Positions 1-64,000 of a stretch of 64,000 nucleotides of DNA are shown here, in pieces; position 1 is the stretch's first letter; each line of letters opens with the position of its first letter. The DNA is from Polynucleobacter sp. 73C-SIWE (lineage in GTDB: Bacteria; Pseudomonadota; Gammaproteobacteria; Burkholderiales; Burkholderiaceae): contig NZ_JACVOK010000001.1 of assembly GCF_018882465.1 (NCBI RefSeq), positions 558,001 to 622,000 on the forward strand. The letters run 5' to 3'. The notes under the pieces were generated by a model. It did not search any database. It had not been told where the DNA came from and worked only from the letters and a program-made list of their open reading frames with translations. The position numbers and the translations under genes were made by a program.

Positions 1-163
1 TTTTTGAGCTTTTTATTAAAAATCTATATGAATCAATAGTTTAGGATAAACTCTGGAAGTTAATGTTTATCTTTATACGGAATCTTCATGAATTTTGAAA
101 TTTGCACTGATCTGTGCATAACTTTTATCAAAATTCCAAGCTTAAGTTAGCGAGTACTCAGGA
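1..163. other. Non-coding stretch downstream of hemE
   Basis: No convincing gene is visible. The stretch is AT-rich and follows the hemE stop codon on the minus strand. A weak hairpin (TGCAC/GTGCA around 102-116) is the only candidate terminator and it lacks a clear T tract, so hemE termination is unresolved here. Confidence 0.4.
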
Positions 164-1276
164 TTATTGCTTTGACCTAAGAGCTCTTGAGCGCTGAATT
201 ACGGTTTCTGTCAATGCGCTTACGCTTTCAGGTGGCGTAAATTGGGAGATTCCGTGACCCAAGTTGAAGATATGTCCATCTAGAGGGTGCAGACCTGGCT
301 TAAGGGCCGGAGCACCTGCCAAATCTTCTAGAAGGAGGTTGGCCTGCTCTGCAATCTGTTTTGGCTCAGAGAACAGAATGAGAGGATCTAAGTTGCCTTG
401 TAACGCCAAAGGTCTGTTCAATGCGAGCAGTTGCTTGCGAGCACGGCTGAGCGAGATCGTCCAATCAATTGCAATGACATCAGCGCCAGCATGCGCCATA
501 TCGTTTAACCAAATTGCGCCGCCCTTGGTAAACATAATGATCGGAATTTTTCTGCCTTCATGTTCGCGTGGCAATAAGGAAATCACCTTCTGCATCGATG
601 CCAAAGACATTTGCTGATACCAACCATCAGGCAACATCCCGCCCCAGGTATCAAAAATCATTAACGCTTGTGCGCCAGCTTTTGCTTGTTCAGTTAAATA
701 TGCAGCAACCGATTGAGCGTTGATATCCAAGATGTGCTGCAACAAATCAGGGCGACTAAACATCATGGTTTTAGCATGACGGAAATCATCGGAGCCAGAA
801 CCATCAATCATGTAGCAGGCCAATGTCCATGGGCTTCCAGAGAAGCCAATCAAAGGTACGCGCTGCTTACCGTCTTGAATAAGTGCTTTACGAATTTCAG
901 AAACAGCATCAAATACATACTTCAGTTCGCCCATATCGGCGACGCGCAATTTTTTAACCGCTTCTTCGGTGCGAAGAGGGTGATCAAAGCTTGGGCCTTC
1001 ACCACCAGTAAATTTGAGGCCTAATCCCATCGCATCTGGAATGGTCAAAATATCAGAAAACAAAATGGCCGCATCTAGTGGATAGCGATCCAATGGCTGA
1101 AGGGTTACTTCGGTAGCATATGCAGGATTTTTTGCGAGCCCTAGAAAGCTTCCAGCTTTAGCGCGGGTTGCATTGTATTCAGGGAGATATCGGCCAGCCT
1201 GACGCATGAGCCAAAGCGGTGTTTGATCAACCGCTTCGCCCAAGCAGGCTTTTAAGAACCGATCGTTTAGCAGCAA
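164..1276 (-). CDS. hemE: Uroporphyrinogen decarboxylase
   Basis: Cytosolic enzyme that removes four acetate carboxyl groups from uroporphyrinogen III to give coproporphyrinogen III in haem synthesis. The 370-residue protein has the usual family length. It shows the conserved N-terminal block [19 protein letters not shown] (about residues 20-38), the following [18 protein letters not shown] region that lines the active site, and the C-terminal NLGHGI motif. The start is TTG, 15 bases after the atpC stop; no ATG lies upstream in frame before atpC. It is the last gene of the atp run in this window and is probably read with it. Identity is certain; the exact start is a good guess because NDRFLKA aligns with the family N-terminus. 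Confidence 0.96.
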
Positions 1277-1291
1277 GGGGATGGCCGGGTT

Positions 1292-1708
1292 TTACTTCTT
1301 ACGGCGGAAGCGGGCAATAGCAGCCAACTGTGCAGCAGCCATAGCAAACTCGGATTGGGCCAAAGCCAAATCAAAGTCAGTGCCACGGTTTTGCATTGCT
1401 TCTTCTGCACGTTTCTTAGCTTCGATGGCTTTTGCTTCATCAAGATCGTGGCCACGAATAGCGGTATCCGCTAATACGGTGACGCGATCTGGCTGAACTT
1501 CTAAATAACCACCAGCAACAAACACGAATTCTTCATCGCCATCTGCCTTTTCAATCCGAACAGAGCCTGGACGAATGCGTGTAATTAATGGGGTGTGGCC
1601 ATGCAAGATACCGAGCTCACCACCTTCGCCTGGAAGAGCTACAAACTTAGCCTCTCCGCTGAAAATGGACTGCTCGGCACTAACTACGTCGACATGTATG
1701 TTTGACAT
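1292..1708 (-). CDS. atpC: ATP synthase F1 subunit epsilon
   Basis: Part of the central stalk of the F1Fo ATP synthase, linking rotation of the c ring to F1 and inhibiting ATP hydrolysis. The 138-residue protein has the N-terminal beta-sandwich, with [20 protein letters not shown] near residues 25-44, and an alpha-helical C-terminal hairpin rich in Ala and Glu. It lies 21 bases after atpD and is the last atp gene in the operon. Length and sequence are ordinary for proteobacteria. Confidence 0.96.
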
Positions 1709-1729
1709 AATTTCCCTAGATGAAAGCGA

Positions 1730-3169
<1,440 letters not shown>

Positions 3170-3184
3170 CTAAATGCTGACCGC

Positions 3185-4054
3185 TTAAACCGCAGCCGCT
3201 CCACCAACAATTTCAGACAGCTCTTTGGTAATAGCAGCTTGTCGTGTTTTGTTGTAATCCAATTGCAATTCGCCGATCACGTTCTTTGCGTTATCTGAAG
3301 CGGCCTTCATCGAGACCATGCGAGCAGATTGCTCAGAAGCCATATTTTCAGCAACAGCTTGATAAATCATTGCTTCAACATAACGCTTTAATAAGCCATT
3401 TAAAATGGACTCTGCGTCAGGTTCGTAGATGTAGTCCCAAGATGGGCCTGCTTTGTCTTCGGGAGTCAGCTCGGCTGGCTCCAAAGGTAAGAGCTTTTCC
3501 AAAACAGGCTCTTGTTTCATTGCATTAACAAAGCGGGTGTATGCCAAATAAACAGCATCAATCTCGCCACGCTCAAACGCCTCTAATTGGGCGCTAATTG
3601 CACCAATCAACACATCCAAATGCGGTGTATCACCAATTTGAATTGTTTGAGAAATCAGCTTTGCTTTTGAGCGATTCAAAAACTGCAGGCCTTTTGAGCC
3701 AATTGCGGTGTACGCAATCTCAATATTTTTTTCCTGCAAATCGCGCACTTGGTTAGCAATCAAACGCAAGACGTTGGTATTTAAGCCACCGCACAAGCCT
3801 TTATCTGTTGTAACCAAAATAGTGCCGGCCTTCTTCACTTCACGAGTTGCCATGTAAGCAGGGCGGAACTCGGGGTTAGCCTTAGAAAGGTTGGCAACAA
3901 TTTCACGAATTTTTTCAGCATAAGGACGCGCATTACGCATGCGCTCCTGGGCGCGACGCATCTTGGATGCGGCGACCATTTCCATTGCCTTCGTGATCTT
4001 GCGCGTGTTTTGCACGCTCTTGATCTTTGATCGTATCTCTTTTGTGCTTGCCAT
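3185..4054 (-). CDS. atpG: ATP synthase F1 subunit gamma
   Basis: Rotating shaft of F1. The 289-residue protein starts with the conserved coiled-coil region [20 protein letters not shown] and has the central [11 protein letters not shown] motif (about residues 82-92). It ends in the second long helix, with [14 protein letters not shown]-type residues (here [18 protein letters not shown]). It lies 17 bases after atpA. It is unremarkable in length and motifs. Confidence 0.97.
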
Positions 4055-4071
4055 GATTTATGCGAGCCCTC

Positions 4072-5613
4072 TTAGAAAGAGGCTGAGCGCTTGTAATCCT
4101 CAATTGCAGCACGCAAAGCAGTTTCGTCATCTTTGCTGAGATCTTTAGTTTCTTCAATACGTCCAACTAGGTCGGCGTATTTAGATTTCAAGTGGTCTTG
4201 CAAACCTTTTTCGAATGCCAATACGTTCTTCACTTCGAGATCATCAAAGAAGCCATTGTTAACGGCATACAGCGAAGCAGCCATTTCCCAAACTTGGAGT
4301 GGCTTGTACTGAGCTTGCTTACACAATTCTGTAACGCGACGGCCACGCTCGAGCTGCTTGCGGGTTGCTTCATCAAGATCAGATGCGAACTGAGCAAAAG
4401 CTGCTAATTCACGATACTGCGCCAAGTCGGTACGAATACCACCAGACAATTTCTTAATGACTTTAGTTTGGGCTGCACCACCAACGCGTGAAACAGAAAT
4501 ACCGGCGTTAATCGCAGGACGTACACCAGCATTAAACAAGTCAGTTTCCAAGAAGATCTGGCCGTCGGTAATCGAAATCACGTTGGTTGGAACGAAAGCA
4601 GAAACGTCTCCTGCTTGAGTTTCAATAATCGGCAATGCTGTCAAAGAACCGGTTTTGCCTTTTACTGCACCATTGGTGAATTTCTCAACATACTCAGCAT
4701 TTACACGAGCAGCGCGCTCGAGCAAGCGTGAGTGGAGGTAGAACACGTCGCCAGGATAAGCCTCGCGGCCTGGTGGGCGGCGGAGCAACAGGGAAATTTG
4801 ACGATAAGCAACCGCTTGCTTGGTCAAGTCATCGTAAACAATGAGAGCGTCTTCGCCGCGATCGCGGAAGTATTCACCCATGGTGCAACCTGCGTATGCA
4901 GAGAGGTACTGCATCGCTGCAGACTCAGAGGCACTAGCAGCAACAACTACGGTGTACTCCATCGCGCCCAATTCGGTGAGCTTGCGAACAACGTTAGCAA
5001 TAGTAGAAGCTTTTTGACCAATAGCAACGTAAACGCAATAAACGCCTTTACCTTTTTGGTTAATGATCGCGTCAACTGCAACAGCTGTCTTACCTGTTTG
5101 GCGGTCACCAATAATCAACTCACGCTGACCACGGCCAATTGGAACCATCGCATCAATCGCCTTCAAACCAGTTTGAACTGGCTGGCTAACAGATTGACGT
5201 GCGATAACGCCAGGAGCAACTTTTTCAATAAAGTCAGTTAACTTGGTATTAATTGGGCCTTTGCCATCAATCGGCTGACCAAGCGCGTTTACAACTCGAC
5301 CGAGCAACTCTGGGCCAACTGGAACTTCCAAAATACGGCCGGTACATTTAACTGAGTCGCCTTCTTTAATATGGGTGTACTCACCCAACACCACAGCACC
5401 AACAGAATCACGCTCAAGGTTCAAAGCAAGGCCGATTGTGTTGTTTGGAAACTCCAACATTTCGCCCTGCATCACACCAGACAAACCGTGTACACGGCAA
5501 ATACCGTCGGTCACTGAAATTACAGTGCCTTCGTTGCGAGACTGGGTATCAACGCCCATTTCGCTAATTCGGCTTTTGATCAGCTCGCTGATCTCGGAAG
5601 GGTTGAGTTGCAT
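4072..5613 (-). CDS. atpA: ATP synthase F1 subunit alpha
   Basis: Non-catalytic nucleotide-binding subunit of F1. The 513-residue protein has the P-loop GDRQTGKT at about residues 169-176, the arginine-finger region ([13 protein letters not shown] followed by [15 protein letters not shown]) and the C-terminal helical domain. The start [16 protein letters not shown] is typical of the family. It lies 45 bases after atpH. Confidence 0.98.
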
Positions 5614-5658
5614 TACTTACTCCTGGGTCTTATTTCGTATGTTCTTAATAGGGATAAC

Positions 5659-6195
5659 TTATGCGCCAAGACTTGCTTGCATTTGAGCTAACCGTGCCTT
5701 TACGGAACTATCCATTACCTCGTCACCAACTTGAACGCGAACACCGCCAATCAAGGTTGGATCAATCTGAATAGTAGGGCGCAAATCTTTACCCCCAAAG
5801 CGCTTCTTCAAACTTGACAACAAATCATTTAATGCGCTTCCCTCTATAGGGAATGCACTGGTAATCATTACTTCTGCTGCACCTTCGCTCTTATTCTTCA
5901 TCGCCTCAAATTGACTTGCAATTTCAGGGATGGCTGCTAAGCGATGGCTTTGATTCACAAGACTTAAAAAGCTCGCTACTTTTCCATCTAACTTCGTCTT
6001 CACCATGCCGGTTAAAAGCTTAGTCAAATCTTCTGCAGAAACTTTTGGGTTATTGGATAAACCAGCAACTTCTGGTAGCGCAGCAAGCTGAGCCAACTCG
6101 TTGAGCTGCTCCAACATTGAAGCAAGCTCAGCAGGCTTGGCGCTTTGAAAAAGCGCTTCAGCATAGGGGCGAGCAATCGTGGCTAACTCAGCCAT
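5659..6195 (-). CDS. atpH: ATP synthase F1 subunit delta
   Basis: Peripheral-stalk subunit that joins F1 to the b subunits. I place the start at the ATG at 6195, giving 178 residues beginning MAELATIARPYAEALF. This matches the family N-terminus, while the longer open frame to 6222 adds residues that overlap the end of atpF. With this start there is one base between the atpF TGA and the atpH ATG (TGATATG), which suggests translational coupling. The C-terminal part contains the conserved IGGVRVQVGDEVMDSSV segment. Confidence 0.95.
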   Translation of the reverse strand: MAELATIARPYAEALFQSAKPAELASMLEQLNELAQLAALPEVAGLSNNPKVSAEDLTKLLTGMVKTKLDGKVASFLSLVNQSHRLAAIPEIASQFEAMKNKSEGAAEVMITSAFPIEGSALNDLLSSLKKRFGGKDLRPTIQIDPTLIGGVRVQVGDEVMDSSVKARLAQMQASLGA

Positions 6196-6196
6196 A

Positions 6197-6667
6197 TCAA
6201 AGCTCTGCCTTGAGTTGATCAAGCAAGGCGCCGTGAGCTTTAGCGTCTACTTCCCGACGTAAAATTTGCTCAGCACCTTTAACAGCCAATACAGCAACTT
6301 CCGCACGCAAAACTTCGCGAGCGCGTGTTACCTGTTGGTCTGCATCTTCTTTCGCTTGAGAAATAATGCGGGTTGCTTCAGCTTGTGCGTTTGCACGGAT
6401 TTCATCGGCCGACATTTGTGCGCGCTTTTCTGCCTCAGCTACACGCAGAACACCTTCTTGACGTGCTTTTGAGAGCTCTAATTCAGCAGCATTGTTTGCA
6501 AGTGCCAATTCTTCTTTTCCACGCTCGGCAGCAGCCAAACCATCAGCAATTTTGGTTGAACGCTCATCTAGCGCCTTAACCAGTGGTGGCCACACGAAGC
6601 GTGCAACAACCCACCATAAGACGAAGAAGACGATCATTTGCGCGAATAGGGTCGCGTTCAGATTCAC
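6197..6667 (-). CDS. atpF: ATP synthase Fo subunit b
   Basis: Membrane-anchored stator of the ATP synthase. The 156-residue protein has one N-terminal membrane helix (about residues 5-27, [19 protein letters not shown]). A long charged coiled coil then holds the conserved [19 protein letters not shown] region. This is the usual b-subunit layout with a single copy, so the stator is probably a b homodimer as in E. coli. Confidence 0.96.
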
Positions 6668-6730
6668 GATATTCCTTTCAGTATTGTTGAGAACGGTTGG
6701 ATGACCTTATGGTCATCCACGCCAAAACAA

Positions 6731-7024
<294 letters not shown>

Positions 7025-7039
7025 TTAAAAATAAAAAAG

Positions 7040-7930
<891 letters not shown>

Positions 7931-7961
7931 CTATTACTTGTCCTTGTTTATTTGCTTCTTG

Positions 7962-8465
7962 TTACTTCCAAAACCACGCCAACAAGTAACACTTGAGGGT
8001 AGCCAAATAAGTAACAAGCAACGGGATCCATTTCAAATCAGGCTGCTTTAGGGCAAAGCCTATGAACAAAACGATAGTTGCTAGGATTTTGATAAATTCA
8101 CCAGAAACCACTGCCGCCAAAAAGCCGCCGGGGCTAGATTTGACACTCTTTTTTGCCGCCTCTATGCGCATCAAAAACAACGCGGAAGGCAAAAATCCAA
8201 TCAAACCGCCTACTAAAGCCGAATAAGTATAAACGTTTTTGTCAGCCAGACTTGAAAAAACATAGCAGGCACTAGCAATTACTAGGGTGATCACAACCTG
8301 ACTCAGAACAACCCACCATGAGTTGATTGAAGCAAAATTACGCGGTTTTGCTTTGCGCAAGGCATCCATCTCGTCTTTGCTGAGAGTTTTAAAGGAGTCT
8401 TCCTCGATTTCATCCCATTGATGAGCGCTTGTTGGCTGGTTTTTATTCACAAAATTGTTTCTCAT
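7962..8465 (-). CDS. atpI: ATP synthase subunit I
   Basis: Small membrane protein encoded ahead of the structural atp genes and thought to help c-ring assembly. The 167-residue protein has a charged N-terminal 60 residues and then four hydrophobic segments, including YSALVGGLIGFLPSALFL (about residues 80-97). Members of this family are variable, so the call rests on position and topology. Its ATG is only 6 bases after the parB stop, so the atp genes may be read partly from promoters upstream of parAB. Confidence 0.85.
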   Translation of the reverse strand: MRNNFVNKNQPTSAHQWDEIEEDSFKTLSKDEMDALRKAKPRNFASINSWWVVLSQVVITLVIASACYVFSSLADKNVYTYSALVGGLIGFLPSALFLMRIEAAKKSVKSSPGGFLAAVVSGEFIKILATIVLFIGFALKQPDLKWIPLLVTYLATLKCYLLAWFWK

Positions 8466-8471
8466 GGGCCA

Positions 8472-9365
8472 CTAATCAGCCGCAATACCCAACTTTTTTA
8501 ATAAGGAATCAAGCTCATCAAACTGGCTAAAGCCAATGCGAAGCTCGCCGCCCTTACCTTTGAACTTAAATTCGACGTTTAAGCCAATTAAATCGGCCAT
8601 TTCTTGAGATAGACGACGCATATCAGGGTCGCGACTTGGCGAAGTGACGCCAGTCTTGCTTTTGGGCTTTTTGTCACCAATCTGGCCCCCAGCAATTGCT
8701 AAAGCGGCTGACATTTTTTCCGCCTCACGAACAGACAGGCCTTGTGCGGCAATTCTTTGAGCCAAAGCAACCTGGCTAGCTCCCGGGAGGGGCAATAGGG
8801 CGCGGGCATGGCCCATATCGATATCACCAGCCAAAAGCATTGCCTGCACAGGTTTTGCGAGCTGGGCCAGGCGCAAGAGGTTAGTAATGGCACTGCGAGA
8901 CTTTCCTACCGCTTTTGCAGCCTGTTCATGTGTAAAGCCAAACTCTTCGATCAATCTCGCCAGGCCTTGTGACTCCTCAAGGGGATTTAAATCTTCCCGC
9001 TGCATGTTCTCGACCAAAGCCATTGCTGCTGCTGCTTGATCATCTGCGCTAGAAACCAAAACTGGAACTTCTTTTAGACCAGCAATTGTGGCCGCACGAA
9101 AGCGTCGTTCGCCGGCGATGATTTCGTACTTTCCTGGCGATACAAGTCTGACCAATAGCGGCTGCATCACGCCTTGTTCACGAATGCTCTCTGCTAATTC
9201 TTGCAAAGCACCAACTTCCATTTTTTGACGAGGTTGATACTTGCCGGCCTGCAATGCAGTCAATGGCAAGCGATTAATTTCTGCTGTTGAATTTGCTTGA
9301 GAACTCTTCTCTCCGAGCAACGCCTCTAGCCCTCTACCCAAACCTTTTTTCTTAATTGCAACCAT
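8472..9365 (-). CDS. parB: Chromosome partitioning protein ParB
   Basis: DNA-binding CTP hydrolase that loads at parS sites near the origin and spreads to organise segregation. The 297-residue protein has the N-terminal motif [12 protein letters not shown] and the CTP-binding box GERRFRAA (about residues 86-93). An HTH region follows ([22 protein letters not shown]), and the protein ends in a C-terminal dimerisation segment. It is 22 bases after parA. Two perfect parS sites lie 2 and 3.4 kb away. Confidence 0.96.
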
Positions 9366-9387
9366 GGTGTTTTATCTTCTAAAAAAA

Positions 9388-10158
9388 TTACATGTGTTTG
9401 ATGCGCTCAACCATCTCCGCACCAAACTCTAAATAGGCTTTTGCACCGCGCGATGACTTATCAAATGCAACGCCAGGAAGCCCGTAAGACGGGGCTTCGG
9501 CCAGGCGTACATTGCGCGGAATAATTGTCTTAAATACTTTGTCGCCAAAGTGCTCTAACAGCTGATCAGAAACTTGTTGTTGCAGCGTCATGCGCGCATC
9601 AAACATCACGCGCAATAAACCAATGATCACTAAATCAGGATTTAAATTTGCATGCACTTGTTTAATGGTGTTCACTAAATCCGACAAACCTTCGAGCGCA
9701 AAATATTCACACTGCATCGGGACAATGACGCCGTTTGCGGCACACAATCCATTGAGTGTTAGTAATGACAGCGCAGGCGGACAATCGATCAAAATAAAAT
9801 CGTAATCATTTGCCACTTCAGCTAAAGCATCTTTTAAACGAGATTCGCGCGCATCGATATCTACTAGCTCAATTTCTGCACCAGCTAAATCACGATTAGC
9901 AGGCAATACGTCATAAGCAGAACTCTCACAACGTTGCGCGCAATTTTTCACTGATGCCAAACCAATTAAAACTTGATAAATACTGTTCTCTAAATCTGCC
10001 TTCTCAATGCCCGAGCCCATGGTGGCATTACCTTGCGGATCCAAATCTACCAATAGCGCTCGTTGCTTAAGCCCAGCTAGGCCTGCGGCCAAATTTACAG
10101 CGGTGGTGGTTTTGCCAACGCCGCCTTTTTGATTTGCGATACAGAATATTTTTGCCAT
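9388..10158 (-). CDS. parA: Chromosome partitioning ATPase ParA
   Basis: Walker-type ATPase that works with ParB to move the origin region. The 256-residue protein has the deviant Walker A motif KGGVGKTTTAVNLAAG at residues 10-25, and the Walker B region LIDCPPALSLLTLNGL. The short form without an N-terminal DNA-binding domain is the chromosomal (Soj-like) type. It follows rsmG by 19 bases. Confidence 0.96.
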   Translation of the reverse strand: MAKIFCIANQKGGVGKTTTAVNLAAGLAGLKQRALLVDLDPQGNATMGSGIEKADLENSIYQVLIGLASVKNCAQRCESSAYDVLPANRDLAGAEIELVDIDARESRLKDALAEVANDYDFILIDCPPALSLLTLNGLCAANGVIVPMQCEYFALEGLSDLVNTIKQVHANLNPDLVIIGLLRVMFDARMTLQQQVSDQLLEHFGDKVFKTIIPRNVRLAEAPSYGLPGVAFDKSSRGAKAYLEFGAEMVERIKHM

Positions 10159-10177
10159 AGCTACTTTGTGACTTTGC

Positions 10178-10846
10178 TTAAGGGGTGAGGAGTGATTTTC
10201 TCATGGGGCTCAAGACCAAAAGGCGTCTTTCCACCGATAAATTAGGTATATGCAAGGGTTGGTCTGCCAGTAAGCGCCAGTCATTCATACAAACCGCCTG
10301 CATCTCTTCATCTGCGCGCTTACCTTTCATTGCAAACACTAGGCCGTCAGGCTTTAAAAAAGGTAATGACAAGTCTAAAAAGCGAGCCAGATTGGTAAAG
10401 GCCCTAGAAATAACGGCATCAAACTGACCTGGTTGTTGCACTGCAACATCTTCAACGCGCTCACTTAAGATTTCGATATTTTTTAACTTCAACTTTCCGC
10501 GCACATGCTGCAAGAAAGCAGTCTTTTTTCTAACTGCCTCGATGAGGGTCAAGCGCCACTCAGGCTCGACAATGGCAATCGGGATGGCGGGAAGGCCGCC
10601 GCCAGAACCTAAATCCGCAATTTTGGGATTTTGGTCATTCAAAAATTGTCTCAAAATAGGTAAAACTGCAATTGAATCAATAAGATGGAGACTAACTGAA
10701 TCCTTTGCTCCCTCGATTGCAGTTAGGTTATGAACCTGATTCCAACGCCCCATTTCTTGCAAAAAAAGCTCTAAATTGACAATGTTTGCGTCGTTTAAAT
10801 TTAAACCGAGCTCGGTAATTCCCAGAGCAAGCAAGCTCTCGCTCAT
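10178..10846 (-). CDS. rsmG: 16S rRNA (guanine-N7)-methyltransferase RsmG
   Basis: Methylates G527 (E. coli numbering) in 16S rRNA using S-adenosylmethionine. The 222-residue protein has the SAM-binding motif [17 protein letters not shown] (about residues 75-91) and the family motif [11 protein letters not shown]. Its start overlaps the stop of mnmG by four bases (ATGA), a normal arrangement for this pair. Confidence 0.96.
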
Positions 10847-12762
10847 GTAGTTTCTTGGGCGCGGCCCAAACCCTTTTTGAGGTGGACTAAAAGTAAAGAG
10901 AGTGCGGCTGGAGTTACCCCGGATATCCTGCCTGCCTGCCCCAATGTTTCAGGTTTATGAAGATTCAGCTTTTGCTGAACCTCCTTAGATAGGCCCAATA
11001 CGTTTGAATAATCCAAGGATTCAGGCAGGGGGAAGGTTTCGTTGTGCTCTTGACGGGCAATTTCAAGCGCCTGACGATCAATATAGCCCTGGTATTTGAC
11101 CGAAATTTCCACTTGATCACTAATTTGAGCCGCAAGCCCAATATCGTCGTCTAAAACCTCAGGCGCCCATAATCCATCACCCAAGCTTGTGATTGCCTCA
11201 TAAGTAACGCCAGGACGACGTAAAAGCTCTGTTAAGTTGCACTCATGGGACAAATCTTGGCCCAAAAGATTGGCGACTAGGGGTGCTGCCTCATGCTTTG
11301 GTCCAACCCAGATATCCTGAAGACGAGATGTTTCACGTGAAACAGCCTCTTGCTTTCTACAAAACACTTCCCAGCGATAGTCATCAACCAAACCAAGGTC
11401 ACGCCCAATGGCTGTTAAACGCATATCGGCGTTATCTTCGCGCAAGCTAAGGCGATATTCCGCTCGACTAGTAAACATCCGATAGGGCTCTTGAACGCCG
11501 CGGGTAATCAAATCATCCACCAAAACGCCAATATAAGACTCACTTCGCTTTGGCAACCAAGGTTCTTTGCCCTTAGAGGCTAGGCCAGCATTAATTCCAG
11601 CAAGCATGCCTTGGGCCGCAGCCTCTTCGTAGCCCGTAGTACCGTTAATCTGCCCGGCAAAGTAAAGCCCGCCAATGGCCCTGGTTTCTAGGCTATGGCG
11701 CAACTGGCGCGGATCAAAGAAGTCATATTCAATGGCGTAGCCCGGGCGAACAATTACCGCCGACTCTAGACCTCGAATACTGCGAACCAAATCCCATTGG
11801 ATGTCAAAAGGCAAACTCGTGGAAATGCCATTAGGGTAAAACTCGTTGGTAGTTAAGCCCTCTGGCTCTAAAAAGATCTGGTGGCTGTTTCTAGAGGCAA
11901 AGCGATGAATTTTGTCCTCAATAGAGGGGCAGTAGCGTGGGCCAACCCCCTCTATTACCCCGGTATACATTGGGGAGCGGTCTAGGCCGCCCCGAATAAT
12001 GTCATGGGTCTTTTCATTTGTATGAGAAATCCAGCAAGGAACTTGCTGTGGATGCTGTTCTGGACGCCCCAAGTAGGAGAACACTGGGACTGGATCAAGA
12101 TCTCCAGGCTGCTCAAGCATGAATGAAAAATCGATCGTTCGGCCATCAATACGGGGTGGGGTGCCAGTCTTTAGCCTTCCTTGAGGAAGCTTTAGCTCTT
12201 TTAAACGGGCAGACAATGAAACTGCAGCTGGATCACCAGCGCGGCCGCCAGCATAATTATTTAAGCCAACATGAATTTTTCCATCCAAAAAGGTGCCGGC
12301 CGTCAAAACCACCTTCTTAGCCATAAACTCTAAGCCCATTTGGGTTACAACACCCTGAACCTCATCGCCCTTTACTAATAAATCATCAACTGCAGCCTGA
12401 AATAAGGTTAAATTCGGCTGATTTTCTAAACGGCGGCGGATTGCTGCTTTATATAAGACGCGATCACCTTGAGCGCGGGTCGCGCGTACAGCTGGGCCCT
12501 TGCTGGAATTCAGAATACGGAATTGGATGCCAGCCTCATCAGTTGCTGCAGCCATGGCACCGCCCATCGCATCAATCTCTTTAACGAGGTGGCCTTTTCC
12601 AATCCCGCCAATAGAAGGGTTGCAACTCATTGCCCCCAAACTCTCAATGCTATGGGTAATTAATAAGGTGTCGCAACCCATGCGCGCCGATGCGAGGGCA
12701 GCCTCAGTCCCGGCGTGACCGCCGCCAACTACGATGACATCGAAACTTTTGGAATAACGCAT
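10843..12762 (-). CDS. mnmG: tRNA uridine-5-carboxymethylaminomethyl(34) synthesis enzyme MnmG
   Basis: FAD protein that, with MnmE, adds the carboxymethylaminomethyl group to U34 of certain tRNAs. The 639-residue protein has the FAD-binding motif [19 protein letters not shown] at residues 11-29, [23 protein letters not shown], and the C-terminal helical domain ending [13 protein letters not shown] perfect 16-base parS site lies inside the coding sequence, encoding VSRET. MnmE is encoded 15 kb away on the other replichore. Confidence 0.97.
11329..11344. promoter_or_regulatory. parS site inside mnmG
   Basis: The bases read TGTTTCACGTGAAACA, a perfect palindrome that matches the bacterial parS consensus at every position. 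It lies within mnmG and encodes Val-Ser-Arg-Glu-Thr without disturbing the frame. With parAB 1.2 kb away it is very likely a ParB-loading site. Confidence 0.93.
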
Positions 12763-12801
12763 GATTTGCCTCGGATAGGGCGATGATCATAGCATTTTGT
12801 T

Positions 12802-12817
12802 TGTTTCACGTGAAACA
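12802..12817. promoter_or_regulatory. parS site upstream of mnmG
   Basis: The same perfect 16-base palindrome TGTTTCACGTGAAACA lies in the 106-base gap between mnmG and the TSUP gene. It is 1.47 kb from the first copy. Together they form a parS cluster about 10-11 kb from the predicted origin. Confidence 0.95.
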
Positions 12818-12868
12818 AAAGCAGTGAAATAATGAAGGAAAATAAATGGATTTTTCTAAGTCACTGAT

Positions 12869-13612
12869 TTAATTCAGGAAATAGGCATTCCACGCAGACT
12901 TCAGAATGAGTACGCTCACAATTACCAGAAAAGCCTTTCTAACAAAGCCGCTTCCATGCTGAATTGCAAGTCGACTACCGAATTGGCTACCAGCAATATT
13001 GGCAACCATCATCGCAAAACCAAGCGGCCAATTAATTTGGCCCAAACTAGCCAACATCAGGATTGCCGCCAAGTTTGTTGCAACGTTCACCAGCTTGGTT
13101 GCGGCAGAGGCATGCAAAAAATCAAAAGCAAAAAATCTTACAAAGCCGAACAACAAAAAGCTACCAGTGCCGGGGCCGAAAAAGCCATCATAAAAACCAA
13201 TCGTTAATCCAAGTAAGGCTGCTTTGAGTTGCTGAAAGCGACTCTTTTCCTTTGGTGCATGCTGCTCTCCCAGCGAAGGCTGAAACCAGGTATAGAGCAA
13301 AAGAAAGAGCAGCAAAAACGGCAAGGCCTTACGCAATGGCTCTGCCGGAAAATTGCTCACGGCGTTTGCGCCCAAAAGAGAGCCGACAAAACCTGCCACG
13401 ATCGCCGGCAGAACAATTGCCCATGGCAATGAAACGTGGCGCAAATATCTACGCGCAGCATTTAGTGTGCCGCCAATAGCAGAAACTTTATTGGTAGAAA
13501 GAAGGGTTGCGGGCGGAGCATCTGGGTAAGCCGCAAACAAGGCCGGGACCTGAATCAAACCACCGCCGCCAGCCACGGCATCAACCAAGCCGGCAAAAAA
13601 AGCCATAGCCAA
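12869..13612 (-). CDS. TSUP family permease (sulfite exporter TauE/SafE-like)
   Basis: Predicted membrane transporter of the TauE/SafE (TSUP) family, which moves sulfite, sulfonates or other small anions. At least seven hydrophobic segments are visible and the family signature DAVAGGGGLIQVPAL lies near the N-terminus (about residues 11-25). The start is uncertain. TTG at 13612 gives 247 residues but cuts the first membrane helix; the frame stays open upstream to 13658 with a plausible helix (FSIYIWPLLL) and no ATG, GTG or TTG. It follows the liv operon on the same strand after a strong hairpin, so it is probably a separate unit. Substrate is unknown. Confidence 0.85.
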   Translation of the reverse strand: MAMAFFAGLVDAVAGGGGLIQVPALFAAYPDAPPATLLSTNKVSAIGGTLNAARRYLRHVSLPWAIVLPAIVAGFVGSLLGANAVSNFPAEPLRKALPFLLLFLLLYTWFQPSLGEQHAPKEKSRFQQLKAALLGLTIGFYDGFFGPGTGSFLLFGFVRFFAFDFLHASAATKLVNVATNLAAILMLASLGQINWPLGFAMMVANIAGSQFGSRLAIQHGSGFVRKAFLVIVSVLILKSAWNAYFLN

Positions 13613-13667
13613 AAGCAGCGGCCAAATGTAAATTGAAAATTCGATGAGGATCTCTTTTATTTAAATG

Positions 13668-13689
13668 AGTGCGGCGATAGCGCCGCACT
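13668..13689 (-). terminator. Hairpin after the liv operon
   Basis: A perfect 9-base stem (AGTGCGGCG / CGCCGCACT) closes on a 4-base loop 30 bases after the livM stop on the minus strand. The tract after it is AT-rich (ATTTAAATAAAAG) rather than pure T. It is a likely terminator or 3' end stabiliser. Confidence 0.7.
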
Positions 13690-13720
13690 AAAACCAAATA
13701 ATAAAAGGAAAAGCAAAAAC

Positions 13721-14650
13721 TCAGTTCTTGTTTTTGTAATAGGCAACAATTTCGCCAACTACACCGCGACGGAATGCCAGAACACAAATCACAAAAATAA
13801 AGCCTGTTGCAATCGTGCTCCAGGATCCAATGTTTGCTAAGTAGTTTTGCAATCCAACTACGATGCCAGCACCAACTACTGGGCCAAGAATTGTTCCCAT
13901 ACCACCAAGCAGAGTCATCAACACCACCTCGCCAGACATATGCCAGTGAACATCGGTCAACGTTGCTAATTGGAATACCAAAGACTTCATCGACCCAGCC
14001 AAACCAGAGAGGGCGGCTGAAATCACGAAAGACATCAACTTGAAACGATCAACGTCGTACCCCAAAGAAATTGCACGGGGCTCATTCTCACGAATTGCTT
14101 TTAAGACTTGGCCAAATGGAGAGTTCACGGCACGCATGATCAGCGCAAAACCAAATAAGAACACCGCTAGAACAAAGTAATACATGGCCACATCATTTTT
14201 TAGATCAACGAGCCCAAACAATGTTCCGCGTGGCACACCCTGAATACCGTCTTCGCCGCCCGTAAATGGCATCTGAACTGCCAAAAAATAGATCATTTGG
14301 GAGAGGGCCAAGGTAACCATGGCAAAGTAAATACCTTGCCGACGAATCGCTAAAGAGCCAATGATGAATCCGAGCACGCCCGAGCCGAGCACGCCCAAGA
14401 TAATTCCAAGCTCTGGAGAAAAGCCCGCCTCTTTACAAAGGTAGGCAGTAATGTAGGCGGCAGTTCCAAAAAAAGCTGCGTGACCGAAAGACAAAAGTCC
14501 GGTGAAGCCAAGTAATAAATTGAAGGCACAAGCAAAGAGTGCGAAACATAAAACCTTCATTGCAAAAACTAAATAGATGAAATCTTGGAATGGCATTAAC
14601 AAGGCAATTAAAAGCAGAATGCTGTAGAGCAATTTTGTTTTTTGATTCAT
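13721..14650 (-). CDS. livM: Branched-chain amino-acid-type ABC transporter permease LivM
   Basis: One of two inner-membrane permeases of a LIV-type importer. The 309-residue protein is almost wholly hydrophobic and has the family segments FNLLLGFTGLLSFGHAAFFG (about residues 42-61) and the cytoplasmic coupling region NSPFGQVLKAIRENEPRAISLGYDVDRFK. The start is two bases after the livH stop. The transported compound cannot be told from sequence; HAAT-family systems also carry urea, amides or aromatic acids. Confidence 0.93.
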   Translation of the reverse strand: MNQKTKLLYSILLLIALLMPFQDFIYLVFAMKVLCFALFACAFNLLLGFTGLLSFGHAAFFGTAAYITAYLCKEAGFSPELGIILGVLGSGVLGFIIGSLAIRRQGIYFAMVTLALSQMIYFLAVQMPFTGGEDGIQGVPRGTLFGLVDLKNDVAMYYFVLAVFLFGFALIMRAVNSPFGQVLKAIRENEPRAISLGYDVDRFKLMSFVISAALSGLAGSMKSLVFQLATLTDVHWHMSGEVVLMTLLGGMGTILGPVVGAGIVVGLQNYLANIGSWSTIATGFIFVICVLAFRRGVVGEIVAYYKNKN

Positions 14651-14652
14651 GA

Positions 14653-15573
14653 TTATTTTTCCCGCCCAAACAGTCCAGCAGGACGAATCAACAAAACAAT
14701 TGCCATGATCACAAAGATCACTACGCCCGAAGCCTCTGGGTAAAACACTTTTGTCAACCCCTCAATCAGGCCCAAGCCCAAGCCCGTCAAAATGGCGCCC
14801 ATGATCGAGCCCATGCCACCAATCACCACCACAGCAAAAACCACAATGATCAGGTTCGAACCCATCAATGGGTTTACTTGAAAGATTGGCGCAGCCAAAA
14901 CACCAGCAAAGCCAGCAAGGCCAACGCCATAAGCGTAAGCCAGAGAAATCATGAGAGGAACATTAATACCAAAAGCTTGGAGTAGTTTTGGGTTTTCGGT
15001 TCCAGCGCGTAAATAGGCGCCTAATTTTGTTCTCTCGATTACATACCAAGTAGAGAAGCAAACCACTAAAGAAATAACAACAACCCACATACGATATTTC
15101 GGTAAAATAATGCCAATGGATTCCAGTGGAATCGCGCCTTGTAACAACTCCGGGGCTGGATAGCTCTCACCAGAAATTCCATACCAATGACGGAACATGC
15201 CCTCAATAATCAAAGCCAGACCAAAGGTCAGCAATAGGCCATATAAATGGTCGAGGTGATACAGGCGGCGCAACATCGTGCGCTCAAGAATCAAACCAAA
15301 TCCCGCCAACACAAGCGGAACAATAATGAGTGCAAACCAATAGTTAATTGATAGATCGGGGAAGCCTAGCCATTGGCTAATTTGAGTTAAACCAATCCAG
15401 GCAACAAAAGCACCCATGGTGTACTGGGCACCATGCGCAAAATTAATAATGTTGAGAAGGCCAAAAATGATGGCCAATCCCAAACTCAATATGGCATAAA
15501 ACGAGCCATTGATAAGCCCCACCAAGAGCTGGGCTACCAGCCCTTGAGGGGTAATTCCGAGAAGTTCAAACAT
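14653..15573 (-). CDS. livH: Branched-chain amino-acid-type ABC transporter permease LivH
   Basis: Partner permease to LivM. The 306-residue protein has about eight membrane helices with the signatures GLINGSFYAILSLGLAIIFG (about residues 19-38), NIINFAHGAQYTMGAF and VVIGGMGSIMGAI. It is encoded 14 bases after the substrate-binding protein and just before livM, so all five transporter components are consecutive. Confidence 0.94.
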   Translation of the reverse strand: MFELLGITPQGLVAQLLVGLINGSFYAILSLGLAIIFGLLNIINFAHGAQYTMGAFVAWIGLTQISQWLGFPDLSINYWFALIIVPLVLAGFGLILERTMLRRLYHLDHLYGLLLTFGLALIIEGMFRHWYGISGESYPAPELLQGAIPLESIGIILPKYRMWVVVISLVVCFSTWYVIERTKLGAYLRAGTENPKLLQAFGINVPLMISLAYAYGVGLAGFAGVLAAPIFQVNPLMGSNLIIVVFAVVVIGGMGSIMGAILTGLGLGLIEGLTKVFYPEASGVVIFVIMAIVLLIRPAGLFGREK

Positions 15574-15587
15574 ACTTAAAGGAAGAA

Positions 15588-16814
15588 TTACTTATTAGTA
15601 ACCAGCTTGCATCGTGACAATGAAAGTGGTTGTGTCGCTTCAGCAGCAGGAATCACTGCGCGAACGTTGTAATAGTCCCATGGGCTTGTTGACTCAGAAG
15701 GCTTCTTCACTTCAAGCAGATACATATCATGCTCAAACTTACCATCAGCACGAATCTTGCCTTTGAAAAGGCCGTCATCGATATTGGTGGACTTCAAAGC
15801 CTTCATTACGGCCTGAGTGTCATCCGTGCCGGCCTTTTGTACTGCATTTAAATAGGCAAGAACAGAAGAGTAAACGCCTGCCTGAACGCTCGATGGCATG
15901 CGCTTATGTTGCAAGATGAAACGTTTTGCAAAGGCGCGAGTCTTGTCATCCTTATCCCAATAGAAGCCCTCGGTGAGGTACATACCTTGAGCAGCATTTA
16001 AGCCTAAAGAGTGAACATCTGTAATAAACATCAACAAAGGAACAACGGTTTGTTTTTTGTTGATGCCAAACTCGGAGGCCTGCTTTACGCTATTAATCGT
16101 ATCTTGGCCGGCGTTTGCAAGAGCAACAACATCTGCGCCACTAGCCTGAGCCTTTAAGAGGTATGAAGAGAAGTCGCTATTAGGAAACGGGTGCTTGCTG
16201 GTTCCCAATACCTTGCCGCCATTGGCAGTAAGAACGTTGGTTGAATCTCTTTCTAAGGCGGCGCCGAATGCGTAATCAGCAGTCAAGAAATACCAGTTCT
16301 TTTTGCCCTGCTTTACAACTGCCTTGGCTGTGCCGTTTGAAAGCGCATAAGTGTCATAGGTCCAGTGCACGTTGTTAGCGGTACATTTTTCATTAGTGAT
16401 CGGCAAAGAAGCTGCGCCAGAAACCAATGTAATTTTGTTCTTTTGCTCTGCGACTTCCATTACAGCAAGAGCAACGTTGGTTGAAACCAGCTCAACAATC
16501 ACATCAACACCGTCTTTGTCATACCACTCACGAGCTTTGTTTGCAGCAATATCAGCCTTGTTTTGATGATCTGCGCTTAAAAGCTCAATCTTTTTGCCGA
16601 TAACCGTGCCATCTTTAGAAAAATCGGCAATTGCCATTTTTGCTGCGATAACTGCGCCGGGTCCAGCCAAGTCAGAATAGGTTGATGAAAGATCGGTTAA
16701 TACGCCGATCTTTACTACATCCCCGCTGACTTTTGCGCCGCTTTGTGCGAAAGCTGGATTGCCACCAAACATGGTTGCCGCAACCAAACACGCGGTTATT
16801 TGCTTTAACTTCAT
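15588..16814 (-). CDS. ABC transporter substrate-binding protein (LivK-like)
   Basis: Periplasmic receptor of the LIV-type importer. The 408-residue protein has a signal peptide ending near AFAQS (residue 25). The bilobed receptor fold (Peripla_BP_6) follows, with VKIGVLTDLSSTYSDLAGPG early and GQDTINSVKQASEFG in the second lobe. It sits between livF and livH. The ligand is not evident; the general family symbol livK would overstate specificity. Confidence 0.9.
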   Translation of the reverse strand: MKLKQITACLVAATMFGGNPAFAQSGAKVSGDVVKIGVLTDLSSTYSDLAGPGAVIAAKMAIADFSKDGTVIGKKIELLSADHQNKADIAANKAREWYDKDGVDVIVELVSTNVALAVMEVAEQKNKITLVSGAASLPITNEKCTANNVHWTYDTYALSNGTAKAVVKQGKKNWYFLTADYAFGAALERDSTNVLTANGGKVLGTSKHPFPNSDFSSYLLKAQASGADVVALANAGQDTINSVKQASEFGINKKQTVVPLLMFITDVHSLGLNAAQGMYLTEGFYWDKDDKTRAFAKRFILQHKRMPSSVQAGVYSSVLAYLNAVQKAGTDDTQAVMKALKSTNIDDGLFKGKIRADGKFEHDMYLLEVKKPSESTSPWDYYNVRAVIPAAEATQPLSLSRCKLVTNK

Positions 16815-16836
16815 TTCTATCTCCTATAGATAAGAA

Positions 16837-17541
16837 CTAAACACCAAGATACTCGTTTAATAAGGATGCTTTTGCAGCAAGCTCACTTTGTTGCACCACT
16901 TCAACCACATTTCCATGCTCAACCACATAATGGCGATCAGCCAAGGGTGCAGCAAAGCGGAAATTTTGCTCAACCAGAACAATCGTGAACCCCTTGTTGC
17001 GCAAGCTGGTAACAACTTCACCCAGTTTTTGCACAATCACGGGGGCCAGACCCTCTGTAATTTCGTCGAGCAACAACAACTTGGCGCCCGTTCTTAAAAT
17101 GCGCGCCATTGCTAACATTTGCTGCTCGCCGCCAGACAGTCTCGTACCTGGACTATTCCGTCTTTCGTATAAATTTGGAAACATTTCATAAATCTCATCC
17201 AAACCCATTCCGCCTGGCGCAATTTCTGGTAGCAGCATAAGATTTTCTTCAGCGCTTAAGCTCCCAAAAATACCTCTTTCTTCGGGGCAGTAGCCAACAC
17301 CCAGGCGTGCAATTTTGTATGTTGGCATCAAGATCGTCTCGGCGCCATAAACCTCTACAGAGCCCGTCCTTTTGCTGGTGAGGCCCAAAATGGTTTTGAA
17401 AATGGTGCTTCGGCCCGCGCCATTTCTACCAAGCAAAGTGACAACCTCACCATCGCGCACAGCGAAGTTCACACCATGCAGAATGTGGGATTCGCCATAC
17501 CAAGACTCTAAGTTTTTAACCTCTAAAGCCATGGTGCTCAT
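16837..17541 (-). CDS. livF: ABC transporter ATP-binding protein LivF
   Basis: Second ATPase of the LIV-type importer. The 234-residue protein has the ABC signature LSGGEQQMLAMAR, the Walker B box LLLLDEITEGLAP and the H-loop region LVEQN. The P-loop reads GRNGAGRST: the invariant Walker A lysine is arginine (codon CGA at about 17413). LivG has a normal lysine, so the pair may be asymmetric. The start overlaps the livG stop by four bases. Confidence 0.93.
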   Translation of the reverse strand: MSTMALEVKNLESWYGESHILHGVNFAVRDGEVVTLLGRNGAGRSTIFKTILGLTSKRTGSVEVYGAETILMPTYKIARLGVGYCPEERGIFGSLSAEENLMLLPEIAPGGMGLDEIYEMFPNLYERRNSPGTRLSGGEQQMLAMARILRTGAKLLLLDEITEGLAPVIVQKLGEVVTSLRNKGFTIVLVEQNFRFAAPLADRHYVVEHGNVVEVVQQSELAAKASLLNEYLGV

Positions 17542-18305
17542 AGCTTGGCGCCCTCATGACTCCCCATGTAAGCCTCTACCACCAACGGGTTATTGGAAAC
17601 CTCGTGATAGGAGCCCTCAGCCAAAACCGCGCCTCGCTGTAATACAGTAATTCGGTCCGCAATAGAAGAAACCACCTTCATGTTGTGCTCAACCATCAAT
17701 ATCGTACGGCCCTTTGCAACACGATCAATCAACTCTGTTACGCGCTCCACATCTTCATGGCCCATTCCCTGCGTGGGTTCATCAAGCAACATTAACTCTG
17801 GCTCCATAGCCAAGGTTGTCGCAATTTCAAGCGCCCTTTTGCGCCCATAAGCTAAATTTAGCGTTTCTTCATTAGCAAAACCTTCTAAGCCAACCTCGTG
17901 CAAGAGCTCAAGGGCCCGATCATTTAGCACACGCAAAGAGTCGCCCGATTTCCAAAAATGAAACTCTGTACCCAATCCTCGCTGCAGTGCAACACGAACA
18001 TTTTCAAGTACGGTCAAATGAGGAAAAACGGCAGAGATCTGAAAGGAGCGAATAATGCCGCGCCTCGCTATCTGTGAAGGAGCCTCATTTGTAATATCAA
18101 GGCCATTAAATAAAATTTGCCCACTACTAGGCTCTAAAAACTTTGTGAGCAAATTAAAGCAGGTGGTTTTCCCAGCACCGTTTGGGCCAATTAGGGCGTG
18201 AATCGTTCCCCTGCTTACATCCAGGTTCACATCACTAACTGCGGAGAATCCTTTGAAGGATTTACCAAGCCCAATTGTTTTTAGTATTGTTTCTTGCAAT
18301 CTCAT
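17538..18305 (-). CDS. livG: ABC transporter ATP-binding protein LivG
   Basis: First ATPase of the LIV-type importer. Motifs are the P-loop GPNGAGKTTCFNLLTK (about residues 37-52) and the divergent signature LAYGRKRALEIATTLA. The Walker B box LMLLDEPTQGM and the switch residues MVEHNM are also present. I prefer the ATG at 18305 (255 residues), which has a G-rich ribosome-binding site (AGAGGGG) at good spacing. A GTG at 18314 would add three residues. It heads the five-gene transporter operon. Confidence 0.94.
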   Translation of the reverse strand: MRLQETILKTIGLGKSFKGFSAVSDVNLDVSRGTIHALIGPNGAGKTTCFNLLTKFLEPSSGQILFNGLDITNEAPSQIARRGIIRSFQISAVFPHLTVLENVRVALQRGLGTEFHFWKSGDSLRVLNDRALELLHEVGLEGFANEETLNLAYGRKRALEIATTLAMEPELMLLDEPTQGMGHEDVERVTELIDRVAKGRTILMVEHNMKVVSSIADRITVLQRGAVLAEGSYHEVSNNPLVVEAYMGSHEGAKL

Positions 18306-18400
18306 GCCCCCCACCCCTCTTTTGAGGCAAGAGTTTGAGGATAACCCAAGATAGCAATGCTTTATATAGCAATAACCCTAAAGCCATTAATAGTTGGGCC

Positions 18401-18625
18401 TTAGAGGTTTTGACTGATTTTTATAAACTTTTGAATTGCGGTGCGTGCAAGCTCATCTAAAACATCTACCGGAACCCTTTGTGCGCCCTGAACAATCATT
18501 AGCGCATAAGGCTTTGCTAGAGCAGATGCCTCGGGGCACAAGCGCAACTCTTCACCCTCCGCTGGAGATTGGCCGCGCCAATAATTAATTGCGGCCTCAA
18601 GCTCTTGAATGCTTACATACAACAT
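18401..18625 (-). CDS. DUF3717 family protein
   Basis: Small 74-residue protein of unknown function. The central part, LEAAINYWRGQSPAEGEE followed by LRLCPEASALAKPYALMI, matches the DUF3717 family found in Burkholderiales as I recall it. It is predicted to be soluble. It follows the SET-domain gene by 13 bases and is likely at the end of the dnaA-dnaN-gyrB transcription unit. Confidence 0.75.
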   Translation of the reverse strand: MLYVSIQELEAAINYWRGQSPAEGEELRLCPEASALAKPYALMIVQGAQRVPVDVLDELARTAIQKFIKISQNL

Positions 18626-18638
18626 GGGGTGTTAAGGT

Positions 18639-19133
18639 TTACTTTTCTTTAACGGCAAGCATTGTGCCGCGACATTTTTTGGCACCGCAGCGACACTCAT
18701 AATCTTTTTTCATTTGCTTGGTGACGCGGCCATCAACATCAAGAGAGTAGTCATAGAACAACTCTTCTCCAACTTTTAGTGCGCGCTTGGCATAAATGAA
18801 AACTCGTGGTTCGCCATCATAAATACCCTCTTTTGTTTCGCAAATTGGCTTACAAGAGTGGTTAATCCAGCGGGCAGCATTGCCACCATACTTTGCATCA
18901 ATAACCCGACCATCATCTAAAGAAAAGTAAAACGTATGGTTAGGGTCTTTCTTGTCATGGGGATGGCGCTTAATGGCTAGCTTCCAACTAATGCGCTCGC
19001 CCTTGTACTCTATGATTGCCTGGCCTTTTTTAATTGGCTTTGCTACAAAAACCCCCTTGCCATGAATTGGCGAGGATTTAACAACGATAGAGGACCGATC
19101 CACCTTGGGAGGTGATAATTTTTTTGATTTCAT
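18639..19133 (-). CDS. SET domain protein (putative protein-lysine methyltransferase)
   Basis: The 164 residues form a compact SET domain. Visible are SPIHGKGVFVAKPIKKG (about residues 22-38), the cofactor-binding NHSC motif (RWINHSCKP) and the catalytic tyrosine region GEELFYDYS. A post-SET cysteine cluster CRCGAKKCRG is at the C-terminus. This suggests SAM-dependent methylation of a lysine in an unknown protein. It starts two bases after the gyrB stop, so the two are almost certainly co-transcribed. Bacterial SET proteins are scattered; the target is not known. Confidence 0.88.
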   Translation of the reverse strand: MKSKKLSPPKVDRSSIVVKSSPIHGKGVFVAKPIKKGQAIIEYKGERISWKLAIKRHPHDKKDPNHTFYFSLDDGRVIDAKYGGNAARWINHSCKPICETKEGIYDGEPRVFIYAKRALKVGEELFYDYSLDVDGRVTKQMKKDYECRCGAKKCRGTMLAVKEK

Positions 19134-19135
19134 AT

Positions 19136-21640
<2,505 letters not shown>

Positions 21641-21645
21641 CTAAG

Positions 21646-22761
21646 TTAAATACGCATTGGCATCACAACATACTTGAAGCTCTCTGAGCCAGGCAGAGTA
21701 ATTACAGCGCTACTGTTTGCATCACCCAAACTAATTTGAATCTTTTCATTCTTTAGGTTAGATAAAACATCTAAAAGGTAGCTTACGTTAAAGCCGATCT
21801 CAACAGTATCGCCACTATATTCAGTTTCAATCTCTTCTTGCGCCTCTTCTTGCTCAGCATTGGTAGATTGAACGGTGATTCGATTAGGAGATAAAGAGAA
21901 GCGAACGCCTTTGAATTTGTCCGTAGTCAAAATTGCGGCACGCTGTAGCGCTGATTGCAAAACATCGCGACCAACAACTAAGGTATTTTTATGTCCTTTT
22001 GGAATCACTCGCTGGAAGTCTGGAAACTTACCTTCCACCAATTTAGAAATTAATTCAATATCACCAAAAGCAAATTTCACTTGATTAGCAGTAAGGCTAA
22101 TCTCTAACAACTCGTCAGAGTCATCCAAAAGGTGCTGGCACTCTAAAATTGTTTTGCGAGGAATAATAATTTCCTGTCTTTGGCCAGAGCCAGATGGAGC
22201 TTCAGTTAACTCAACCTGAGAATAAGCCAAGCGATGGCCATCGGTTGCTACTGCTACAACCTCTTTACCCTCAACAACCAATAACATTCCATTCAAATAA
22301 TAACGAATGTCTTGTTGGGCCATTGAGAAGTGAACTTGACTAATCAATTGACGAAAACTTTTTTGAGACATCTTCCACGCAGCCGTTACTTCACCAACAC
22401 TTTGCATCACAGGAAATTCTGCCGCCGATAAAGTTTGCAATGAGAAACGGCTTTTTCCACTTTGTACAACCATACGGTTGTCTTTTAAGTTTAAGGAAAC
22501 CGGGCCCTCTGGAAGTGCACGCAAAATATCTAATAACTTTCTTGCGGCAACTGTTGTGGTCACATCCTCTGTACCAACACCAAAATTTGCATTTGTAGTG
22601 ATTTGGATTTCAATATCAGTGGAAATAAAAGAAACTTTTTCGCCACTCTTTTTAAATAAAAGATTTGCCAGAATTGGTAGTGTGTGTCTACGTTCAACAA
22701 TTCCACTAACAACCTGAAGTGGTTTTAGTAAGCTATCGCGAGAAGTGTTAACGAGTTGCAT
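21646..22761 (-). CDS. dnaN: DNA polymerase III sliding clamp (beta subunit)
   Basis: Ring-shaped processivity factor for the replicative polymerase. The 371-residue protein has the normal length for the three-domain clamp. Recognisable segments are SRDSLLKPLQVVSGIVERRHTLPIL near the N-terminus and the C-terminal VMPMRI, which helps bind clamp-interacting peptides. It is separated from dnaA by the 263-base probable origin. Confidence 0.98.
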   Translation of the reverse strand: MQLVNTSRDSLLKPLQVVSGIVERRHTLPILANLLFKKSGEKVSFISTDIEIQITTNANFGVGTEDVTTTVAARKLLDILRALPEGPVSLNLKDNRMVVQSGKSRFSLQTLSAAEFPVMQSVGEVTAAWKMSQKSFRQLISQVHFSMAQQDIRYYLNGMLLVVEGKEVVAVATDGHRLAYSQVELTEAPSGSGQRQEIIIPRKTILECQHLLDDSDELLEISLTANQVKFAFGDIELISKLVEGKFPDFQRVIPKGHKNTLVVGRDVLQSALQRAAILTTDKFKGVRFSLSPNRITVQSTNAEQEEAQEEIETEYSGDTVEIGFNVSYLLDVLSNLKNEKIQISLGDANSSAVITLPGSESFKYVVMPMRI

Positions 22762-23024
22762 TGCTTTTAAATCCTTGTATATATCTTAGTAGTAATAGTA
22801 ATAAGGCTTCTGATTTCCGTGGATAACTCAAAAAACCTATATAAATCAAAATATTAGAAGACAAAAAACCTGTGGAAAACCTTTGTATAAGCGCTGCATA
22901 AAAAGTGGACAACCTTTTTTCAATACCCTATTTTTGCATGAAGCTGAATCTTTCCACAATTTATCCACACACAATCCCCAAACTTATCCCTAGGGTTGTC
23001 CACAACTTTATCCACAGCCAAAAA
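22762..23024. other. Probable chromosomal origin oriC (dnaA-dnaN gap)
   Basis: The gap holds two perfect DnaA boxes TTATCCACA at 22961-22969 and 23008-23016. It also holds a reverse box TGTGGAAAA at 22871-22879 (fits TTWTNCACA), and near-boxes CGTGGATAA at 22818-22826 and TTGTCCACA at 22996-23004. The dnaN side is AT-rich and carries trinucleotide repeats. Gene orientation also switches close by: everything to the left is on the minus strand and rpmH onwards is on the plus strand. These features together mark the replication start. Confidence 0.88.
22787..22826. promoter_or_regulatory. Candidate DnaA-trio unwinding element with adjacent DnaA box
   Basis: Six consecutive trinucleotides TAG TAG TAA TAG TAA TAA occupy 22787-22804. 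A short GC-containing spacer follows and then the near-perfect box CGTGGATAA at 22818-22826. This order (box, spacer, repeated 3'-GAT/AAT-5' trios) resembles the basal unwinding element described for bacterial origins, where DnaA extends from the box onto single-stranded DNA. Confidence 0.65.
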
Positions 23025-24452
23025 TCAAGCCTTTAGAGTTTGTTCAATGACGTGGATTTCGTGGTTTAACTGTCCGTCGTGAGCGCGCTCATCCGCGATC
23101 TTACGAACTGCATGTAAAACGGTTGTATGGTCCCTACCCCCAAAGAGCTCACCAATCTCAGGCAGGCTTTTTTGGGTTAATTCCTTGGCCATAAACATAG
23201 CAATCTGTCGTGGCCGGGCAATGTTAGCGGGCCGCTTTTTTGAATACATGTCAGCCACCTTAATACTATAAAAATCAGCCACAGCCTTTTGAATATTTTC
23301 AACAGATATTTGACGATTTTGTATTGAAAGAAGGTCTTTGAGTGCGGTTCTTGCAACCTCAATAGTGACCTCTCGCCCATGAAAGCGCACAAAGGCCAAT
23401 ATTTTTCTTAGCGCCCCCTCAAGCTCTCGTACATTAGAGCGGAGATGTTTTGCCACAAAGAATGCCACATCTTCACTCATTGGAATTCCTTCGCTAATCG
23501 CCTTTTTCATCAAAATAGCGACTCGCATCTCTAGCTCCGGCGGCTCAATGGCCACCGTTAAGCCAGAATCGAAGCGTGAAATTAATCGATCATCAATACC
23601 AGCCATTTCTTTTGGGTACGTGTCGCTAGTGATGATGACCTGGGCTTTGTTGCTTAAAAGCGCCTCGAAGGCATAGAAAAACTCTTCTTGCGTCCTAGAT
23701 TTGCCACTAAAAAATTGAATATCGTCAATTAACAATAAGTCCAGCGAGTGGTAGTAGCGCTTAAAGCGATCAAAAGCCTTTTGTTGGTAGGCTCGCACAA
23801 CATCCGAAACATATTGCTCTGCGTGTATATAGCGTATGCGGGCGTTAGGCTTTTCTTTTAAAAGATGGTTGCCAATCGCATGAATTAGGTGCGTTTTACC
23901 TAGACCAACCCCGCCGTATAAAAACATGGGGTTGTATGAGCTGCCTGGGTTGTGCGCAACCTGAATAGAAGCCGCCCTAGCAAGTTGATTTGCCTTACCA
24001 GTAACAAAAGTTTCAAAGGTAAGGTTGGGGTTGAGTTTTGAGTGGTCCTCAATCTCAAACGCACCCTCCTCTAGGGATGCCGCAGATTCCACTGCATTGC
24101 TTGTTTGGGGGTCTGGCAACACATTTTCCAAAATTGCTGGTGCCGCAACAGGTGGCGCACCAAGTTCAACATCGAGGACAAAATTAACATTAATTGAGGA
24201 GCCAAAGTACTGAGAGGCCAACTCTTGGAAGCGATCAGCAAACGTTTTTTTAATCCAATCAAGCTTAAATCGATTTGGGGCTCCAATAGTTAGTGAGTGA
24301 TCACTCTCTTCAAAAGACACGAGGGTCAATGGCTGAATCCATGTTTTAAACTGTTGGGGCGATAGCTCGCGGGAAAGGGTGCTAAGCGCACCATCCCAAA
24401 AACCCAGGGGGTTGATTGAATTCAAGGCGGGGGGATTTTGTAGGTTGCTCAT
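23025..24452 (-). CDS. dnaA: Chromosomal replication initiator DnaA
   Basis: AAA+ ATPase that binds DnaA boxes and opens the origin. The chosen ATG at 24452 gives 475 residues starting [12 protein letters not shown]; domain I then begins at [21 protein letters not shown]. Domain III has the P-loop [16 protein letters not shown] and Walker [11 protein letters not shown], and domain IV ends with the HTH signature [15 protein letters not shown]. The frame continues to a TTG at 24497, but the extra residues are not family-like. No good ribosome-binding site precedes the ATG; see the overlapping minicistron. Confidence 0.97.
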
Positions 24453-24469
24453 ATTTTTGGAGGATCCAT
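24449..24469 (-). CDS. Possible six-codon leader minicistron overlapping the dnaA start
   Basis: A short frame ATG-GAT-CCT-CCA-AAA-ATA-TGA ends on a TGA that overlaps the dnaA ATG (ATGA). An AGGA sequence lies about 8-9 bases before its ATG, whereas the dnaA ATG itself has no purine-rich site. It could couple translation into dnaA, but such a short frame may be chance. Confidence 0.25.
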
Positions 24470-24487
24470 TGTAGCCATCCTGCAAAG

Positions 24488-24538
24488 TTATCCACAAGCT
24501 ACAAAAACGTGGAAAAGCTGTGGATAACTTGTGTATAA
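24488..24538. promoter_or_regulatory. DnaA box cluster upstream of dnaA
   Basis: Two perfect boxes (TTATCCACA at 24488-24496 and its reverse complement at 24519-24527) and a third that fits TTWTNCACA in reverse (TGTGTATAA at 24530-24538) lie just upstream of dnaA. The region is AT-rich. They probably serve dnaA autoregulation and may add to origin function. Confidence 0.85.
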
Positions 24539-24622
24539 AAGCAAAAAAGAGATATAAATTAATGGCTTAGTGAAAAAGCACACAAAAATAGAGAAAAACA
24601 CCTATATATTCATCGAGATTGA

Positions 24623-24651
24623 TTGACCTTTTGCTCTGCAACAAGGAAAAT
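24623..24651 (+). promoter_or_regulatory. Probable rpmH promoter
   Basis: A TTGACC -35 element at 24623-24628 and a GAAAAT -10 element at 24646-24651 are separated by 17 bases. They lie 24 bases before the rpmH start and face the plus-strand operon rpmH-rnpA-yidD-yidC. Confidence 0.6.
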
Positions 24652-24674
24652 ACTTGGTTTTGCAGGGATCTATC

Positions 24675-24809
24675 ATGAAAAGAACATACCAACCATCAGT
24701 AACACGTCGTAAACGCACACACGGTTTTCGCATTCGCATGAAAACCAAAAGTGGGCGCGCAGTGTTAAATGCACGTCGCGCTAAAGGCCGCAAGCGTCTG
24801 GCTGTTTAA
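24675..24809 (+). CDS. rpmH: Ribosomal protein L34
   Basis: Small basic protein of the large ribosomal subunit. The 44 residues begin [19 protein letters not shown] and end [12 protein letters not shown], the near-invariant L34 sequence. It is the first plus-strand gene beyond the origin and is followed by rnpA after 8 bases, the classic arrangement. Confidence 0.98.
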
Positions 24810-24817
24810 TTTAACCA

Positions 24818-25135
24818 TTGAACAGCGCCAGGATTTCTGAATTATTAAAAATAAACCCCAAGACGAGTTTGTATTGGGGTTTTTATGCTGCGCCCATTCA
24901 GGCGGGCAGTAAGCCAGACTTAGGGGTTGCGGTAGCTAAGAAATTAGCTAAAAGAGCTGTCGACCGCAACCGTCTTAAGAGGATGATTCGCGAATTGGTT
25001 TGGGCGGCTCAAGCCAACACCCTCAACAAAGATGTGGTGGTTAAGCTCAAGAAACCGATTGGTCGCAATACCCGTGGCAGGCTCAGAAAAAAAGAAAAAG
25101 AACTTCTACGCTCTCAGATGTCGGAATTAATTTAA
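24818..25135 (+). CDS. rnpA: Ribonuclease P protein component
   Basis: Basic protein subunit of RNase P, which trims the 5' ends of tRNA precursors with the catalytic RNA. The 105-residue protein has the RNR signature RAVDRNRLKRMIRE (about residues 46-59). The likely start is TTG at 24818, just after an in-frame TAA; the first 15 residues are weakly conserved, so the start is uncertain. The yidD start is one base after its stop. Confidence 0.93.
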   Translation: MNSARISELLKINPKTSLYWGFYAAPIQAGSKPDLGVAVAKKLAKRAVDRNRLKRMIRELVWAAQANTLNKDVVVKLKKPIGRNTRGRLRKKEKELLRSQMSELI

Positions 25136-25136
25136 G

Positions 25137-25370
25137 GTGCGCGTTTTAAATAAGGCCGCAATTAAACTGCTTAGGGCTTATCAGTTGTTTCTGAGTCCTT
25201 ATGTAGGGATGCACTGCAAGTACGCGCCAAGTTGCTCACAATATGCCTGCGATTGCTTTAATCATTACGGGTTTATTAAAAGCTTCGGCTTGGTTGTTTG
25301 GCGAATTTTGCGCTGCAATCCATGGTCACGAGGCGGTTATGATCCTGCGGTAAAACAAACATCTCATTAA
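25137..25370 (+). CDS. yidD: Membrane protein insertion efficiency factor YidD
   Basis: Small membrane-associated protein that aids insertion of inner-membrane proteins together with YidC. The 77-residue protein starts with GTG. It shows the family pattern LLRAYQLFLSP, then CKYAPSCSQYA and RILRCNPWSRGGYDPA, with all conserved cysteines. It lies between rnpA and yidC as in most bacteria. Confidence 0.95.
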   Translation: MRVLNKAAIKLLRAYQLFLSPYVGMHCKYAPSCSQYACDCFNHYGFIKSFGLVVWRILRCNPWSRGGYDPAVKQTSH

Positions 25371-25385
25371 CTTAAGAGAATGCAA

Positions 25386-27089
25386 ATGGACTTTAAAAAA
25401 ACAATTCTTTGGGCAGTGTTCTCGATGTCGGGTCTCATGCTCTACAACAATTGGCAGGTCCATGAGGGTAAGCCATCTTTATTTGGAGGCGCGCCCGTAA
25501 GCGCCCCAGTAGCTACTGACAAATCTGCCGCTAGCAATAAGTTAGACGTACCCGCTCAAATATCTGGCCAGCCGGTTGTTGCGGCAGCGCCCACTGTTAA
25601 TTTGGGATTAATGGACAGTGCGGAAAAATTTACGTTGAAAAACGATGTATTGGTCTTGGAAATTAGCGCTAATGGCGCTAACGTAATTGATGCAAAGTTA
25701 CTTAAGTCACTGACCGCAGAAAACAAGCCAGTAGAGCTTTTTCAATACACAGCAAACCATAAATATTTTGCGCGCTCTGGCCTCATTTCTTTAAACAACA
25801 ATGATTTACCAAATCACACTAGCGCCTTCAAACTTATTCAGTCTGGTAAAGACGGTTCTGGTCGACCTTTCCTCACCCTGGGCAGCGAGCGCAATGGCGT
25901 TAAGCTAGAAAAAACGTTCATTCTGAATCCTGGAAGCTATGTGGTGGATGTTGGCCATCGCGTGACTCAGTCAAGTGCAAATGCTACGCCATTGGTTCTC
26001 TACACCGAACTGGTGCGCGACGGTAGCCAGGAGCAAAAAATTGGTCCTTTTGATGGCGCGTTTTCAGCAAGCACCTTTACTGGCCCTGCAACATACACCG
26101 ACAAAGAAAAATTCAATAAGCTGGAATTCACGGCAATTGATAAAAACAAAATCACCATTCCAACCCAGGTCCCCGCTGGGGATCCAGCGTGGATTGCAAT
26201 GGTTCAGCACTATTTTGCTAGCGCATGGATTCCGGGCGATAAATTTGCGCGCGATATCTATGCTGGAAGAATTGATAACGGCCTCTATCGTATTGGTATG
26301 CAAACACCACTAGGTGTGGTTGCTCAAGGATCAACGATTGTTGAAAAATCCCGTCTCTTTGTTGGCCCACAAGAAGAAAGCGTTTTAGAAACCATAGCCC
26401 CGGGCTTTGAGTTGTTAAAAGACTATGGCTACTTAACCATTTTGGCAAAACCCATTTTCTGGCTCTTGGAAAAAATCCATGGGTATGTTGGCAATTGGGG
26501 TTGGTCTATTGTTCTGCTCACCGTTTTGATTAAGTTGGCATTCTTTCCGCTTTCTGCTGCAAGCTATAAATCGATGGCGCGCATGAAGGAAGTGCAGCCA
26601 CGCTTGATGGCCATGAGAGAGCAATACAAGGGTGAGCCACAAAAATTAAATCAAGCAATGATGGAGATGTATCGCAAAGAAAAAATTAATCCATTGGGCG
26701 GTTGTTTGCCAGTAGTAATTCAGATCCCTGTGTTTATTGCTTTGTATTGGGTATTGTTGTCGTCCGTCGAGTTGCGCGGCGCCCCGTGGATTTTGTGGGT
26801 GCATGATTTATCGCTCCCCGATACTTCAATTAGTGATGTATTGGGCATGACACAATTATTCCCAATTGGAATCTTGCCAATCATCATGGCTGTTTCAATG
26901 TTTGTTCAAACTAAATTGAACCCTACCCCACCAGACCCCATCCAGGCAAAGGTGATGCTGTATATGCCAATCGTGTTCTCGGTAATGTTCTTTTTCTTCC
27001 CATCTGGCTTGGTCTTGTACTGGGTGGTGAATAACTTATTGTCGATCGCGCAACAGTGGCAAATCAATCAAATGTTTGCAAAGAAATAA
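25386..27089 (+). CDS. yidC: Membrane protein insertase YidC
   Basis: Inner-membrane insertase acting alone or with SecYEG. I place the start at the ATG at 25386 (567 residues), where AAGAGA is well spaced; the ATG at 25380 is too close to it. The first helix (about residues 7-23) is followed by the large periplasmic beta domain (about 60-330). The conserved C-terminal core comes next, with FFPLSAASYKSMARMKEVQPRL, NPLGGCLPVVIQIPVFIALYWVL and FFFFPSGLVLYWVVNNLLS. Confidence 0.97.
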   Translation: MDFKKTILWAVFSMSGLMLYNNWQVHEGKPSLFGGAPVSAPVATDKSAASNKLDVPAQISGQPVVAAAPTVNLGLMDSAEKFTLKNDVLVLEISANGANVIDAKLLKSLTAENKPVELFQYTANHKYFARSGLISLNNNDLPNHTSAFKLIQSGKDGSGRPFLTLGSERNGVKLEKTFILNPGSYVVDVGHRVTQSSANATPLVLYTELVRDGSQEQKIGPFDGAFSASTFTGPATYTDKEKFNKLEFTAIDKNKITIPTQVPAGDPAWIAMVQHYFASAWIPGDKFARDIYAGRIDNGLYRIGMQTPLGVVAQGSTIVEKSRLFVGPQEESVLETIAPGFELLKDYGYLTILAKPIFWLLEKIHGYVGNWGWSIVLLTVLIKLAFFPLSAASYKSMARMKEVQPRLMAMREQYKGEPQKLNQAMMEMYRKEKINPLGGCLPVVIQIPVFIALYWVLLSSVELRGAPWILWVHDLSLPDTSISDVLGMTQLFPIGILPIIMAVSMFVQTKLNPTPPDPIQAKVMLYMPIVFSVMFFFFPSGLVLYWVVNNLLSIAQQWQINQMFAKK

Positions 27090-27137
27090 GCCAAGTAATT
27101 TTTTAATGGCTTAGTCTTTAATGGAAAACATATAGCA

Positions 27138-28496
27138 ATGATGACCAGAAAGTTGCCCATCATTGCTATAGCAACTGCTCCAGGCAAGGCGGGTGTTGGG
27201 GTTGTACGCATTAGCGGCCAAAACCTCAAGGGCATTACAAAAGCACTTTTTCAGAAAGAGCTCTCACCCCGCCAAGCAAGCTTACTTACCTTGCGCGATG
27301 CCGACGGGCAAACCATTGACCAACTTGTCGCGATTTATTTTGTTGCCCCAGCATCATTTACTGGTGAAGACGTTTTAGAGCTTCAGTGTCATGGTGGGCC
27401 ACAGCTTCTGGAGTTGGTTATGAAGCGCTGCTTAGAGTTAGGCATGAAGGATGGGTTGGTAATTGCAGAGCCAGGCGAATTTACATTGCGCGCTTATCTC
27501 AATAACAAAATAGACCTGGCTCAAGCTGAAGCAATTGCGGATTTAATTGATGCTCAAAGTGCGGCTGCAGTTCGTGGCGCGGCTAGATCTTTACAGGGTG
27601 CTTTTTCAGAGAGCATCAATGATCTGATTGAAGAAATTACACAGCTGCGCATTTTGGTGGAGTCAACCTTAGACTTCCCCGAAGAAGAAATTGAGTTTTT
27701 AGAGAATGCACAAGCTCGCACTCGTCTGGCTGCAGTCAAAGAAAAATTAGAATCGTTACGAGTCGGCGCCAAGCAGGGAAAGATTTTGCGTGATGGCATA
27801 CAGCTTGTTCTTGCTGGCGCGCCAAACGTTGGCAAGAGCTCATTACTTAATAGATTGGCTGGTGAAGAGGTTGCCATTGTTACCGCTATTGCCGGCACTA
27901 CTCGCGATCGCGTGAAGGAAAGCATCACCATTGAAGGTGTGCCAATGCATATCATTGATACGGCCGGACTGCGCGAAACCGATGATCTTGTTGAGGCAAA
28001 AGGTATTGAAAGGTCTTGGGACGCCATCCGTTTGGCAGACTTGGTGATTTTTTTAACCGACCCAAATTCGACAGAGGACGGGCTAAAAGAACAAATTCTG
28101 AGAGAGCTGCCCCCAAAATGCCCAGTTTTAGAGGTTGTTAACAAGTCAGACTTGATATCTTTGGGGTCTCTTACTGCCCCAAAACAGGCCATTTTGATCT
28201 CAGCCAAAAATGGTGATGGAGTTGAAGCCCTAAAGCAAAAAATCCTGGAAATGGTGGGTTGGAATGGTCCCCAAGAGGGCGCAATTGTGGCTAGAAGACG
28301 CCATTTGGACTGCCTGGAGAGGGCATCTGAGCACATTGCAAGATCAGAGCAATTCGCTGCAAATGGCAACAATTCGCTTGAATTGTTCGCAGAAGAGCTA
28401 TTTTTAGCTCAAAACCACCTTGGGCAAATTACCGGAAAGCTGCTTCCGGATGACCTTTTGGGAAAAATCTTTAGTCAATTCTGTATTGGCAAGTAA
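27138..28496 (+). CDS. mnmE: tRNA modification GTPase MnmE
   Basis: Potassium-activated GTPase that works with MnmG on wobble uridine U34. The 452-residue protein has the N-terminal folate-binding domain (TAPGKAGVGVVRISG). The inserted G domain carries GAPNVGKSSLLNRL (about residues 223-236), AGTTRD, DTAGLRE and NKSD. The protein ends in the conserved C-terminal FSQFCIGK with its essential cysteine. It lies 48 bases after yidC, across a 7-base inverted repeat (27087-27113). Confidence 0.97.
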   Translation: MMTRKLPIIAIATAPGKAGVGVVRISGQNLKGITKALFQKELSPRQASLLTLRDADGQTIDQLVAIYFVAPASFTGEDVLELQCHGGPQLLELVMKRCLELGMKDGLVIAEPGEFTLRAYLNNKIDLAQAEAIADLIDAQSAAAVRGAARSLQGAFSESINDLIEEITQLRILVESTLDFPEEEIEFLENAQARTRLAAVKEKLESLRVGAKQGKILRDGIQLVLAGAPNVGKSSLLNRLAGEEVAIVTAIAGTTRDRVKESITIEGVPMHIIDTAGLRETDDLVEAKGIERSWDAIRLADLVIFLTDPNSTEDGLKEQILRELPPKCPVLEVVNKSDLISLGSLTAPKQAILISAKNGDGVEALKQKILEMVGWNGPQEGAIVARRRHLDCLERASEHIARSEQFAANGNNSLELFAEELFLAQNHLGQITGKLLPDDLLGKIFSQFCIGK

Positions 28497-28585
28497 AGGG
28501 TTTCTTCTGTCTCGGTTTAGGGCTTTAAATATGGCCAAAATGTTAAAATCATTGGATTAAAAATTAAATCTTTCTAGGAAAACAC

Positions 28586-30451
28586 ATGACTACAGAAACT
28601 GCGGACCAAATTAATGTAAATGCGCCAGCTTACGTAAAAAATAAGCGCTTGATTGAATGGGTTGGAGAAGTCGCCGCCCTGACAAAGCCAGACACAATTC
28701 GTTGGTGTGATGGCTCTCAGGCCGAATATGACGAGCTCTGCGAGCTCCTAGTTACTGCCGGGGTTTTCAAGCGCCTCAACCCAGCCAAACGAAAAAATTC
28801 ATTTTTAGCACTCTCAGACCCTGAGGATGTGGCACGCGTTGAAGACCGCACCTTTATTTGCTCAGCTAAAAAAGAAGATGCCGGTCCTACCAATAACTGG
28901 GTAGAGCCAAGCGAAATGCGCGCAACATTAAACCCATTGTTTGATGGTTGTATGCGCGGCAGAACAATGTATGTGGTGCCGTTCTCCATGGGCCCCATTG
29001 GCTCCCCTATAGCCCACATTGGTGTAGAACTATCGGACAGCCCATATGTTGCAATCAATATGCGCCTCATGACCCGTATGGGCAAGGCCGTCATTGATCA
29101 ATTGGGTGCTGACGGCGAGTTTGTTCCTTGTATTCACACCGTTGGTAAACCTTTGGCTGCTGGCGAAAAAGATGTTGCATGGCCAAACAACAAGAATAAA
29201 TACATTGTTCATTACCCAGAAACCCGCGAGATTTGGTCATTTGGATCTGGCTACGGCGGCAATGCATTGTTAGGCAAGAAATGCTTTGCACTGCGCATTG
29301 CATCTAACATGGGTCGCGACCAGGGTTGGTTGGCAGAACACATGCTGATCTTAGGCGTCACTTCGCCTGAGGGTAAGAAATACCATATCGCCGCTGCATT
29401 CCCATCCGCTTGTGGCAAAACTAACTTCTCCATGATGATTCCTCCAAAAGGATTTGATGGCTGGAAGGTAACCACTATTGGTGACGACATTGCATGGATC
29501 AAGCCGCGCAAAGACCCCGTTACTGGCAAGACCCGCTTATTTGCGATTAATCCAGAGTCTGGTTACTTTGGTGTGGCGCCAGGCACCAATCGCCAAACCA
29601 ATCAGAACTGTATTGATTCTTTAAATCAAGATGTGATTTTCACAAACGTTGGCTTGACTGATGATGGTGATGTTTGGTGGGAAGGTTTGACAGAAACACC
29701 ACCAGCCCATTTGATTGATTGGCAAGGCAAAGACTGGACTCCAGCAGATGGGGCCGCAGGTCGCAAAGCTGCGCATCCAAATTCACGCTTTACAGTTGCT
29801 GCAACCAATAATCCAGCAGTTGATCCTAAGTGGGATGATCCAGAGGGGGTTCCAATTGATGCATTCTTGTTTGGCGGCCGTCGCTCAAACACTGTGCCAT
29901 TGGTTAGTGAGGCTCGTGATTGGGTTGAGGGTGTTTATATGGCTGCAACACTTGGTTCAGAGACCACTGCTGCGATCACCGGTCAAATTGGCGTTGTACG
30001 CCGCGATCCGTTTGCGATGATTGCATTCGCTGGTTACAACATGAGTGACTACTTCCAGCATTGGCTCAATATCGGCAAGAAGCTAGAGGCCGAAGGCGCT
30101 GTATTGCCAAAAATTTATTGTGTGAACTGGTTCCGCAAGGACGAGAATGGCAAATTTGTTTGGCCAGGCTTTGGCGAAAACATGCGCGTGCTGTCTTGGA
30201 TTTTGGGGCGTGCCGAAGGTAAGGCAAAAGGCAAAGAAACGCCCTTTGGTATTTGCCCAGAGCACGGCGACATGCACTGGAATGGTCTTGACTATTCTGC
30301 AGAGAAATTTGCTAAAGCTATTCATGTTGCGGTGGATGACTGGAAGAACGAGTTAAAACTTCATACTGAACTGTTTGATCACCTTGGCGAACGCTTGCCA
30401 AAAGAGTTGCAAGAGACTCGCGCCAAGATTGAGCAACGCTTTAACGCTTAA
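28586..30451 (+). CDS. pckG: Phosphoenolpyruvate carboxykinase (GTP)
   Basis: Converts oxaloacetate to phosphoenolpyruvate with GTP, the entry to gluconeogenesis from organic acids. The 621-residue protein has the GTP-type signature [13 protein letters not shown], which joins the reactive cysteine to the P-loop (about residues 271-283). It also has GDDIAWIKP and GVAPGTN. It sits in its own transcription unit after mnmE. This suits an organism living on carboxylic acids, consistent with the dctA gene at the window end. Confidence 0.97.
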
Positions 30452-30489
30452 GCATTAGCAATACCAAACGTTTTATTCTCACTAGTTAA

Positions 30490-31713
30490 ATGACCAAACC
30501 CCAACACCATGAAATAGTGGTGATTGGGGCAGGCATTTGTGGTGCAACCATCGCAAATGAGTTGCTCCAGCGCGGCAAATCTGTCTGTATGGTTGATGCT
30601 GCATCTTCACCCGCTACTGCTTGTTCGAGTCATGCCTATGCTATTGCTCATCCGCATATCGGTAAGGGGTCACCGCGTTTATTGCGTTTAACGCGCATTG
30701 CTTTTTTGCTGGCTGAGGCTAGGTGGGGCAAGGCTTGGAACCAGCATGGTATTTTTCAGCCCACTAAAAAAGATAAGCATTTCGATCGAGCGGAAGTAAA
30801 CAATTATTTGCAGTCTTTAGATCTTGATCAGAGTATTGCAGTAGCTTTAGATGCTCAAGACGCAGAAAAAATTTGCGGCATCAAACAGAGCGGAGTATGG
30901 CTACCGCGCGGCGCATCTCTCAATCTATTTGAGATAAGTAATGCATTACTGCAAGACCAAGGCCGCCTAACTTGCTTATGGAATGCGCGCGTTGCAAGAC
31001 TGGAGAGGGCTGATGATCATTGGCTTTTATTCAATCAGAACAATGAAGCCATTCTTTCTGCGGATAAGGTGATCGTTGCGACTGCAATGGATACCAAAGC
31101 GCTCATGAGTAGCATTGGAATTCGGCTTCCTCTTAAGCCGGTGCGCGGTCAACTCAGCATCTTTTCAATTCAAGATGAGGTTTGGATAAAAAAATTACCC
31201 AGAGTGGGCATGTCTGGTGATGGCTACTGTCTTCCCGCCGAGCCGCTTGAAGACGGCAGCTATCGTTGGATGGTGGGTTCTAGCTTTGATGAGGGCGAGG
31301 ATGACCTTGGCTCAAGAGACAGCAGCGATGCATTCAATCGAGAACAAGCGCAAGGTTTGCTTGCTTATCCCGAGGGAGATCTGGGGGCGCTAATCAAGGC
31401 TGGAGATTTTGTTGGCGTGCGCTGTGTTGCAGGCGATCGTTTACCAATCATTGGCACGTTGAATCAAAGGCCTGGAATCTTTTTGGCCACCGCCTTAGGT
31501 TCGCGAGGTATTTTGTGGTCGGCCTTAGCAGCCAAGCTCATCACAGCTCAGGTGCTAGAGGATGACTTTGCTTTACTTGCGCGCTTGGGCTTTGCAACAG
31601 ACTTACTTGCAGCACTAGCGCCTGCCCGTTTTTTTGCTGGAGCTTTGGCTGCGCCAGCGGCTTTAGCCTCAAATTCAAAACCAATTTTGCCGTCAGCCCC
31701 TAAAGCTAAATAG
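30490..31713 (+). CDS. FAD-dependent oxidoreductase, MnmC C-terminal-domain type
   Basis: Probably the FAD domain (MnmC2) that removes the carboxymethyl group from cmnm5U34 in tRNA. The 407-residue protein has the FAD motif VVIGAGICGATIANELLQRG (about residues 10-29). The MnmC-like segments are GVRCVAGDRLPIIG and ATALGSRGILWSALAAKLI, followed by the ending LLAALAPARFF. The methyltransferase half of E. coli MnmC is absent. The last 166 bases overlap topB on the opposite strand. An alternative is a general DadA-like amine oxidase; the mnmE/mnmG context favours MnmC2. Confidence 0.72.
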   Translation: MTKPQHHEIVVIGAGICGATIANELLQRGKSVCMVDAASSPATACSSHAYAIAHPHIGKGSPRLLRLTRIAFLLAEARWGKAWNQHGIFQPTKKDKHFDRAEVNNYLQSLDLDQSIAVALDAQDAEKICGIKQSGVWLPRGASLNLFEISNALLQDQGRLTCLWNARVARLERADDHWLLFNQNNEAILSADKVIVATAMDTKALMSSIGIRLPLKPVRGQLSIFSIQDEVWIKKLPRVGMSGDGYCLPAEPLEDGSYRWMVGSSFDEGEDDLGSRDSSDAFNREQAQGLLAYPEGDLGALIKAGDFVGVRCVAGDRLPIIGTLNQRPGIFLATALGSRGILWSALAAKLITAQVLEDDFALLARLGFATDLLAALAPARFFAGALAAPAALASNSKPILPSAPKAK

Positions 31714-34211
31714 GCTTTAAAGCCACGCCCAGTACGGTTTGACTTGAAGTTTGTTAAGAGATCGGTCTTGCCTTCTTTGAGTAGTTTTTGCACTTGCTCA
31801 GCCGAAATTTCTTGTTGCAAAACAACTTTGCCGGTTTTGAAATCACAAGTTTTGCTTGGCCCGGTGTTGTGTTCACAAACATAACGCATGCCATCTTCAT
31901 AAACTGCGCCAGAACATTTTGGACAAACGCCTAGAGCCTGGCGACCGGTGAAATCTACCGCTTCAGTTTCTTCGTCCTGAGTATTGCCAAAGTCAAATTC
32001 GAGTTTGAAGCCTGCGTTTGGATAGTCGGCATCATCCTCTGGAATTTCGCTTAACTTAATGATGGCGGCAAATGGACGACCCATTTTGCTGCGAAATCCC
32101 TGAAGTGGCCCGATAGTTTTTTCACGCAGTAGCTCTTCAACCTCAGGATATTCAAACGCACGACCACCTGGAGTTTTGCTGATCGTAAAGCCGCATTTTT
32201 CACAGGCAAAGCGACGGTAGTTTTCCTTTACCGGACCCTTACAGTGCGGGCATGGCGTGGCCATTGTTGCGTAGTCACCTGGAATCGTATCGCTGTCATA
32301 TTCCTTGGCGCGCTTGACGATGCGCTGAGTCATTTGCGCAATTTCTTGCATGAAAGTATCGCGATTCATCTTGCCCTGCTCAATCAGCGACAGCTTGTTT
32401 TCCCAGTTACCAGTTAAATCGGGGCGTGTGAGTTCTTCAACATCTAGCCCGCGCAATAAAGTCATCAATTGAAACGCTTTTGCTGTAGGAATGAGTTCGC
32501 GCGCTTCACGTACGATGTATTTTTCAGCGAGCAATCCTTCGATGATTGCTGCGCGAGTTGCGGGGGTTCCTAAACCCTTTTCCGCCATTGCTTCGCGCAT
32601 GTCATCATCATCAACCCACTTGCCGGCGCTTTCCATTGCTGAGAGCAATGTAGCTTCTGAGTAGCGGGCTGGCGGCTTAGTTTTCAATGGCACTGCAGCA
32701 ATGGATTCGCTTTGAACAGCTTCACCCTCTTGAACGGCGACAAGCTCATCATCTGCTTGATTCGACTTGCCATAGACGGTAAGGAAGCCAGGATTGACTA
32801 GTACACGACCCTCGGTTTTGAAATGGTGCCCCGAAACCTCGGTAATTCTGGTGGTGACCTTGAATTCAGCGGCGGGATAAAAGACCGCTAGGAAACGGCG
32901 AACAACTAAGTCATATAGCTTAGCCTCAGGCTCACTTAAATTCTTAGGGGTTTCGAGAGTCGGAATAATCGCAAAGTGATCAGAAATTTTGGAGTTATCA
33001 AAGATGCGTTTGTTGGGCTTAATCCAACCATAACCAGCTTTTGCTTTCGGATCCTTTGGATCACCTTTCAGAATTTGCTTTGCAAACGCACGATAGTCTT
33101 GTGAGTTCTCGGCAAGGATTTCCATGGTTTGTTTAACGGTGTCTAGGTAGTCTTCTGGAAGTGCTTTAGCGTCAGTACGTGGATAGGTTAAAACTTTGTG
33201 TCGCTCATACAACGCTTGAGCAAGACCCAAAGTATTTTTTGCAGAAAAACCAAAACGCGCATTCGCTTCGCGTTGCAAACTGGTTAAGTCAAACAGTTGT
33301 GGTGCTAGTTGTGTTGCTGGCTTAGCCTCTTCAGTAACGCTTGCTTTTTTGCCACGACAAGCGGCAACAATACTTTGTGCTGCAGCCTCACTCCACAGGC
33401 GGTTCTCGCGTGCGTCGGGCTCGGCAACATCTTTCTTAAATTTTGGATCAAACCAGCGCCCCTCATAGACACCAGCAGCAGCAATAAATTCGGCCTTTAC
33501 TTCCCAATAATCTTTGGAAACAAACTTGCGGATTAATTCTTCGCGCTCGACCACAATTGACAGTGTGGGCGTTTGAACGCGACCAACGGTGGTTAAAAAG
33601 AAGCCACCACTCTTGCTATTAAATGCGGTCATGGCACGAGTGCCATTAATACCAACCAACCAGTCTGCTTCCGAGCGGCAACGCGCTGCATCGGCGAGCG
33701 GCCGCATATCTTCGTCGGTACGCAAGCTCGCAAAGCCATCCCGAATTGCTGCTGGAGTCATGGACTGAAGCCATAAACGCTTAATGCCCTGTGATGCTTT
33801 TGCATGCTGCGCAATTAAGCGAAAAATCAGCTCGCCTTCGCGCCCCGCGTCACATGCATTAATAAGAGAGGTGACATCTTTGCGCTTAATCAGTTTTTGC
33901 AAAACCTTGAGGCGCGATTCAGTTTTAGCGATTGGCCGCAAATCAAAATAGGGGGGTACTACAGGTAGGTTGGCAAAAGACCATTTGCCACGCTTAACGT
34001 CATATTCCTCTGGGGCAGCTATCTCTAGGAGGTGGCCAACTGCAGACGAGATGACAAAGTCGTCGCTTTCAAAATAGTCCTCATATTTAGTAAAGCCGCC
34101 CAGGGCTTTGGCAATGTCATTGGCAACCGATGGCTTCTCAGCAATGATGAGAGCCTTGGGGTGATCCACGGAAGGGGTCTTGGAGCTGCTTTTGGTAGAT
34201 GCTTTAGCCAC
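31548..34211 (-). CDS. topB: DNA topoisomerase III
   Basis: Type IA topoisomerase that decatenates DNA. Motifs are the TOPRIM box LIIAEKPSVANDIAKALGG and ACDAGREGELIFRLI, the active-site tyrosine in LTYPRTDAKALPE, and two C-terminal zinc-binding clusters (CPHCKGP...CEKCGF and CPKCSGA...C). A Lys/Ala-rich tail ends the protein. No ATG precedes the domain. I choose GTG at 34211 (887 residues); a TTG at 34268 would add 19 odd residues. The tail overlaps the neighbouring oxidoreductase gene tail to tail. Confidence 0.93.
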   Translation of the reverse strand: MAKASTKSSSKTPSVDHPKALIIAEKPSVANDIAKALGGFTKYEDYFESDDFVISSAVGHLLEIAAPEEYDVKRGKWSFANLPVVPPYFDLRPIAKTESRLKVLQKLIKRKDVTSLINACDAGREGELIFRLIAQHAKASQGIKRLWLQSMTPAAIRDGFASLRTDEDMRPLADAARCRSEADWLVGINGTRAMTAFNSKSGGFFLTTVGRVQTPTLSIVVEREELIRKFVSKDYWEVKAEFIAAAGVYEGRWFDPKFKKDVAEPDARENRLWSEAAAQSIVAACRGKKASVTEEAKPATQLAPQLFDLTSLQREANARFGFSAKNTLGLAQALYERHKVLTYPRTDAKALPEDYLDTVKQTMEILAENSQDYRAFAKQILKGDPKDPKAKAGYGWIKPNKRIFDNSKISDHFAIIPTLETPKNLSEPEAKLYDLVVRRFLAVFYPAAEFKVTTRITEVSGHHFKTEGRVLVNPGFLTVYGKSNQADDELVAVQEGEAVQSESIAAVPLKTKPPARYSEATLLSAMESAGKWVDDDDMREAMAEKGLGTPATRAAIIEGLLAEKYIVREARELIPTAKAFQLMTLLRGLDVEELTRPDLTGNWENKLSLIEQGKMNRDTFMQEIAQMTQRIVKRAKEYDSDTIPGDYATMATPCPHCKGPVKENYRRFACEKCGFTISKTPGGRAFEYPEVEELLREKTIGPLQGFRSKMGRPFAAIIKLSEIPEDDADYPNAGFKLEFDFGNTQDEETEAVDFTGRQALGVCPKCSGAVYEDGMRYVCEHNTGPSKTCDFKTGKVVLQQEISAEQVQKLLKEGKTDLLTNFKSNRTGRGFKAYLALGADGKIGFEFEAKAAGAAKAPAKKRAGASAASKSVAKPKRASKAKSSSST

Positions 34212-34394
34212 GCGTTTGCCTAAATTTGAGCCTGAAATGATGTTTTTTATAGGAAAAAGGATGATCAATTTAAACCAAATCAGGGTTTGGTCAATTGCTT
34301 ACCCCTTTTTTATTATTAACCGATAAATTAAGAAAAGTCCAAAAAGCGCACTTTTGCAAGCATGATGTCGTGGCTTATTGAGCGATTAATGGAT

Positions 34395-34431
34395 AAAAAC
34401 CCCCATTTAAACCACTTTAAACGGGGTTTTT
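34395..34431 (-). terminator. Terminator overlapping the end of dprA
   Basis: On the minus strand AAAACCCCG pairs with the later GGGGGTTTT across an AT-rich internal hairpin, followed by a T-rich end. The dprA stop codon lies inside the structure. It separates dprA from topB, which begins about 185 bases downstream. Confidence 0.65.
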
Positions 34432-35106
34432 CTCAAAAATCAAGTCTTCTAGAACGTCTTCGGGGTTTTGTACTAGCTTTGCGCCTTGCTGAATCAGAAG
34501 GTTGCAGCCCCTGGAAAGGGGTTTTCGAATCGAGCCGGGGATTGCAAAAACCTCTCTTCCCAGATCCAAAGCAAGTCTGGCAGTAATAAGCGAGCCAGAC
34601 TTTTCAGCCGCCTCAATGACCAGAACACCAATCGAAAACGCAGCAATGATTCGATTGCGCCTGGGGAAATGACCCGATTTTGGTGGTGTGCCTGAGGGGT
34701 ACTCGGAGACTAAAAGCCCTTGTTTCCGGATATTTCTGGCCAAATCCAGATGTTCTTTGGGGTAAATCACGTCCACGCCGGCCCCACAGACCGCCATAGT
34801 GAAGTGCTTGGGTCCTAGGTTAAGGGTTGCTTGATGGGCGGCCCCATCAATGCCTCTTGCAAGCCCAGAGACGATCAGTAGCCCTGCGCGGGAGAGCTCT
34901 TGAGCAAAAGCTGCTGCGTTTTTAAGGCCCTCAGGGCTGGCCATGCGTGATCCTACGATGGCGATCATGGGCTTATTTAGCATGCTGAGTTCCCCATCTA
35001 TATAGAGATTGCTGGGCGGATCATATAAATCCTTTAGGCGGTTTGGGTATTTTTTATCGCCCCTAGCAATACAAGTAGGGAGATTTGATTTTGGGAATAT
35101 AGGCAT
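34417..35106 (-). CDS. dprA: DNA processing protein DprA (short form)
   Basis: Loads RecA on incoming single-stranded DNA during natural transformation. The 229 residues contain the whole Rossmann core: [74 protein letters not shown] and [13 protein letters not shown]. It is much shorter than the usual 350-400 residues; the N-terminal SAM-like domain and the C-terminal winged helix are missing. The frame is intact and has its own terminator, so it may be a functional minimal DprA. Confidence 0.9.
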
Positions 35107-35177
35107 TAAAAGATTTTGATCTTTGGGGTGATTACAGCAATCAGGACAGACCGATTGCTCTGTTGGATAATTCCTAT

Positions 35178-35693
35178 ATGGCTTTGTTAAACGTCCTTTG
35201 CTATCCAGATCCGCGCTTGCATAAGGTTGCTAAACCGGTTGAGCAGGTGGATGCGCGCATTAAAAAAATTGTTGCCGATATGGCTGACACTATGTATGAA
35301 GCCCCAGGTGTTGGTTTGGCTGCAACGCAAGTAGACATTCATGAACGAATTGTTGTCATCGACGTATCTGAAGAGCAAAACCAGTTAATGGTTTTTATAA
35401 ACCCAGAAATTATTTGGTCAAGTCCTGAGAAAAAATCTTGGCGTGAAGGCTGTCTTTCGGTTCCCGATTTTTATGATGAGGTTGAAAGGCCTGCACAAGT
35501 TCGGGTGAAGGCTTTAGATGTTGATGGCAAAGAGTTCGAGCTTGATGCGGATGGTTTATTGGCGGTTTGTTTGCAGCATGAGCTTGATCACTTGCAAGGC
35601 AAGGTGTTTGTTGAGTATCTCTCGATACTTAAGCGCACCCGTGTTTCACAAAAACTTAAAAAGCGCGCCAAAGAGTTAGCGGGTGAGCGCTAA
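35178..35693 (+). CDS. def: Peptide deformylase
   Basis: Metalloenzyme that removes the formyl group from the N-terminal methionine of new proteins. I choose ATG at 35178 (171 residues, [18 protein letters not shown]), which matches the family N-terminus better than the TTG at 35163. All three motifs are intact: [15 protein letters not shown] and QHELDHLQG. fmt follows after 9 bases, forming the usual def-fmt pair. Confidence 0.96.
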
Positions 35694-35702
35694 GCGCCGC
35701 TG

Positions 35703-36701
35703 ATGAAAATTGTATTTGCTGGAACTCCGGAGTTTGCTGCGCAAGCAATGCGCGCAATTGATGACGCAGGCCATGAAATTGTCCTAGCGCTTACCCAGCC
35801 CGATCGCAGGGCTGGGAGAGGCATGCATCTGCAAGCTAGCCCGGTTAAAGAGTTTGCATTAGAAAAAAATATTCCCGTACTTCAGCCAGAGACACTCAGG
35901 CGCAATAGTGCCGATCCTACAAAACAAGCTCAGGCTCAAGAGGCATATCAGCAGTTGTCCAAAATCGATTTTGATGCCATGGTGGTAGTTGCCTACGGGC
36001 TCATCCTGCCACAAGAGGTATTGGATATTTCGCAGCAGCCAGGAAGACACGGCAGTTTTAATATTCATGCATCTTTGTTGCCACGCTGGCGGGGCGCAGC
36101 TCCAATACAGCGCGCAATTGAGGCAGGCGATTCAAAAACAGGCGCTTGCATTATGCAAATGGATGCTGGGTTAGATACGGGCGATACCGTTCTCATTAGT
36201 GAGCTTGAAATTACTTCCGAGGAAACAAGCGACACTTTACATAATCGATTAGCAACACTGGGAGCCCAGTCGATTGTGAACGTGCTAAACCATTTGCAAG
36301 CGGGTAAGGGTTTAATTCGAACTCCACAAGAAGCTAAGGGTATTACTTACGCGGAAAAAATACTCAAGAGCGAAGCAGAAATTGATTGGGGTTTGAGCGC
36401 CCCAGAAATTGATCGCCGGATTCGGGCTTTTAACCCCTTTCCTGGCGCAACTAGTTCTACGCAAGAGCAAGTGATGAAATTTTGGAGTTCTCGCATTCCG
36501 AAAGCGGGTGCCTGCAGCAAAACTGGTTTACCCGGCGAATTATTAGGTTTTAGTGAAAATGGCGCTTATATTCAGTGTGGCAATGGCGTAATCGAGGTTT
36601 TAGAAATGCAAAAACCAGGCGGCAAAAAAATGTCAGCCAGCCTTTGTTTGCAGTCTTTTGATTCCCATAAACAAGCATTACGTTTTCATGCAAAGGAGTA
36701 G
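35703..36701 (+). CDS. fmt: Methionyl-tRNA formyltransferase
   Basis: Formylates initiator methionyl-tRNA using 10-formyltetrahydrofolate. The 332-residue protein starts [16 protein letters not shown]. The active-site region [20 protein letters not shown] (about residues 121-140) includes the conserved Asn and His. The Asp ([10 protein letters not shown]) and the C-terminal tRNA-binding domain beginning [11 protein letters not shown] are also visible. It is followed by htpX two bases later. Confidence 0.97.
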
Positions 36702-36703
36702 GA

Positions 36704-37570
36704 ATGTTTAATTTCGCAAAAACTGCTGTTTTGATGGCGGCAATTACTGCATTGTTTATTGTGGTTGGCGGCATGTTGGGGGGCGAGCAAGGGATGCTGA
36801 TGGCATTACTGGTAGCTATCGGCATGAACTTTTTCAGTTATTGGTTTTCTGACACGATGGTGTTGAAGATGACAAATGCGCAGCAGGTTGACGAACGATC
36901 TGCACCTCAGTTTTACGCATTGGTAAAAGAACTTTCAGATAAGGCCGGCTTGCCAATGCCCAAGGTATTTTTAATTGATGAAGATGCACCCAACGCATTT
37001 GCAACCGGACGCAATCCTGAGAATGCTTCTGTAGCGGCCACTACTGGCATTCTGAAAATTTTGTCTAATCGCGAACTCCGCGGCGTTATGGCTCATGAGT
37101 TGGCACACGTTCGGCATCGTGATATTTTGATTTCTACAGTTGCGGCAACGATGGCCGGCGCAATCTCTGCGTTGGCTAACTTTGCAATGTTTTTTGGTGG
37201 ACGCGATTCTGAGGGCAGACCCAATAATCCAATCGCCAGTTTATTGGTGGCTATCTTGGCACCTATTGCCGCCAGCTTGATTCAAATGAGTATTTCACGT
37301 GCAAGAGAATATGAAGCAGATCGTGGTGGAGCAGAAATTAGTTCTGATCCAGAGGCTCTTGCCCATGCGCTAGAGAAAATTCATAACCATGCGCAAGGCA
37401 TTCCATTTCAGGCCGTAGAACAACACCCAGAAACTGCACAGATGATGATTCTGAACCCCTTAAGTGCCAGCGGCCTTGCACAACTGTTTTCAACCCACCC
37501 GCCAACTGAAGAGCGGGTAGCGCGCCTCATGGAGATGGCAAAAAATGGGGCATACCCCAGAGTAAATTAA
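36704..37570 (+). CDS. htpX: Membrane zinc protease HtpX
   Basis: Inner-membrane M48 protease involved in membrane protein quality control. The 288-residue protein has two N-terminal membrane helices (about residues 5-24 and 27-48), the zinc site [10 protein letters not shown] and two more hydrophobic segments. The third zinc ligand lies in [12 protein letters not shown]. It lies between fmt and rsmB with almost no gaps, as in related betaproteobacteria. Confidence 0.95.
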
Positions 37571-37571
37571 T

Positions 37572-38888
37572 TTGACTGATAAAAAAACGCCACATAGCCT
37601 TCCACTTTCTGAAGCAATCAGCATTGCTGCGCAAGCGATTGGCGAGGTAATGAGTGGCAGGTCTCTGACAGAGGTGCTTGATCAGTTAGAGCCTCATGAG
37701 CGTCCAATAGTACAGAGCTTAAGTTTTGATGCTTTACGTAAATGGGTTCGATCGCACGAGCTAATCAAGCAATTTGTTCCAAAGAGTCCACCACCCGAGG
37801 TAGATCATTTATTAAGCGTCGCTATTGCATTGTTCTTAAATGAAAATGCGGATGGCAAAGGTTATGCGGCACACACAATAGTTGATCAGGCTGTCAGCGC
37901 TTGTGCTAACTACGATAAAACAATGTATGCCAAGGGTTTGGTCAACGCAGTATTGCGTAAGGTAGGCCTAATTGTGCAGCCGCCGGAGGGTGAAGCCCGG
38001 TTTCCTCCAGACCCCATTCCGATGTTTGTCCCGCCTTGGTGGCGCGCCAACTTAAAACGTAATTACTCCAAGGCTTGGCAGTCTATTTTGTTTTCTCAAG
38101 CAAAACGTGCACCATTAATTTTGCGCGTTAATCAAAAACAATATTCACGAGAGCAATATCAAGCCCTATTAAATGAAGTTGGAATCGCTTCTTCACCCAT
38201 TGAAGAAGTTGCTGGAGTGAAATTAGGATCTGCTTTGCTGTTGTCTAATCCCGTTCCAGTTTCAGAGTTGCCAGGTTTTTATAGTGGCGCGGTATCGGTT
38301 CAAGATGCGGGAGCACAGTTGGCCGCAACGCTCTTGAACCCCGGTGAGGGGAATAGAGTTTTGGATGCCTGTGCTGCGCCCGGAGGCAAGACAGCCCATA
38401 TCCTGGAGTTAGCAGATTGTGAGATGGTGGCTTTAGAGCTCGATGGCGAGCGTCTTGGCAAGATTGGTGGCAACTTAGATCGATTACGCTTACATTCCGA
38501 TCGGGTGCGAGTAATTCGGGGTGACGCTTCAAAAGCTTCTTGGTGGGATGGTCGCCTGTTCGACAAAATCTTGCTTGATGCCCCATGCTCAGCTTCAGGT
38601 ATTGTGGCTAGACACCCAGACATTCCCTTTTTAAGACGAGAGGCTGATATCAAGTCCCTGCAGCAAAAGCAGCGCGGTATCTTGGAGCAGGCCTGGAAAA
38701 TGCTCAAGCCAGATGGCCTCATGCTCTACGTTACCTGCTCAGTATTTCCTGAAGAGGGGGAGGAGCAAGCGAGCTGGTTTGCTGGAGAGCATAGCAATGC
38801 GGTACGATTAGGCGCTCCAGGACAGATTTTACCGACCGATGTAAGTGACGGTTTTTACTATGCCTTGTTTAAGAAAAATGGGCCATGA
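37572..38888 (+). CDS. rsmB: 16S rRNA (cytosine-C5)-methyltransferase RsmB
   Basis: Methylates C967 (E. coli numbering) of 16S rRNA. The 438-residue protein has an N-terminal NusB-like RNA-binding part (about residues 15-140). The catalytic domain holds VLDACAAPGGKTAHILEL, LLDAPCSASGIVARHPDI and the second catalytic cysteine in LYVTCSVFPEEGEEQ. The start is TTG one base after the htpX stop. Its stop overlaps the start of the next gene by four bases (ATGA). Confidence 0.95.
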   Translation: MTDKKTPHSLPLSEAISIAAQAIGEVMSGRSLTEVLDQLEPHERPIVQSLSFDALRKWVRSHELIKQFVPKSPPPEVDHLLSVAIALFLNENADGKGYAAHTIVDQAVSACANYDKTMYAKGLVNAVLRKVGLIVQPPEGEARFPPDPIPMFVPPWWRANLKRNYSKAWQSILFSQAKRAPLILRVNQKQYSREQYQALLNEVGIASSPIEEVAGVKLGSALLLSNPVPVSELPGFYSGAVSVQDAGAQLAATLLNPGEGNRVLDACAAPGGKTAHILELADCEMVALELDGERLGKIGGNLDRLRLHSDRVRVIRGDASKASWWDGRLFDKILLDAPCSASGIVARHPDIPFLRREADIKSLQQKQRGILEQAWKMLKPDGLMLYVTCSVFPEEGEEQASWFAGEHSNAVRLGAPGQILPTDVSDGFYYALFKKNGP

Positions 38889-39466
38889 GCCAAAGAATTA
38901 AACAATTCATCTTCTTATGCTTGATGGCGTTGAGTTTATTTTCAACAAGCGCAAGTGCAGAAGGAATCAAGATCAAAACCTTTGAATTAGAAAAGGCTGA
39001 TAACGACTGGCTTTTAAATGCCACTTTTCAGATTGAGCTCTCTAACGGTCTTGAGGATGCAGTTCAAAAAGGCGTGGTGTTGTATTTTCAAACAGAGTTT
39101 GATTTAACGCGTTCGCGTTGGTATTGGTTTGATGAGAAGCCGGCCATTGCCCAAAGACAAACCCGGCTGTCTTACCAGCCCCTGACTCAGCAGTACCGGA
39201 TTGCTTCTGAGGGATTTACATTTTCAGCAAGGACAATTGCAGAGGCGCTGCAAGCGGTGGGCAGTATCGGTGGCTGGCGAGTGATTGATGGCAATCAGTT
39301 AGATGCTGGTAAATCCTATACAGCCTCTTTGCGGATGACCTTAGATTTAAGCAAGCTTCCTAAGCCATTCCAGGTGAACGCCCTGAATAATCGGGACTGG
39401 AATGTTTCTAGTGATTGGCTGCGTGTTCCCTTTCCCCCGGCTGGAGCAAGCCTAATTAAGCGATGA
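38885..39466 (+). CDS. DUF4390 domain protein (exported)
   Basis: Protein of unknown role with a signal peptide (cleavage near ASA-EG, residue 26) and a conserved DUF4390 body. The body includes VVLYFQTEFDLTRSRWYWFD and the C-terminal NNRDWNVSSDWLRVPF. The 193 residues fit the family. It overlaps rsmB by 4 bases and ntrY by 4 bases. Its constant position before ntrYX suggests a link to envelope sensing, but there is no direct evidence of function. Confidence 0.85.
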   Translation: MSQRIKQFIFLCLMALSLFSTSASAEGIKIKTFELEKADNDWLLNATFQIELSNGLEDAVQKGVVLYFQTEFDLTRSRWYWFDEKPAIAQRQTRLSYQPLTQQYRIASEGFTFSARTIAEALQAVGSIGGWRVIDGNQLDAGKSYTASLRMTLDLSKLPKPFQVNALNNRDWNVSSDWLRVPFPPAGASLIKR

Positions 39467-41775
39467 GCGTATCTTCAATCCCACTCAAGAGCGCCTTTTT
39501 TACATCAAAGGCCTGGAGAAAAAAGGCAATCCCCATCGCTATCAGCGTAATCGGGGTATTTGCTTTATTGCTTCTGATCTTGCTATCGATTGCCTCATCT
39601 AATACAGAGTTTTTTGATAACTACTTTATTTGGCTTTATGCAGCCAATGTTGTTATTGGGGTTTGCTTAACACTGGTAATTTTGACTTTGGTCATTGTGA
39701 TTGGTGTGCGTTGGTATCGCGGTCACTTCGGCACTCGCTTAATTGCTAAGTTGGCGATGATTTTTGCGCTGGTGGGAATTGTTCCAGGCTTAATTTTGTA
39801 TGGTGTTTCGCTACAGTTCGTATCTCGTAGTATTGAAACGTGGTTTGATGTGAAGATTGAATCCGCGCTGAACTCTGGCTTGGAGTTGGGGCGCGTTACT
39901 TTACGGATTGCGCAAGAAGAAATTTTGGCCGAAGGCAATTTTATTGCTGATCAAGTTGTACAAGTCCCTGCTGGCTCGACCTCCGACCAGGTTGGCACCA
40001 TGATTATGAAGATCCGCAATCAATTTGGCATACAAGAGGTAAGTCTGTTTAATATCCAGCGCAATTTGATCCTAACGAGTGAGTTAAGGCCCAAAAAATA
40101 CTTACCTGCGCCTAGTGCCGAGGTAGTAGCTGAAGCTTTTAGCAAGAAGGGCATTACCTTTTTAGATCAGATCGAAATGCAAGATGGGCAGCGCGGCTAT
40201 CAAGTTAGAGCAATTGTTCCTATTGTTCGTAAGAAGCCGATTTTAGGCAAACTCGACTCTAATAAAGATGCAGAAGATAAATATTTTTTGCAATTAGTCC
40301 GCATCCTTCCTAGTCCAGTAGCGAAAAATATTTTTGCCGTTGAATCTGCTTATAGCGAATATCAAGAGAAGTCTCTGGGGCGCGCCGGCCTACGCAAAAT
40401 GTTCGTTGGGACGCTAACGCTAACCCTGTTTTTTGCCTTGTTTGTGGCTATTACATTGGCCTTGTTATTGGGGCGCCAATTAGCGCGCCCATTATTAATG
40501 TTGCTCAAAGGTACCCAAGCAGTTGCGCAGGGTGATTTATCGCCAAAGCCCGAGTTAGACACGGGTGACGAACTTGGTATGCTTACCCGCCAATTTAATG
40601 TCATGACTCGGCAGCTTGCTGATACACGTACTTCCCTGCAAGAATCCAAGGCCTTTTTAGAGCGAGTTCTGGGAAGCTTGACTGCTGGCGTTTGTATTTT
40701 TGATCAGCGCTATAACGTAGTCTCAAGTAACGCTGGTGCCGATCGTATTTTTGGTCAAGATCTTACTTATCTTGACGGAAAGCCTTTAAGCACCAGCCCA
40801 GCTTTAATGGAGTTTGAGGAGGCCATTAAAGAAGGCTTCTCCACAATGAAGCTTGCGGTTACGGGTGCGCAAGATAACCCCGCAGTTCAAATTAGTCATC
40901 AAAAGACTCCAGTTTGGCAAAAGCAAGTCCAGCTTCACACAACCAATGAGTTTGAAAATGAATTAGGCATCACTTTATTTGTGCGCGGCACAGAGCTAAC
41001 AGAAGATTTACGTATGGTGGTATTTGATGACATTACCGATGTGGTGAGCGCACAAAGGTCAATTGCTTGGAGCGAAGTTGCAAGACGCCTAGCTCATGAA
41101 ATCAAGAACCCACTTACCCCAATTCAGTTGTCTGCAGAGCGTTTGCAGCATAAGCTTTCTGGCAAGCTAAGCCCCGAGCAAGAAGAAATGATGAATCGCA
41201 GTACTGAAACCATTATTAGCCAAGTGCAGGCCATGAAAGAAATGGTCAATGACTTTAGAGATTTTGCTAAAACACCGACACCTCAGCTAAAGGCGGTTTC
41301 TATCAATACACTCACATCAGAAATTTTAGAGCTATATGAAGGCAGCCCTTTGCGTACTCAGCTTGATCCACGCTGCCCAGAAATTATGGGCGACCCAACC
41401 CAGCTCAGACAGGTTATTCATAATCTATTACAAAACGCTCAAGATGCCACGCTGGAGGGGCCTCATCCTGGAGAGGCGGTTGAAGTAAAAACCGAGTTAG
41501 TGCCCTATGGAGAGCAAAATGGTACGGAGCAAAAAGCAGTGCGTTTAACGATAAGTGACTCTGGAGTGGGATTTCCAGCTAAGATATTGGCAAGGGCATT
41601 TGAGCCTTATGTCACCACGAAGAGTAAAGGTACGGGATTGGGCTTGGCAGTTGTTAAAAAAATTATTGATGATCACTCTGCCAAGATTGAAATACGAAAT
41701 CGTATGCAAGGGGCAGAAGTCGTTGGTGCACAGGTATCAATATTGTTTATGAATCTAGCAAAAGAGGCGGCCTAA
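39463..41775 (+). CDS. ntrY: Sensor histidine kinase NtrY-like
   Basis: Membrane-bound sensor of the NtrYX two-component system, linked in other proteobacteria to nitrogen and redox control. The 770-residue protein has several N-terminal membrane helices (within residues 20-125), an extracytoplasmic region and another helix near 310-335. A HAMP domain (about 335-390) and a PAS domain (about 395-510) follow. The HisKA motif RRLAHEIKNPLTPIQLSAER holds the phosphorylated histidine, and the ATPase part has NLLQNAQDA and GTGLGLAVVKK. ntrX follows after two bases. Confidence 0.9.
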   Translation: MSVSSIPLKSAFFTSKAWRKKAIPIAISVIGVFALLLLILLSIASSNTEFFDNYFIWLYAANVVIGVCLTLVILTLVIVIGVRWYRGHFGTRLIAKLAMIFALVGIVPGLILYGVSLQFVSRSIETWFDVKIESALNSGLELGRVTLRIAQEEILAEGNFIADQVVQVPAGSTSDQVGTMIMKIRNQFGIQEVSLFNIQRNLILTSELRPKKYLPAPSAEVVAEAFSKKGITFLDQIEMQDGQRGYQVRAIVPIVRKKPILGKLDSNKDAEDKYFLQLVRILPSPVAKNIFAVESAYSEYQEKSLGRAGLRKMFVGTLTLTLFFALFVAITLALLLGRQLARPLLMLLKGTQAVAQGDLSPKPELDTGDELGMLTRQFNVMTRQLADTRTSLQESKAFLERVLGSLTAGVCIFDQRYNVVSSNAGADRIFGQDLTYLDGKPLSTSPALMEFEEAIKEGFSTMKLAVTGAQDNPAVQISHQKTPVWQKQVQLHTTNEFENELGITLFVRGTELTEDLRMVVFDDITDVVSAQRSIAWSEVARRLAHEIKNPLTPIQLSAERLQHKLSGKLSPEQEEMMNRSTETIISQVQAMKEMVNDFRDFAKTPTPQLKAVSINTLTSEILELYEGSPLRTQLDPRCPEIMGDPTQLRQVIHNLLQNAQDATLEGPHPGEAVEVKTELVPYGEQNGTEQKAVRLTISDSGVGFPAKILARAFEPYVTTKSKGTGLGLAVVKKIIDDHSAKIEIRNRMQGAEVVGAQVSILFMNLAKEAA

Positions 41776-41777
41776 GA

Positions 41778-42461
41778 ATGGCTAGTATTTTGGTTGTAGA
41801 TGACGAGATGGGAATTCGTGAGCTTCTCAATGAGATTCTGACGGATGAAGGCCATACCGTGTATGCAGCAGAGAGCGCTATTCAGGCTCGCACTATTCGC
41901 GAACAAATGCGTCCGGATCTTGTGTTACTAGATATTTGGATGCCAGATACTGATGGCATCACGCTACTCAAAGAGTGGTCTAAAACAGGTCAACTTACTA
42001 TGCCTGTAGTGATGATGTCAGGTCACGCTACCATCGACACCGCAGTTGAGGCTACGCGTATTGGCGCATTAAATTTCCTAGAAAAGCCGATTGCACTTCA
42101 AAAGCTTTTAAAGACCGTAAGTAAGGCGCTTGAGAGTTCCCCAAAATATGTTGAGCCCGAAGTAGAGCGTGCGGTTCATCCGAGCACCAATCAGGCTGTG
42201 GCACCAAAGCCTGCTGTGAGTGAGCCAGCACCAGCCCCGCTGGAGGGCGAGTTCATCAGTGGCATTGCAAAAACCTATTTTGATTTGCCATTAAGAGAGG
42301 CAAGGGATCTTTTTGAAAAGGCCTACTTTGAGCATCAGATGCAAATCATGGGCGGCAGCATGACCAAGATTTCTGAGTACACTGGCCTAGAGAGAACACA
42401 CTTGTATCGCAAGCTTAAGGCACTAGGTATTGATACATCTCGCAACAAGGGCGAGCAATAA
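41778..42461 (+). CDS. Response regulator NtrX-like, without AAA+ domain
   Basis: Partner regulator of the NtrY-like kinase. The 227-residue protein has a receiver domain (residues 1-120) with the phosphorylated Asp in LVLLDIWMPDTDG and the conserved Lys in NFLEKPI. A flexible Pro/Ala linker follows, and a C-terminal Fis-type HTH (ISEYTGLERTHLYRKLKALGI). The sigma-54-activating AAA+ domain of classical NtrX (about 450 residues) is absent, so it probably acts without sigma-54. Confidence 0.88.
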   Translation: MASILVVDDEMGIRELLNEILTDEGHTVYAAESAIQARTIREQMRPDLVLLDIWMPDTDGITLLKEWSKTGQLTMPVVMMSGHATIDTAVEATRIGALNFLEKPIALQKLLKTVSKALESSPKYVEPEVERAVHPSTNQAVAPKPAVSEPAPAPLEGEFISGIAKTYFDLPLREARDLFEKAYFEHQMQIMGGSMTKISEYTGLERTHLYRKLKALGIDTSRNKGEQ

Positions 42462-42554
42462 ATTATTTTGTAAATTGGTGTTCACGGGGCACGTCAGTTT
42501 TATTGCTGGCGACGTCGCCTAAATCATTTGCCCACCATACTCGGAATTATTTTC

Positions 42555-44747
42555 ATGGAAATTAAGGTTAATTTTCTCGACAAGCTACGTCTTGAAGCTA
42601 AGTTTGATGACTTCACTGTAATTGCTGACCAGCCTATACGCTATAAGGGCGATGGCTCGGCGCCAGGCCCCTTTGATTATTTTTTAGCTTCATCGGCTTT
42701 ATGCGCAGCCTACTTTGTGAAGTTGTACTGCGACACTCGCAATATTTCTACTGAAAATATTCGACTTTCGCAAAACAATATTGTTGATCCAGAAAATCGT
42801 TACCGGCAAGTTTTTAAGATTCAGGTTGAATTGCCCGAGGACATTTCTGCTAATGATCGTCAAGGTATCTTGCGCTCTATTGATCGATGTACGGTTAAAA
42901 AAGCAGTCCAAGCTGGACCAGAGTTTGTGATTGAAGAGGTGAAGAATTTAGATGAGGATGCGCAGACTTTATTGACCTTGAAGTCAAGTGCTGATGCTAG
43001 TACTTATATTGCAGGCAAAGATTTACCTCTAGAGCAAACGATTGCCAATATGTCGGGCGTATTGGCCAATTTGGGAATCAAGATTGAGATTGCCTCGTGG
43101 CGCAACATCATTCCAAATGTGTGGTCCTTGCATATTCGTGATGCGCACTCCCCAATGTGCTTTACCAATGGAAAAGGGTCTACAAAAGAAAGCGCCCTGG
43201 CTTCCGCTTTGGGGGAGTACATCGAGCGATTGAGTAACAATCATTTTTATGCTGGCACGTACTGGGGTGAAGATATTGCCAATAGAGCATTCGTACATTA
43301 CCCAAATGAGCGTTGGTTTAAGCCGGGTAAAAATGATGCTCTCCCAATAGAAATTTTGGATGAGTATTGCTTGAAAATTTTTAATCCAGACGGTGAGTTG
43401 CGTAGCTCACATCTGATTGATACAAACTCTGGCAATGCCCAGCGCGGAATTTGTTCCTTGCCGTACGTGCGCCAGTCAGATGGCCAGACTATTTATTTCC
43501 CCTCTAACTTAATTGAAAATCTTTACGTTAGTAATGGCATGAGTGCAGGCAATACGCTTGCTGAGGCGCAAGTGCAATGCTTGTCTGAGATTTTTGAGCG
43601 CGCAGTCAAGCGTGAAATATTGGAAGGTGAGATTGCTCTGCCTGATGTGCCGCAGGAAGTGCTCGCAAAATATCCTGGCATTCTTGCGGGCATTCGGGGC
43701 CTTGAAGAGCAAGGCTTTCCTGTTTTAGTAAAGGACGCATCGCTGGGCGGAATATATCCCGTGATGTGCGTTACTTTGATGAACCCAAGGACTGGCGGAG
43801 TATTTGCATCGTTTGGCGCACACCCAAGCCTGGAGGTCGCGCTGGAGCGGAGCCTAACGGAATTACTGCAAGGTCGCAGCTTAGAGGGTCTGAACGATCT
43901 TCCCCCTCCTACTTTTGCAAGCGAAGCGGTCACCGAGCCAAATAACTTTGTTGAACACTTTATCGACTCAAGCGGCATCGTGTCATGGCGCTTCTTCAGT
44001 GCAAAATCAGCTTATGATTTTGTCGAGTGGGATTTTTCAGGTCAAGGTGAAAACTCTAACGCCGAAGAAGTAAACACTTTGTTTAGCATTCTCAAGGACA
44101 TGGGTAAAGAATCGTATGTGGCGGTATATGATGAGCTCGGAGCAACCGCCTGTCGAATTATTGTTCCTGCTTATTCGGAAGTTTATCCAATAGAAGATTT
44201 GGTTTGGGATAACACTAATAAGGCACTGTTGTTCCGCGAAGATATTTTGAACCTTCATTCACTCGATGATGAAAGTCTGCAATCTCTCCTTGAGCGGCTT
44301 GAAAATAATGAGCTCGATGAGTATGGCGATATTGCTACATTAATTGGCGTCGAGTTTGATGAAAATACAACTTGGGGCCAGCTAACAGTATTGGAGTTGA
44401 AGCTTCTTATTCATTTGGCACTAGAGCAGTTTGATGAGGCCAACGAGTTAGTTGGCGCATTCCTTCAATACAACGACAACACGGCTGAGCGCAAATTGTT
44501 TTATCAAGCCCTAAGTGCAACGTTGGAGATTTGTCTAGATGACGACTTGGTGATCGATGACTACATAGCGAACTTCCGCCGTATGTTTGGTGAAAGCAGA
44601 ATGGATGCAGTAATGGGCTCGGTTGATGGTAGTGTGCGCTTCTATGGTCTTACTCCAACCGGCATAAATCTGGAGGGCCTTGATAGACACCACCGTATGA
44701 TCGATAGCTATAGAAAGTTACATGCTGCTCGATCTCGTTTGTATTGA
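42555..44747 (+). CDS. OsmC-YcaO fusion protein
   Basis: Two-domain protein of 730 residues from the ATG at 42555. The first 130 residues are OsmC-like with both peroxidatic-type cysteines (Cys50 in SSALCAAY and Cys112 in DRCTVKKA). The rest is YcaO, an ATP-dependent backbone-modifying fold, with ALGEYIERLSNN, GNTLAEAQVQCLSEIFERAVK and the large C-terminal helical part. E. coli YcaO lacks the OsmC part and is linked to beta-methylthiolation of ribosomal protein S12. The next gene is an FAD/NAD(P) protein 21 bases on, suggesting a redox partnership. The substrate is unknown. Confidence 0.88.
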   Translation: MEIKVNFLDKLRLEAKFDDFTVIADQPIRYKGDGSAPGPFDYFLASSALCAAYFVKLYCDTRNISTENIRLSQNNIVDPENRYRQVFKIQVELPEDISANDRQGILRSIDRCTVKKAVQAGPEFVIEEVKNLDEDAQTLLTLKSSADASTYIAGKDLPLEQTIANMSGVLANLGIKIEIASWRNIIPNVWSLHIRDAHSPMCFTNGKGSTKESALASALGEYIERLSNNHFYAGTYWGEDIANRAFVHYPNERWFKPGKNDALPIEILDEYCLKIFNPDGELRSSHLIDTNSGNAQRGICSLPYVRQSDGQTIYFPSNLIENLYVSNGMSAGNTLAEAQVQCLSEIFERAVKREILEGEIALPDVPQEVLAKYPGILAGIRGLEEQGFPVLVKDASLGGIYPVMCVTLMNPRTGGVFASFGAHPSLEVALERSLTELLQGRSLEGLNDLPPPTFASEAVTEPNNFVEHFIDSSGIVSWRFFSAKSAYDFVEWDFSGQGENSNAEEVNTLFSILKDMGKESYVAVYDELGATACRIIVPAYSEVYPIEDLVWDNTNKALLFREDILNLHSLDDESLQSLLERLENNELDEYGDIATLIGVEFDENTTWGQLTVLELKLLIHLALEQFDEANELVGAFLQYNDNTAERKLFYQALSATLEICLDDDLVIDDYIANFRRMFGESRMDAVMGSVDGSVRFYGLTPTGINLEGLDRHHRMIDSYRKLHAARSRLY

Positions 44748-44768
44748 CCGACCCCGTCCGGATTAACA

Positions 44769-46118
44769 ATGGCGAATATGAAAGAAGTAGTGATTATTGG
44801 AGATGGCTTTGCGGCTGCAGTGCTAGTAACTCATCTCTTGCGCAGGGGCATTTCATCCTCAGCTATAACGGTGGTTGGTTCTGGAGTTCTGGGTAAAGGA
44901 AATGCTTATGGTTGCAATAACCCGTTCTTTCGGCTCAATGTGCGCGAGGATTTACCAATCATTTTTGCAGATGATCCTTTGCATTTTTCAAGGTGGGCCA
45001 AAAAGCATATAAATGATCCTGAAGCCAGGACTAAGGCTGGATATTTTTATCGGCGTCAGGATTTCGGGCGCTACGTTTCTGAGCTCGTCGCTTGCGAATT
45101 TAAATTAGGTCAAATAGAGCAAATCAAGGCAAGAGTGCTTGGCTTGATTGGTTCCGATAATTCTTGGAATCTTGAGTTTGATGGTCACGATCCAATTAGT
45201 GCAAGGCGAGTGATTATTGCTACCGGTAACCCGCCTCCTGTCTGGCCATGCTCACTCATAAACTCCAACCCGGCCATATCAACAGTATCTCTAATTGAGA
45301 ACCCATGGACGGGGGATAGCTTAGGTGGTATCCAGACTCAAGAGAGCATCATTTTGCTTGGCGGAGGATTAACGGCTCTTGATGCGATTGGTGCCTTGGC
45401 AGAGCGCAAACATCTTGGAATGATTTATGTGGTTAGCCCACGAGCGGTATTGCCCCCGGCTCAGGCAAATTGGCAAAGAAAGGCTCAGCCTCAATGGCCT
45501 CAGAATTTAAGCCCGGCCAAATTGATTCGTTTTATGCGAAATTATCTGCCTTCTGCCTCGACAGCAAGCCCAGAGTGGCAGAGCGCATGGGAAGAGTTAA
45601 GGCCAAATATAAATACCATCTGGCAGCAATTTTCTTCGAGTCAAAAGCGATCTTTATATAAAAGGTTGGGTTGGCTTTGGAACCTATATCGCTTTCGAGC
45701 ATCCCCACAAACAATCGCTGCATATGAAAAACTAAAATCTAAAAATCAGATTCAATTTGTATTGGGGCGTGCTAAAGAAATAAAATACACTGAATCTAAA
45801 GTAAAGCTACTGCTAGGAAATGGCATTGAAATTGAGGGTAATAGAGTGATCAATTGCACTGGCACTGCATCTGATCCCTTGCTCAATAGGCTCGTTGAAG
45901 ACCAATTAGCCATACGAGATCCACTGGGGCAGTCTATTGCTGTGGATGAAAATTTTAGAGTTCTTACTTTGTCATCTAAGCGGTGGAACAGTTTATGGAT
46001 GATTGGGCCTGGAACCATGGGGAGCTTAGGTGATGTGATTGCAGCTAGCACTATCGCTAAGCAAGCGGAGCAATTGGCTATTCAGATTTCTTTGGATAGC
46101 TTGAAAAATATTCGTTAG
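44769..46118 (+). CDS. FAD/NAD(P)-binding protein
   Basis: Predicted flavoprotein of 449 residues with an N-terminal dinucleotide-binding motif (VVIIGDGFAAAVLVTHLLRRG, about residues 7-27). A second motif, IILLGGGLTALDAIGAL, lies near residue 197. The segment YGCNNPFFRLNV resembles the FAD-NAD(P)-binding family (PF13454-like). An internal ATG at 44778 is an alternative start. It is probably co-transcribed with the OsmC-YcaO gene and is the last core gene before the tRNA-Phe accessory region. Reaction unknown. Confidence 0.75.
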   Translation: MANMKEVVIIGDGFAAAVLVTHLLRRGISSSAITVVGSGVLGKGNAYGCNNPFFRLNVREDLPIIFADDPLHFSRWAKKHINDPEARTKAGYFYRRQDFGRYVSELVACEFKLGQIEQIKARVLGLIGSDNSWNLEFDGHDPISARRVIIATGNPPPVWPCSLINSNPAISTVSLIENPWTGDSLGGIQTQESIILLGGGLTALDAIGALAERKHLGMIYVVSPRAVLPPAQANWQRKAQPQWPQNLSPAKLIRFMRNYLPSASTASPEWQSAWEELRPNINTIWQQFSSSQKRSLYKRLGWLWNLYRFRASPQTIAAYEKLKSKNQIQFVLGRAKEIKYTESKVKLLLGNGIEIEGNRVINCTGTASDPLLNRLVEDQLAIRDPLGQSIAVDENFRVLTLSSKRWNSLWMIGPGTMGSLGDVIAASTIAKQAEQLAIQISLDSLKNIR

Positions 46119-46217
46119 AGGCCGTTAAAAATGACTATCGAGTTGGGGGTTTATAAGTCAATTGAGTCAGCTTGGCACTGTAAAGCCCACTTTTCAATGC
46201 CATAAACCAGTTTCATT

Positions 46218-46223
46218 TATAAT
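46218..46223 (+). promoter_or_regulatory. -10 element of the tRNA-Phe promoter
   Basis: A perfect TATAAT lies 10 bases before the mature tRNA 5' end. The -35 element is weak (TTTCAA at 46192-46197 is the best candidate, with a 20-base spacer). Confidence 0.6.
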
Positions 46224-46233
46224 TTCAAGTCTT

Positions 46234-46309
46234 GGCCTGGTAGCTCAGTCGGTAGAGCAGAGGATTGAAAATCCTTGTGTCGGTGGTTCGATTCCGCCCC
46301 GGGCCACCA
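46234..46309 (+). tRNA. tRNA-Phe (anticodon GAA)
   Basis: The 76-base cloverleaf is complete: acceptor GGCCTGG / CCGGGCC, D arm GCTC...GAGC, and anticodon loop TTGAAAA with GAA at the anticodon position. The T arm is GGTGG TTCGATT CCGCC, and CCA is encoded. Its 3' tail is the template for the seven decayed tail copies found downstream to 53.4 kb, which marks it as an integration hot spot. Confidence 0.98.
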
Positions 46310-46317
46310 AGAATCTC

Positions 46318-46345
46318 AATAGCCCACTTGTTGGGCTATTTTTAT
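46318..46345 (+). terminator. tRNA-Phe terminator (type I)
   Basis: A perfect 9-base stem (AATAGCCCA / TGGGCTATT) with loop CTTGT is followed by a T-rich run. A decayed copy of this same terminator lies after the remnant at 53017, while the other remnants carry a different terminator. Confidence 0.9.
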
Positions 46346-46467
46346 TAGAAGTGCTTAATGGTGCTTAGACATTGTACCTAGAGCGTTTAGTCAAATCCCA
46401 TAGATTTAATCCGTCAATCAGGATTCAGCCACTCTGGTTCTAGACTGGGATATCTGGTTTACGAAAT

Positions 46468-46482
46468 GTCCTTTAAAAGGAC
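46468..46482. repeat. Short palindrome GTCCTTT-A-AAAGGAC, copy 1
   Basis: A perfect 7-1-7 palindrome lies in the non-coding DNA after the tRNA. The same palindrome with C in the centre lies at 50111-50125, and the flanks (GAAA before, C.TCA after) also agree. Together with the nearby inverted repeat it fills the 46346-46529 gap, where I see no gene. Confidence 0.6.
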
Positions 46483-46511
46483 GCATCAATTATTCATCCC
46501 TGTGTTGGTCG

Positions 46512-46530
46512 ATGTCGTTTTAAACGACAT
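46512..46530 (-). terminator. Inverted repeat at the end of the minus-strand membrane gene
   Basis: ATGTCGTTT and AAACGACAT form a 9-base stem around a single central T, immediately beyond the stop codon of the membrane protein gene. There is no strong T tract, so it may be a weak terminator or a protein-binding palindrome. Confidence 0.5.
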
Positions 46531-47135
46531 TACTCGATCAAGTTATCTCTACCCAATCTACCCTTAACAAGATCTATTCCATACTTGATAACAGCTACAA
46601 ATAGTATTGATCCCGCAACGTCTCCACAGAACATGGCAATAAAATGATTCCAGCTTCCGGAGTCTAAATCTCTAGCCACAAACCAAAGTTGATGTAACCC
46701 TGAGCTGAGCAATGAATAAGCAATGATGATTATGAGTAGTTGCTTCATTGAAATATTACTTAAGTCAGCCCGAACTTTTAAGTTATGAATTACAAAATGT
46801 CTGCCTAGGAGTGGAGCTAATCCGCAGATAACTGCTATTCCTATAGTAGAGATTAAATCTGCTTTAAAAAAGCCAATGTAATTAATGAATAAAGAGGCAA
46901 TGACTAAACCAATAGCGCCCGAGTAGTCCAAGATTAGCGTAATGAATATACGAATTCCGGCAGGCAAAAAAATCCAATTAACTCCCTTGGCTTGTTCCAG
47001 TGGTGCCGTGATAGCTTGATTGAAGTAAAAGAACGCCATATACAGGGCGGCACTAATAATGATTTCAAAGAGAAATTGGCCCGAAGCCTTTAAATACGGC
47101 ATTGAATAATTATGGATTTTAATAATGCCTAGCAT
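46530..47135 (-). CDS. Integral membrane protein, MASE1-like
   Basis: Unrecognised membrane protein. From the ATG at 47135 it has about 201 residues and five to six hydrophobic segments, including FLFEIIISAALYMAFFYF and AIGLVIASLFINYIGFF. The segment VNWIFLPAGIRIFITL recalls MASE1-type sensory membrane domains, but no output domain follows. A later ATG at 47102 is possible; the longer open frame to 47288 would run into the divergent gene. It is in the first unit after tRNA-Phe, divergent from a winged-helix regulator that may control it. Confidence 0.6.
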   Translation of the reverse strand: MLGIIKIHNYSMPYLKASGQFLFEIIISAALYMAFFYFNQAITAPLEQAKGVNWIFLPAGIRIFITLILDYSGAIGLVIASLFINYIGFFKADLISTIGIAVICGLAPLLGRHFVIHNLKVRADLSNISMKQLLIIIIAYSLLSSGLHQLWFVARDLDSGSWNHFIAMFCGDVAGSILFVAVIKYGIDLVKGRLGRDNLIE

Positions 47136-47174
47136 ACTGGTGTTTACCCTGCGGGAGGGGGTAGAATTGTCCAG

Positions 47175-47525
47175 ATGAAAGCTATTAAACCTTCGGCTTA
47201 CGCCCGATTTTTGAATGCCTTGGATTCTTTGGATCGCATTAGTCCAAGCAAGAAATTGGATGCTATTGAACAACAACTTCTCAATCATATTTACCTTGCC
47301 TCGGTGAATGGGGAAAAACTCTTGGTCGGAGATGTGATTCTTTTAGAGCAATTTGGATCTCAAGCAACGCTTCATGGACGCCTAAAGAATTTGGTCGGCA
47401 AGGGCTATATACAGCTTATGGATGATAAAAGTGATGGGCGTAGAAAATCAGTTCGCGTAACCAATAAAGCCGAAAAGCATTATCAGCTACTATCTGAATG
47501 TTTAACTAAGGCGCTTAATCTCTAG
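47175..47525 (+). CDS. MarR-like winged-helix protein
   Basis: Small DNA-binding protein of 116 residues. The central part, FGSQATLHGRLKNLVGKGYIQLMDDKSDGRRKSVRVT, has the recognition helix and the charged wing typical of MarR/PadR-type regulators. It is divergent from the membrane protein gene, with only 39 bases between the starts, so a shared regulated promoter is likely. The first 45 residues match no family I recognise. Confidence 0.7.
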   Translation: MKAIKPSAYARFLNALDSLDRISPSKKLDAIEQQLLNHIYLASVNGEKLLVGDVILLEQFGSQATLHGRLKNLVGKGYIQLMDDKSDGRRKSVRVTNKAEKHYQLLSECLTKALNL

Positions 47526-47639
47526 GTTTATAGCTACCGTTCCCGTCGTTCTAAGATTTATAAAAATTCAAAATAATTCTTGTAAATTTAATTATCGATA
47601 GTTCTAGAGTATTGCTAAGTAAGCCGATAGCATTCTCAA

Positions 47640-48005
47640 ATGCTTTTTTGGCAAACCAAGCACCCCATTAAATTCACGACTCCTCAAGGGCTCAAAGGAT
47701 TATTTGCGACTTTTATTGCGGCAGTTGTAGTTAACCCTGTCTTTTCCCAAGCCCCTCAAGGGATTGCTCGTGAGTCAACAGCGAATGCGGTTACTTGCTA
47801 CAAGTCATCCATAAAAGAGCCGCCCACTTTCTATGCCAATCCAATGGATACATTCACCCTTTATGACGGAACAAGGTGGAAGGTGTCGAGTGGCGGGGCC
47901 TATGAATACATTCCAACCCGCTATCGAAATGTTCTTATTTGTCCTAGCGAGGAGCTATTAGTAATAGACAAGAGGGCCATTACAGTTTCAAGAGTGAATC
48001 AATAA
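47640..48005 (+). CDS. Secreted protein of unknown function
   Basis: The 121-residue protein has an unusual long N-terminus and a signal-like hydrophobic stretch (LFATFIAAVVVNPVFSQA, about residues 21-38). The soluble part contains two cysteines (TCYKSS and LICPSEE) that could form a disulfide. I do not recognise a family. It is the last gene of the first unit and is followed by tail copy 1 and its terminator. Confidence 0.55.
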   Translation: MLFWQTKHPIKFTTPQGLKGLFATFIAAVVVNPVFSQAPQGIARESTANAVTCYKSSIKEPPTFYANPMDTFTLYDGTRWKVSSGGAYEYIPTRYRNVLICPSEELLVIDKRAITVSRVNQ

Positions 48006-48030
48006 AATCAGCAAGGAAGGCTAGAGTCAG

Positions 48031-48104
48031 GCATCTTCAGCCCTGGTTCGATTCTGCCCCGGGCCACCAAGAAACACCAAAACCACCTTCGGGTGGTTTT
48101 TTTC
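48031..48104 (+). repeat. tRNA-Phe tail remnant 1 with type II terminator
   Basis: Bases 48044-48069 match the last 26 bases of tRNA-Phe (T-stem end, T loop, acceptor 3' strand and CCA) with one difference (CTGCC for CCGCC). The tail runs on through AGAAACACCA into a 7-base stem with a TTCG loop (AACCACC / GGTGGTT) and a T run. The bases before it (GCATCTTCAGCCC) are shared with remnants 2 and 4. Confidence 0.9.
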
Positions 48105-48212
48105 GATTGGCGCTGGACAACAAGATTTCGTCGATTGCGATAGCCTTGCCCTTTAAGCCCCATTGGGTAATGTGGTTAAGATAATTTTCATTAAATGACT
48201 TAAGATGAAAAG

Positions 48213-49061
48213 ATGAACTTCCCACTTAGTCATATCTCCTCTCTATGTAAATATACGGGTATTAGCTTTACTGCTGGCGCCATTACTCACGGATTTTTCA
48301 GTGGCGAACGCTCCTTCTGGACGGCCGCTTTTGGAATTGCCATTTATCTGGTTGGCGGCACACTAGAAAAGATTTCTAATCCCGATAAAGACCATAGTTG
48401 GACTGATGTATTAGCAATTGGAATTGTTGCTTCAATTGGCTTAGGTTTCTTCACTGGCGGACTTCAGCACTTCCCCGATTCTCCTGCTAGAAGTTCATGG
48501 GTAGTTCCAGTTGGCTTTGCTATGTCTTTATTGGCCATGTATTTAATGGAAGGCAAGGGCAAAGTAAAAATGAGGTCTGTTCTCATTTATGGCGTCATTA
48601 GTCTAGCCCTGGTTATTGCCGCATCTTTATATGCCCTCACCTACTTTAATGAACACGGCGGTGATGGCCATAGTCATGATCATGGAATACCAACGCAAGT
48701 ACTTGCGCCATCCATGAGGGAGCTTCGAATAGAAGTTGATGACGCCATGCGTTTTATTCCAGCGAAATGGGAGGCACAAGCGGGCGAACCTATTCGTATC
48801 ATTTTGGTTAACAAGGGCAAAGTGGATCATGAGTTGGTAATTGGCAGTGAAAAGGACATCATTGCTCATGCTAAAGAGATGGCAAGCCCTGGATCTAAAG
48901 GACATCATCATACGAATGAAATCTCAGCAAAACCAGGACAACAAGCAGAATTAGTTTGGACTTTTAAAGAACCCGGGCAATATGCCATGGCATGCTTTGA
49001 GCCGGGTCACTATGAGGCTGGTATGAAGGGCATCATTAATGTGGTGCCCAAGAAACACTAG
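48213..49061 (+). CDS. Membrane-anchored cupredoxin-domain protein
   Basis: The 282-residue protein has about five hydrophobic segments in the first 145 residues, a histidine-rich linker (GGDGHSHDHG) and a cupredoxin domain from about residue 165. Probable copper ligands are His in KVDHELVIG and Cys, His and Met in ACFEPGHYEAGMKG. A second histidine cluster (GHHHTNE) lies between them. It probably binds copper on the outer face of the inner membrane, in electron transfer or copper handling. It is the only gene in its unit, between remnants 1 and 2. Confidence 0.8.
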   Translation: MNFPLSHISSLCKYTGISFTAGAITHGFFSGERSFWTAAFGIAIYLVGGTLEKISNPDKDHSWTDVLAIGIVASIGLGFFTGGLQHFPDSPARSSWVVPVGFAMSLLAMYLMEGKGKVKMRSVLIYGVISLALVIAASLYALTYFNEHGGDGHSHDHGIPTQVLAPSMRELRIEVDDAMRFIPAKWEAQAGEPIRIILVNKGKVDHELVIGSEKDIIAHAKEMASPGSKGHHHTNEISAKPGQQAELVWTFKEPGQYAMACFEPGHYEAGMKGIINVVPKKH

Positions 49062-49070
49062 GTGGATAAG

Positions 49071-49142
49071 ACATCCTCGGCCCTGGTCGATTCCGCCCCG
49101 GGCCACCAAGAAACACCAAAACCACCTTCGGGTGGTTTTTTC
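49071..49142 (+). repeat. tRNA-Phe tail remnant 2 with type II terminator
   Basis: Bases 49084-49108 match the tRNA-Phe tail with one missing T in the T loop. The downstream spacer AGAAACACCAAA and the AACCACC-TTCG-GGTGGTT hairpin are the same as in remnant 1. The preceding ACATCCTCGGCCC matches the equivalent bases of remnants 1 and 4. Confidence 0.9.
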
Positions 49143-49210
49143 CTTTAATTGGCATCAGCTCCCGATGACTTGGCCCACGCTTGTTACGAGGCCTTAGAAG
49201 GATGCGCCCA

Positions 49211-50044
49211 TTAAATTAATTTTCCATGACAGTCTTTAAATCTTTTGGCGCTTCCACAGGGACATGGCTCTAGTCTTCCTACGCGACCTAACTTATTTAA
49301 TGGTTTTGTTGAGAGACGCTTTCTAAGTAAACTCGAAAATTCCTTTGGGTAATTGGACTGAGCGGCAAGTTTTTGAAGATAGTCATCTGAGAGCCAATGT
49401 TTTCCATGGAATCCGAAACTTGATACCAGACTGTTATTTTGATTCTCGATTAATGATTCAATTGAAAACTTGCTTGCCAAATTAAGTGGTGCAAATTTAA
49501 TCCCTGCCGTTAGCATTTCTTCGTACAAGAAGTGACAAATAATCATATCTTCCGATTTAATTGGAAAATCTAATTCATCAAACTTAATTCGCGAACATAC
49601 TTCAAGAAGTTTCTTACTTCGCAGTGAAAATCCACCGTTACCAACCTTGTTTTTATCGAAATAAAATTTATCAATAGGACTATTATTAACGTTGACGGCA
49701 TTCGGCCAAGGAGCGCCCAAATAATCGTATTTTAGAAACTCATTTGTCCATAGCCCTGGATTGATTACAAAGCCATCCGATTGAATACATAGGCAGAATT
49801 TTGTGTCGACAAATTGATGGAGATCTTCAATCATAAATTTGCTATAACCAACAAAATCGATTGGCGGAATTGATATATGCTCAATGGCCTTATGCAAGCC
49901 TATCGGTCTAGTAGGCGATAGCATCTTAATCGAGCTAAATTTACAAGATTCACTCGAGATAAGTAATGCATTAGCAGCAGATTCAGTGTCAACGGATGTA
50001 ACTGTTAAAAGAGTTATATCGTTGAGTTCAAGAAAATTACTCAT
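49211..50044 (-). CDS. DUF5672 domain protein with C-terminal SEC-C motif
   Basis: From the ATG at 50044 the protein has 277 residues. The body carries segments typical of DUF5672, a glycosyltransferase-like family: CIQSDGFVINPGLWTNEFLKYDYLGAPWP and KVGNGGFSLRSKKLLEV. The last 20 residues form a SEC-C zinc motif (CPCGSAKRFKDCHG). The fusion suggests a sugar-transfer enzyme with a small zinc-binding tail. It is on the minus strand, alone in its unit between remnants 2 and 3. Confidence 0.72.
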   Translation of the reverse strand: MSNFLELNDITLLTVTSVDTESAANALLISSESCKFSSIKMLSPTRPIGLHKAIEHISIPPIDFVGYSKFMIEDLHQFVDTKFCLCIQSDGFVINPGLWTNEFLKYDYLGAPWPNAVNVNNSPIDKFYFDKNKVGNGGFSLRSKKLLEVCSRIKFDELDFPIKSEDMIICHFLYEEMLTAGIKFAPLNLASKFSIESLIENQNNSLVSSFGFHGKHWLSDDYLQKLAAQSNYPKEFSSLLRKRLSTKPLNKLGRVGRLEPCPCGSAKRFKDCHGKLI

Positions 50045-50110
50045 TGCCCATTTTAAACGCCACAATTTATTATTGCCACTTAACTTTAAGCGGGCGATGT
50101 TGTCTGAAAC

Positions 50111-50125
50111 GTCCTTTCAAAGGAC
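50111..50125. repeat. Short palindrome GTCCTTT-C-AAAGGAC, copy 2
   Basis: A perfect 7-1-7 palindrome upstream of the DUF5672 gene, matching copy 1 at 46468 apart from the centre base. It lies in a 370-base gap (50066-50425) that otherwise holds only tRNA-Phe remnant 3. Confidence 0.6.
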
Positions 50126-50287
50126 ACTTCATATAACGGTAGCGAGCACTATAGGGATGTTGTATCCTTGCCTAGTCAACCCTCATGACCGCGCATTAAC
50201 TACCGTACTCCTTGCGTGGGTTAAATACTCTGTCCAAATCAACTCAATACAAAGGGCATGTTGAGTTTGTGAATAAGGTTTTCGCAC

Positions 50288-50413
50288 GGTGGGAGAGCTA
50301 AAGATTGAAAAGCGAAATCGGTCTTGCTGAGCGGGTTGAAAATTCTTGTTTCGGTGGCTCGATTCGGCCCCGGGCTACCATGAAGAACCAAAACCACCTT
50401 CGGGTGGTTTTTT
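50288..50413 (+). repeat. tRNA-Phe pseudogene remnant 3 with type II terminator
   Basis: Bases 50329-50380 follow tRNA-Phe from the D-arm GAGC through the anticodon loop (TTGAAAA kept) and T arm to CCA, with several changes (CTCGATT, CGGCC, GGGCT). A further partial copy of the D-arm/anticodon region seems to lie just before it (50288-50311). The AACCACC-TTCG-GGTGGTT terminator follows at 50392-50413. No intact cloverleaf can form. Confidence 0.85.
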
Positions 50414-50425
50414 GTTCAACTGAGG

Positions 50426-50917
50426 TTATGTTCGAGTAAGCACTTCAATCATTTGAATACTCTGTGCCGAAGTGCCAAATTCTTTTAATAAATATTCACG
50501 CTTGGCAATTTCAAAATCATCAAACTCAAAGCCGGGCGCTACTGCACAGCTCACAAGGCAGAAAGCATTCTCTTTTAGTGGCCTTGCTGCAAACCAGGTA
50601 TGGGCTGGAATAGTAGCCTGTAAATTTTTTGATGTCACCCCGACTTGTATAGTCTTTAGAGATTTATTTTCATCAAAAAAATAAATGAGTACATCACAGC
50701 CAAGGTGGAAGTACCAAGTTTCATCCGATTTAATTCGATGCCAAGCCGAAAAATCTTTTCCTGATAGTAGATAGTAAATACTCGTGTAGGCAATTTTATT
50801 AGCGGAACCCTTTAAATCTTTCACCGCTATTTCTGAGCGATACATCTCTCTATAAAAGCCGCCTTCTGGATGTGGATCAAGATGCAGGGCATCGATGATG
50901 GTGTGAATATCTTGCAT
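50426..50917 (-). CDS. DUF985 cupin family protein
   Basis: Cupin-fold protein of 163 residues from the ATG at 50917. Motifs are LHLDPHPEGGFYREMYRS at the N-terminus, SIYYLLSGKDFSAWHRIKSDETWYFHLG with the likely metal-binding His and Glu, and VSCAVAPGFEFDDFEI near the end. These fit the cupin_5 (DUF985) family, whose reaction is not well established. It is alone in its unit between remnants 3 and 4 and is read on the minus strand towards remnant 3. Confidence 0.85.
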   Translation of the reverse strand: MQDIHTIIDALHLDPHPEGGFYREMYRSEIAVKDLKGSANKIAYTSIYYLLSGKDFSAWHRIKSDETWYFHLGCDVLIYFFDENKSLKTIQVGVTSKNLQATIPAHTWFAARPLKENAFCLVSCAVAPGFEFDDFEIAKREYLLKEFGTSAQSIQMIEVLTRT

Positions 50918-50990
50918 GTAAGCCCTTACTTTTGTCAATAAGCTTGATTGGCCTTTATCCGAGCTTATTCTATAGCCGTATTTAAACCTC

Positions 50991-51065
50991 GGCATCCTAG
51001 GCCCCGGTTGATTCGCCCCAGGATCAGCAAGAAGAACCAGAATTACCTTTCAGCAGTTTTTCATT
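50991..51065 (+). repeat. tRNA-Phe tail remnant 4 (decayed)
   Basis: The stretch GGCATCCTAGGCCCCGG, TTGATTC-GCCCCAGG and the spacer AGAAGAACCA keep the layout of remnants 1 and 2. The CCA end and the terminator stem have decayed (TACCTTTCAGCAG). It is recognisable mainly by alignment with remnants 1 and 2. Confidence 0.7.
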
Positions 51066-51132
51066 CAGCACCCAGCCAAGCGAGAATTGAATAATCAGTA
51101 TATAAAAGAGATTCTTCACTAAAAGCTCTCCA

Positions 51133-51579
51133 ATGAAAAAAATTCTCTCAGTAATTTTGATGTCTCTCTCAATGCTTGGAATATCTCACGCCGCTGACAC
51201 TACTCCTGCTAAACAAGACCCCACTTGGTTAACCCAGGCAAGGGCAAGCATTAAAGCAGAAAAATATGATCAAGCAATACAGCAATTACAAGCTGCTAAT
51301 GAAGTGAGCTCGGCCGATTGGAATAATTTGCTTGGTTATAGTCTTCGAAAAAAACAGCCGCCTGATTTAGTGGGGGCAGAAAAGTACTATCAAGCCGCCT
51401 TGAAAATAGATCCAGAGCATCGAGGAGCTCTTGAGTACTATGGAAAACTTAAGTTAATCAATAATGACTTGCCAGGTGCTGAGGCATTATTGGCGCGACT
51501 GGATAAGGCCTGTACTTTTGGCTGCGAGGAATACTCAGATTTAAAAGAGGCCATCCAAAAATATAAGTCTAGAAAGTAA
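51133..51579 (+). CDS. Exported TPR-like protein
   Basis: The 148-residue protein has a clear signal peptide (MKKILSVILMSLSMLGISHA) and helical repeats resembling TPR units, for example ASIKAEKYDQAIQQLQAAN and GAEKYYQAALKIDPEHRGAL. Two cysteines near the end (KACTFGCEEY) may be bonded. It probably acts in the periplasm as a protein-binding module. It is followed by a lipoprotein gene 88 bases on in the same unit. Confidence 0.75.
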   Translation: MKKILSVILMSLSMLGISHAADTTPAKQDPTWLTQARASIKAEKYDQAIQQLQAANEVSSADWNNLLGYSLRKKQPPDLVGAEKYYQAALKIDPEHRGALEYYGKLKLINNDLPGAEALLARLDKACTFGCEEYSDLKEAIQKYKSRK

Positions 51580-51667
51580 AGTTAGATACCCTTGCATCGG
51601 CAGGATCCTGTAAAACAGAAGACCTAAATTAGGTTTAAAGTAGGCATTACATCAAGAGGAGACAAAT

Positions 51668-52063
51668 ATGAATCGCATTAAAAATGTATTAATAGGATTA
51701 GCTGCTACAGTTGCTTTGGCCGCTTGTGCATCAATGACTGGAGTGGCATTAGCACCATTTACAAAGGCTAATGATGGCGTATTGGCCGGCAATAACAATA
51801 TGACCTTATATACCTACAGCAAAGATGTGGCTGGCTCAGGTAAGTCGGTTTGTAATGGGATGTGCGCAACGAATTGGCCGCCACTATTGGTTGATGGGAG
51901 TCCTGCCGTCTCTAGTGGTTATTCAATCATTACTCGCGACGATGGCAAAAAACAGTTAGCTTTCAAGGGTATGCCTTTGTATTTTTATGTCAAAGACACA
52001 AAACCAGGGGATAAGATTGGCGATGGCCGCTCAGAAGGTGCGTGGCAGATTATCAAGATGTAG
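51668..52063 (+). CDS. COG4315-type lipoprotein (secreted repeat family)
   Basis: Predicted lipoprotein of 131 residues with lipobox LAAC at residue 19. The body has the repeats of the family PF03640: NNMTLYTYSKDVAGSGKSVCNGMCATNWPPLL and KGMPLYFYVKDTKPGDKIGDG. Two cysteines are conserved in the first repeat. A strong ribosome-binding site (AGAGGAGA) precedes the ATG. The function of this family is unknown; it is often found with stress or metal genes. Confidence 0.85.
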   Translation: MNRIKNVLIGLAATVALAACASMTGVALAPFTKANDGVLAGNNNMTLYTYSKDVAGSGKSVCNGMCATNWPPLLVDGSPAVSSGYSIITRDDGKKQLAFKGMPLYFYVKDTKPGDKIGDGRSEGAWQIIKM

Positions 52064-52089
52064 TGTCATTTGGGATTGAGTCTCCCCGT

Positions 52090-52150
52090 AGCTGGTTGAT
52101 TCAGCCTTGGGCAAATGCGAAAGATTAAAGCCACCTTCGGGTGGTTTTTT
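52090..52150 (+). repeat. tRNA-Phe tail remnant 5 (decayed) with type II terminator
   Basis: TGGTTGATTCAGCCTTGGGC at 52093-52112 aligns with the tRNA-Phe tail, but the CCA is lost. The terminator CCACC-TTCG-GGTGG with a six-T run (52131-52150) is fully kept, so the functional hairpin outlasted the tRNA part. Confidence 0.75.
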
Positions 52151-52180
52151 CGTTTTCTGATTAATATCTAGGAATTCTTC

Positions 52181-52591
52181 TTGGAACTTCAAATGCTAAT
52201 AGTGACCGCAATTATTGCCTCTCTGCTGACCATGATCTTCATCAAGCTCTCTTTTGCCGTCATAGGTCTGAGAAGAAAGAATCAAGTTGGGCTGGGAAGC
52301 GGTGGTCATGATGATCTTGAGAGGGCAATTCGTGCCCAAGGAAACTTTGTCGAGTATGTTCCTTTAGGAATGATTTTGATTGCTTGCTTGGAATTAAACG
52401 GCACCCCTTGGTGGTTGGTCCTCATTCCTGGCATCACGCTTATTATTGGACGCTTGATTCATGCTGTCGGTATCAATGAGCCTCCTCCACATTTCAGCAA
52501 GCGCGTAATAGGAATGAAGTTCACCTTCTACACACTGATCGCCTTGGTTGTGCTGAATTTAGGTTGGTCGCTATATCAATTAATGAGCTAG
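52181..52591 (+). CDS. MAPEG family membrane protein
   Basis: The 136-residue protein has four hydrophobic segments and the MAPEG signature region RAIRAQGNFVEYVPLGMILIACLE (about residues 47-70), with a conserved Asn-Phe. MAPEG proteins conjugate glutathione to, or isomerise, lipid-like substrates. The likely start is TTG at 52181; an ATG at 52193 is an alternative. It is followed 18 bases later by a tautomerase gene in the same unit. Confidence 0.85.
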   Translation: MELQMLIVTAIIASLLTMIFIKLSFAVIGLRRKNQVGLGSGGHDDLERAIRAQGNFVEYVPLGMILIACLELNGTPWWLVLIPGITLIIGRLIHAVGINEPPPHFSKRVIGMKFTFYTLIALVVLNLGWSLYQLMS

Positions 52592-52609
52592 AAAAATAAA
52601 GGGAGTCTT

Positions 52610-52999
52610 ATGCCGTTCGTACGAATTGATTTAAGTAAAAAACATCCAGAGGGTTTTGCCCAGCAAGTGGGTGAGATTGTTTATGAGGTGATGACGGGGC
52701 ACATTAATGTACCTATAGATGATAAGTTTCAAGTTATTACTAAGCACGAAAGCCAGGAGCTGGTTATGCCTAAGAGTTATCTAGGTATTGAGTATTCTGA
52801 AGACATCATTTTTATCCAGGTGACTTTAAATGAAGGTAGGACCACAGAGATGAAAAAAAAGTTCTACAAAGCCATATGTGAAGGTATGGTTGAAAAGCTC
52901 AAAGTTAGACCTCAGGACATTGTGATCAATTTAGTTGAGGTGAATAAAGAAAACTGGTCCTTTGGCAATGGTGAGATGCAATACGCGCCAAAGGACTAG
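52610..52999 (+). CDS. Tautomerase family protein
   Basis: The 129-residue protein begins MPFVRIDL, leaving the catalytic Pro2 exposed after Met removal, as in the tautomerase/MIF superfamily. Two beta-alpha-beta units can be seen (residues 1-60 and about 65-125, IFIQVTLNEGRTTEMKKKFYKAI). A good ribosome-binding site (AAAGGGAG) precedes the ATG. The substrate is unknown. Remnant 6 follows 17 bases after the stop. Confidence 0.85.
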   Translation: MPFVRIDLSKKHPEGFAQQVGEIVYEVMTGHINVPIDDKFQVITKHESQELVMPKSYLGIEYSEDIIFIQVTLNEGRTTEMKKKFYKAICEGMVEKLKVRPQDIVINLVEVNKENWSFGNGEMQYAPKD

Positions 53000-53016
53000 A
53001 AATCTTAGAATCCAGC

Positions 53017-53070
53017 CTATTACGCCCTGGGCAGCAATAGGCGAAATAATCCACTTATTGGGCCAATTTC
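53017..53070 (+). repeat. tRNA-Phe tail remnant 6 with type I terminator remnant
   Basis: The first 21 bases align with the tRNA-Phe tail (CTATTACGCCCTGGGC against CGATTCCGCCCCGGGC). The next block AATAATCCACTTATTGGGCC aligns with the terminator that follows the intact tRNA-Phe (AATAGCCCACTTGTTGGGCT). About 20 of 26 terminator bases agree. It is the only remnant with this terminator type. Confidence 0.75.
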
Positions 53071-53157
53071 AGGAGGACTATTGACCGTTTTTAGGCTCAG
53101 ATGTAATGTCTAGTCTGTTGTGATCTCTCAAGCCTTATTACTGAAAGGATGGACGAC

Positions 53158-53361
53158 ATGTTTTTACCTACAACTCACGATATAAAAGATGCAGTCTCAA
53201 AATATGCCGGTTTTTTTGGGATGGTCATCAGCATTACGATTGTGCTTAACTTAATCTTGCCAACAGGCGAGACGCTTTCAAATACTCCAAAGTTAATAGT
53301 ATCGCTGTTAATCAGCATTTTTCTTGGTTGGTTATCTTTTGCCATTAAGTCCAATAAATAA
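53158..53361 (+). CDS. Small membrane protein of unknown function
   Basis: From the ATG at 53158 (AAAGGA is well spaced for it, and too close for the ATG at 53149) the protein has 67 residues. Two hydrophobic helices are clear: YAGFFGMVISITIVLNLIL and KLIVSLLISIFLGWLSFAI. It is the only gene in a unit of about 370 bases between remnants 6 and 7. A promoter-like pair (TTGACC at 53081, TAATGT at 53104) lies upstream. No family recognised. Confidence 0.6.
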   Translation: MFLPTTHDIKDAVSKYAGFFGMVISITIVLNLILPTGETLSNTPKLIVSLLISIFLGWLSFAIKSNK

Positions 53362-53380
53362 AAAAGAGTTTTTTGGACTC

Positions 53381-53436
53381 TGGTTGAGTCTGCCCAGCCA
53401 ACAAGAATGATTCAAACCACCTTCGGGTGGTTTTTT
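53381..53436 (+). repeat. tRNA-Phe tail remnant 7 (decayed) with type II terminator
   Basis: TGGTTGAGTCTGCCCAGCCA then ACAAGAA aligns with the tail of remnant 1 (including its CTGCC) after a short deletion. The hairpin AAACCACC-TTCG-GGTGGTTT with a T run (53415-53436) is perfect. Confidence 0.75.
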
Positions 53437-53505
53437 CCTTTTGGTTCAGCAGGAATATGGATTGTCGATTAGGATGATCTTTATGGCCTGCAATATCTTC
53501 AAATT

Positions 53506-54090
53506 ATGAAACTCATTCAGCGAATAATCGCCCCCCTTATTTTTCTGCTCAGTTGTGTTTGTGTTGTTGAGCAAGCAGCAGCTTCTTTGGCAAATGATTT
53601 ACAGGATGGTCAGCATGTCTTGCTGATGAGGCACGCAGACGCCCCTGGTTTTGGAGACCCAGCAGGTTATGTCATTAATCAGTGCTCGACTCAGCGTAAT
53701 TTAGGCGACTATGGAAGAAAGCAAGCCAGAGCAATTGGAGTGTGGCTAAGCAACCAGGGCATTGTGAGGGCAGAAGTATTTAGTAGTCCTTGGTGCAGAT
53801 GTTTAGATACGGCGAGTCTTCTTAATAAAGGCCCAGTCAAAATTGCACCATCACTCGGATCATTTTTTGATGATATGAGTTTGGAAAAGAGTCAAACCAA
53901 GGCATTGGAAGTGTTTATTAAAAATGAATTGGCTAAGCAATCGAAGGTGCCGCTCATTTTAGTAACGCATCATGTCAATATTCAGGCCTACACTGGTAAA
54001 GTGGTTGGAGTGGGCGACATGGTATTGGTGAAGGTGAATAAAAACGGAGAATATATTTCTCATACACTTTATCCAAGCCCTAGGGTCTAG
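53506..54090 (+). CDS. Exported histidine phosphatase family protein
   Basis: The 194-residue protein has a signal peptide (cleavage near AAAS, residue 27) and the phosphatase fold. The catalytic LLMRHADAPG lies near residue 41 and the second histidine in LVTHHVNIQAYTG. Between them are FSSPWCRCLDTA and two cysteine-rich spots (NQCST, WCRC). It probably hydrolyses a phosphate ester in the periplasm. Family members of this type are often annotated SixA-like. It follows remnant 7. Confidence 0.8.
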   Translation: MKLIQRIIAPLIFLLSCVCVVEQAAASLANDLQDGQHVLLMRHADAPGFGDPAGYVINQCSTQRNLGDYGRKQARAIGVWLSNQGIVRAEVFSSPWCRCLDTASLLNKGPVKIAPSLGSFFDDMSLEKSQTKALEVFIKNELAKQSKVPLILVTHHVNIQAYTGKVVGVGDMVLVKVNKNGEYISHTLYPSPRV

Positions 54091-54176
54091 TGGCGGAGCT
54101 TGAATCCCTGCCCCATGTGGTTGGGGTGATTCATCTGAAACGACAATAGAAATTTAAATTACACAGCGAAAACGGT

Positions 54177-54866
54177 ATGTATAAGCTTATTGCCTTTGAT
54201 GCCTACGGCACATTGTTTGATGTCTACTCTATGGGGCTGTTGGCAGAAGAGCTTTTTCCAGGGCGTGGTCAAGAGTTCTCTGTGATGTGGCGCGATCGAC
54301 AAATCGACTATGCCCGCCTAGTTACTTTGAGCGATCCCAACCCCAATGGCAGTAAATATTACCTGCCATTTTGGGAGTTAACTATTCGCTCATTGCGCTA
54401 TGTTGGTAAGCGGATGAACCTCAGCCTCACCCCGGAAAACGAACAGAGATTGATGGATCAATATGCCAAGCTCACTAGTTTTGAAGATAGCCTAAGGGTT
54501 GTCAAAACAATTCAAGAAAAAGGTATTTCGACAGCGATTTTGTCCAATGGAAGTAGAGAAATGCTGACTATCGTAGTGGAGAGCAATGGCTTAAAGCCTT
54601 ACCTAGATAAAGTCGTCACAGTTGAAGATGTGCGTTTATTTAAAACCGCCCCCCAGGCCTACGAGCTTTTGTTAAAAGTATTCCCCGTTCAGAAAGCTGA
54701 AGTTTTGTTTGTATCTAGTAACGCATGGGATGCTCTGGCAGCCAAGTGGTATGGTTTTGATGTATTTTGGGTGAATCGTCTTGGCCATCCTTTCGAGGAG
54801 ATTGGTGAAAAACCAAACTACGAAGGCAGTTCTTTGACTAAGGTTTTAGAAGTAGTAATTCAATAA
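54177..54866 (+). CDS. Haloacid dehalogenase type II
   Basis: HAD-superfamily hydrolase of 229 residues. The nucleophile Asp8 lies in IAFDAYGTLFDV. The type II L-2-haloacid dehalogenase features are DRQIDYARLVTLS, ILSNGSREML, FKTAPQAYEL (motif III Lys) and FVSSNAWDALAAKWYGF. It would convert 2-haloalkanoic acids to 2-hydroxy acids, though close relatives act on other compounds. It starts a run of plus-strand metabolic genes to 57.9 kb. Confidence 0.85.
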   Translation: MYKLIAFDAYGTLFDVYSMGLLAEELFPGRGQEFSVMWRDRQIDYARLVTLSDPNPNGSKYYLPFWELTIRSLRYVGKRMNLSLTPENEQRLMDQYAKLTSFEDSLRVVKTIQEKGISTAILSNGSREMLTIVVESNGLKPYLDKVVTVEDVRLFKTAPQAYELLLKVFPVQKAEVLFVSSNAWDALAAKWYGFDVFWVNRLGHPFEEIGEKPNYEGSSLTKVLEVVIQ

Positions 54867-54874
54867 AATGAGTT

Positions 54875-55429
54875 ATGACAAATATTAATGAGCTCCCCGC
54901 TGACCTTCCCATTCCCCAAGATGATGGAGCAGCTGATCATCTTAGGGGCATGAAGCTTCCCAATGTCACATTGCAGGCCACCAATGGTCAGATGATTGAT
55001 CTTGGTAGTATTAAGCAAAAGCTCATCATTTATTGCTATCCAATGACGGGGCAGCCTAATGTAGCTTTGCCTGAGGGCTGGGACCAGATTCCTGGTGCTC
55101 GGGGCTGTACACCCCAAAGCTGTGCATACCGGGACCACTATCAAGAACTTCAATCACTTGGTGCGCGGGTGATAGGTTTAAGTGTTCAAACTACTGAGTA
55201 TCAAAAAGAGATGGCCGATAGACTACATTTGCCGTTTCCAGTTGTCAGTGATGTTCACTATCAGTTTCAGAAGGCGCTCAAGATGCCAACTTTTATGAGC
55301 GCTGGCATGACTTTGTTAAAACGCGTTACTTTGATCGCCAATAACGGCGCAATTGAGGCTGTGCACTATCCCATTTTTCCGAGCGATAGCGATGCAGCTT
55401 GGGTGTTGGAGTATTTAAAGACCCACTAG
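54875..55429 (+). CDS. Peroxiredoxin (AhpC/TSA or PrxQ type)
   Basis: Thiol peroxidase of 184 residues. The active region GARGCTPQSCAYRDHYQEL holds Cys78 and Cys83, spaced as in PrxQ/BCP proteins. ALPEGWDQIPGA and VISDVHYQFQKAL-type segments (here FPVVSDVHYQFQKAL) are typical. It starts 8 bases after the dehalogenase stop, so the two are probably one transcript. It would reduce peroxides with an external thiol donor. Confidence 0.85.
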   Translation: MTNINELPADLPIPQDDGAADHLRGMKLPNVTLQATNGQMIDLGSIKQKLIIYCYPMTGQPNVALPEGWDQIPGARGCTPQSCAYRDHYQELQSLGARVIGLSVQTTEYQKEMADRLHLPFPVVSDVHYQFQKALKMPTFMSAGMTLLKRVTLIANNGAIEAVHYPIFPSDSDAAWVLEYLKTH

Positions 55430-55461
55430 AATAGCTTTATCTACAAATGGGGGAGCCTGAA

Positions 55462-56763
55462 ATGAAACAAGTTTTATGCAAAGCTGCTGTTCTGTCTATT
55501 TTTCTTGGCTCAAGCTTTGGTATTGTCTACGCTGAACCATCAATCCCTCCCTTCTATCAAGCTGTGAGCAAAATGAGCCCAGATGGTAAGTTAGGGCAGG
55601 TAATTCAAAAAGAACAAATATCAACCGCAGTGCCTGGTGCACAGGCATGGCGTATTGCTTATATTTCATCAGACGTCGGTGATAGAAAAACTATTTCTAC
55701 TGCCTTAGTAGTGGCTCCAGTAGGTAAGGCTCCTGCTGAAGGTAGGCCCGTGATGGCGTGGGCACATGGAACCACAGGAACTGCGCAAAGCTGTGGCCCA
55801 TCTCAGCTGACCAATCCCGCAGTTTCTTTAAATCAATACTTTTTATTAGATGGAAACTCGTGGTCAGACTACGGACTTCCAAACCTAGAGGCTTTTATTA
55901 AAGAGGGCTATGTAGTGGTTGGCACTGACTATCAGGGTCTGGGCGGTGGCGGCAAGCATCAGTACGCAGTAGCCATTACGCAAGCCAAGGATACGATTGA
56001 CTCCATTAGAGCAGTTGGTTCAATGCAAGAAACTGGCGCTGGCAAAAAGGCAATCATTTATGGTTGGTCACAAGGTGGCGGCACTACGATTGCTGCTGCT
56101 AGCATGCCAGATTACATTTCTAAAAAAGGCACTGCGTTTGATGATATTCAGCCAGTAGGTTTTGTAGCCCTTGCTCCCTATGATGTTGCAGTAACAATGC
56201 CTGGAGCCAAGCTGGATCAAGCAATATCAGAAAAAATGATCAGCGAGTTAAGCGCTAGTTTTTCTGACAATGTATTTAACTTTGCGCATTTTTCAATGAC
56301 CCTATGGGGTACTCAGGCCGCGTTCCCCAATCTCAAGTTAACCGATTTGTTAACAGACGACGGCGCAAAAGTAATCGATAAAATTTACTCTAATAAATGC
56401 CTGCATGCATCGGCCGATACTTTGAACTATGCCTATGGGACTGGATACAAAAACCTTTTAAAACCAAAGGCACAAAATACTTTGGCATGGGCGCAAGCAT
56501 TTTTAAAGGGAAGCGTTAACCCAGTCAAACCTGTGGCCCCCGTGATCATTTATTGGGGCACGAAAGATACGGTTGTGCCTCCCGTGATGGGCGAGCTATA
56601 TCAAAAACAAATGTGTAAGTTGGGCGGCAACATTGGCAGAGTTCAATTACCAGGAGAGCAAACCCACTTTTCTACACCTGGAACCGCTGGACCTTTATAT
56701 CTACCCTGGGTAAAAGATCGTATTGCCGGTAAAACTATGGCAAATGCCTGCCCACAAAATTAA
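55462..56763 (+). CDS. Secreted lipase-like alpha/beta hydrolase
   Basis: From the ATG at 55462 (GGGGGAG at ideal spacing) the protein has 433 residues, with a signal peptide ending near VYAEP. The alpha/beta-hydrolase core has the nucleophile motif GWSQGGG, an oxyanion region AWAHGTTG and the likely acid and histidine in GTKDTVVPP and GEQTHFSTPG. This resembles the secretory-lipase family (PF03583). It probably cleaves esters outside the inner membrane; the substrate is unknown. Confidence 0.82.
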   Translation: MKQVLCKAAVLSIFLGSSFGIVYAEPSIPPFYQAVSKMSPDGKLGQVIQKEQISTAVPGAQAWRIAYISSDVGDRKTISTALVVAPVGKAPAEGRPVMAWAHGTTGTAQSCGPSQLTNPAVSLNQYFLLDGNSWSDYGLPNLEAFIKEGYVVVGTDYQGLGGGGKHQYAVAITQAKDTIDSIRAVGSMQETGAGKKAIIYGWSQGGGTTIAAASMPDYISKKGTAFDDIQPVGFVALAPYDVAVTMPGAKLDQAISEKMISELSASFSDNVFNFAHFSMTLWGTQAAFPNLKLTDLLTDDGAKVIDKIYSNKCLHASADTLNYAYGTGYKNLLKPKAQNTLAWAQAFLKGSVNPVKPVAPVIIYWGTKDTVVPPVMGELYQKQMCKLGGNIGRVQLPGEQTHFSTPGTAGPLYLPWVKDRIAGKTMANACPQN

Positions 56764-56773
56764 AGGCAATACG

Positions 56774-57169
56774 ATGATTGATCATTTAGACCATCTTGTA
56801 TTGACTACGGCAAAAGAGATTGAGTGTATTGATTTTTATACGCGCGTATTGGGTATGCAGTTAGAGTCATTCATTGGCGGATCTCCGCCAGTAGAGCGCA
56901 AAGCTTTTAAGTTTGGAAATCAAAAGATTAATTTGCACATCAAGGGGAGAGAGTTTGAGCCCAAGGCCAATATTCCAACTCCAGGAGCTCTAGATCTTTG
57001 CTTTATTGCCGATAGGCCTCTTGCAGAAGTCATTGCGCACTTAGAAAAAGAAGCTTGGCCGATTATCGAGGGACCTATCGTTCGCACTGGAGCAACTGCA
57101 AAAATAAACTCTGTGTATGTTCGTGACCCTGATCAAAATTTGATTGAGATTAGCGAGCTAATTTCTTGA
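56774..57169 (+). CDS. VOC (glyoxalase/dioxygenase) family protein
   Basis: From the ATG at 56774 the protein has 131 residues and a two-module VOC fold: IDHLDHLVLTTAKEIECIDFYTRVLGM at the start and VYVRDPDQNLIEISEL at the end. Metal ligands are plausibly His5 or His8, a His in INLHIKG and the Glu in LIEIS. The open frame extends upstream into the hydrolase gene, but that part is not family-like. The stop overlaps the next start (TGATG). Confidence 0.85.
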   Translation: MIDHLDHLVLTTAKEIECIDFYTRVLGMQLESFIGGSPPVERKAFKFGNQKINLHIKGREFEPKANIPTPGALDLCFIADRPLAEVIAHLEKEAWPIIEGPIVRTGATAKINSVYVRDPDQNLIEISELIS

Positions 57170-57906
57170 TGTTTCAAGACCCACTCCTTCAGGCCCTTGT
57201 CCTAGGGACTTTAGGTTTGGGTGCCGGAGTTTTGGGTGGGGTAATTGGGTTTGGCACCACGATCATCTTAATGCCTGCTCTGGTGTATTTTTATGGGCCG
57301 ATTCAAGCAATTCCAGTCATTGCACTCGTTGCTACGCTCGCAAACCTCTCCCGCATTTTTCTTTGGTGGAGCGTTATTAATTGGAAAGTGTGTTTTGTCT
57401 ATAGCGTTACTGCAATACCTGCGGTGATATTAGGCGTCAATACCTTAGTGACGCTAAATGATCGACTTGTTGAGATTACTCTTGGCCTTTTCCTCATTTT
57501 GCTCATCCCAATTCGTAGGTGGATGCGCAAGCAGAATTTTTATCTCAAGCTGTGGCAAATGAGTTTGGTAGGCGCTGTCATTGGTTACCTCACTGGCATA
57601 GTGGCAACAACTGGTGCGATTAATACGCCGTTCTTCTTGGCGTTTGGCTTAAGCAAAGGGGCCTATTTAGGCACCGAGGCCGCGAGTACTCTATCCATTC
57701 TATTTACCAAGGGTATTACTTTTCACCAGCTTGGGTTCTTAAATACGACAGCCATTATTCAGGGCCTCTTGATTGGTAGTTGCGTATTGGTCGGCTCAAT
57801 TTTTTCTAAAAGAATTGTTTTGGCCTTGCCTGAAAAGAAGTTTTTATTGCTGATGGAGCTCGTGATGCTTATTTCAGGGCTCTCTATTCTAGCCATGTCT
57901 TTGTAG
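57169..57906 (+). CDS. TSUP family permease
   Basis: Second TauE/SafE-type transporter in the window. It has 245 residues with about seven or eight membrane helices, the N-terminal GAGVLGGVIGFGTTIILMPAL (about residues 18-38) and a repeated motif YLTGIVATTGAINTPFF in the second half. It overlaps the VOC gene start to stop (TGATG), so translation is probably coupled. Substrate unknown; sulfite, sulfonates and small organic anions are common in the family. Confidence 0.87.
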   Translation: MFQDPLLQALVLGTLGLGAGVLGGVIGFGTTIILMPALVYFYGPIQAIPVIALVATLANLSRIFLWWSVINWKVCFVYSVTAIPAVILGVNTLVTLNDRLVEITLGLFLILLIPIRRWMRKQNFYLKLWQMSLVGAVIGYLTGIVATTGAINTPFFLAFGLSKGAYLGTEAASTLSILFTKGITFHQLGFLNTTAIIQGLLIGSCVLVGSIFSKRIVLALPEKKFLLLMELVMLISGLSILAMSL

Positions 57907-57928
57907 AGACATTGGTATAAATCACTAG

Positions 57929-57956
57929 TTCTGAATTCAGGGCATCAGGATATAAT
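57929..57956 (+). promoter_or_regulatory. Promoter of the glycine riboswitch transcript
   Basis: A perfect TATAAT at 57951-57956 lies just before the first riboswitch helix. A weak -35 (TTCTGA, 57929-57934) sits 16 bases upstream. The transcript would begin at about 57962. Confidence 0.6.
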
Positions 57957-57960
57957 TTCT

Positions 57961-58146
57961 ATAAGCAGGAGAGTGAGGGGCAACCCTCCACCGAAGGCGC
58001 AAACTCCCATGAACGCTCAGGTATCCCACAGGAAGGTACTGCTTATCCTAAATAGCCGTCTGGAGAGCCACCATTTATGGTGCACCGAAGGAGCAAGCAC
58101 TAAGCTAGGCTTAGTGTGAATCTCTCAGGTATCAGGGACAGGGGGA
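57961..58146 (+). promoter_or_regulatory. Tandem glycine riboswitch
   Basis: Two adjacent glycine aptamers. The first (57961-58046) is closed by ATAAGCAG pairing with CTGCTTAT and holds GGAGAG, CCGAAGGCGCAA and CTCAGGTA. The second (about 58055-58146) holds GGAGAG, CACCGAAGGAGCAA, CTCTCAGGTATCAGGGACAG. These are the conserved cores of the gcvT-type motif. No glycine cleavage gene follows; the next frame is a 63-codon gene 180 bases on. The remaining non-coding bases (58147-58324) contain a six-codon frame (ATG at 58206) and no clear terminator. Confidence 0.92.
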
Positions 58147-58324
58147 GCGGCATCCATCTGCATGGCATCGCTATGTTGCTGGGGGACCGTTTTGGGAGAG
58201 ACTTTATGCAAAACCTTTGCAAATAATTCAGTAGCAAATTTACTCATGGTCTGCAGATGCAGATCTATTTCTATATTGCTTAATGGCGTTATTGCCTTGA
58301 GCGCTTACTGAATAAGGTTAATGT

Positions 58325-58516
58325 ATGACAAACAAATTTGTTGAAGAGGCACCGTATCACCCTGGGTATGAAGATGCTGGTTTTAAAAGCGTAGCTTCAC
58401 CACTTGCTGCAGAAATTGATCAATTTAGAAAGAGCAATTCTCGTTATTTAAATTTTGCAGATGTGATTGTTGACTTTTGCGCATCAGATCAAAATAAATT
58501 ACAAGCAGCGAAGTGA
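58325..58516 (+). CDS. Small protein of unknown function downstream of the glycine riboswitch
   Basis: The 63-residue protein is soluble-looking, with no signal or membrane segment, and starts MTNKFVEEAPYHPGYEDAG. AAGG lies about 9 bases before the ATG. It ends 7 bases before a strong terminator, which supports a real gene. I do not recognise it. It is the only frame of useful length that the riboswitch transcript could express. Confidence 0.5.
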   Translation: MTNKFVEEAPYHPGYEDAGFKSVASPLAAEIDQFRKSNSRYLNFADVIVDFCASDQNKLQAAK

Positions 58517-58522
58517 TCTATT

Positions 58523-58554
58523 GTAAATAAGCTACCTTTTGGTGGCTTATTTAC
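58523..58554. terminator. Bidirectional terminator between convergent genes
   Basis: A 14-base stem (GTAAATAAGCTACC / GGTGGCTTATTTAC, one wobble pair) closes on a TTTT loop. It lies between the small gene on the plus strand and the phosphatase gene on the minus strand and can serve both. Confidence 0.8.
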
Positions 58555-58577
58555 TAACTGCCTTGGTATGGATGTGG

Positions 58578-59222
58578 CTATAGATCTAAGTTGTCTAATG
58601 CCAAACCATCAAGATGGCTGGTGTCTGCCCAGCTCTCCACTTTCCAGTTAGATCCATTCCAGCGAATCCAATTGAGTGATGCATTTGGAACGGTGACCGC
58701 TTTCTCGGCATCTAATGCTTGATTGCTCGCCATTCGATACATCATATCCAGAGCTCCGCCATGGCTGACCAATAAGATTGTTTTGCCAGTATGCTTTTCT
58801 TGGATTTCTTCAAGTGCAGCTTTAATACGGTTTGCAAATTGCAGGATGCTTTCGCCACCACGCAACTCTTCGTGAATATCTCTGTTGATATGCGCTTGCC
58901 AGAGCTCTGGCTCTGAATCCGGCGCTTCGCTAATAGTGAGCCCCTGGAGGGTGCCAAGATGACGCTCTCGCAGTGCGCTGTGGGTAATGGCAGAAACTGT
59001 ATAGAGGCTCTCAATCGCTTTTGCAGTTTGTTTCGCTCTTTGTAAGTCGCTGGTGTAGAGAACATCAAACTCAAAATGACTAGCTTTAAGCGCCCTGGCC
59101 ATCTGGGCTGCTTGAGCTAAGCCACAGGCATTTAAAGGAATATCAGTATGGCCCTGTAGGCGGCGCTCGGCATTCCAATCAGTTTCTCCGTGGCGCACTA
59201 AGCAAAATCGAGTCGTAGTCAT
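58578..59222 (-). CDS. Histidine phosphatase family protein (GpmB/CobC-like)
   Basis: Cytosolic phosphatase of 214 residues. The catalytic motif LVRHGETDWNAERRLQGH lies at residues 8-25. Also visible are YTSDLQRAKQTA, the acid in LRERHLGTLQG and the second catalytic histidine in LLVSHGGALDMMY. Proteins with this pattern are annotated as phosphoglycerate mutase-like, alpha-ribazole phosphatase or broad phosphatases; the precise substrate cannot be told. Confidence 0.87.
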   Translation of the reverse strand: MTTTRFCLVRHGETDWNAERRLQGHTDIPLNACGLAQAAQMARALKASHFEFDVLYTSDLQRAKQTAKAIESLYTVSAITHSALRERHLGTLQGLTISEAPDSEPELWQAHINRDIHEELRGGESILQFANRIKAALEEIQEKHTGKTILLVSHGGALDMMYRMASNQALDAEKAVTVPNASLNWIRWNGSNWKVESWADTSHLDGLALDNLDL

Positions 59223-59306
59223 TTAGCAATCATAAGGGCTAATGATTTCATAGGCTTTAAGTCAGCCTACAGATTCCTCAATACAATGGACTGATACACG
59301 CAAAGG

Positions 59307-60185
59307 GTGACAGTGAATAAAGAAACCAAAGGAATGCTCATCGGTTTTATTGGCATTTTGATTTTTAGTTTGACTTTGCCAGTGACCAAGATTGCAGTTT
59401 TGAGCTTTGATCCATACTTCATTGCATTCGGCAGGGCCACCCTCGCAGCGTTGGTTGCCTTGGCTTACCTGATATATAAAAAAGAACCCATGCCCTCCAG
59501 GGCAGATTTCACTAAATTCGTAGTGATTGCTTTGGGAGTCATCTTTGGTTTTCCAATTTTTACTACTGTTGCCATGACCGAAGGATCTTCATCTCATGGT
59601 GCAGTCATTTTGGGAATGATGCCCTTAGCTTCAACCGTCATTGGTGTGATTCGCTTTAAAGAGCGGCCATCCGCGGGCTTTTGGTTAGTTTCTTTATTGG
59701 GCGCAGCATTAGTAGTGATATATGCCTTATTAAAAAGCTCTGGAAGTTTTACTTATGTAGATGTCTTATTAGTTCTCGGCGGTATTTGTGCTTGCATGGG
59801 TTATGTAGAGGGCGGCGAGCTTTCTCGCAAAATGAATCCACGGTCTGTAATTTCTTGGGCACTCGTGATTTCGCTGCCCATCAATTTGGTGGTGGGTTAT
59901 GTCACATTTGATTCGCAATACTTCAATGCGAGTCCGATAGCCTGGACTAGCTTCATTTATCTAAGTTTGTTCTCGATGTATATTGGATTCTTCTTTTGGT
60001 ATGAAGGACTTGCTATTGGCGGTATTGCACGTGTTAGCCAAGTTCAGCTTACACAACCTTTTTGCACCCTTATTGCAGCTAGTATTTTACTTGGAGATTC
60101 GCTCACAATAATGAATTTAGTGTTTGCTTTCTTAGTCATCACTACCGTTATCTTAGGAAAGAAAATGTTAGTGAAGAGGGTATAA
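59307..60185 (+). CDS. EamA/DMT family transporter
   Basis: Ten-helix drug/metabolite transporter of 292 residues made of two EamA repeats. The first repeat contains FDPYFIAFGRATLAALVALAYL and the second LALGGIC-like residues (here VLGGICACMGYVEGG) and GLAIGGIARVSQVQLTQPF. The start may be GTG at 59307 or, with better spacing from AAGGG, GTG at 59313. It probably exports a small metabolite or amino acid; the substrate is unknown. Confidence 0.87.
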   Translation: MTVNKETKGMLIGFIGILIFSLTLPVTKIAVLSFDPYFIAFGRATLAALVALAYLIYKKEPMPSRADFTKFVVIALGVIFGFPIFTTVAMTEGSSSHGAVILGMMPLASTVIGVIRFKERPSAGFWLVSLLGAALVVIYALLKSSGSFTYVDVLLVLGGICACMGYVEGGELSRKMNPRSVISWALVISLPINLVVGYVTFDSQYFNASPIAWTSFIYLSLFSMYIGFFFWYEGLAIGGIARVSQVQLTQPFCTLIAASILLGDSLTIMNLVFAFLVITTVILGKKMLVKRV

Positions 60186-60209
60186 ATACTTTGCGCCACT
60201 TCATTAAAA

Positions 60210-60231
60210 AAGCCCCGTTATAACGGGGCTT
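60210..60231. terminator. Bidirectional terminator after the EamA transporter
   Basis: A perfect 22-base inverted repeat (AAGCCCCGTTA / TAACGGGGCTT) flanked by an A run on the left, giving a T run on the minus strand. It sits between the EamA gene and the convergent 60-codon gene. Confidence 0.88.
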
Positions 60232-60236
60232 GGTAT

Positions 60237-60419
60237 TTATGCAGCAGCAACAGTGTGCTTGCTAAGCGCTCGCAAAATTTTACTTTTCTCTTTTGGCTTA
60301 TTGCTGGCCTCCAGTAATTTATTGAGCTGAGTAGCATTTAAAGGCCCAAGACGTGGCTTGCCTGTTTTAGTGAGCATGGGGTCATTTTTTCTGTTTCTTT
60401 GATTTTGGCCTACAGCCAT
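60237..60419 (-). CDS. Small basic protein of unknown function
   Basis: The 60-residue protein is rich in Lys, Arg and Asn and starts MAVGQNQRNRKNDPMLTKTG. No membrane segment is seen. It is followed at once by a strong terminator on its strand, supporting expression. The basic, polar make-up would fit a nucleic-acid-binding protein, but no family is recognised. Confidence 0.5.
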   Translation of the reverse strand: MAVGQNQRNRKNDPMLTKTGKPRLGPLNATQLNKLLEASNKPKEKSKILRALSKHTVAAA

Positions 60420-60642
60420 GAGTTTTCCTAGATTTATGAAATGATGAATTCGAGAGGGATGCTCAAGAGATCCCCCTATCTAGGGCGCACAATAGTGATC
60501 ACAGTTCAGAATAACAGTTTAAAAGTTCAGGCGCTATGATTAAGGGACAATTTATCTTCTAGATACCTTCTTTGCTTTAGTTATATGCCTTTTGGGATCT
60601 TTGAGTGGTCATCTAGCAAGCCAACAATGAGGAATGCTTTGC
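60420..60642. other. Intergenic region without a recognised gene
   Basis: The 223 bases separate two divergent small genes. A partly paired region (GAGAGGGATGCTC then GAGATCCCCC, about 60452-60476) could form a hairpin. No promoter stands out and no gene is visible. Confidence 0.3.
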
Positions 60643-60888
60643 ATGAAGAGTTATATTTCCGGACTATTTTGTTTCACTCTTTTGAGTGCTTGCGCAGCGG
60701 TCTACACAGACGCATCTGATTCAAATCAGGTTACTTTTTTAAATAGTAGCGGTGAGTCCATTGAGCAACTCACTCAAAAAGCCAGCAACTACTGTGCGCA
60801 ATACGGAAAAACTGCTGCTTTTAGAAATAGTGACACTCAACTCATTGCAGTGTTTGACTGTAAAGCGCCCCAGGTTAAAAGTAAATAA
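60643..60888 (+). CDS. Small lipoprotein of unknown function
   Basis: From the ATG at 60643 the protein has 81 residues and a signal sequence ending in the lipobox LLSAC (residue 16-17). The mature part is short and polar with two cysteines (NYCAQYG and VFDCKAP). AGGA lies about 10 bases upstream; the ATG at 60634 is too close to it. It converges with prfC, and the two stop codons are adjacent. No family recognised. Confidence 0.62.
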   Translation: MKSYISGLFCFTLLSACAAVYTDASDSNQVTFLNSSGESIEQLTQKASNYCAQYGKTAAFRNSDTQLIAVFDCKAPQVKSK

Positions 60889-62523
60889 TCAGCCCGCTAA
60901 ATCAGATTGATAAATGAGACCCGCATGCTCTCTCAGGGCATGGAATTGAATAGATTCCCAACGCTGTTGTGCAACATCAAGCTCTGACTTATGTGAAGCA
61001 AGAAATACCGATGCGCCCACAACATCTTCTGCCATGCGATGAATATTCTCTTGAGTAAATTTTTTCAAGGCAACAGAATCATCTGAGCTGACCCAACGTG
61101 CCAGGTTATAGCGGGCAGGTAGTAGGCGCACTTCAGCTCCATATTCCGTTTGTAAGCGATGACTCACAACCTCAAATTGCAGTTGACCAAAGGCGCCTAA
61201 GAGCATCGTGCCACCCGTCATGGGACGGAAGACTTGAATAGCGCCCTCTTCGCCGAGTTGCATGAGACCGGTTCTTAATTGCTTAGAGCGCAAGGGGTCG
61301 GCAGATTCAACCATGCGAAAAATTTCAGGAGCAAAAAATGGCAGGCCTGTAAACTGCAATTGCTCACCTTCGGTAAGCGTATCACCTAGGCGTAATAAGC
61401 CATGATTTGGTAGACCAATAATATCGCCAGGATATGCCTCATCCAAAATATCGCGTCTTTGCGAAAGAAAGGAAAGGGCATTATTGGTGCGCACTTCTTT
61501 GTTGTTGCGACAGATCTTTAATTTCATGCCGCGTTGAAAGTGCCCAGAACAGATCCGTAAGAATGCAACACGATCTCGGTGAGCAGGATCCATATTGGCT
61601 TGAATCTTAAACACTACGGCGGAGAATTTATTTTCAGCAGGGCTTACTTCACGTTGTAGTGCTTTACGTGATCCTGGAGATGGTGCTAATTCAACTAAGG
61701 TGTTTAAGATTTCGCGGACACCGAAATTATTAATTGCTGAGCCAAAAAATACCGGGGACTGACGACCCGCCAAGAAGGCCTCTTGATCAAAAGCCGGCAT
61801 TGCCTCCTTGATGAGTGCTACTTCTGCCAGTGCATTTTCTAAATCGGTTCCAAGGCGCGCTTTAAGTGCAGGATCATTTACATCAACTACAGCATGTGAG
61901 TCTTCGGTAACACGATCTTCCCCTGCTTTAAACATGCGCATGCGCATATTGGCGATATCAATCACGCCCGCAAAAGATTTGCCCATACCAACCGGCCAAG
62001 TAAAGGGAACCACTTCAATACCTAAAGCAGTTTCAATCTCGTCCATTAACTCCATGGGCGGCTTAACTTCGCGATCCATCTTATTAATGAAGGTGACAAT
62101 TGGCGTATTGCGGGCACGACAGACTTCAAGTAGGCGTAAGGTTTGAGATTCTACGCCGTTAGCCGCATCAATCACCATCAGGGCAGAATCCACCGCGGTT
62201 AAAACGCGGTAAGTATCTTCAGAAAAATCTTGGTGACCAGGTGTATCTAATAGATTAATGATGCAGTCGCGATACTCCATTTGCATCACTGAGCTAGCTA
62301 CGGAAATACCGCGTTGTTTCTCGATCTCCATCCAGTCGGAGGTTGCATGTCGACTGGCTTTACGGGCCTTAACGCTGCCAGCAATTTGAATAGCTCCGGC
62401 GTAAAGCAATAGCTTTTCGGTCAGCGTAGTCTTGCCAGCATCTGGATGAGAAATGATGGCAAAGCTGCGACGTCGTAATACTTCTGCGGCTGGAGTACTG
62501 GGGGTGGTGGTTTCGATGTTAAT
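60889..62523 (-). CDS. prfC: Peptide chain release factor 3
   Basis: GTPase that recycles RF1 and RF2 from the ribosome after termination. Motifs are FAIISHPDAGKTTLTEKLLL, HATSDWMEIEKQRGISVASS, LLDTPGHQDFSEDTYR and INKMDRE. The standard start codons fail: the first in-frame TTG (62409) lies after the P-loop, and the frame is open back to a TAG at 62539-62541 without ATG, GTG or TTG. I place the start at ATT 62523 (544 residues, then NIETTTPSTP), but ATT 62538 or ATC 62517 are possible. An undetected frameshift is the other explanation. Confidence 0.88.
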   Translation of the reverse strand: MNIETTTPSTPAAEVLRRRSFAIISHPDAGKTTLTEKLLLYAGAIQIAGSVKARKASRHATSDWMEIEKQRGISVASSVMQMEYRDCIINLLDTPGHQDFSEDTYRVLTAVDSALMVIDAANGVESQTLRLLEVCRARNTPIVTFINKMDREVKPPMELMDEIETALGIEVVPFTWPVGMGKSFAGVIDIANMRMRMFKAGEDRVTEDSHAVVDVNDPALKARLGTDLENALAEVALIKEAMPAFDQEAFLAGRQSPVFFGSAINNFGVREILNTLVELAPSPGSRKALQREVSPAENKFSAVVFKIQANMDPAHRDRVAFLRICSGHFQRGMKLKICRNNKEVRTNNALSFLSQRRDILDEAYPGDIIGLPNHGLLRLGDTLTEGEQLQFTGLPFFAPEIFRMVESADPLRSKQLRTGLMQLGEEGAIQVFRPMTGGTMLLGAFGQLQFEVVSHRLQTEYGAEVRLLPARYNLARWVSSDDSVALKKFTQENIHRMAEDVVGASVFLASHKSELDVAQQRWESIQFHALREHAGLIYQSDLAG

Positions 62524-62573
62524 TCTGCGCTTATTAATCTAGTTTGGATGCAATTATAAGCGGGCGCGCCTGA

Positions 62574-63311
62574 CTAGAATTGCTCTTCAGGCCTGACAAA
62601 TCGCCATTGACCTGGTGGCAGTGGGCCAAGAGAAATCCGACCCATTCTGACGCGCTTGAGGCCAATGACCTTGAGTCCAACCATTTCACACATTCTGCGG
62701 ATTTGGCGCTTGCGGCCCTCGCGCAAAACAAAGCGTAATTGATCTTCATTTTGCCAACTGACTTGTGCTGGCTTGAGGGCAACGCCATCCAAAGAGAGGC
62801 CATGTTTTAGGCGATCCAAATCTTCAAAAGAAAGAGCTCCCTCAACGCGAACTAAATACTCTTTTTCAATTGGACTGTTTTCACCAATTAATAACTTGGC
62901 AATACGACCATCTTGGGTCAGCACCAATAATCCAGTAGAGTCAATATCAAGCCTTCCGGCCGGCGCTAAGCCTTTGGTATTAAAGCGGGGGTTGCGGCCT
63001 TTATCAAGCGGGCTACTAAAATAGTTCTCAGGCGTAATTAAAGAAGCTGCCGGTTGATACTCTTGCTCATCGTCATAGTGAGAGATGTATCCAACGGGCT
63101 TATTCAGAATGACGGTAATACGAGACGCTTGTTGGGCCTTAGCACCAGACTGCAATTCAATTTTTTGATGTCGATAAGCACGTACGCCAAGTTCGTTCAC
63201 TACTTCGCCGTCAACCGATACAAGACCTTGCTCAATATAAGAGTCTGCTTCGCGACGCGAGCATAGCCCTAATTCAGATAACAGTTTCGAAACGCGTACT
63301 TTTTCTTCCAT
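62574..63311 (-). CDS. Pseudouridine synthase, RluF/RsuA family
   Basis: Converts specific uridines in ribosomal RNA to pseudouridine. From the ATG at 63311 it has 245 residues: an S4 domain (VRVSKLLSELGLCSRREADSYIEQG) and the catalytic domain with Asp in AGRLDIDSTGLLVLTQDG, EKEYLVRVEG and GRKRQIRRMCEMVGLKV. The pattern is closest to RluF (23S rRNA U2604), but RluB or RluE specificity cannot be excluded. It precedes prfC on the same strand by about 50 bases, so they may share a transcript. Confidence 0.88.
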   Translation of the reverse strand: MEEKVRVSKLLSELGLCSRREADSYIEQGLVSVDGEVVNELGVRAYRHQKIELQSGAKAQQASRITVILNKPVGYISHYDDEQEYQPAASLITPENYFSSPLDKGRNPRFNTKGLAPAGRLDIDSTGLLVLTQDGRIAKLLIGENSPIEKEYLVRVEGALSFEDLDRLKHGLSLDGVALKPAQVSWQNEDQLRFVLREGRKRQIRRMCEMVGLKVIGLKRVRMGRISLGPLPPGQWRFVRPEEQF

Positions 63312-63411
63312 GCCTGCATTATCCGTTAAGGGATGGGCTTGAGTGGTGTGGGGCAATATCGCAGATTGGCTAAACTGGATGAGTCACGAATATTAAATAA
63401 GAGAAAACAAC

Positions 63412-64000
63412 ATGACTGCTAGCTTAAAAAAGCCGCCAATTTATAAAATTCTTTACTTTCAAGTACTTATGGCCGTCTTAATTGGGGTTTTGCTTGGCAA
63501 CTTTTACCCGTCCATTGGCGTAGAAATGAAACCCTTTGGCGATGCCTTTATTAAAGGTATCAAGATGTTAATTGCACCCATTATTTTTTGTACGGTTGTA
63601 GTTGGCATTGCTGGCATGGAAGACATGAAGAAAGTTGGCAAAACTGGTGGTATCGCTCTGCTGTACTTTGAGATTATGAGCACCATTGCTTTAATTGTTG
63701 GCCTCATTGTGGTCAATGTGCTTCAGCCAGGTGTTGGCATGAATATTGATCCAGCAAGCTTAGATACCAAAGGTATTGATGCTTACACTGGTCCTGGAAA
63801 GATGGCTAGCACTACCGAATTTTTGCTGAACATTATTCCAACTACAGCAATAGATGCATTTGCAAAAGGTGAAATTTTGCAAGTGTTGTTCATTGCAATT
63901 TTGTTTGGATTTGCGCTGCATCGTTTTGGTGGCCGCGGAACTATGGTCTTTGATTTGATCGAAAAATTCTCACACGTTTTATTCGACATCATTGGCATCA
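63412..64000 (+). CDS. dctA: C4-dicarboxylate transporter DctA (partial, cut by window end)
   Basis: The first 196 codons are present and the frame is still open at the window edge. The protein begins [18 protein letters not shown] and has the family segments [24 protein letters not shown] (about residues 44-67), PGVGMNID and [27 protein letters not shown]. These match DctA, the cation-coupled importer of succinate, fumarate and malate. TTGGCT (63366) and AATATT (63389) with a 17-base spacer form a possible promoter. Confidence 0.9.

Follow-up and report, generated by a model that had tools for sequence, protein, structure and literature searches.

A tandem glycine riboswitch in Polynucleobacter sp. 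73C-SIWE probably forms the first half of a two-step glycine sensor, in which the riboswitch controls a mini-cistron of only six codons whose translation is in turn coupled to that of a conserved 63-residue protein. The unit lies in a 64,000-nucleotide stretch of DNA (positions 558,001 to 622,000 of contig NZ_JACVOK010000001.1), the whole of which is referred to here as the window. Comparison with related sequences supports its two aptamers, the fixed length of its upstream open reading frame (uORF), a covarying helix between the two frames, the linkage of riboswitch and small protein, and a host background in which neither GcvT nor GcvP was detected. From these features we infer that the uORF is translated, that the unit responds to glycine, and that the two frames are coupled.

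Layout of the riboswitch unit

The features of the unit are listed in Table 1. Both aptamers exceed the RF00504 gathering score of 32 and together take the common, tandem form of the family, in agreement with the original prediction that both are intact. They are a true glycine riboswitch, which would be expected to respond to glycine, and they represent the sole glycine riboswitch detected in the source genome (99.92% complete). A good −10 element had been predicted before the aptamers. By eye, the corresponding position reads TATAAT or TATACT in 24 of 27 leaders chosen to represent relatives; two more (L014 and L074) carry TAAACT, the row of L130 is mis-anchored, and the element of the window is absent from the output of a consensus promoter scan. 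The riboswitch probably has its own promoter.

Table 1 Features of the glycine riboswitch unit and the adjoining gene, in positions of the window.
Feature	Position	Strand	Remark
−10 promoter-like element TATAAT	57951..57956	+	directly 5′ of aptamer 1, by eye
Glycine aptamer 1	57956..58047	+	RF00504, 48.0 bits
Glycine aptamer 2	58050..58151	+	RF00504, 57.8 bits
Predicted hairpin, possible expression platform	58144..58193	+	MFE fold; aptamer 2 to uORF Shine-Dalgarno
Shine-Dalgarno-like GGGAGAG of uORF	58194..58200	+	GGGAG/AGGAG in relatives
Six-codon uORF MQNLCK, stop TAA	58206..58226	+	length conserved in relatives
Coupling helix, 5′ arm (predicted)	58226..58234	+	starts in uORF stop codon; covaries with 3′ arm
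Coupling helix, 3′ arm (predicted)	58305..58313	+	ends beside second Shine-Dalgarno; covaries with 5′ arm
Shine-Dalgarno-like AAGG of small protein	58314..58317	+	sequence
63-residue small protein ORF	58325..58516	+	conserved; EAPYHPGYED stretch, then one predicted helix
13-bp inverted repeat, one G-T pair, terminator-like	58524..58553	+	by eye
Histidine phosphatase gene	58578-59222	opposite	next gene 3′ of unit

A local hairpin at the place of the possible expression platform recurs in most, though not all, of the 26 representatives that were folded (of 27). The GGGAGAG that follows aptamer 2 was also considered as a third, partial aptamer, a candidate that was rejected because in relatives it is the Shine-Dalgarno sequence before the uORF start. 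The six-codon frame (ATG CAA AAC CTT TGC AAA TAA) and the 63-residue frame are both found behind the riboswitch as predicted, and with these two frames directly 3′ of the aptamers, in place of any known glycine gene, the arrangement is not that of a gcvT-type riboswitch. The next gene encodes a histidine phosphatase on the opposite strand, which fits the proposal that the TSUP and EamA transporter genes would lie outside the unit. A strong terminator had been placed behind the small protein; the inverted repeat itself is present, and hairpin-like repeats are seen by eye 3′ of the small ORF in many representatives, but its strength is plausible only, because a terminator scan did not list it.

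Linkage of riboswitch and small protein across the genus

Polynucleobacter is a common freshwater genus. Our genus survey comprised 121 genomes, 78 of which carry a glycine riboswitch under stricter filters. An alignment of the small protein matches 50 of them; one match (G121, E 9e-4) lies inside a 502-aa frame and was dropped, leaving 49. By coordinates, a glycine aptamer lies just upstream on the same strand in 44 of these 49 genomes, and relatives do therefore keep the riboswitch and the 63-residue frame together. The remaining five (G078, G087, G093, G125, and G128) have no glycine aptamer upstream in an Rfam search up to E 0.5, and their proteins form a separate sequence group. Among the homologues without a riboswitch (L125-L129), several of those inspected have an upstream inverted repeat near TTTCGTAATACGAAA, with TTTGGAGGA ahead of the start codon, a layout that suggests that a protein regulator may have taken over from the riboswitch.

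A second set of loci, obtained by scanning named genomes with two peptide patterns, recovers close relatives and overlaps the 121-genome set. Aptamer core motifs lie upstream in 43 of its 46 loci, with none in L085, L087, and L088. A histidine phosphatase gene is near the unit in 32 of the 46 loci and a TSUP gene in 19, and the unit therefore occupies more than one gene neighborhood. This linkage supports the small protein as a conserved, uncharacterized target of the glycine riboswitch, and hence the suggestion in the original prediction that it may be a previously unrecognized member of the glycine regulon.

The same locus was then compared in genomes that lack the small protein. At E 0.001 every one of the 121 genomes has a histidine phosphatase match, many of the distant ones being probably paralogues, and we took the 3′ flank of the phosphatase gene in 20 small-protein-less genomes drawn from the best phosphatase matches. 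None of the 20 flanks contains a glycine riboswitch (Rfam up to E 0.5), and thus none has gcvT or another known gene directly after this riboswitch; the small protein is likewise found in none of them (tblastn). A TSUP gene lies within the fetched flank in 12 of the 20. As the neighbors are kept in these 12 and both elements are gone, the riboswitch and the small protein are missing together. The alternative first put forward, in which the original target was deleted and the riboswitch left behind as an orphan, finds no support in a conserved, linked protein and a joint absence of this kind.

Some loci are individually of note. A single contig of Polynucleobacter sp. 71A-WALBACH carries two riboswitch-small-protein units whose proteins have diverged (L071 and L084). 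The unit is apparently decaying in L130, where the uORF Shine-Dalgarno is mutated and the protein is truncated, and in L124, where the aptamers are weak (35.5 and 38.8 bits). In one group a gene for an amino-acid-binding protein (SBP_bac_3, L078:4303-5052) lies 3′ of the small ORF in the same orientation, apparently beyond a terminator-like hairpin. In L201 the TSUP gene ends a few bases from the histidine phosphatase gene, while most other unit-less TSUP loci have about 800 bases between the two.

Conservation of the six-codon uORF

The six-codon frame had been treated as incidental in the original prediction; its length is strongly conserved. We collected 66 distinct leaders, 60 with a glycine aptamer core and 6 without. 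Among the 60, the uORF has six codons in 54, five codons in 4, and sixteen codons in one (L009), and is absent from one (L132). The working set of 58 leaders consists of those with uORFs of five or six codons; its limit of at most seven codons leaves out L009 and L132. A uORF of six codons arises in 4.6% of dinucleotide shuffles (200 for each of 27 representatives), and one of either five or six codons in 9.3%.

The uORF starts with ATG in 57 of the 58 leaders and with GTG in one, and GGGAG or AGGAG precedes the start in 57 (it is mutated in L130, and is present in L009 too). Judged from the sequence, then, a short ORF with a ribosome site stands just after the riboswitch and is conserved among relatives. 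In the 58 leaders the uORF frame stands apart from the +1 and +2 frames, both of which are scattered. The encoded peptides vary freely, as illustrated by MQNLCK, MHILIE, MRALPS, MNTTPS, and MTRYSG, and it is therefore the length and the place of the uORF that are kept, not its peptide. Amino-acid attenuation by the uORF was considered and rejected, as no common codon or residue pattern was noticed in the peptides.

In L132, which has no uORF, the small protein begins directly behind the platform. This leader branches outside a group formed by the other 59 and three riboswitches of a second type, described below, that precede a 358-aa protein (support for the inner group, 0.79). Because of this position, the uORF-less state may be ancestral or may result from a deletion.

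A covarying helix between the uORF stop and the second Shine-Dalgarno

A helix with covariation links the uORF stop to the downstream ribosome site. It was analyzed in 27 representatives whose stretches from uORF stop to small-protein start are less than 75% identical. Arms taken from the same leader pair at −10.0 kcal/mol on average, versus −6.9 kcal/mol when arms are swapped, and none of 20,000 permutations reaches the observed own-arm mean, values that are not true probabilities because the representatives are related. The own 3′ arm outranks every foreign arm in only 8 of the 27; in L007, L010, and L102 it is outdone by more than half of them.

The signal depends on position. When the 5′ window is slid along the leader, z is −5.0 at stop−9, −6.4 at stop−3, and −4.5 at stop+3; the other positions tried give no signal, which is absent from stop+9 on. 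Moving the 3′ window upstream by 0, 8, and 16 bases gives z values of −6.4, −4.4, and −0.7, respectively; at 24 bases upstream the signal returns (z −3.3, 19 leaders), for which we found no explanation. A helix of at least 6 pairs can be drawn in 20 of the 27 representatives and one of fewer than 6 in the other 7, a count made with the best register chosen and without a shuffle control. Compensatory changes are found at several helix positions, e.g., U-A/G-C, C-G/U-A/A-U, G-C/U-A, and U-A/C-G. A site containing AGG precedes the small protein in 52 of the 58 leaders and is missing from 6, and the helix mostly adjoins this Shine-Dalgarno sequence rather than covering it.

Folding and a proposed mechanism

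With a ribosome masked at the uORF stop, the predicted cost of opening the region of the main start falls from 7.4 to 5.0 kcal/mol on average; the fall exceeds 0.5 kcal/mol in 21 of the 27 representatives and does not in the other 6. Control masks bring no such easing, as the cost is 7.9 kcal/mol with the mask at the uORF start and 7.4 kcal/mol with equal windows in the loop (26 leaders). The cost of opening the Shine-Dalgarno sequence alone changes little, from 2.6 to 2.1 kcal/mol. Since the mask at the stop eases the start region and the mask at the uORF start does not, passage to the stop, and not mere initiation, should ease the main start.

We propose that the tandem glycine riboswitch governs translation of the six-codon uORF, which has a strong Shine-Dalgarno sequence shortly after the aptamers. 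A ribosome reading the uORF to its stop would then cover the 5′ arm and melt the helix, and with the helix open the 63-residue protein would be translated. What would matter in the uORF is that a fixed length of it is read; the sequence of its peptide varies. In a stronger form, which is possible but which we put forward more tentatively, the unit would be a natural ribo-attenuator, in which an obligatory, sequence-independent uORF of six codons sets the level of a genus-specific protein of glycine metabolism in cells without a glycine cleavage system.

The helix also connects the uORF stop with the second Shine-Dalgarno, and it could instead act as a bridge that brings the two side by side, so that terminating ribosomes restart across 55-108 bases. 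Both the position of the Shine-Dalgarno, for the most part beyond the stem, and the nearly unchanged cost of opening it suit such a bridge, and termination-reinitiation is reported, in the portion of PMC11260477 available to us, for the ppe2 uORF behind a B12 riboswitch in M. tuberculosis. The 5′ arm, however, would be under the ribosome at the stop, so that helix and terminating ribosome are initially exclusive, and the small protein has its own AGG-containing site in the large majority of leaders; we consider reinitiation of this kind unlikely.

A somewhat smaller chance still is given to transcriptional attenuation, in which termination of the transcript ahead of the small ORF would depend on the uORF and the helix, with Rho acting, for instance, when the uORF is left untranslated. 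Rho can gain access to mRNA where a leader is not translated, the mycobacterial Mbox works with Rho according to the accessible part of PMC12810186, and the terminator scan places a weak terminator-like hairpin in the loop of the source leader (58248-58265). Against this, terminator-like sites are at chance level in the region scanned (3 versus 2.8 expected in 57000-60000), and by eye no common hairpin followed by a T run was noticed in the leaders of relatives. Opening of the helix by a ribosome that translates the uORF is the reading that we prefer.

The sense of the switch is approached by two arguments that lean in opposite directions. Holding the P1 3′ strand unpaired lowers the predicted exposure of the uORF Shine-Dalgarno in 21 of 26 representatives and raises it in 5, in crude folds that leave the aptamer out; if this constraint mimics the bound state, the hint leans toward an OFF switch. 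A physiological argument leans toward an ON switch, if the small protein helps in glycine disposal; in the part of PMC6944388 consulted, glycine riboswitches are described as inducing disposal genes and repressing uptake genes. Pairing of the P1 3′ strand with the uORF was tried as the switch itself and rejected, being no better than in shuffles (mean z 0.05).

Glycine genes and other glycine riboswitches in the genus

In the source genome GCV_T and GDC-P were undetected; of 14 control genomes, 11 were positive in the first search and 10 in the second. Across the genus, a GcvT match below 1e-70 is present in 20 of the 121 genomes, a count that excludes five genomes (G001, G061, G074, G092, and G125) whose GcvT-like matches range from 2.8e-47 to 2.0e-51, and G086, whose best match lies inside a 1004-aa frame. 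GcvT below this threshold occurs in none of the 49 small-protein genomes (Fisher p ~1e-5, kinship ignored), one of which, G125, has a weaker GcvT-like match (1.6e-48). Neither GcvT nor the small protein is found in 52 of the 121 genomes.

The genus has further glycine riboswitches, and these stand before gcvT, before a D-amino-acid-dehydrogenase-like gene (NF009074), or before the gene of a 358-aa protein. Our riboswitch tree contains 60 members of the small-protein type, 6 with the 358-aa protein, 18 of the dadA-like type, and 10 of the gcvT type, and in it the 358-aa type interleaves with the small-protein type. The 358-aa protein (L122:1597-2673, also L032, L041, L120, L121, and L123), whose riboswitch is close kin of that in the window, has homologues in 12 of the 121 genomes. 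Its L122 copy has no Pfam or NCBIfam match, and the start of the protein looks Rossmann-like in our judgment. Beside the aptamer in L123 there is a weak match to glycine-GGAnGA (RF03166) at 1560-1648, of 34.1 bits versus a gathering score of 110. A riboswitch precedes the DadA-like gene at L018:1744-3000 (NF009074) and at others of L016-L030 and L171-L197, and a 410-420-residue frame, alike at its start, follows the riboswitch in 14 of the 28 loci L170-L197 (13 in other genera). The D-amino-acid-dehydrogenase-like protein is perhaps a glycine-oxidizing enzyme.

These relationships bear on the idea of an orphan riboswitch, in which the true target would have been lost, the uORF would be the decayed start of an old gene, and the small ORF would be there by chance. 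The uORF start is at the place of the start codon of the 358-aa protein in the related riboswitches, and this, together with the interleaving in the tree and the lack of detected GcvT and GcvP in the host, speaks for such a history. It would not explain why the protein, the uORF length, and the covarying helix are conserved over diverged strains, why linkage holds in more than one neighborhood, or why riboswitch and protein are jointly absent at the same locus in 12 relatives; weaker evidence on the same side is that the six 358-aa loci have no histidine phosphatase gene within about 3 kb. We regard an orphan origin as very improbable.

The 63-residue protein

Nine residues are invariant in 43 aligned sequences of the small protein (E8, A9, P10, H12, P13, G14, Y15, E16, and D17). 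AlphaFold2 predicts no regular structure for residues 1-25 and a single helix for residues 26-62, with a mean pLDDT of 77.6 and a pTM of 0.39. Searches returned no Pfam or NCBIfam match up to E 10 and no significant match in PHROGs (best E 0.074) or among PDB sequences (best E 0.9), and every hit among 399 genomes from 158 genera of the order, and among 299 genomes from 25 genera of the family, fell within the genus itself. Our guess is that it may be a small binding or adaptor protein whose target, either an enzyme or a transporter, belongs to glycine, serine, or one-carbon metabolism.

Comparison with known systems

If the proposed mechanism is true, the riboswitch would act simply by way of a minimal cistron being translated, and not directly on the ribosome site of its target. 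The glycine regulon would also gain an uncharacterized small protein in strains where no clear gcvT was detected, and this protein would offer a handle on glycine handling in such cells. In the open-licence literature, which leaves subscription journals mostly outside, we found no report of a glycine riboswitch followed by a uORF and a small protein, and nothing on a glycine riboswitch in Polynucleobacter or on Polynucleobacter glycine cleavage. The available excerpt of PMC9481103 makes no mention of a uORF or small ORF.

With the tandem glycine riboswitches (RF00504) of the gcvT and transporter type the unit shares two intact aptamers, and it differs from them in what follows, an unnamed small protein behind a uORF of six codons. 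The contexts given by Crum et al. 2019 (PMC6944388, as far as consulted) are glycine cleavage and transporters, and the words hypothetical, orphan, and small protein are absent from the main text of that article.

In two systems of M. tuberculosis, described here from parts of their reports, a riboswitch likewise controls a uORF: the B12 riboswitch with the ppe2 uORF (PMC11260477), where ppe2 expression needs translation of the uORF, and the Mbox with the rv1805A uORF (PMC12810186). Ligand and phylum differ from ours, and translation is shown there, where for Polynucleobacter we infer it. In ppe2 the ORFs overlap, whereas here a covarying helix would span 55-108 bases behind a variable uORF of six codons. 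The odc1 motif, as presented in the sections of PMC8632094 at hand, resembles the unit in combining a structured leader with a uORF of fixed length; it differs in that its peptide is conserved and that two start codons two nucleotides apart stand behind one predicted ribosome site.

In mechanism there would be a likeness to the synthetic ribo-attenuators, for which we draw on part of PMC5496857. There, too, a riboswitch drives an upstream ORF, and the ribosomes that translate it unfold a hairpin covering a second ribosome site; the unit described here, if it works as proposed, would be a natural counterpart of this engineered design. The engineered devices use a 150-bp ORF, a ribosome site within the stem, and a fused TAATG, whereas the Polynucleobacter unit is natural and has a uORF of six codons, a long loop, and a ribosome site that lies mostly beside the predicted stem.
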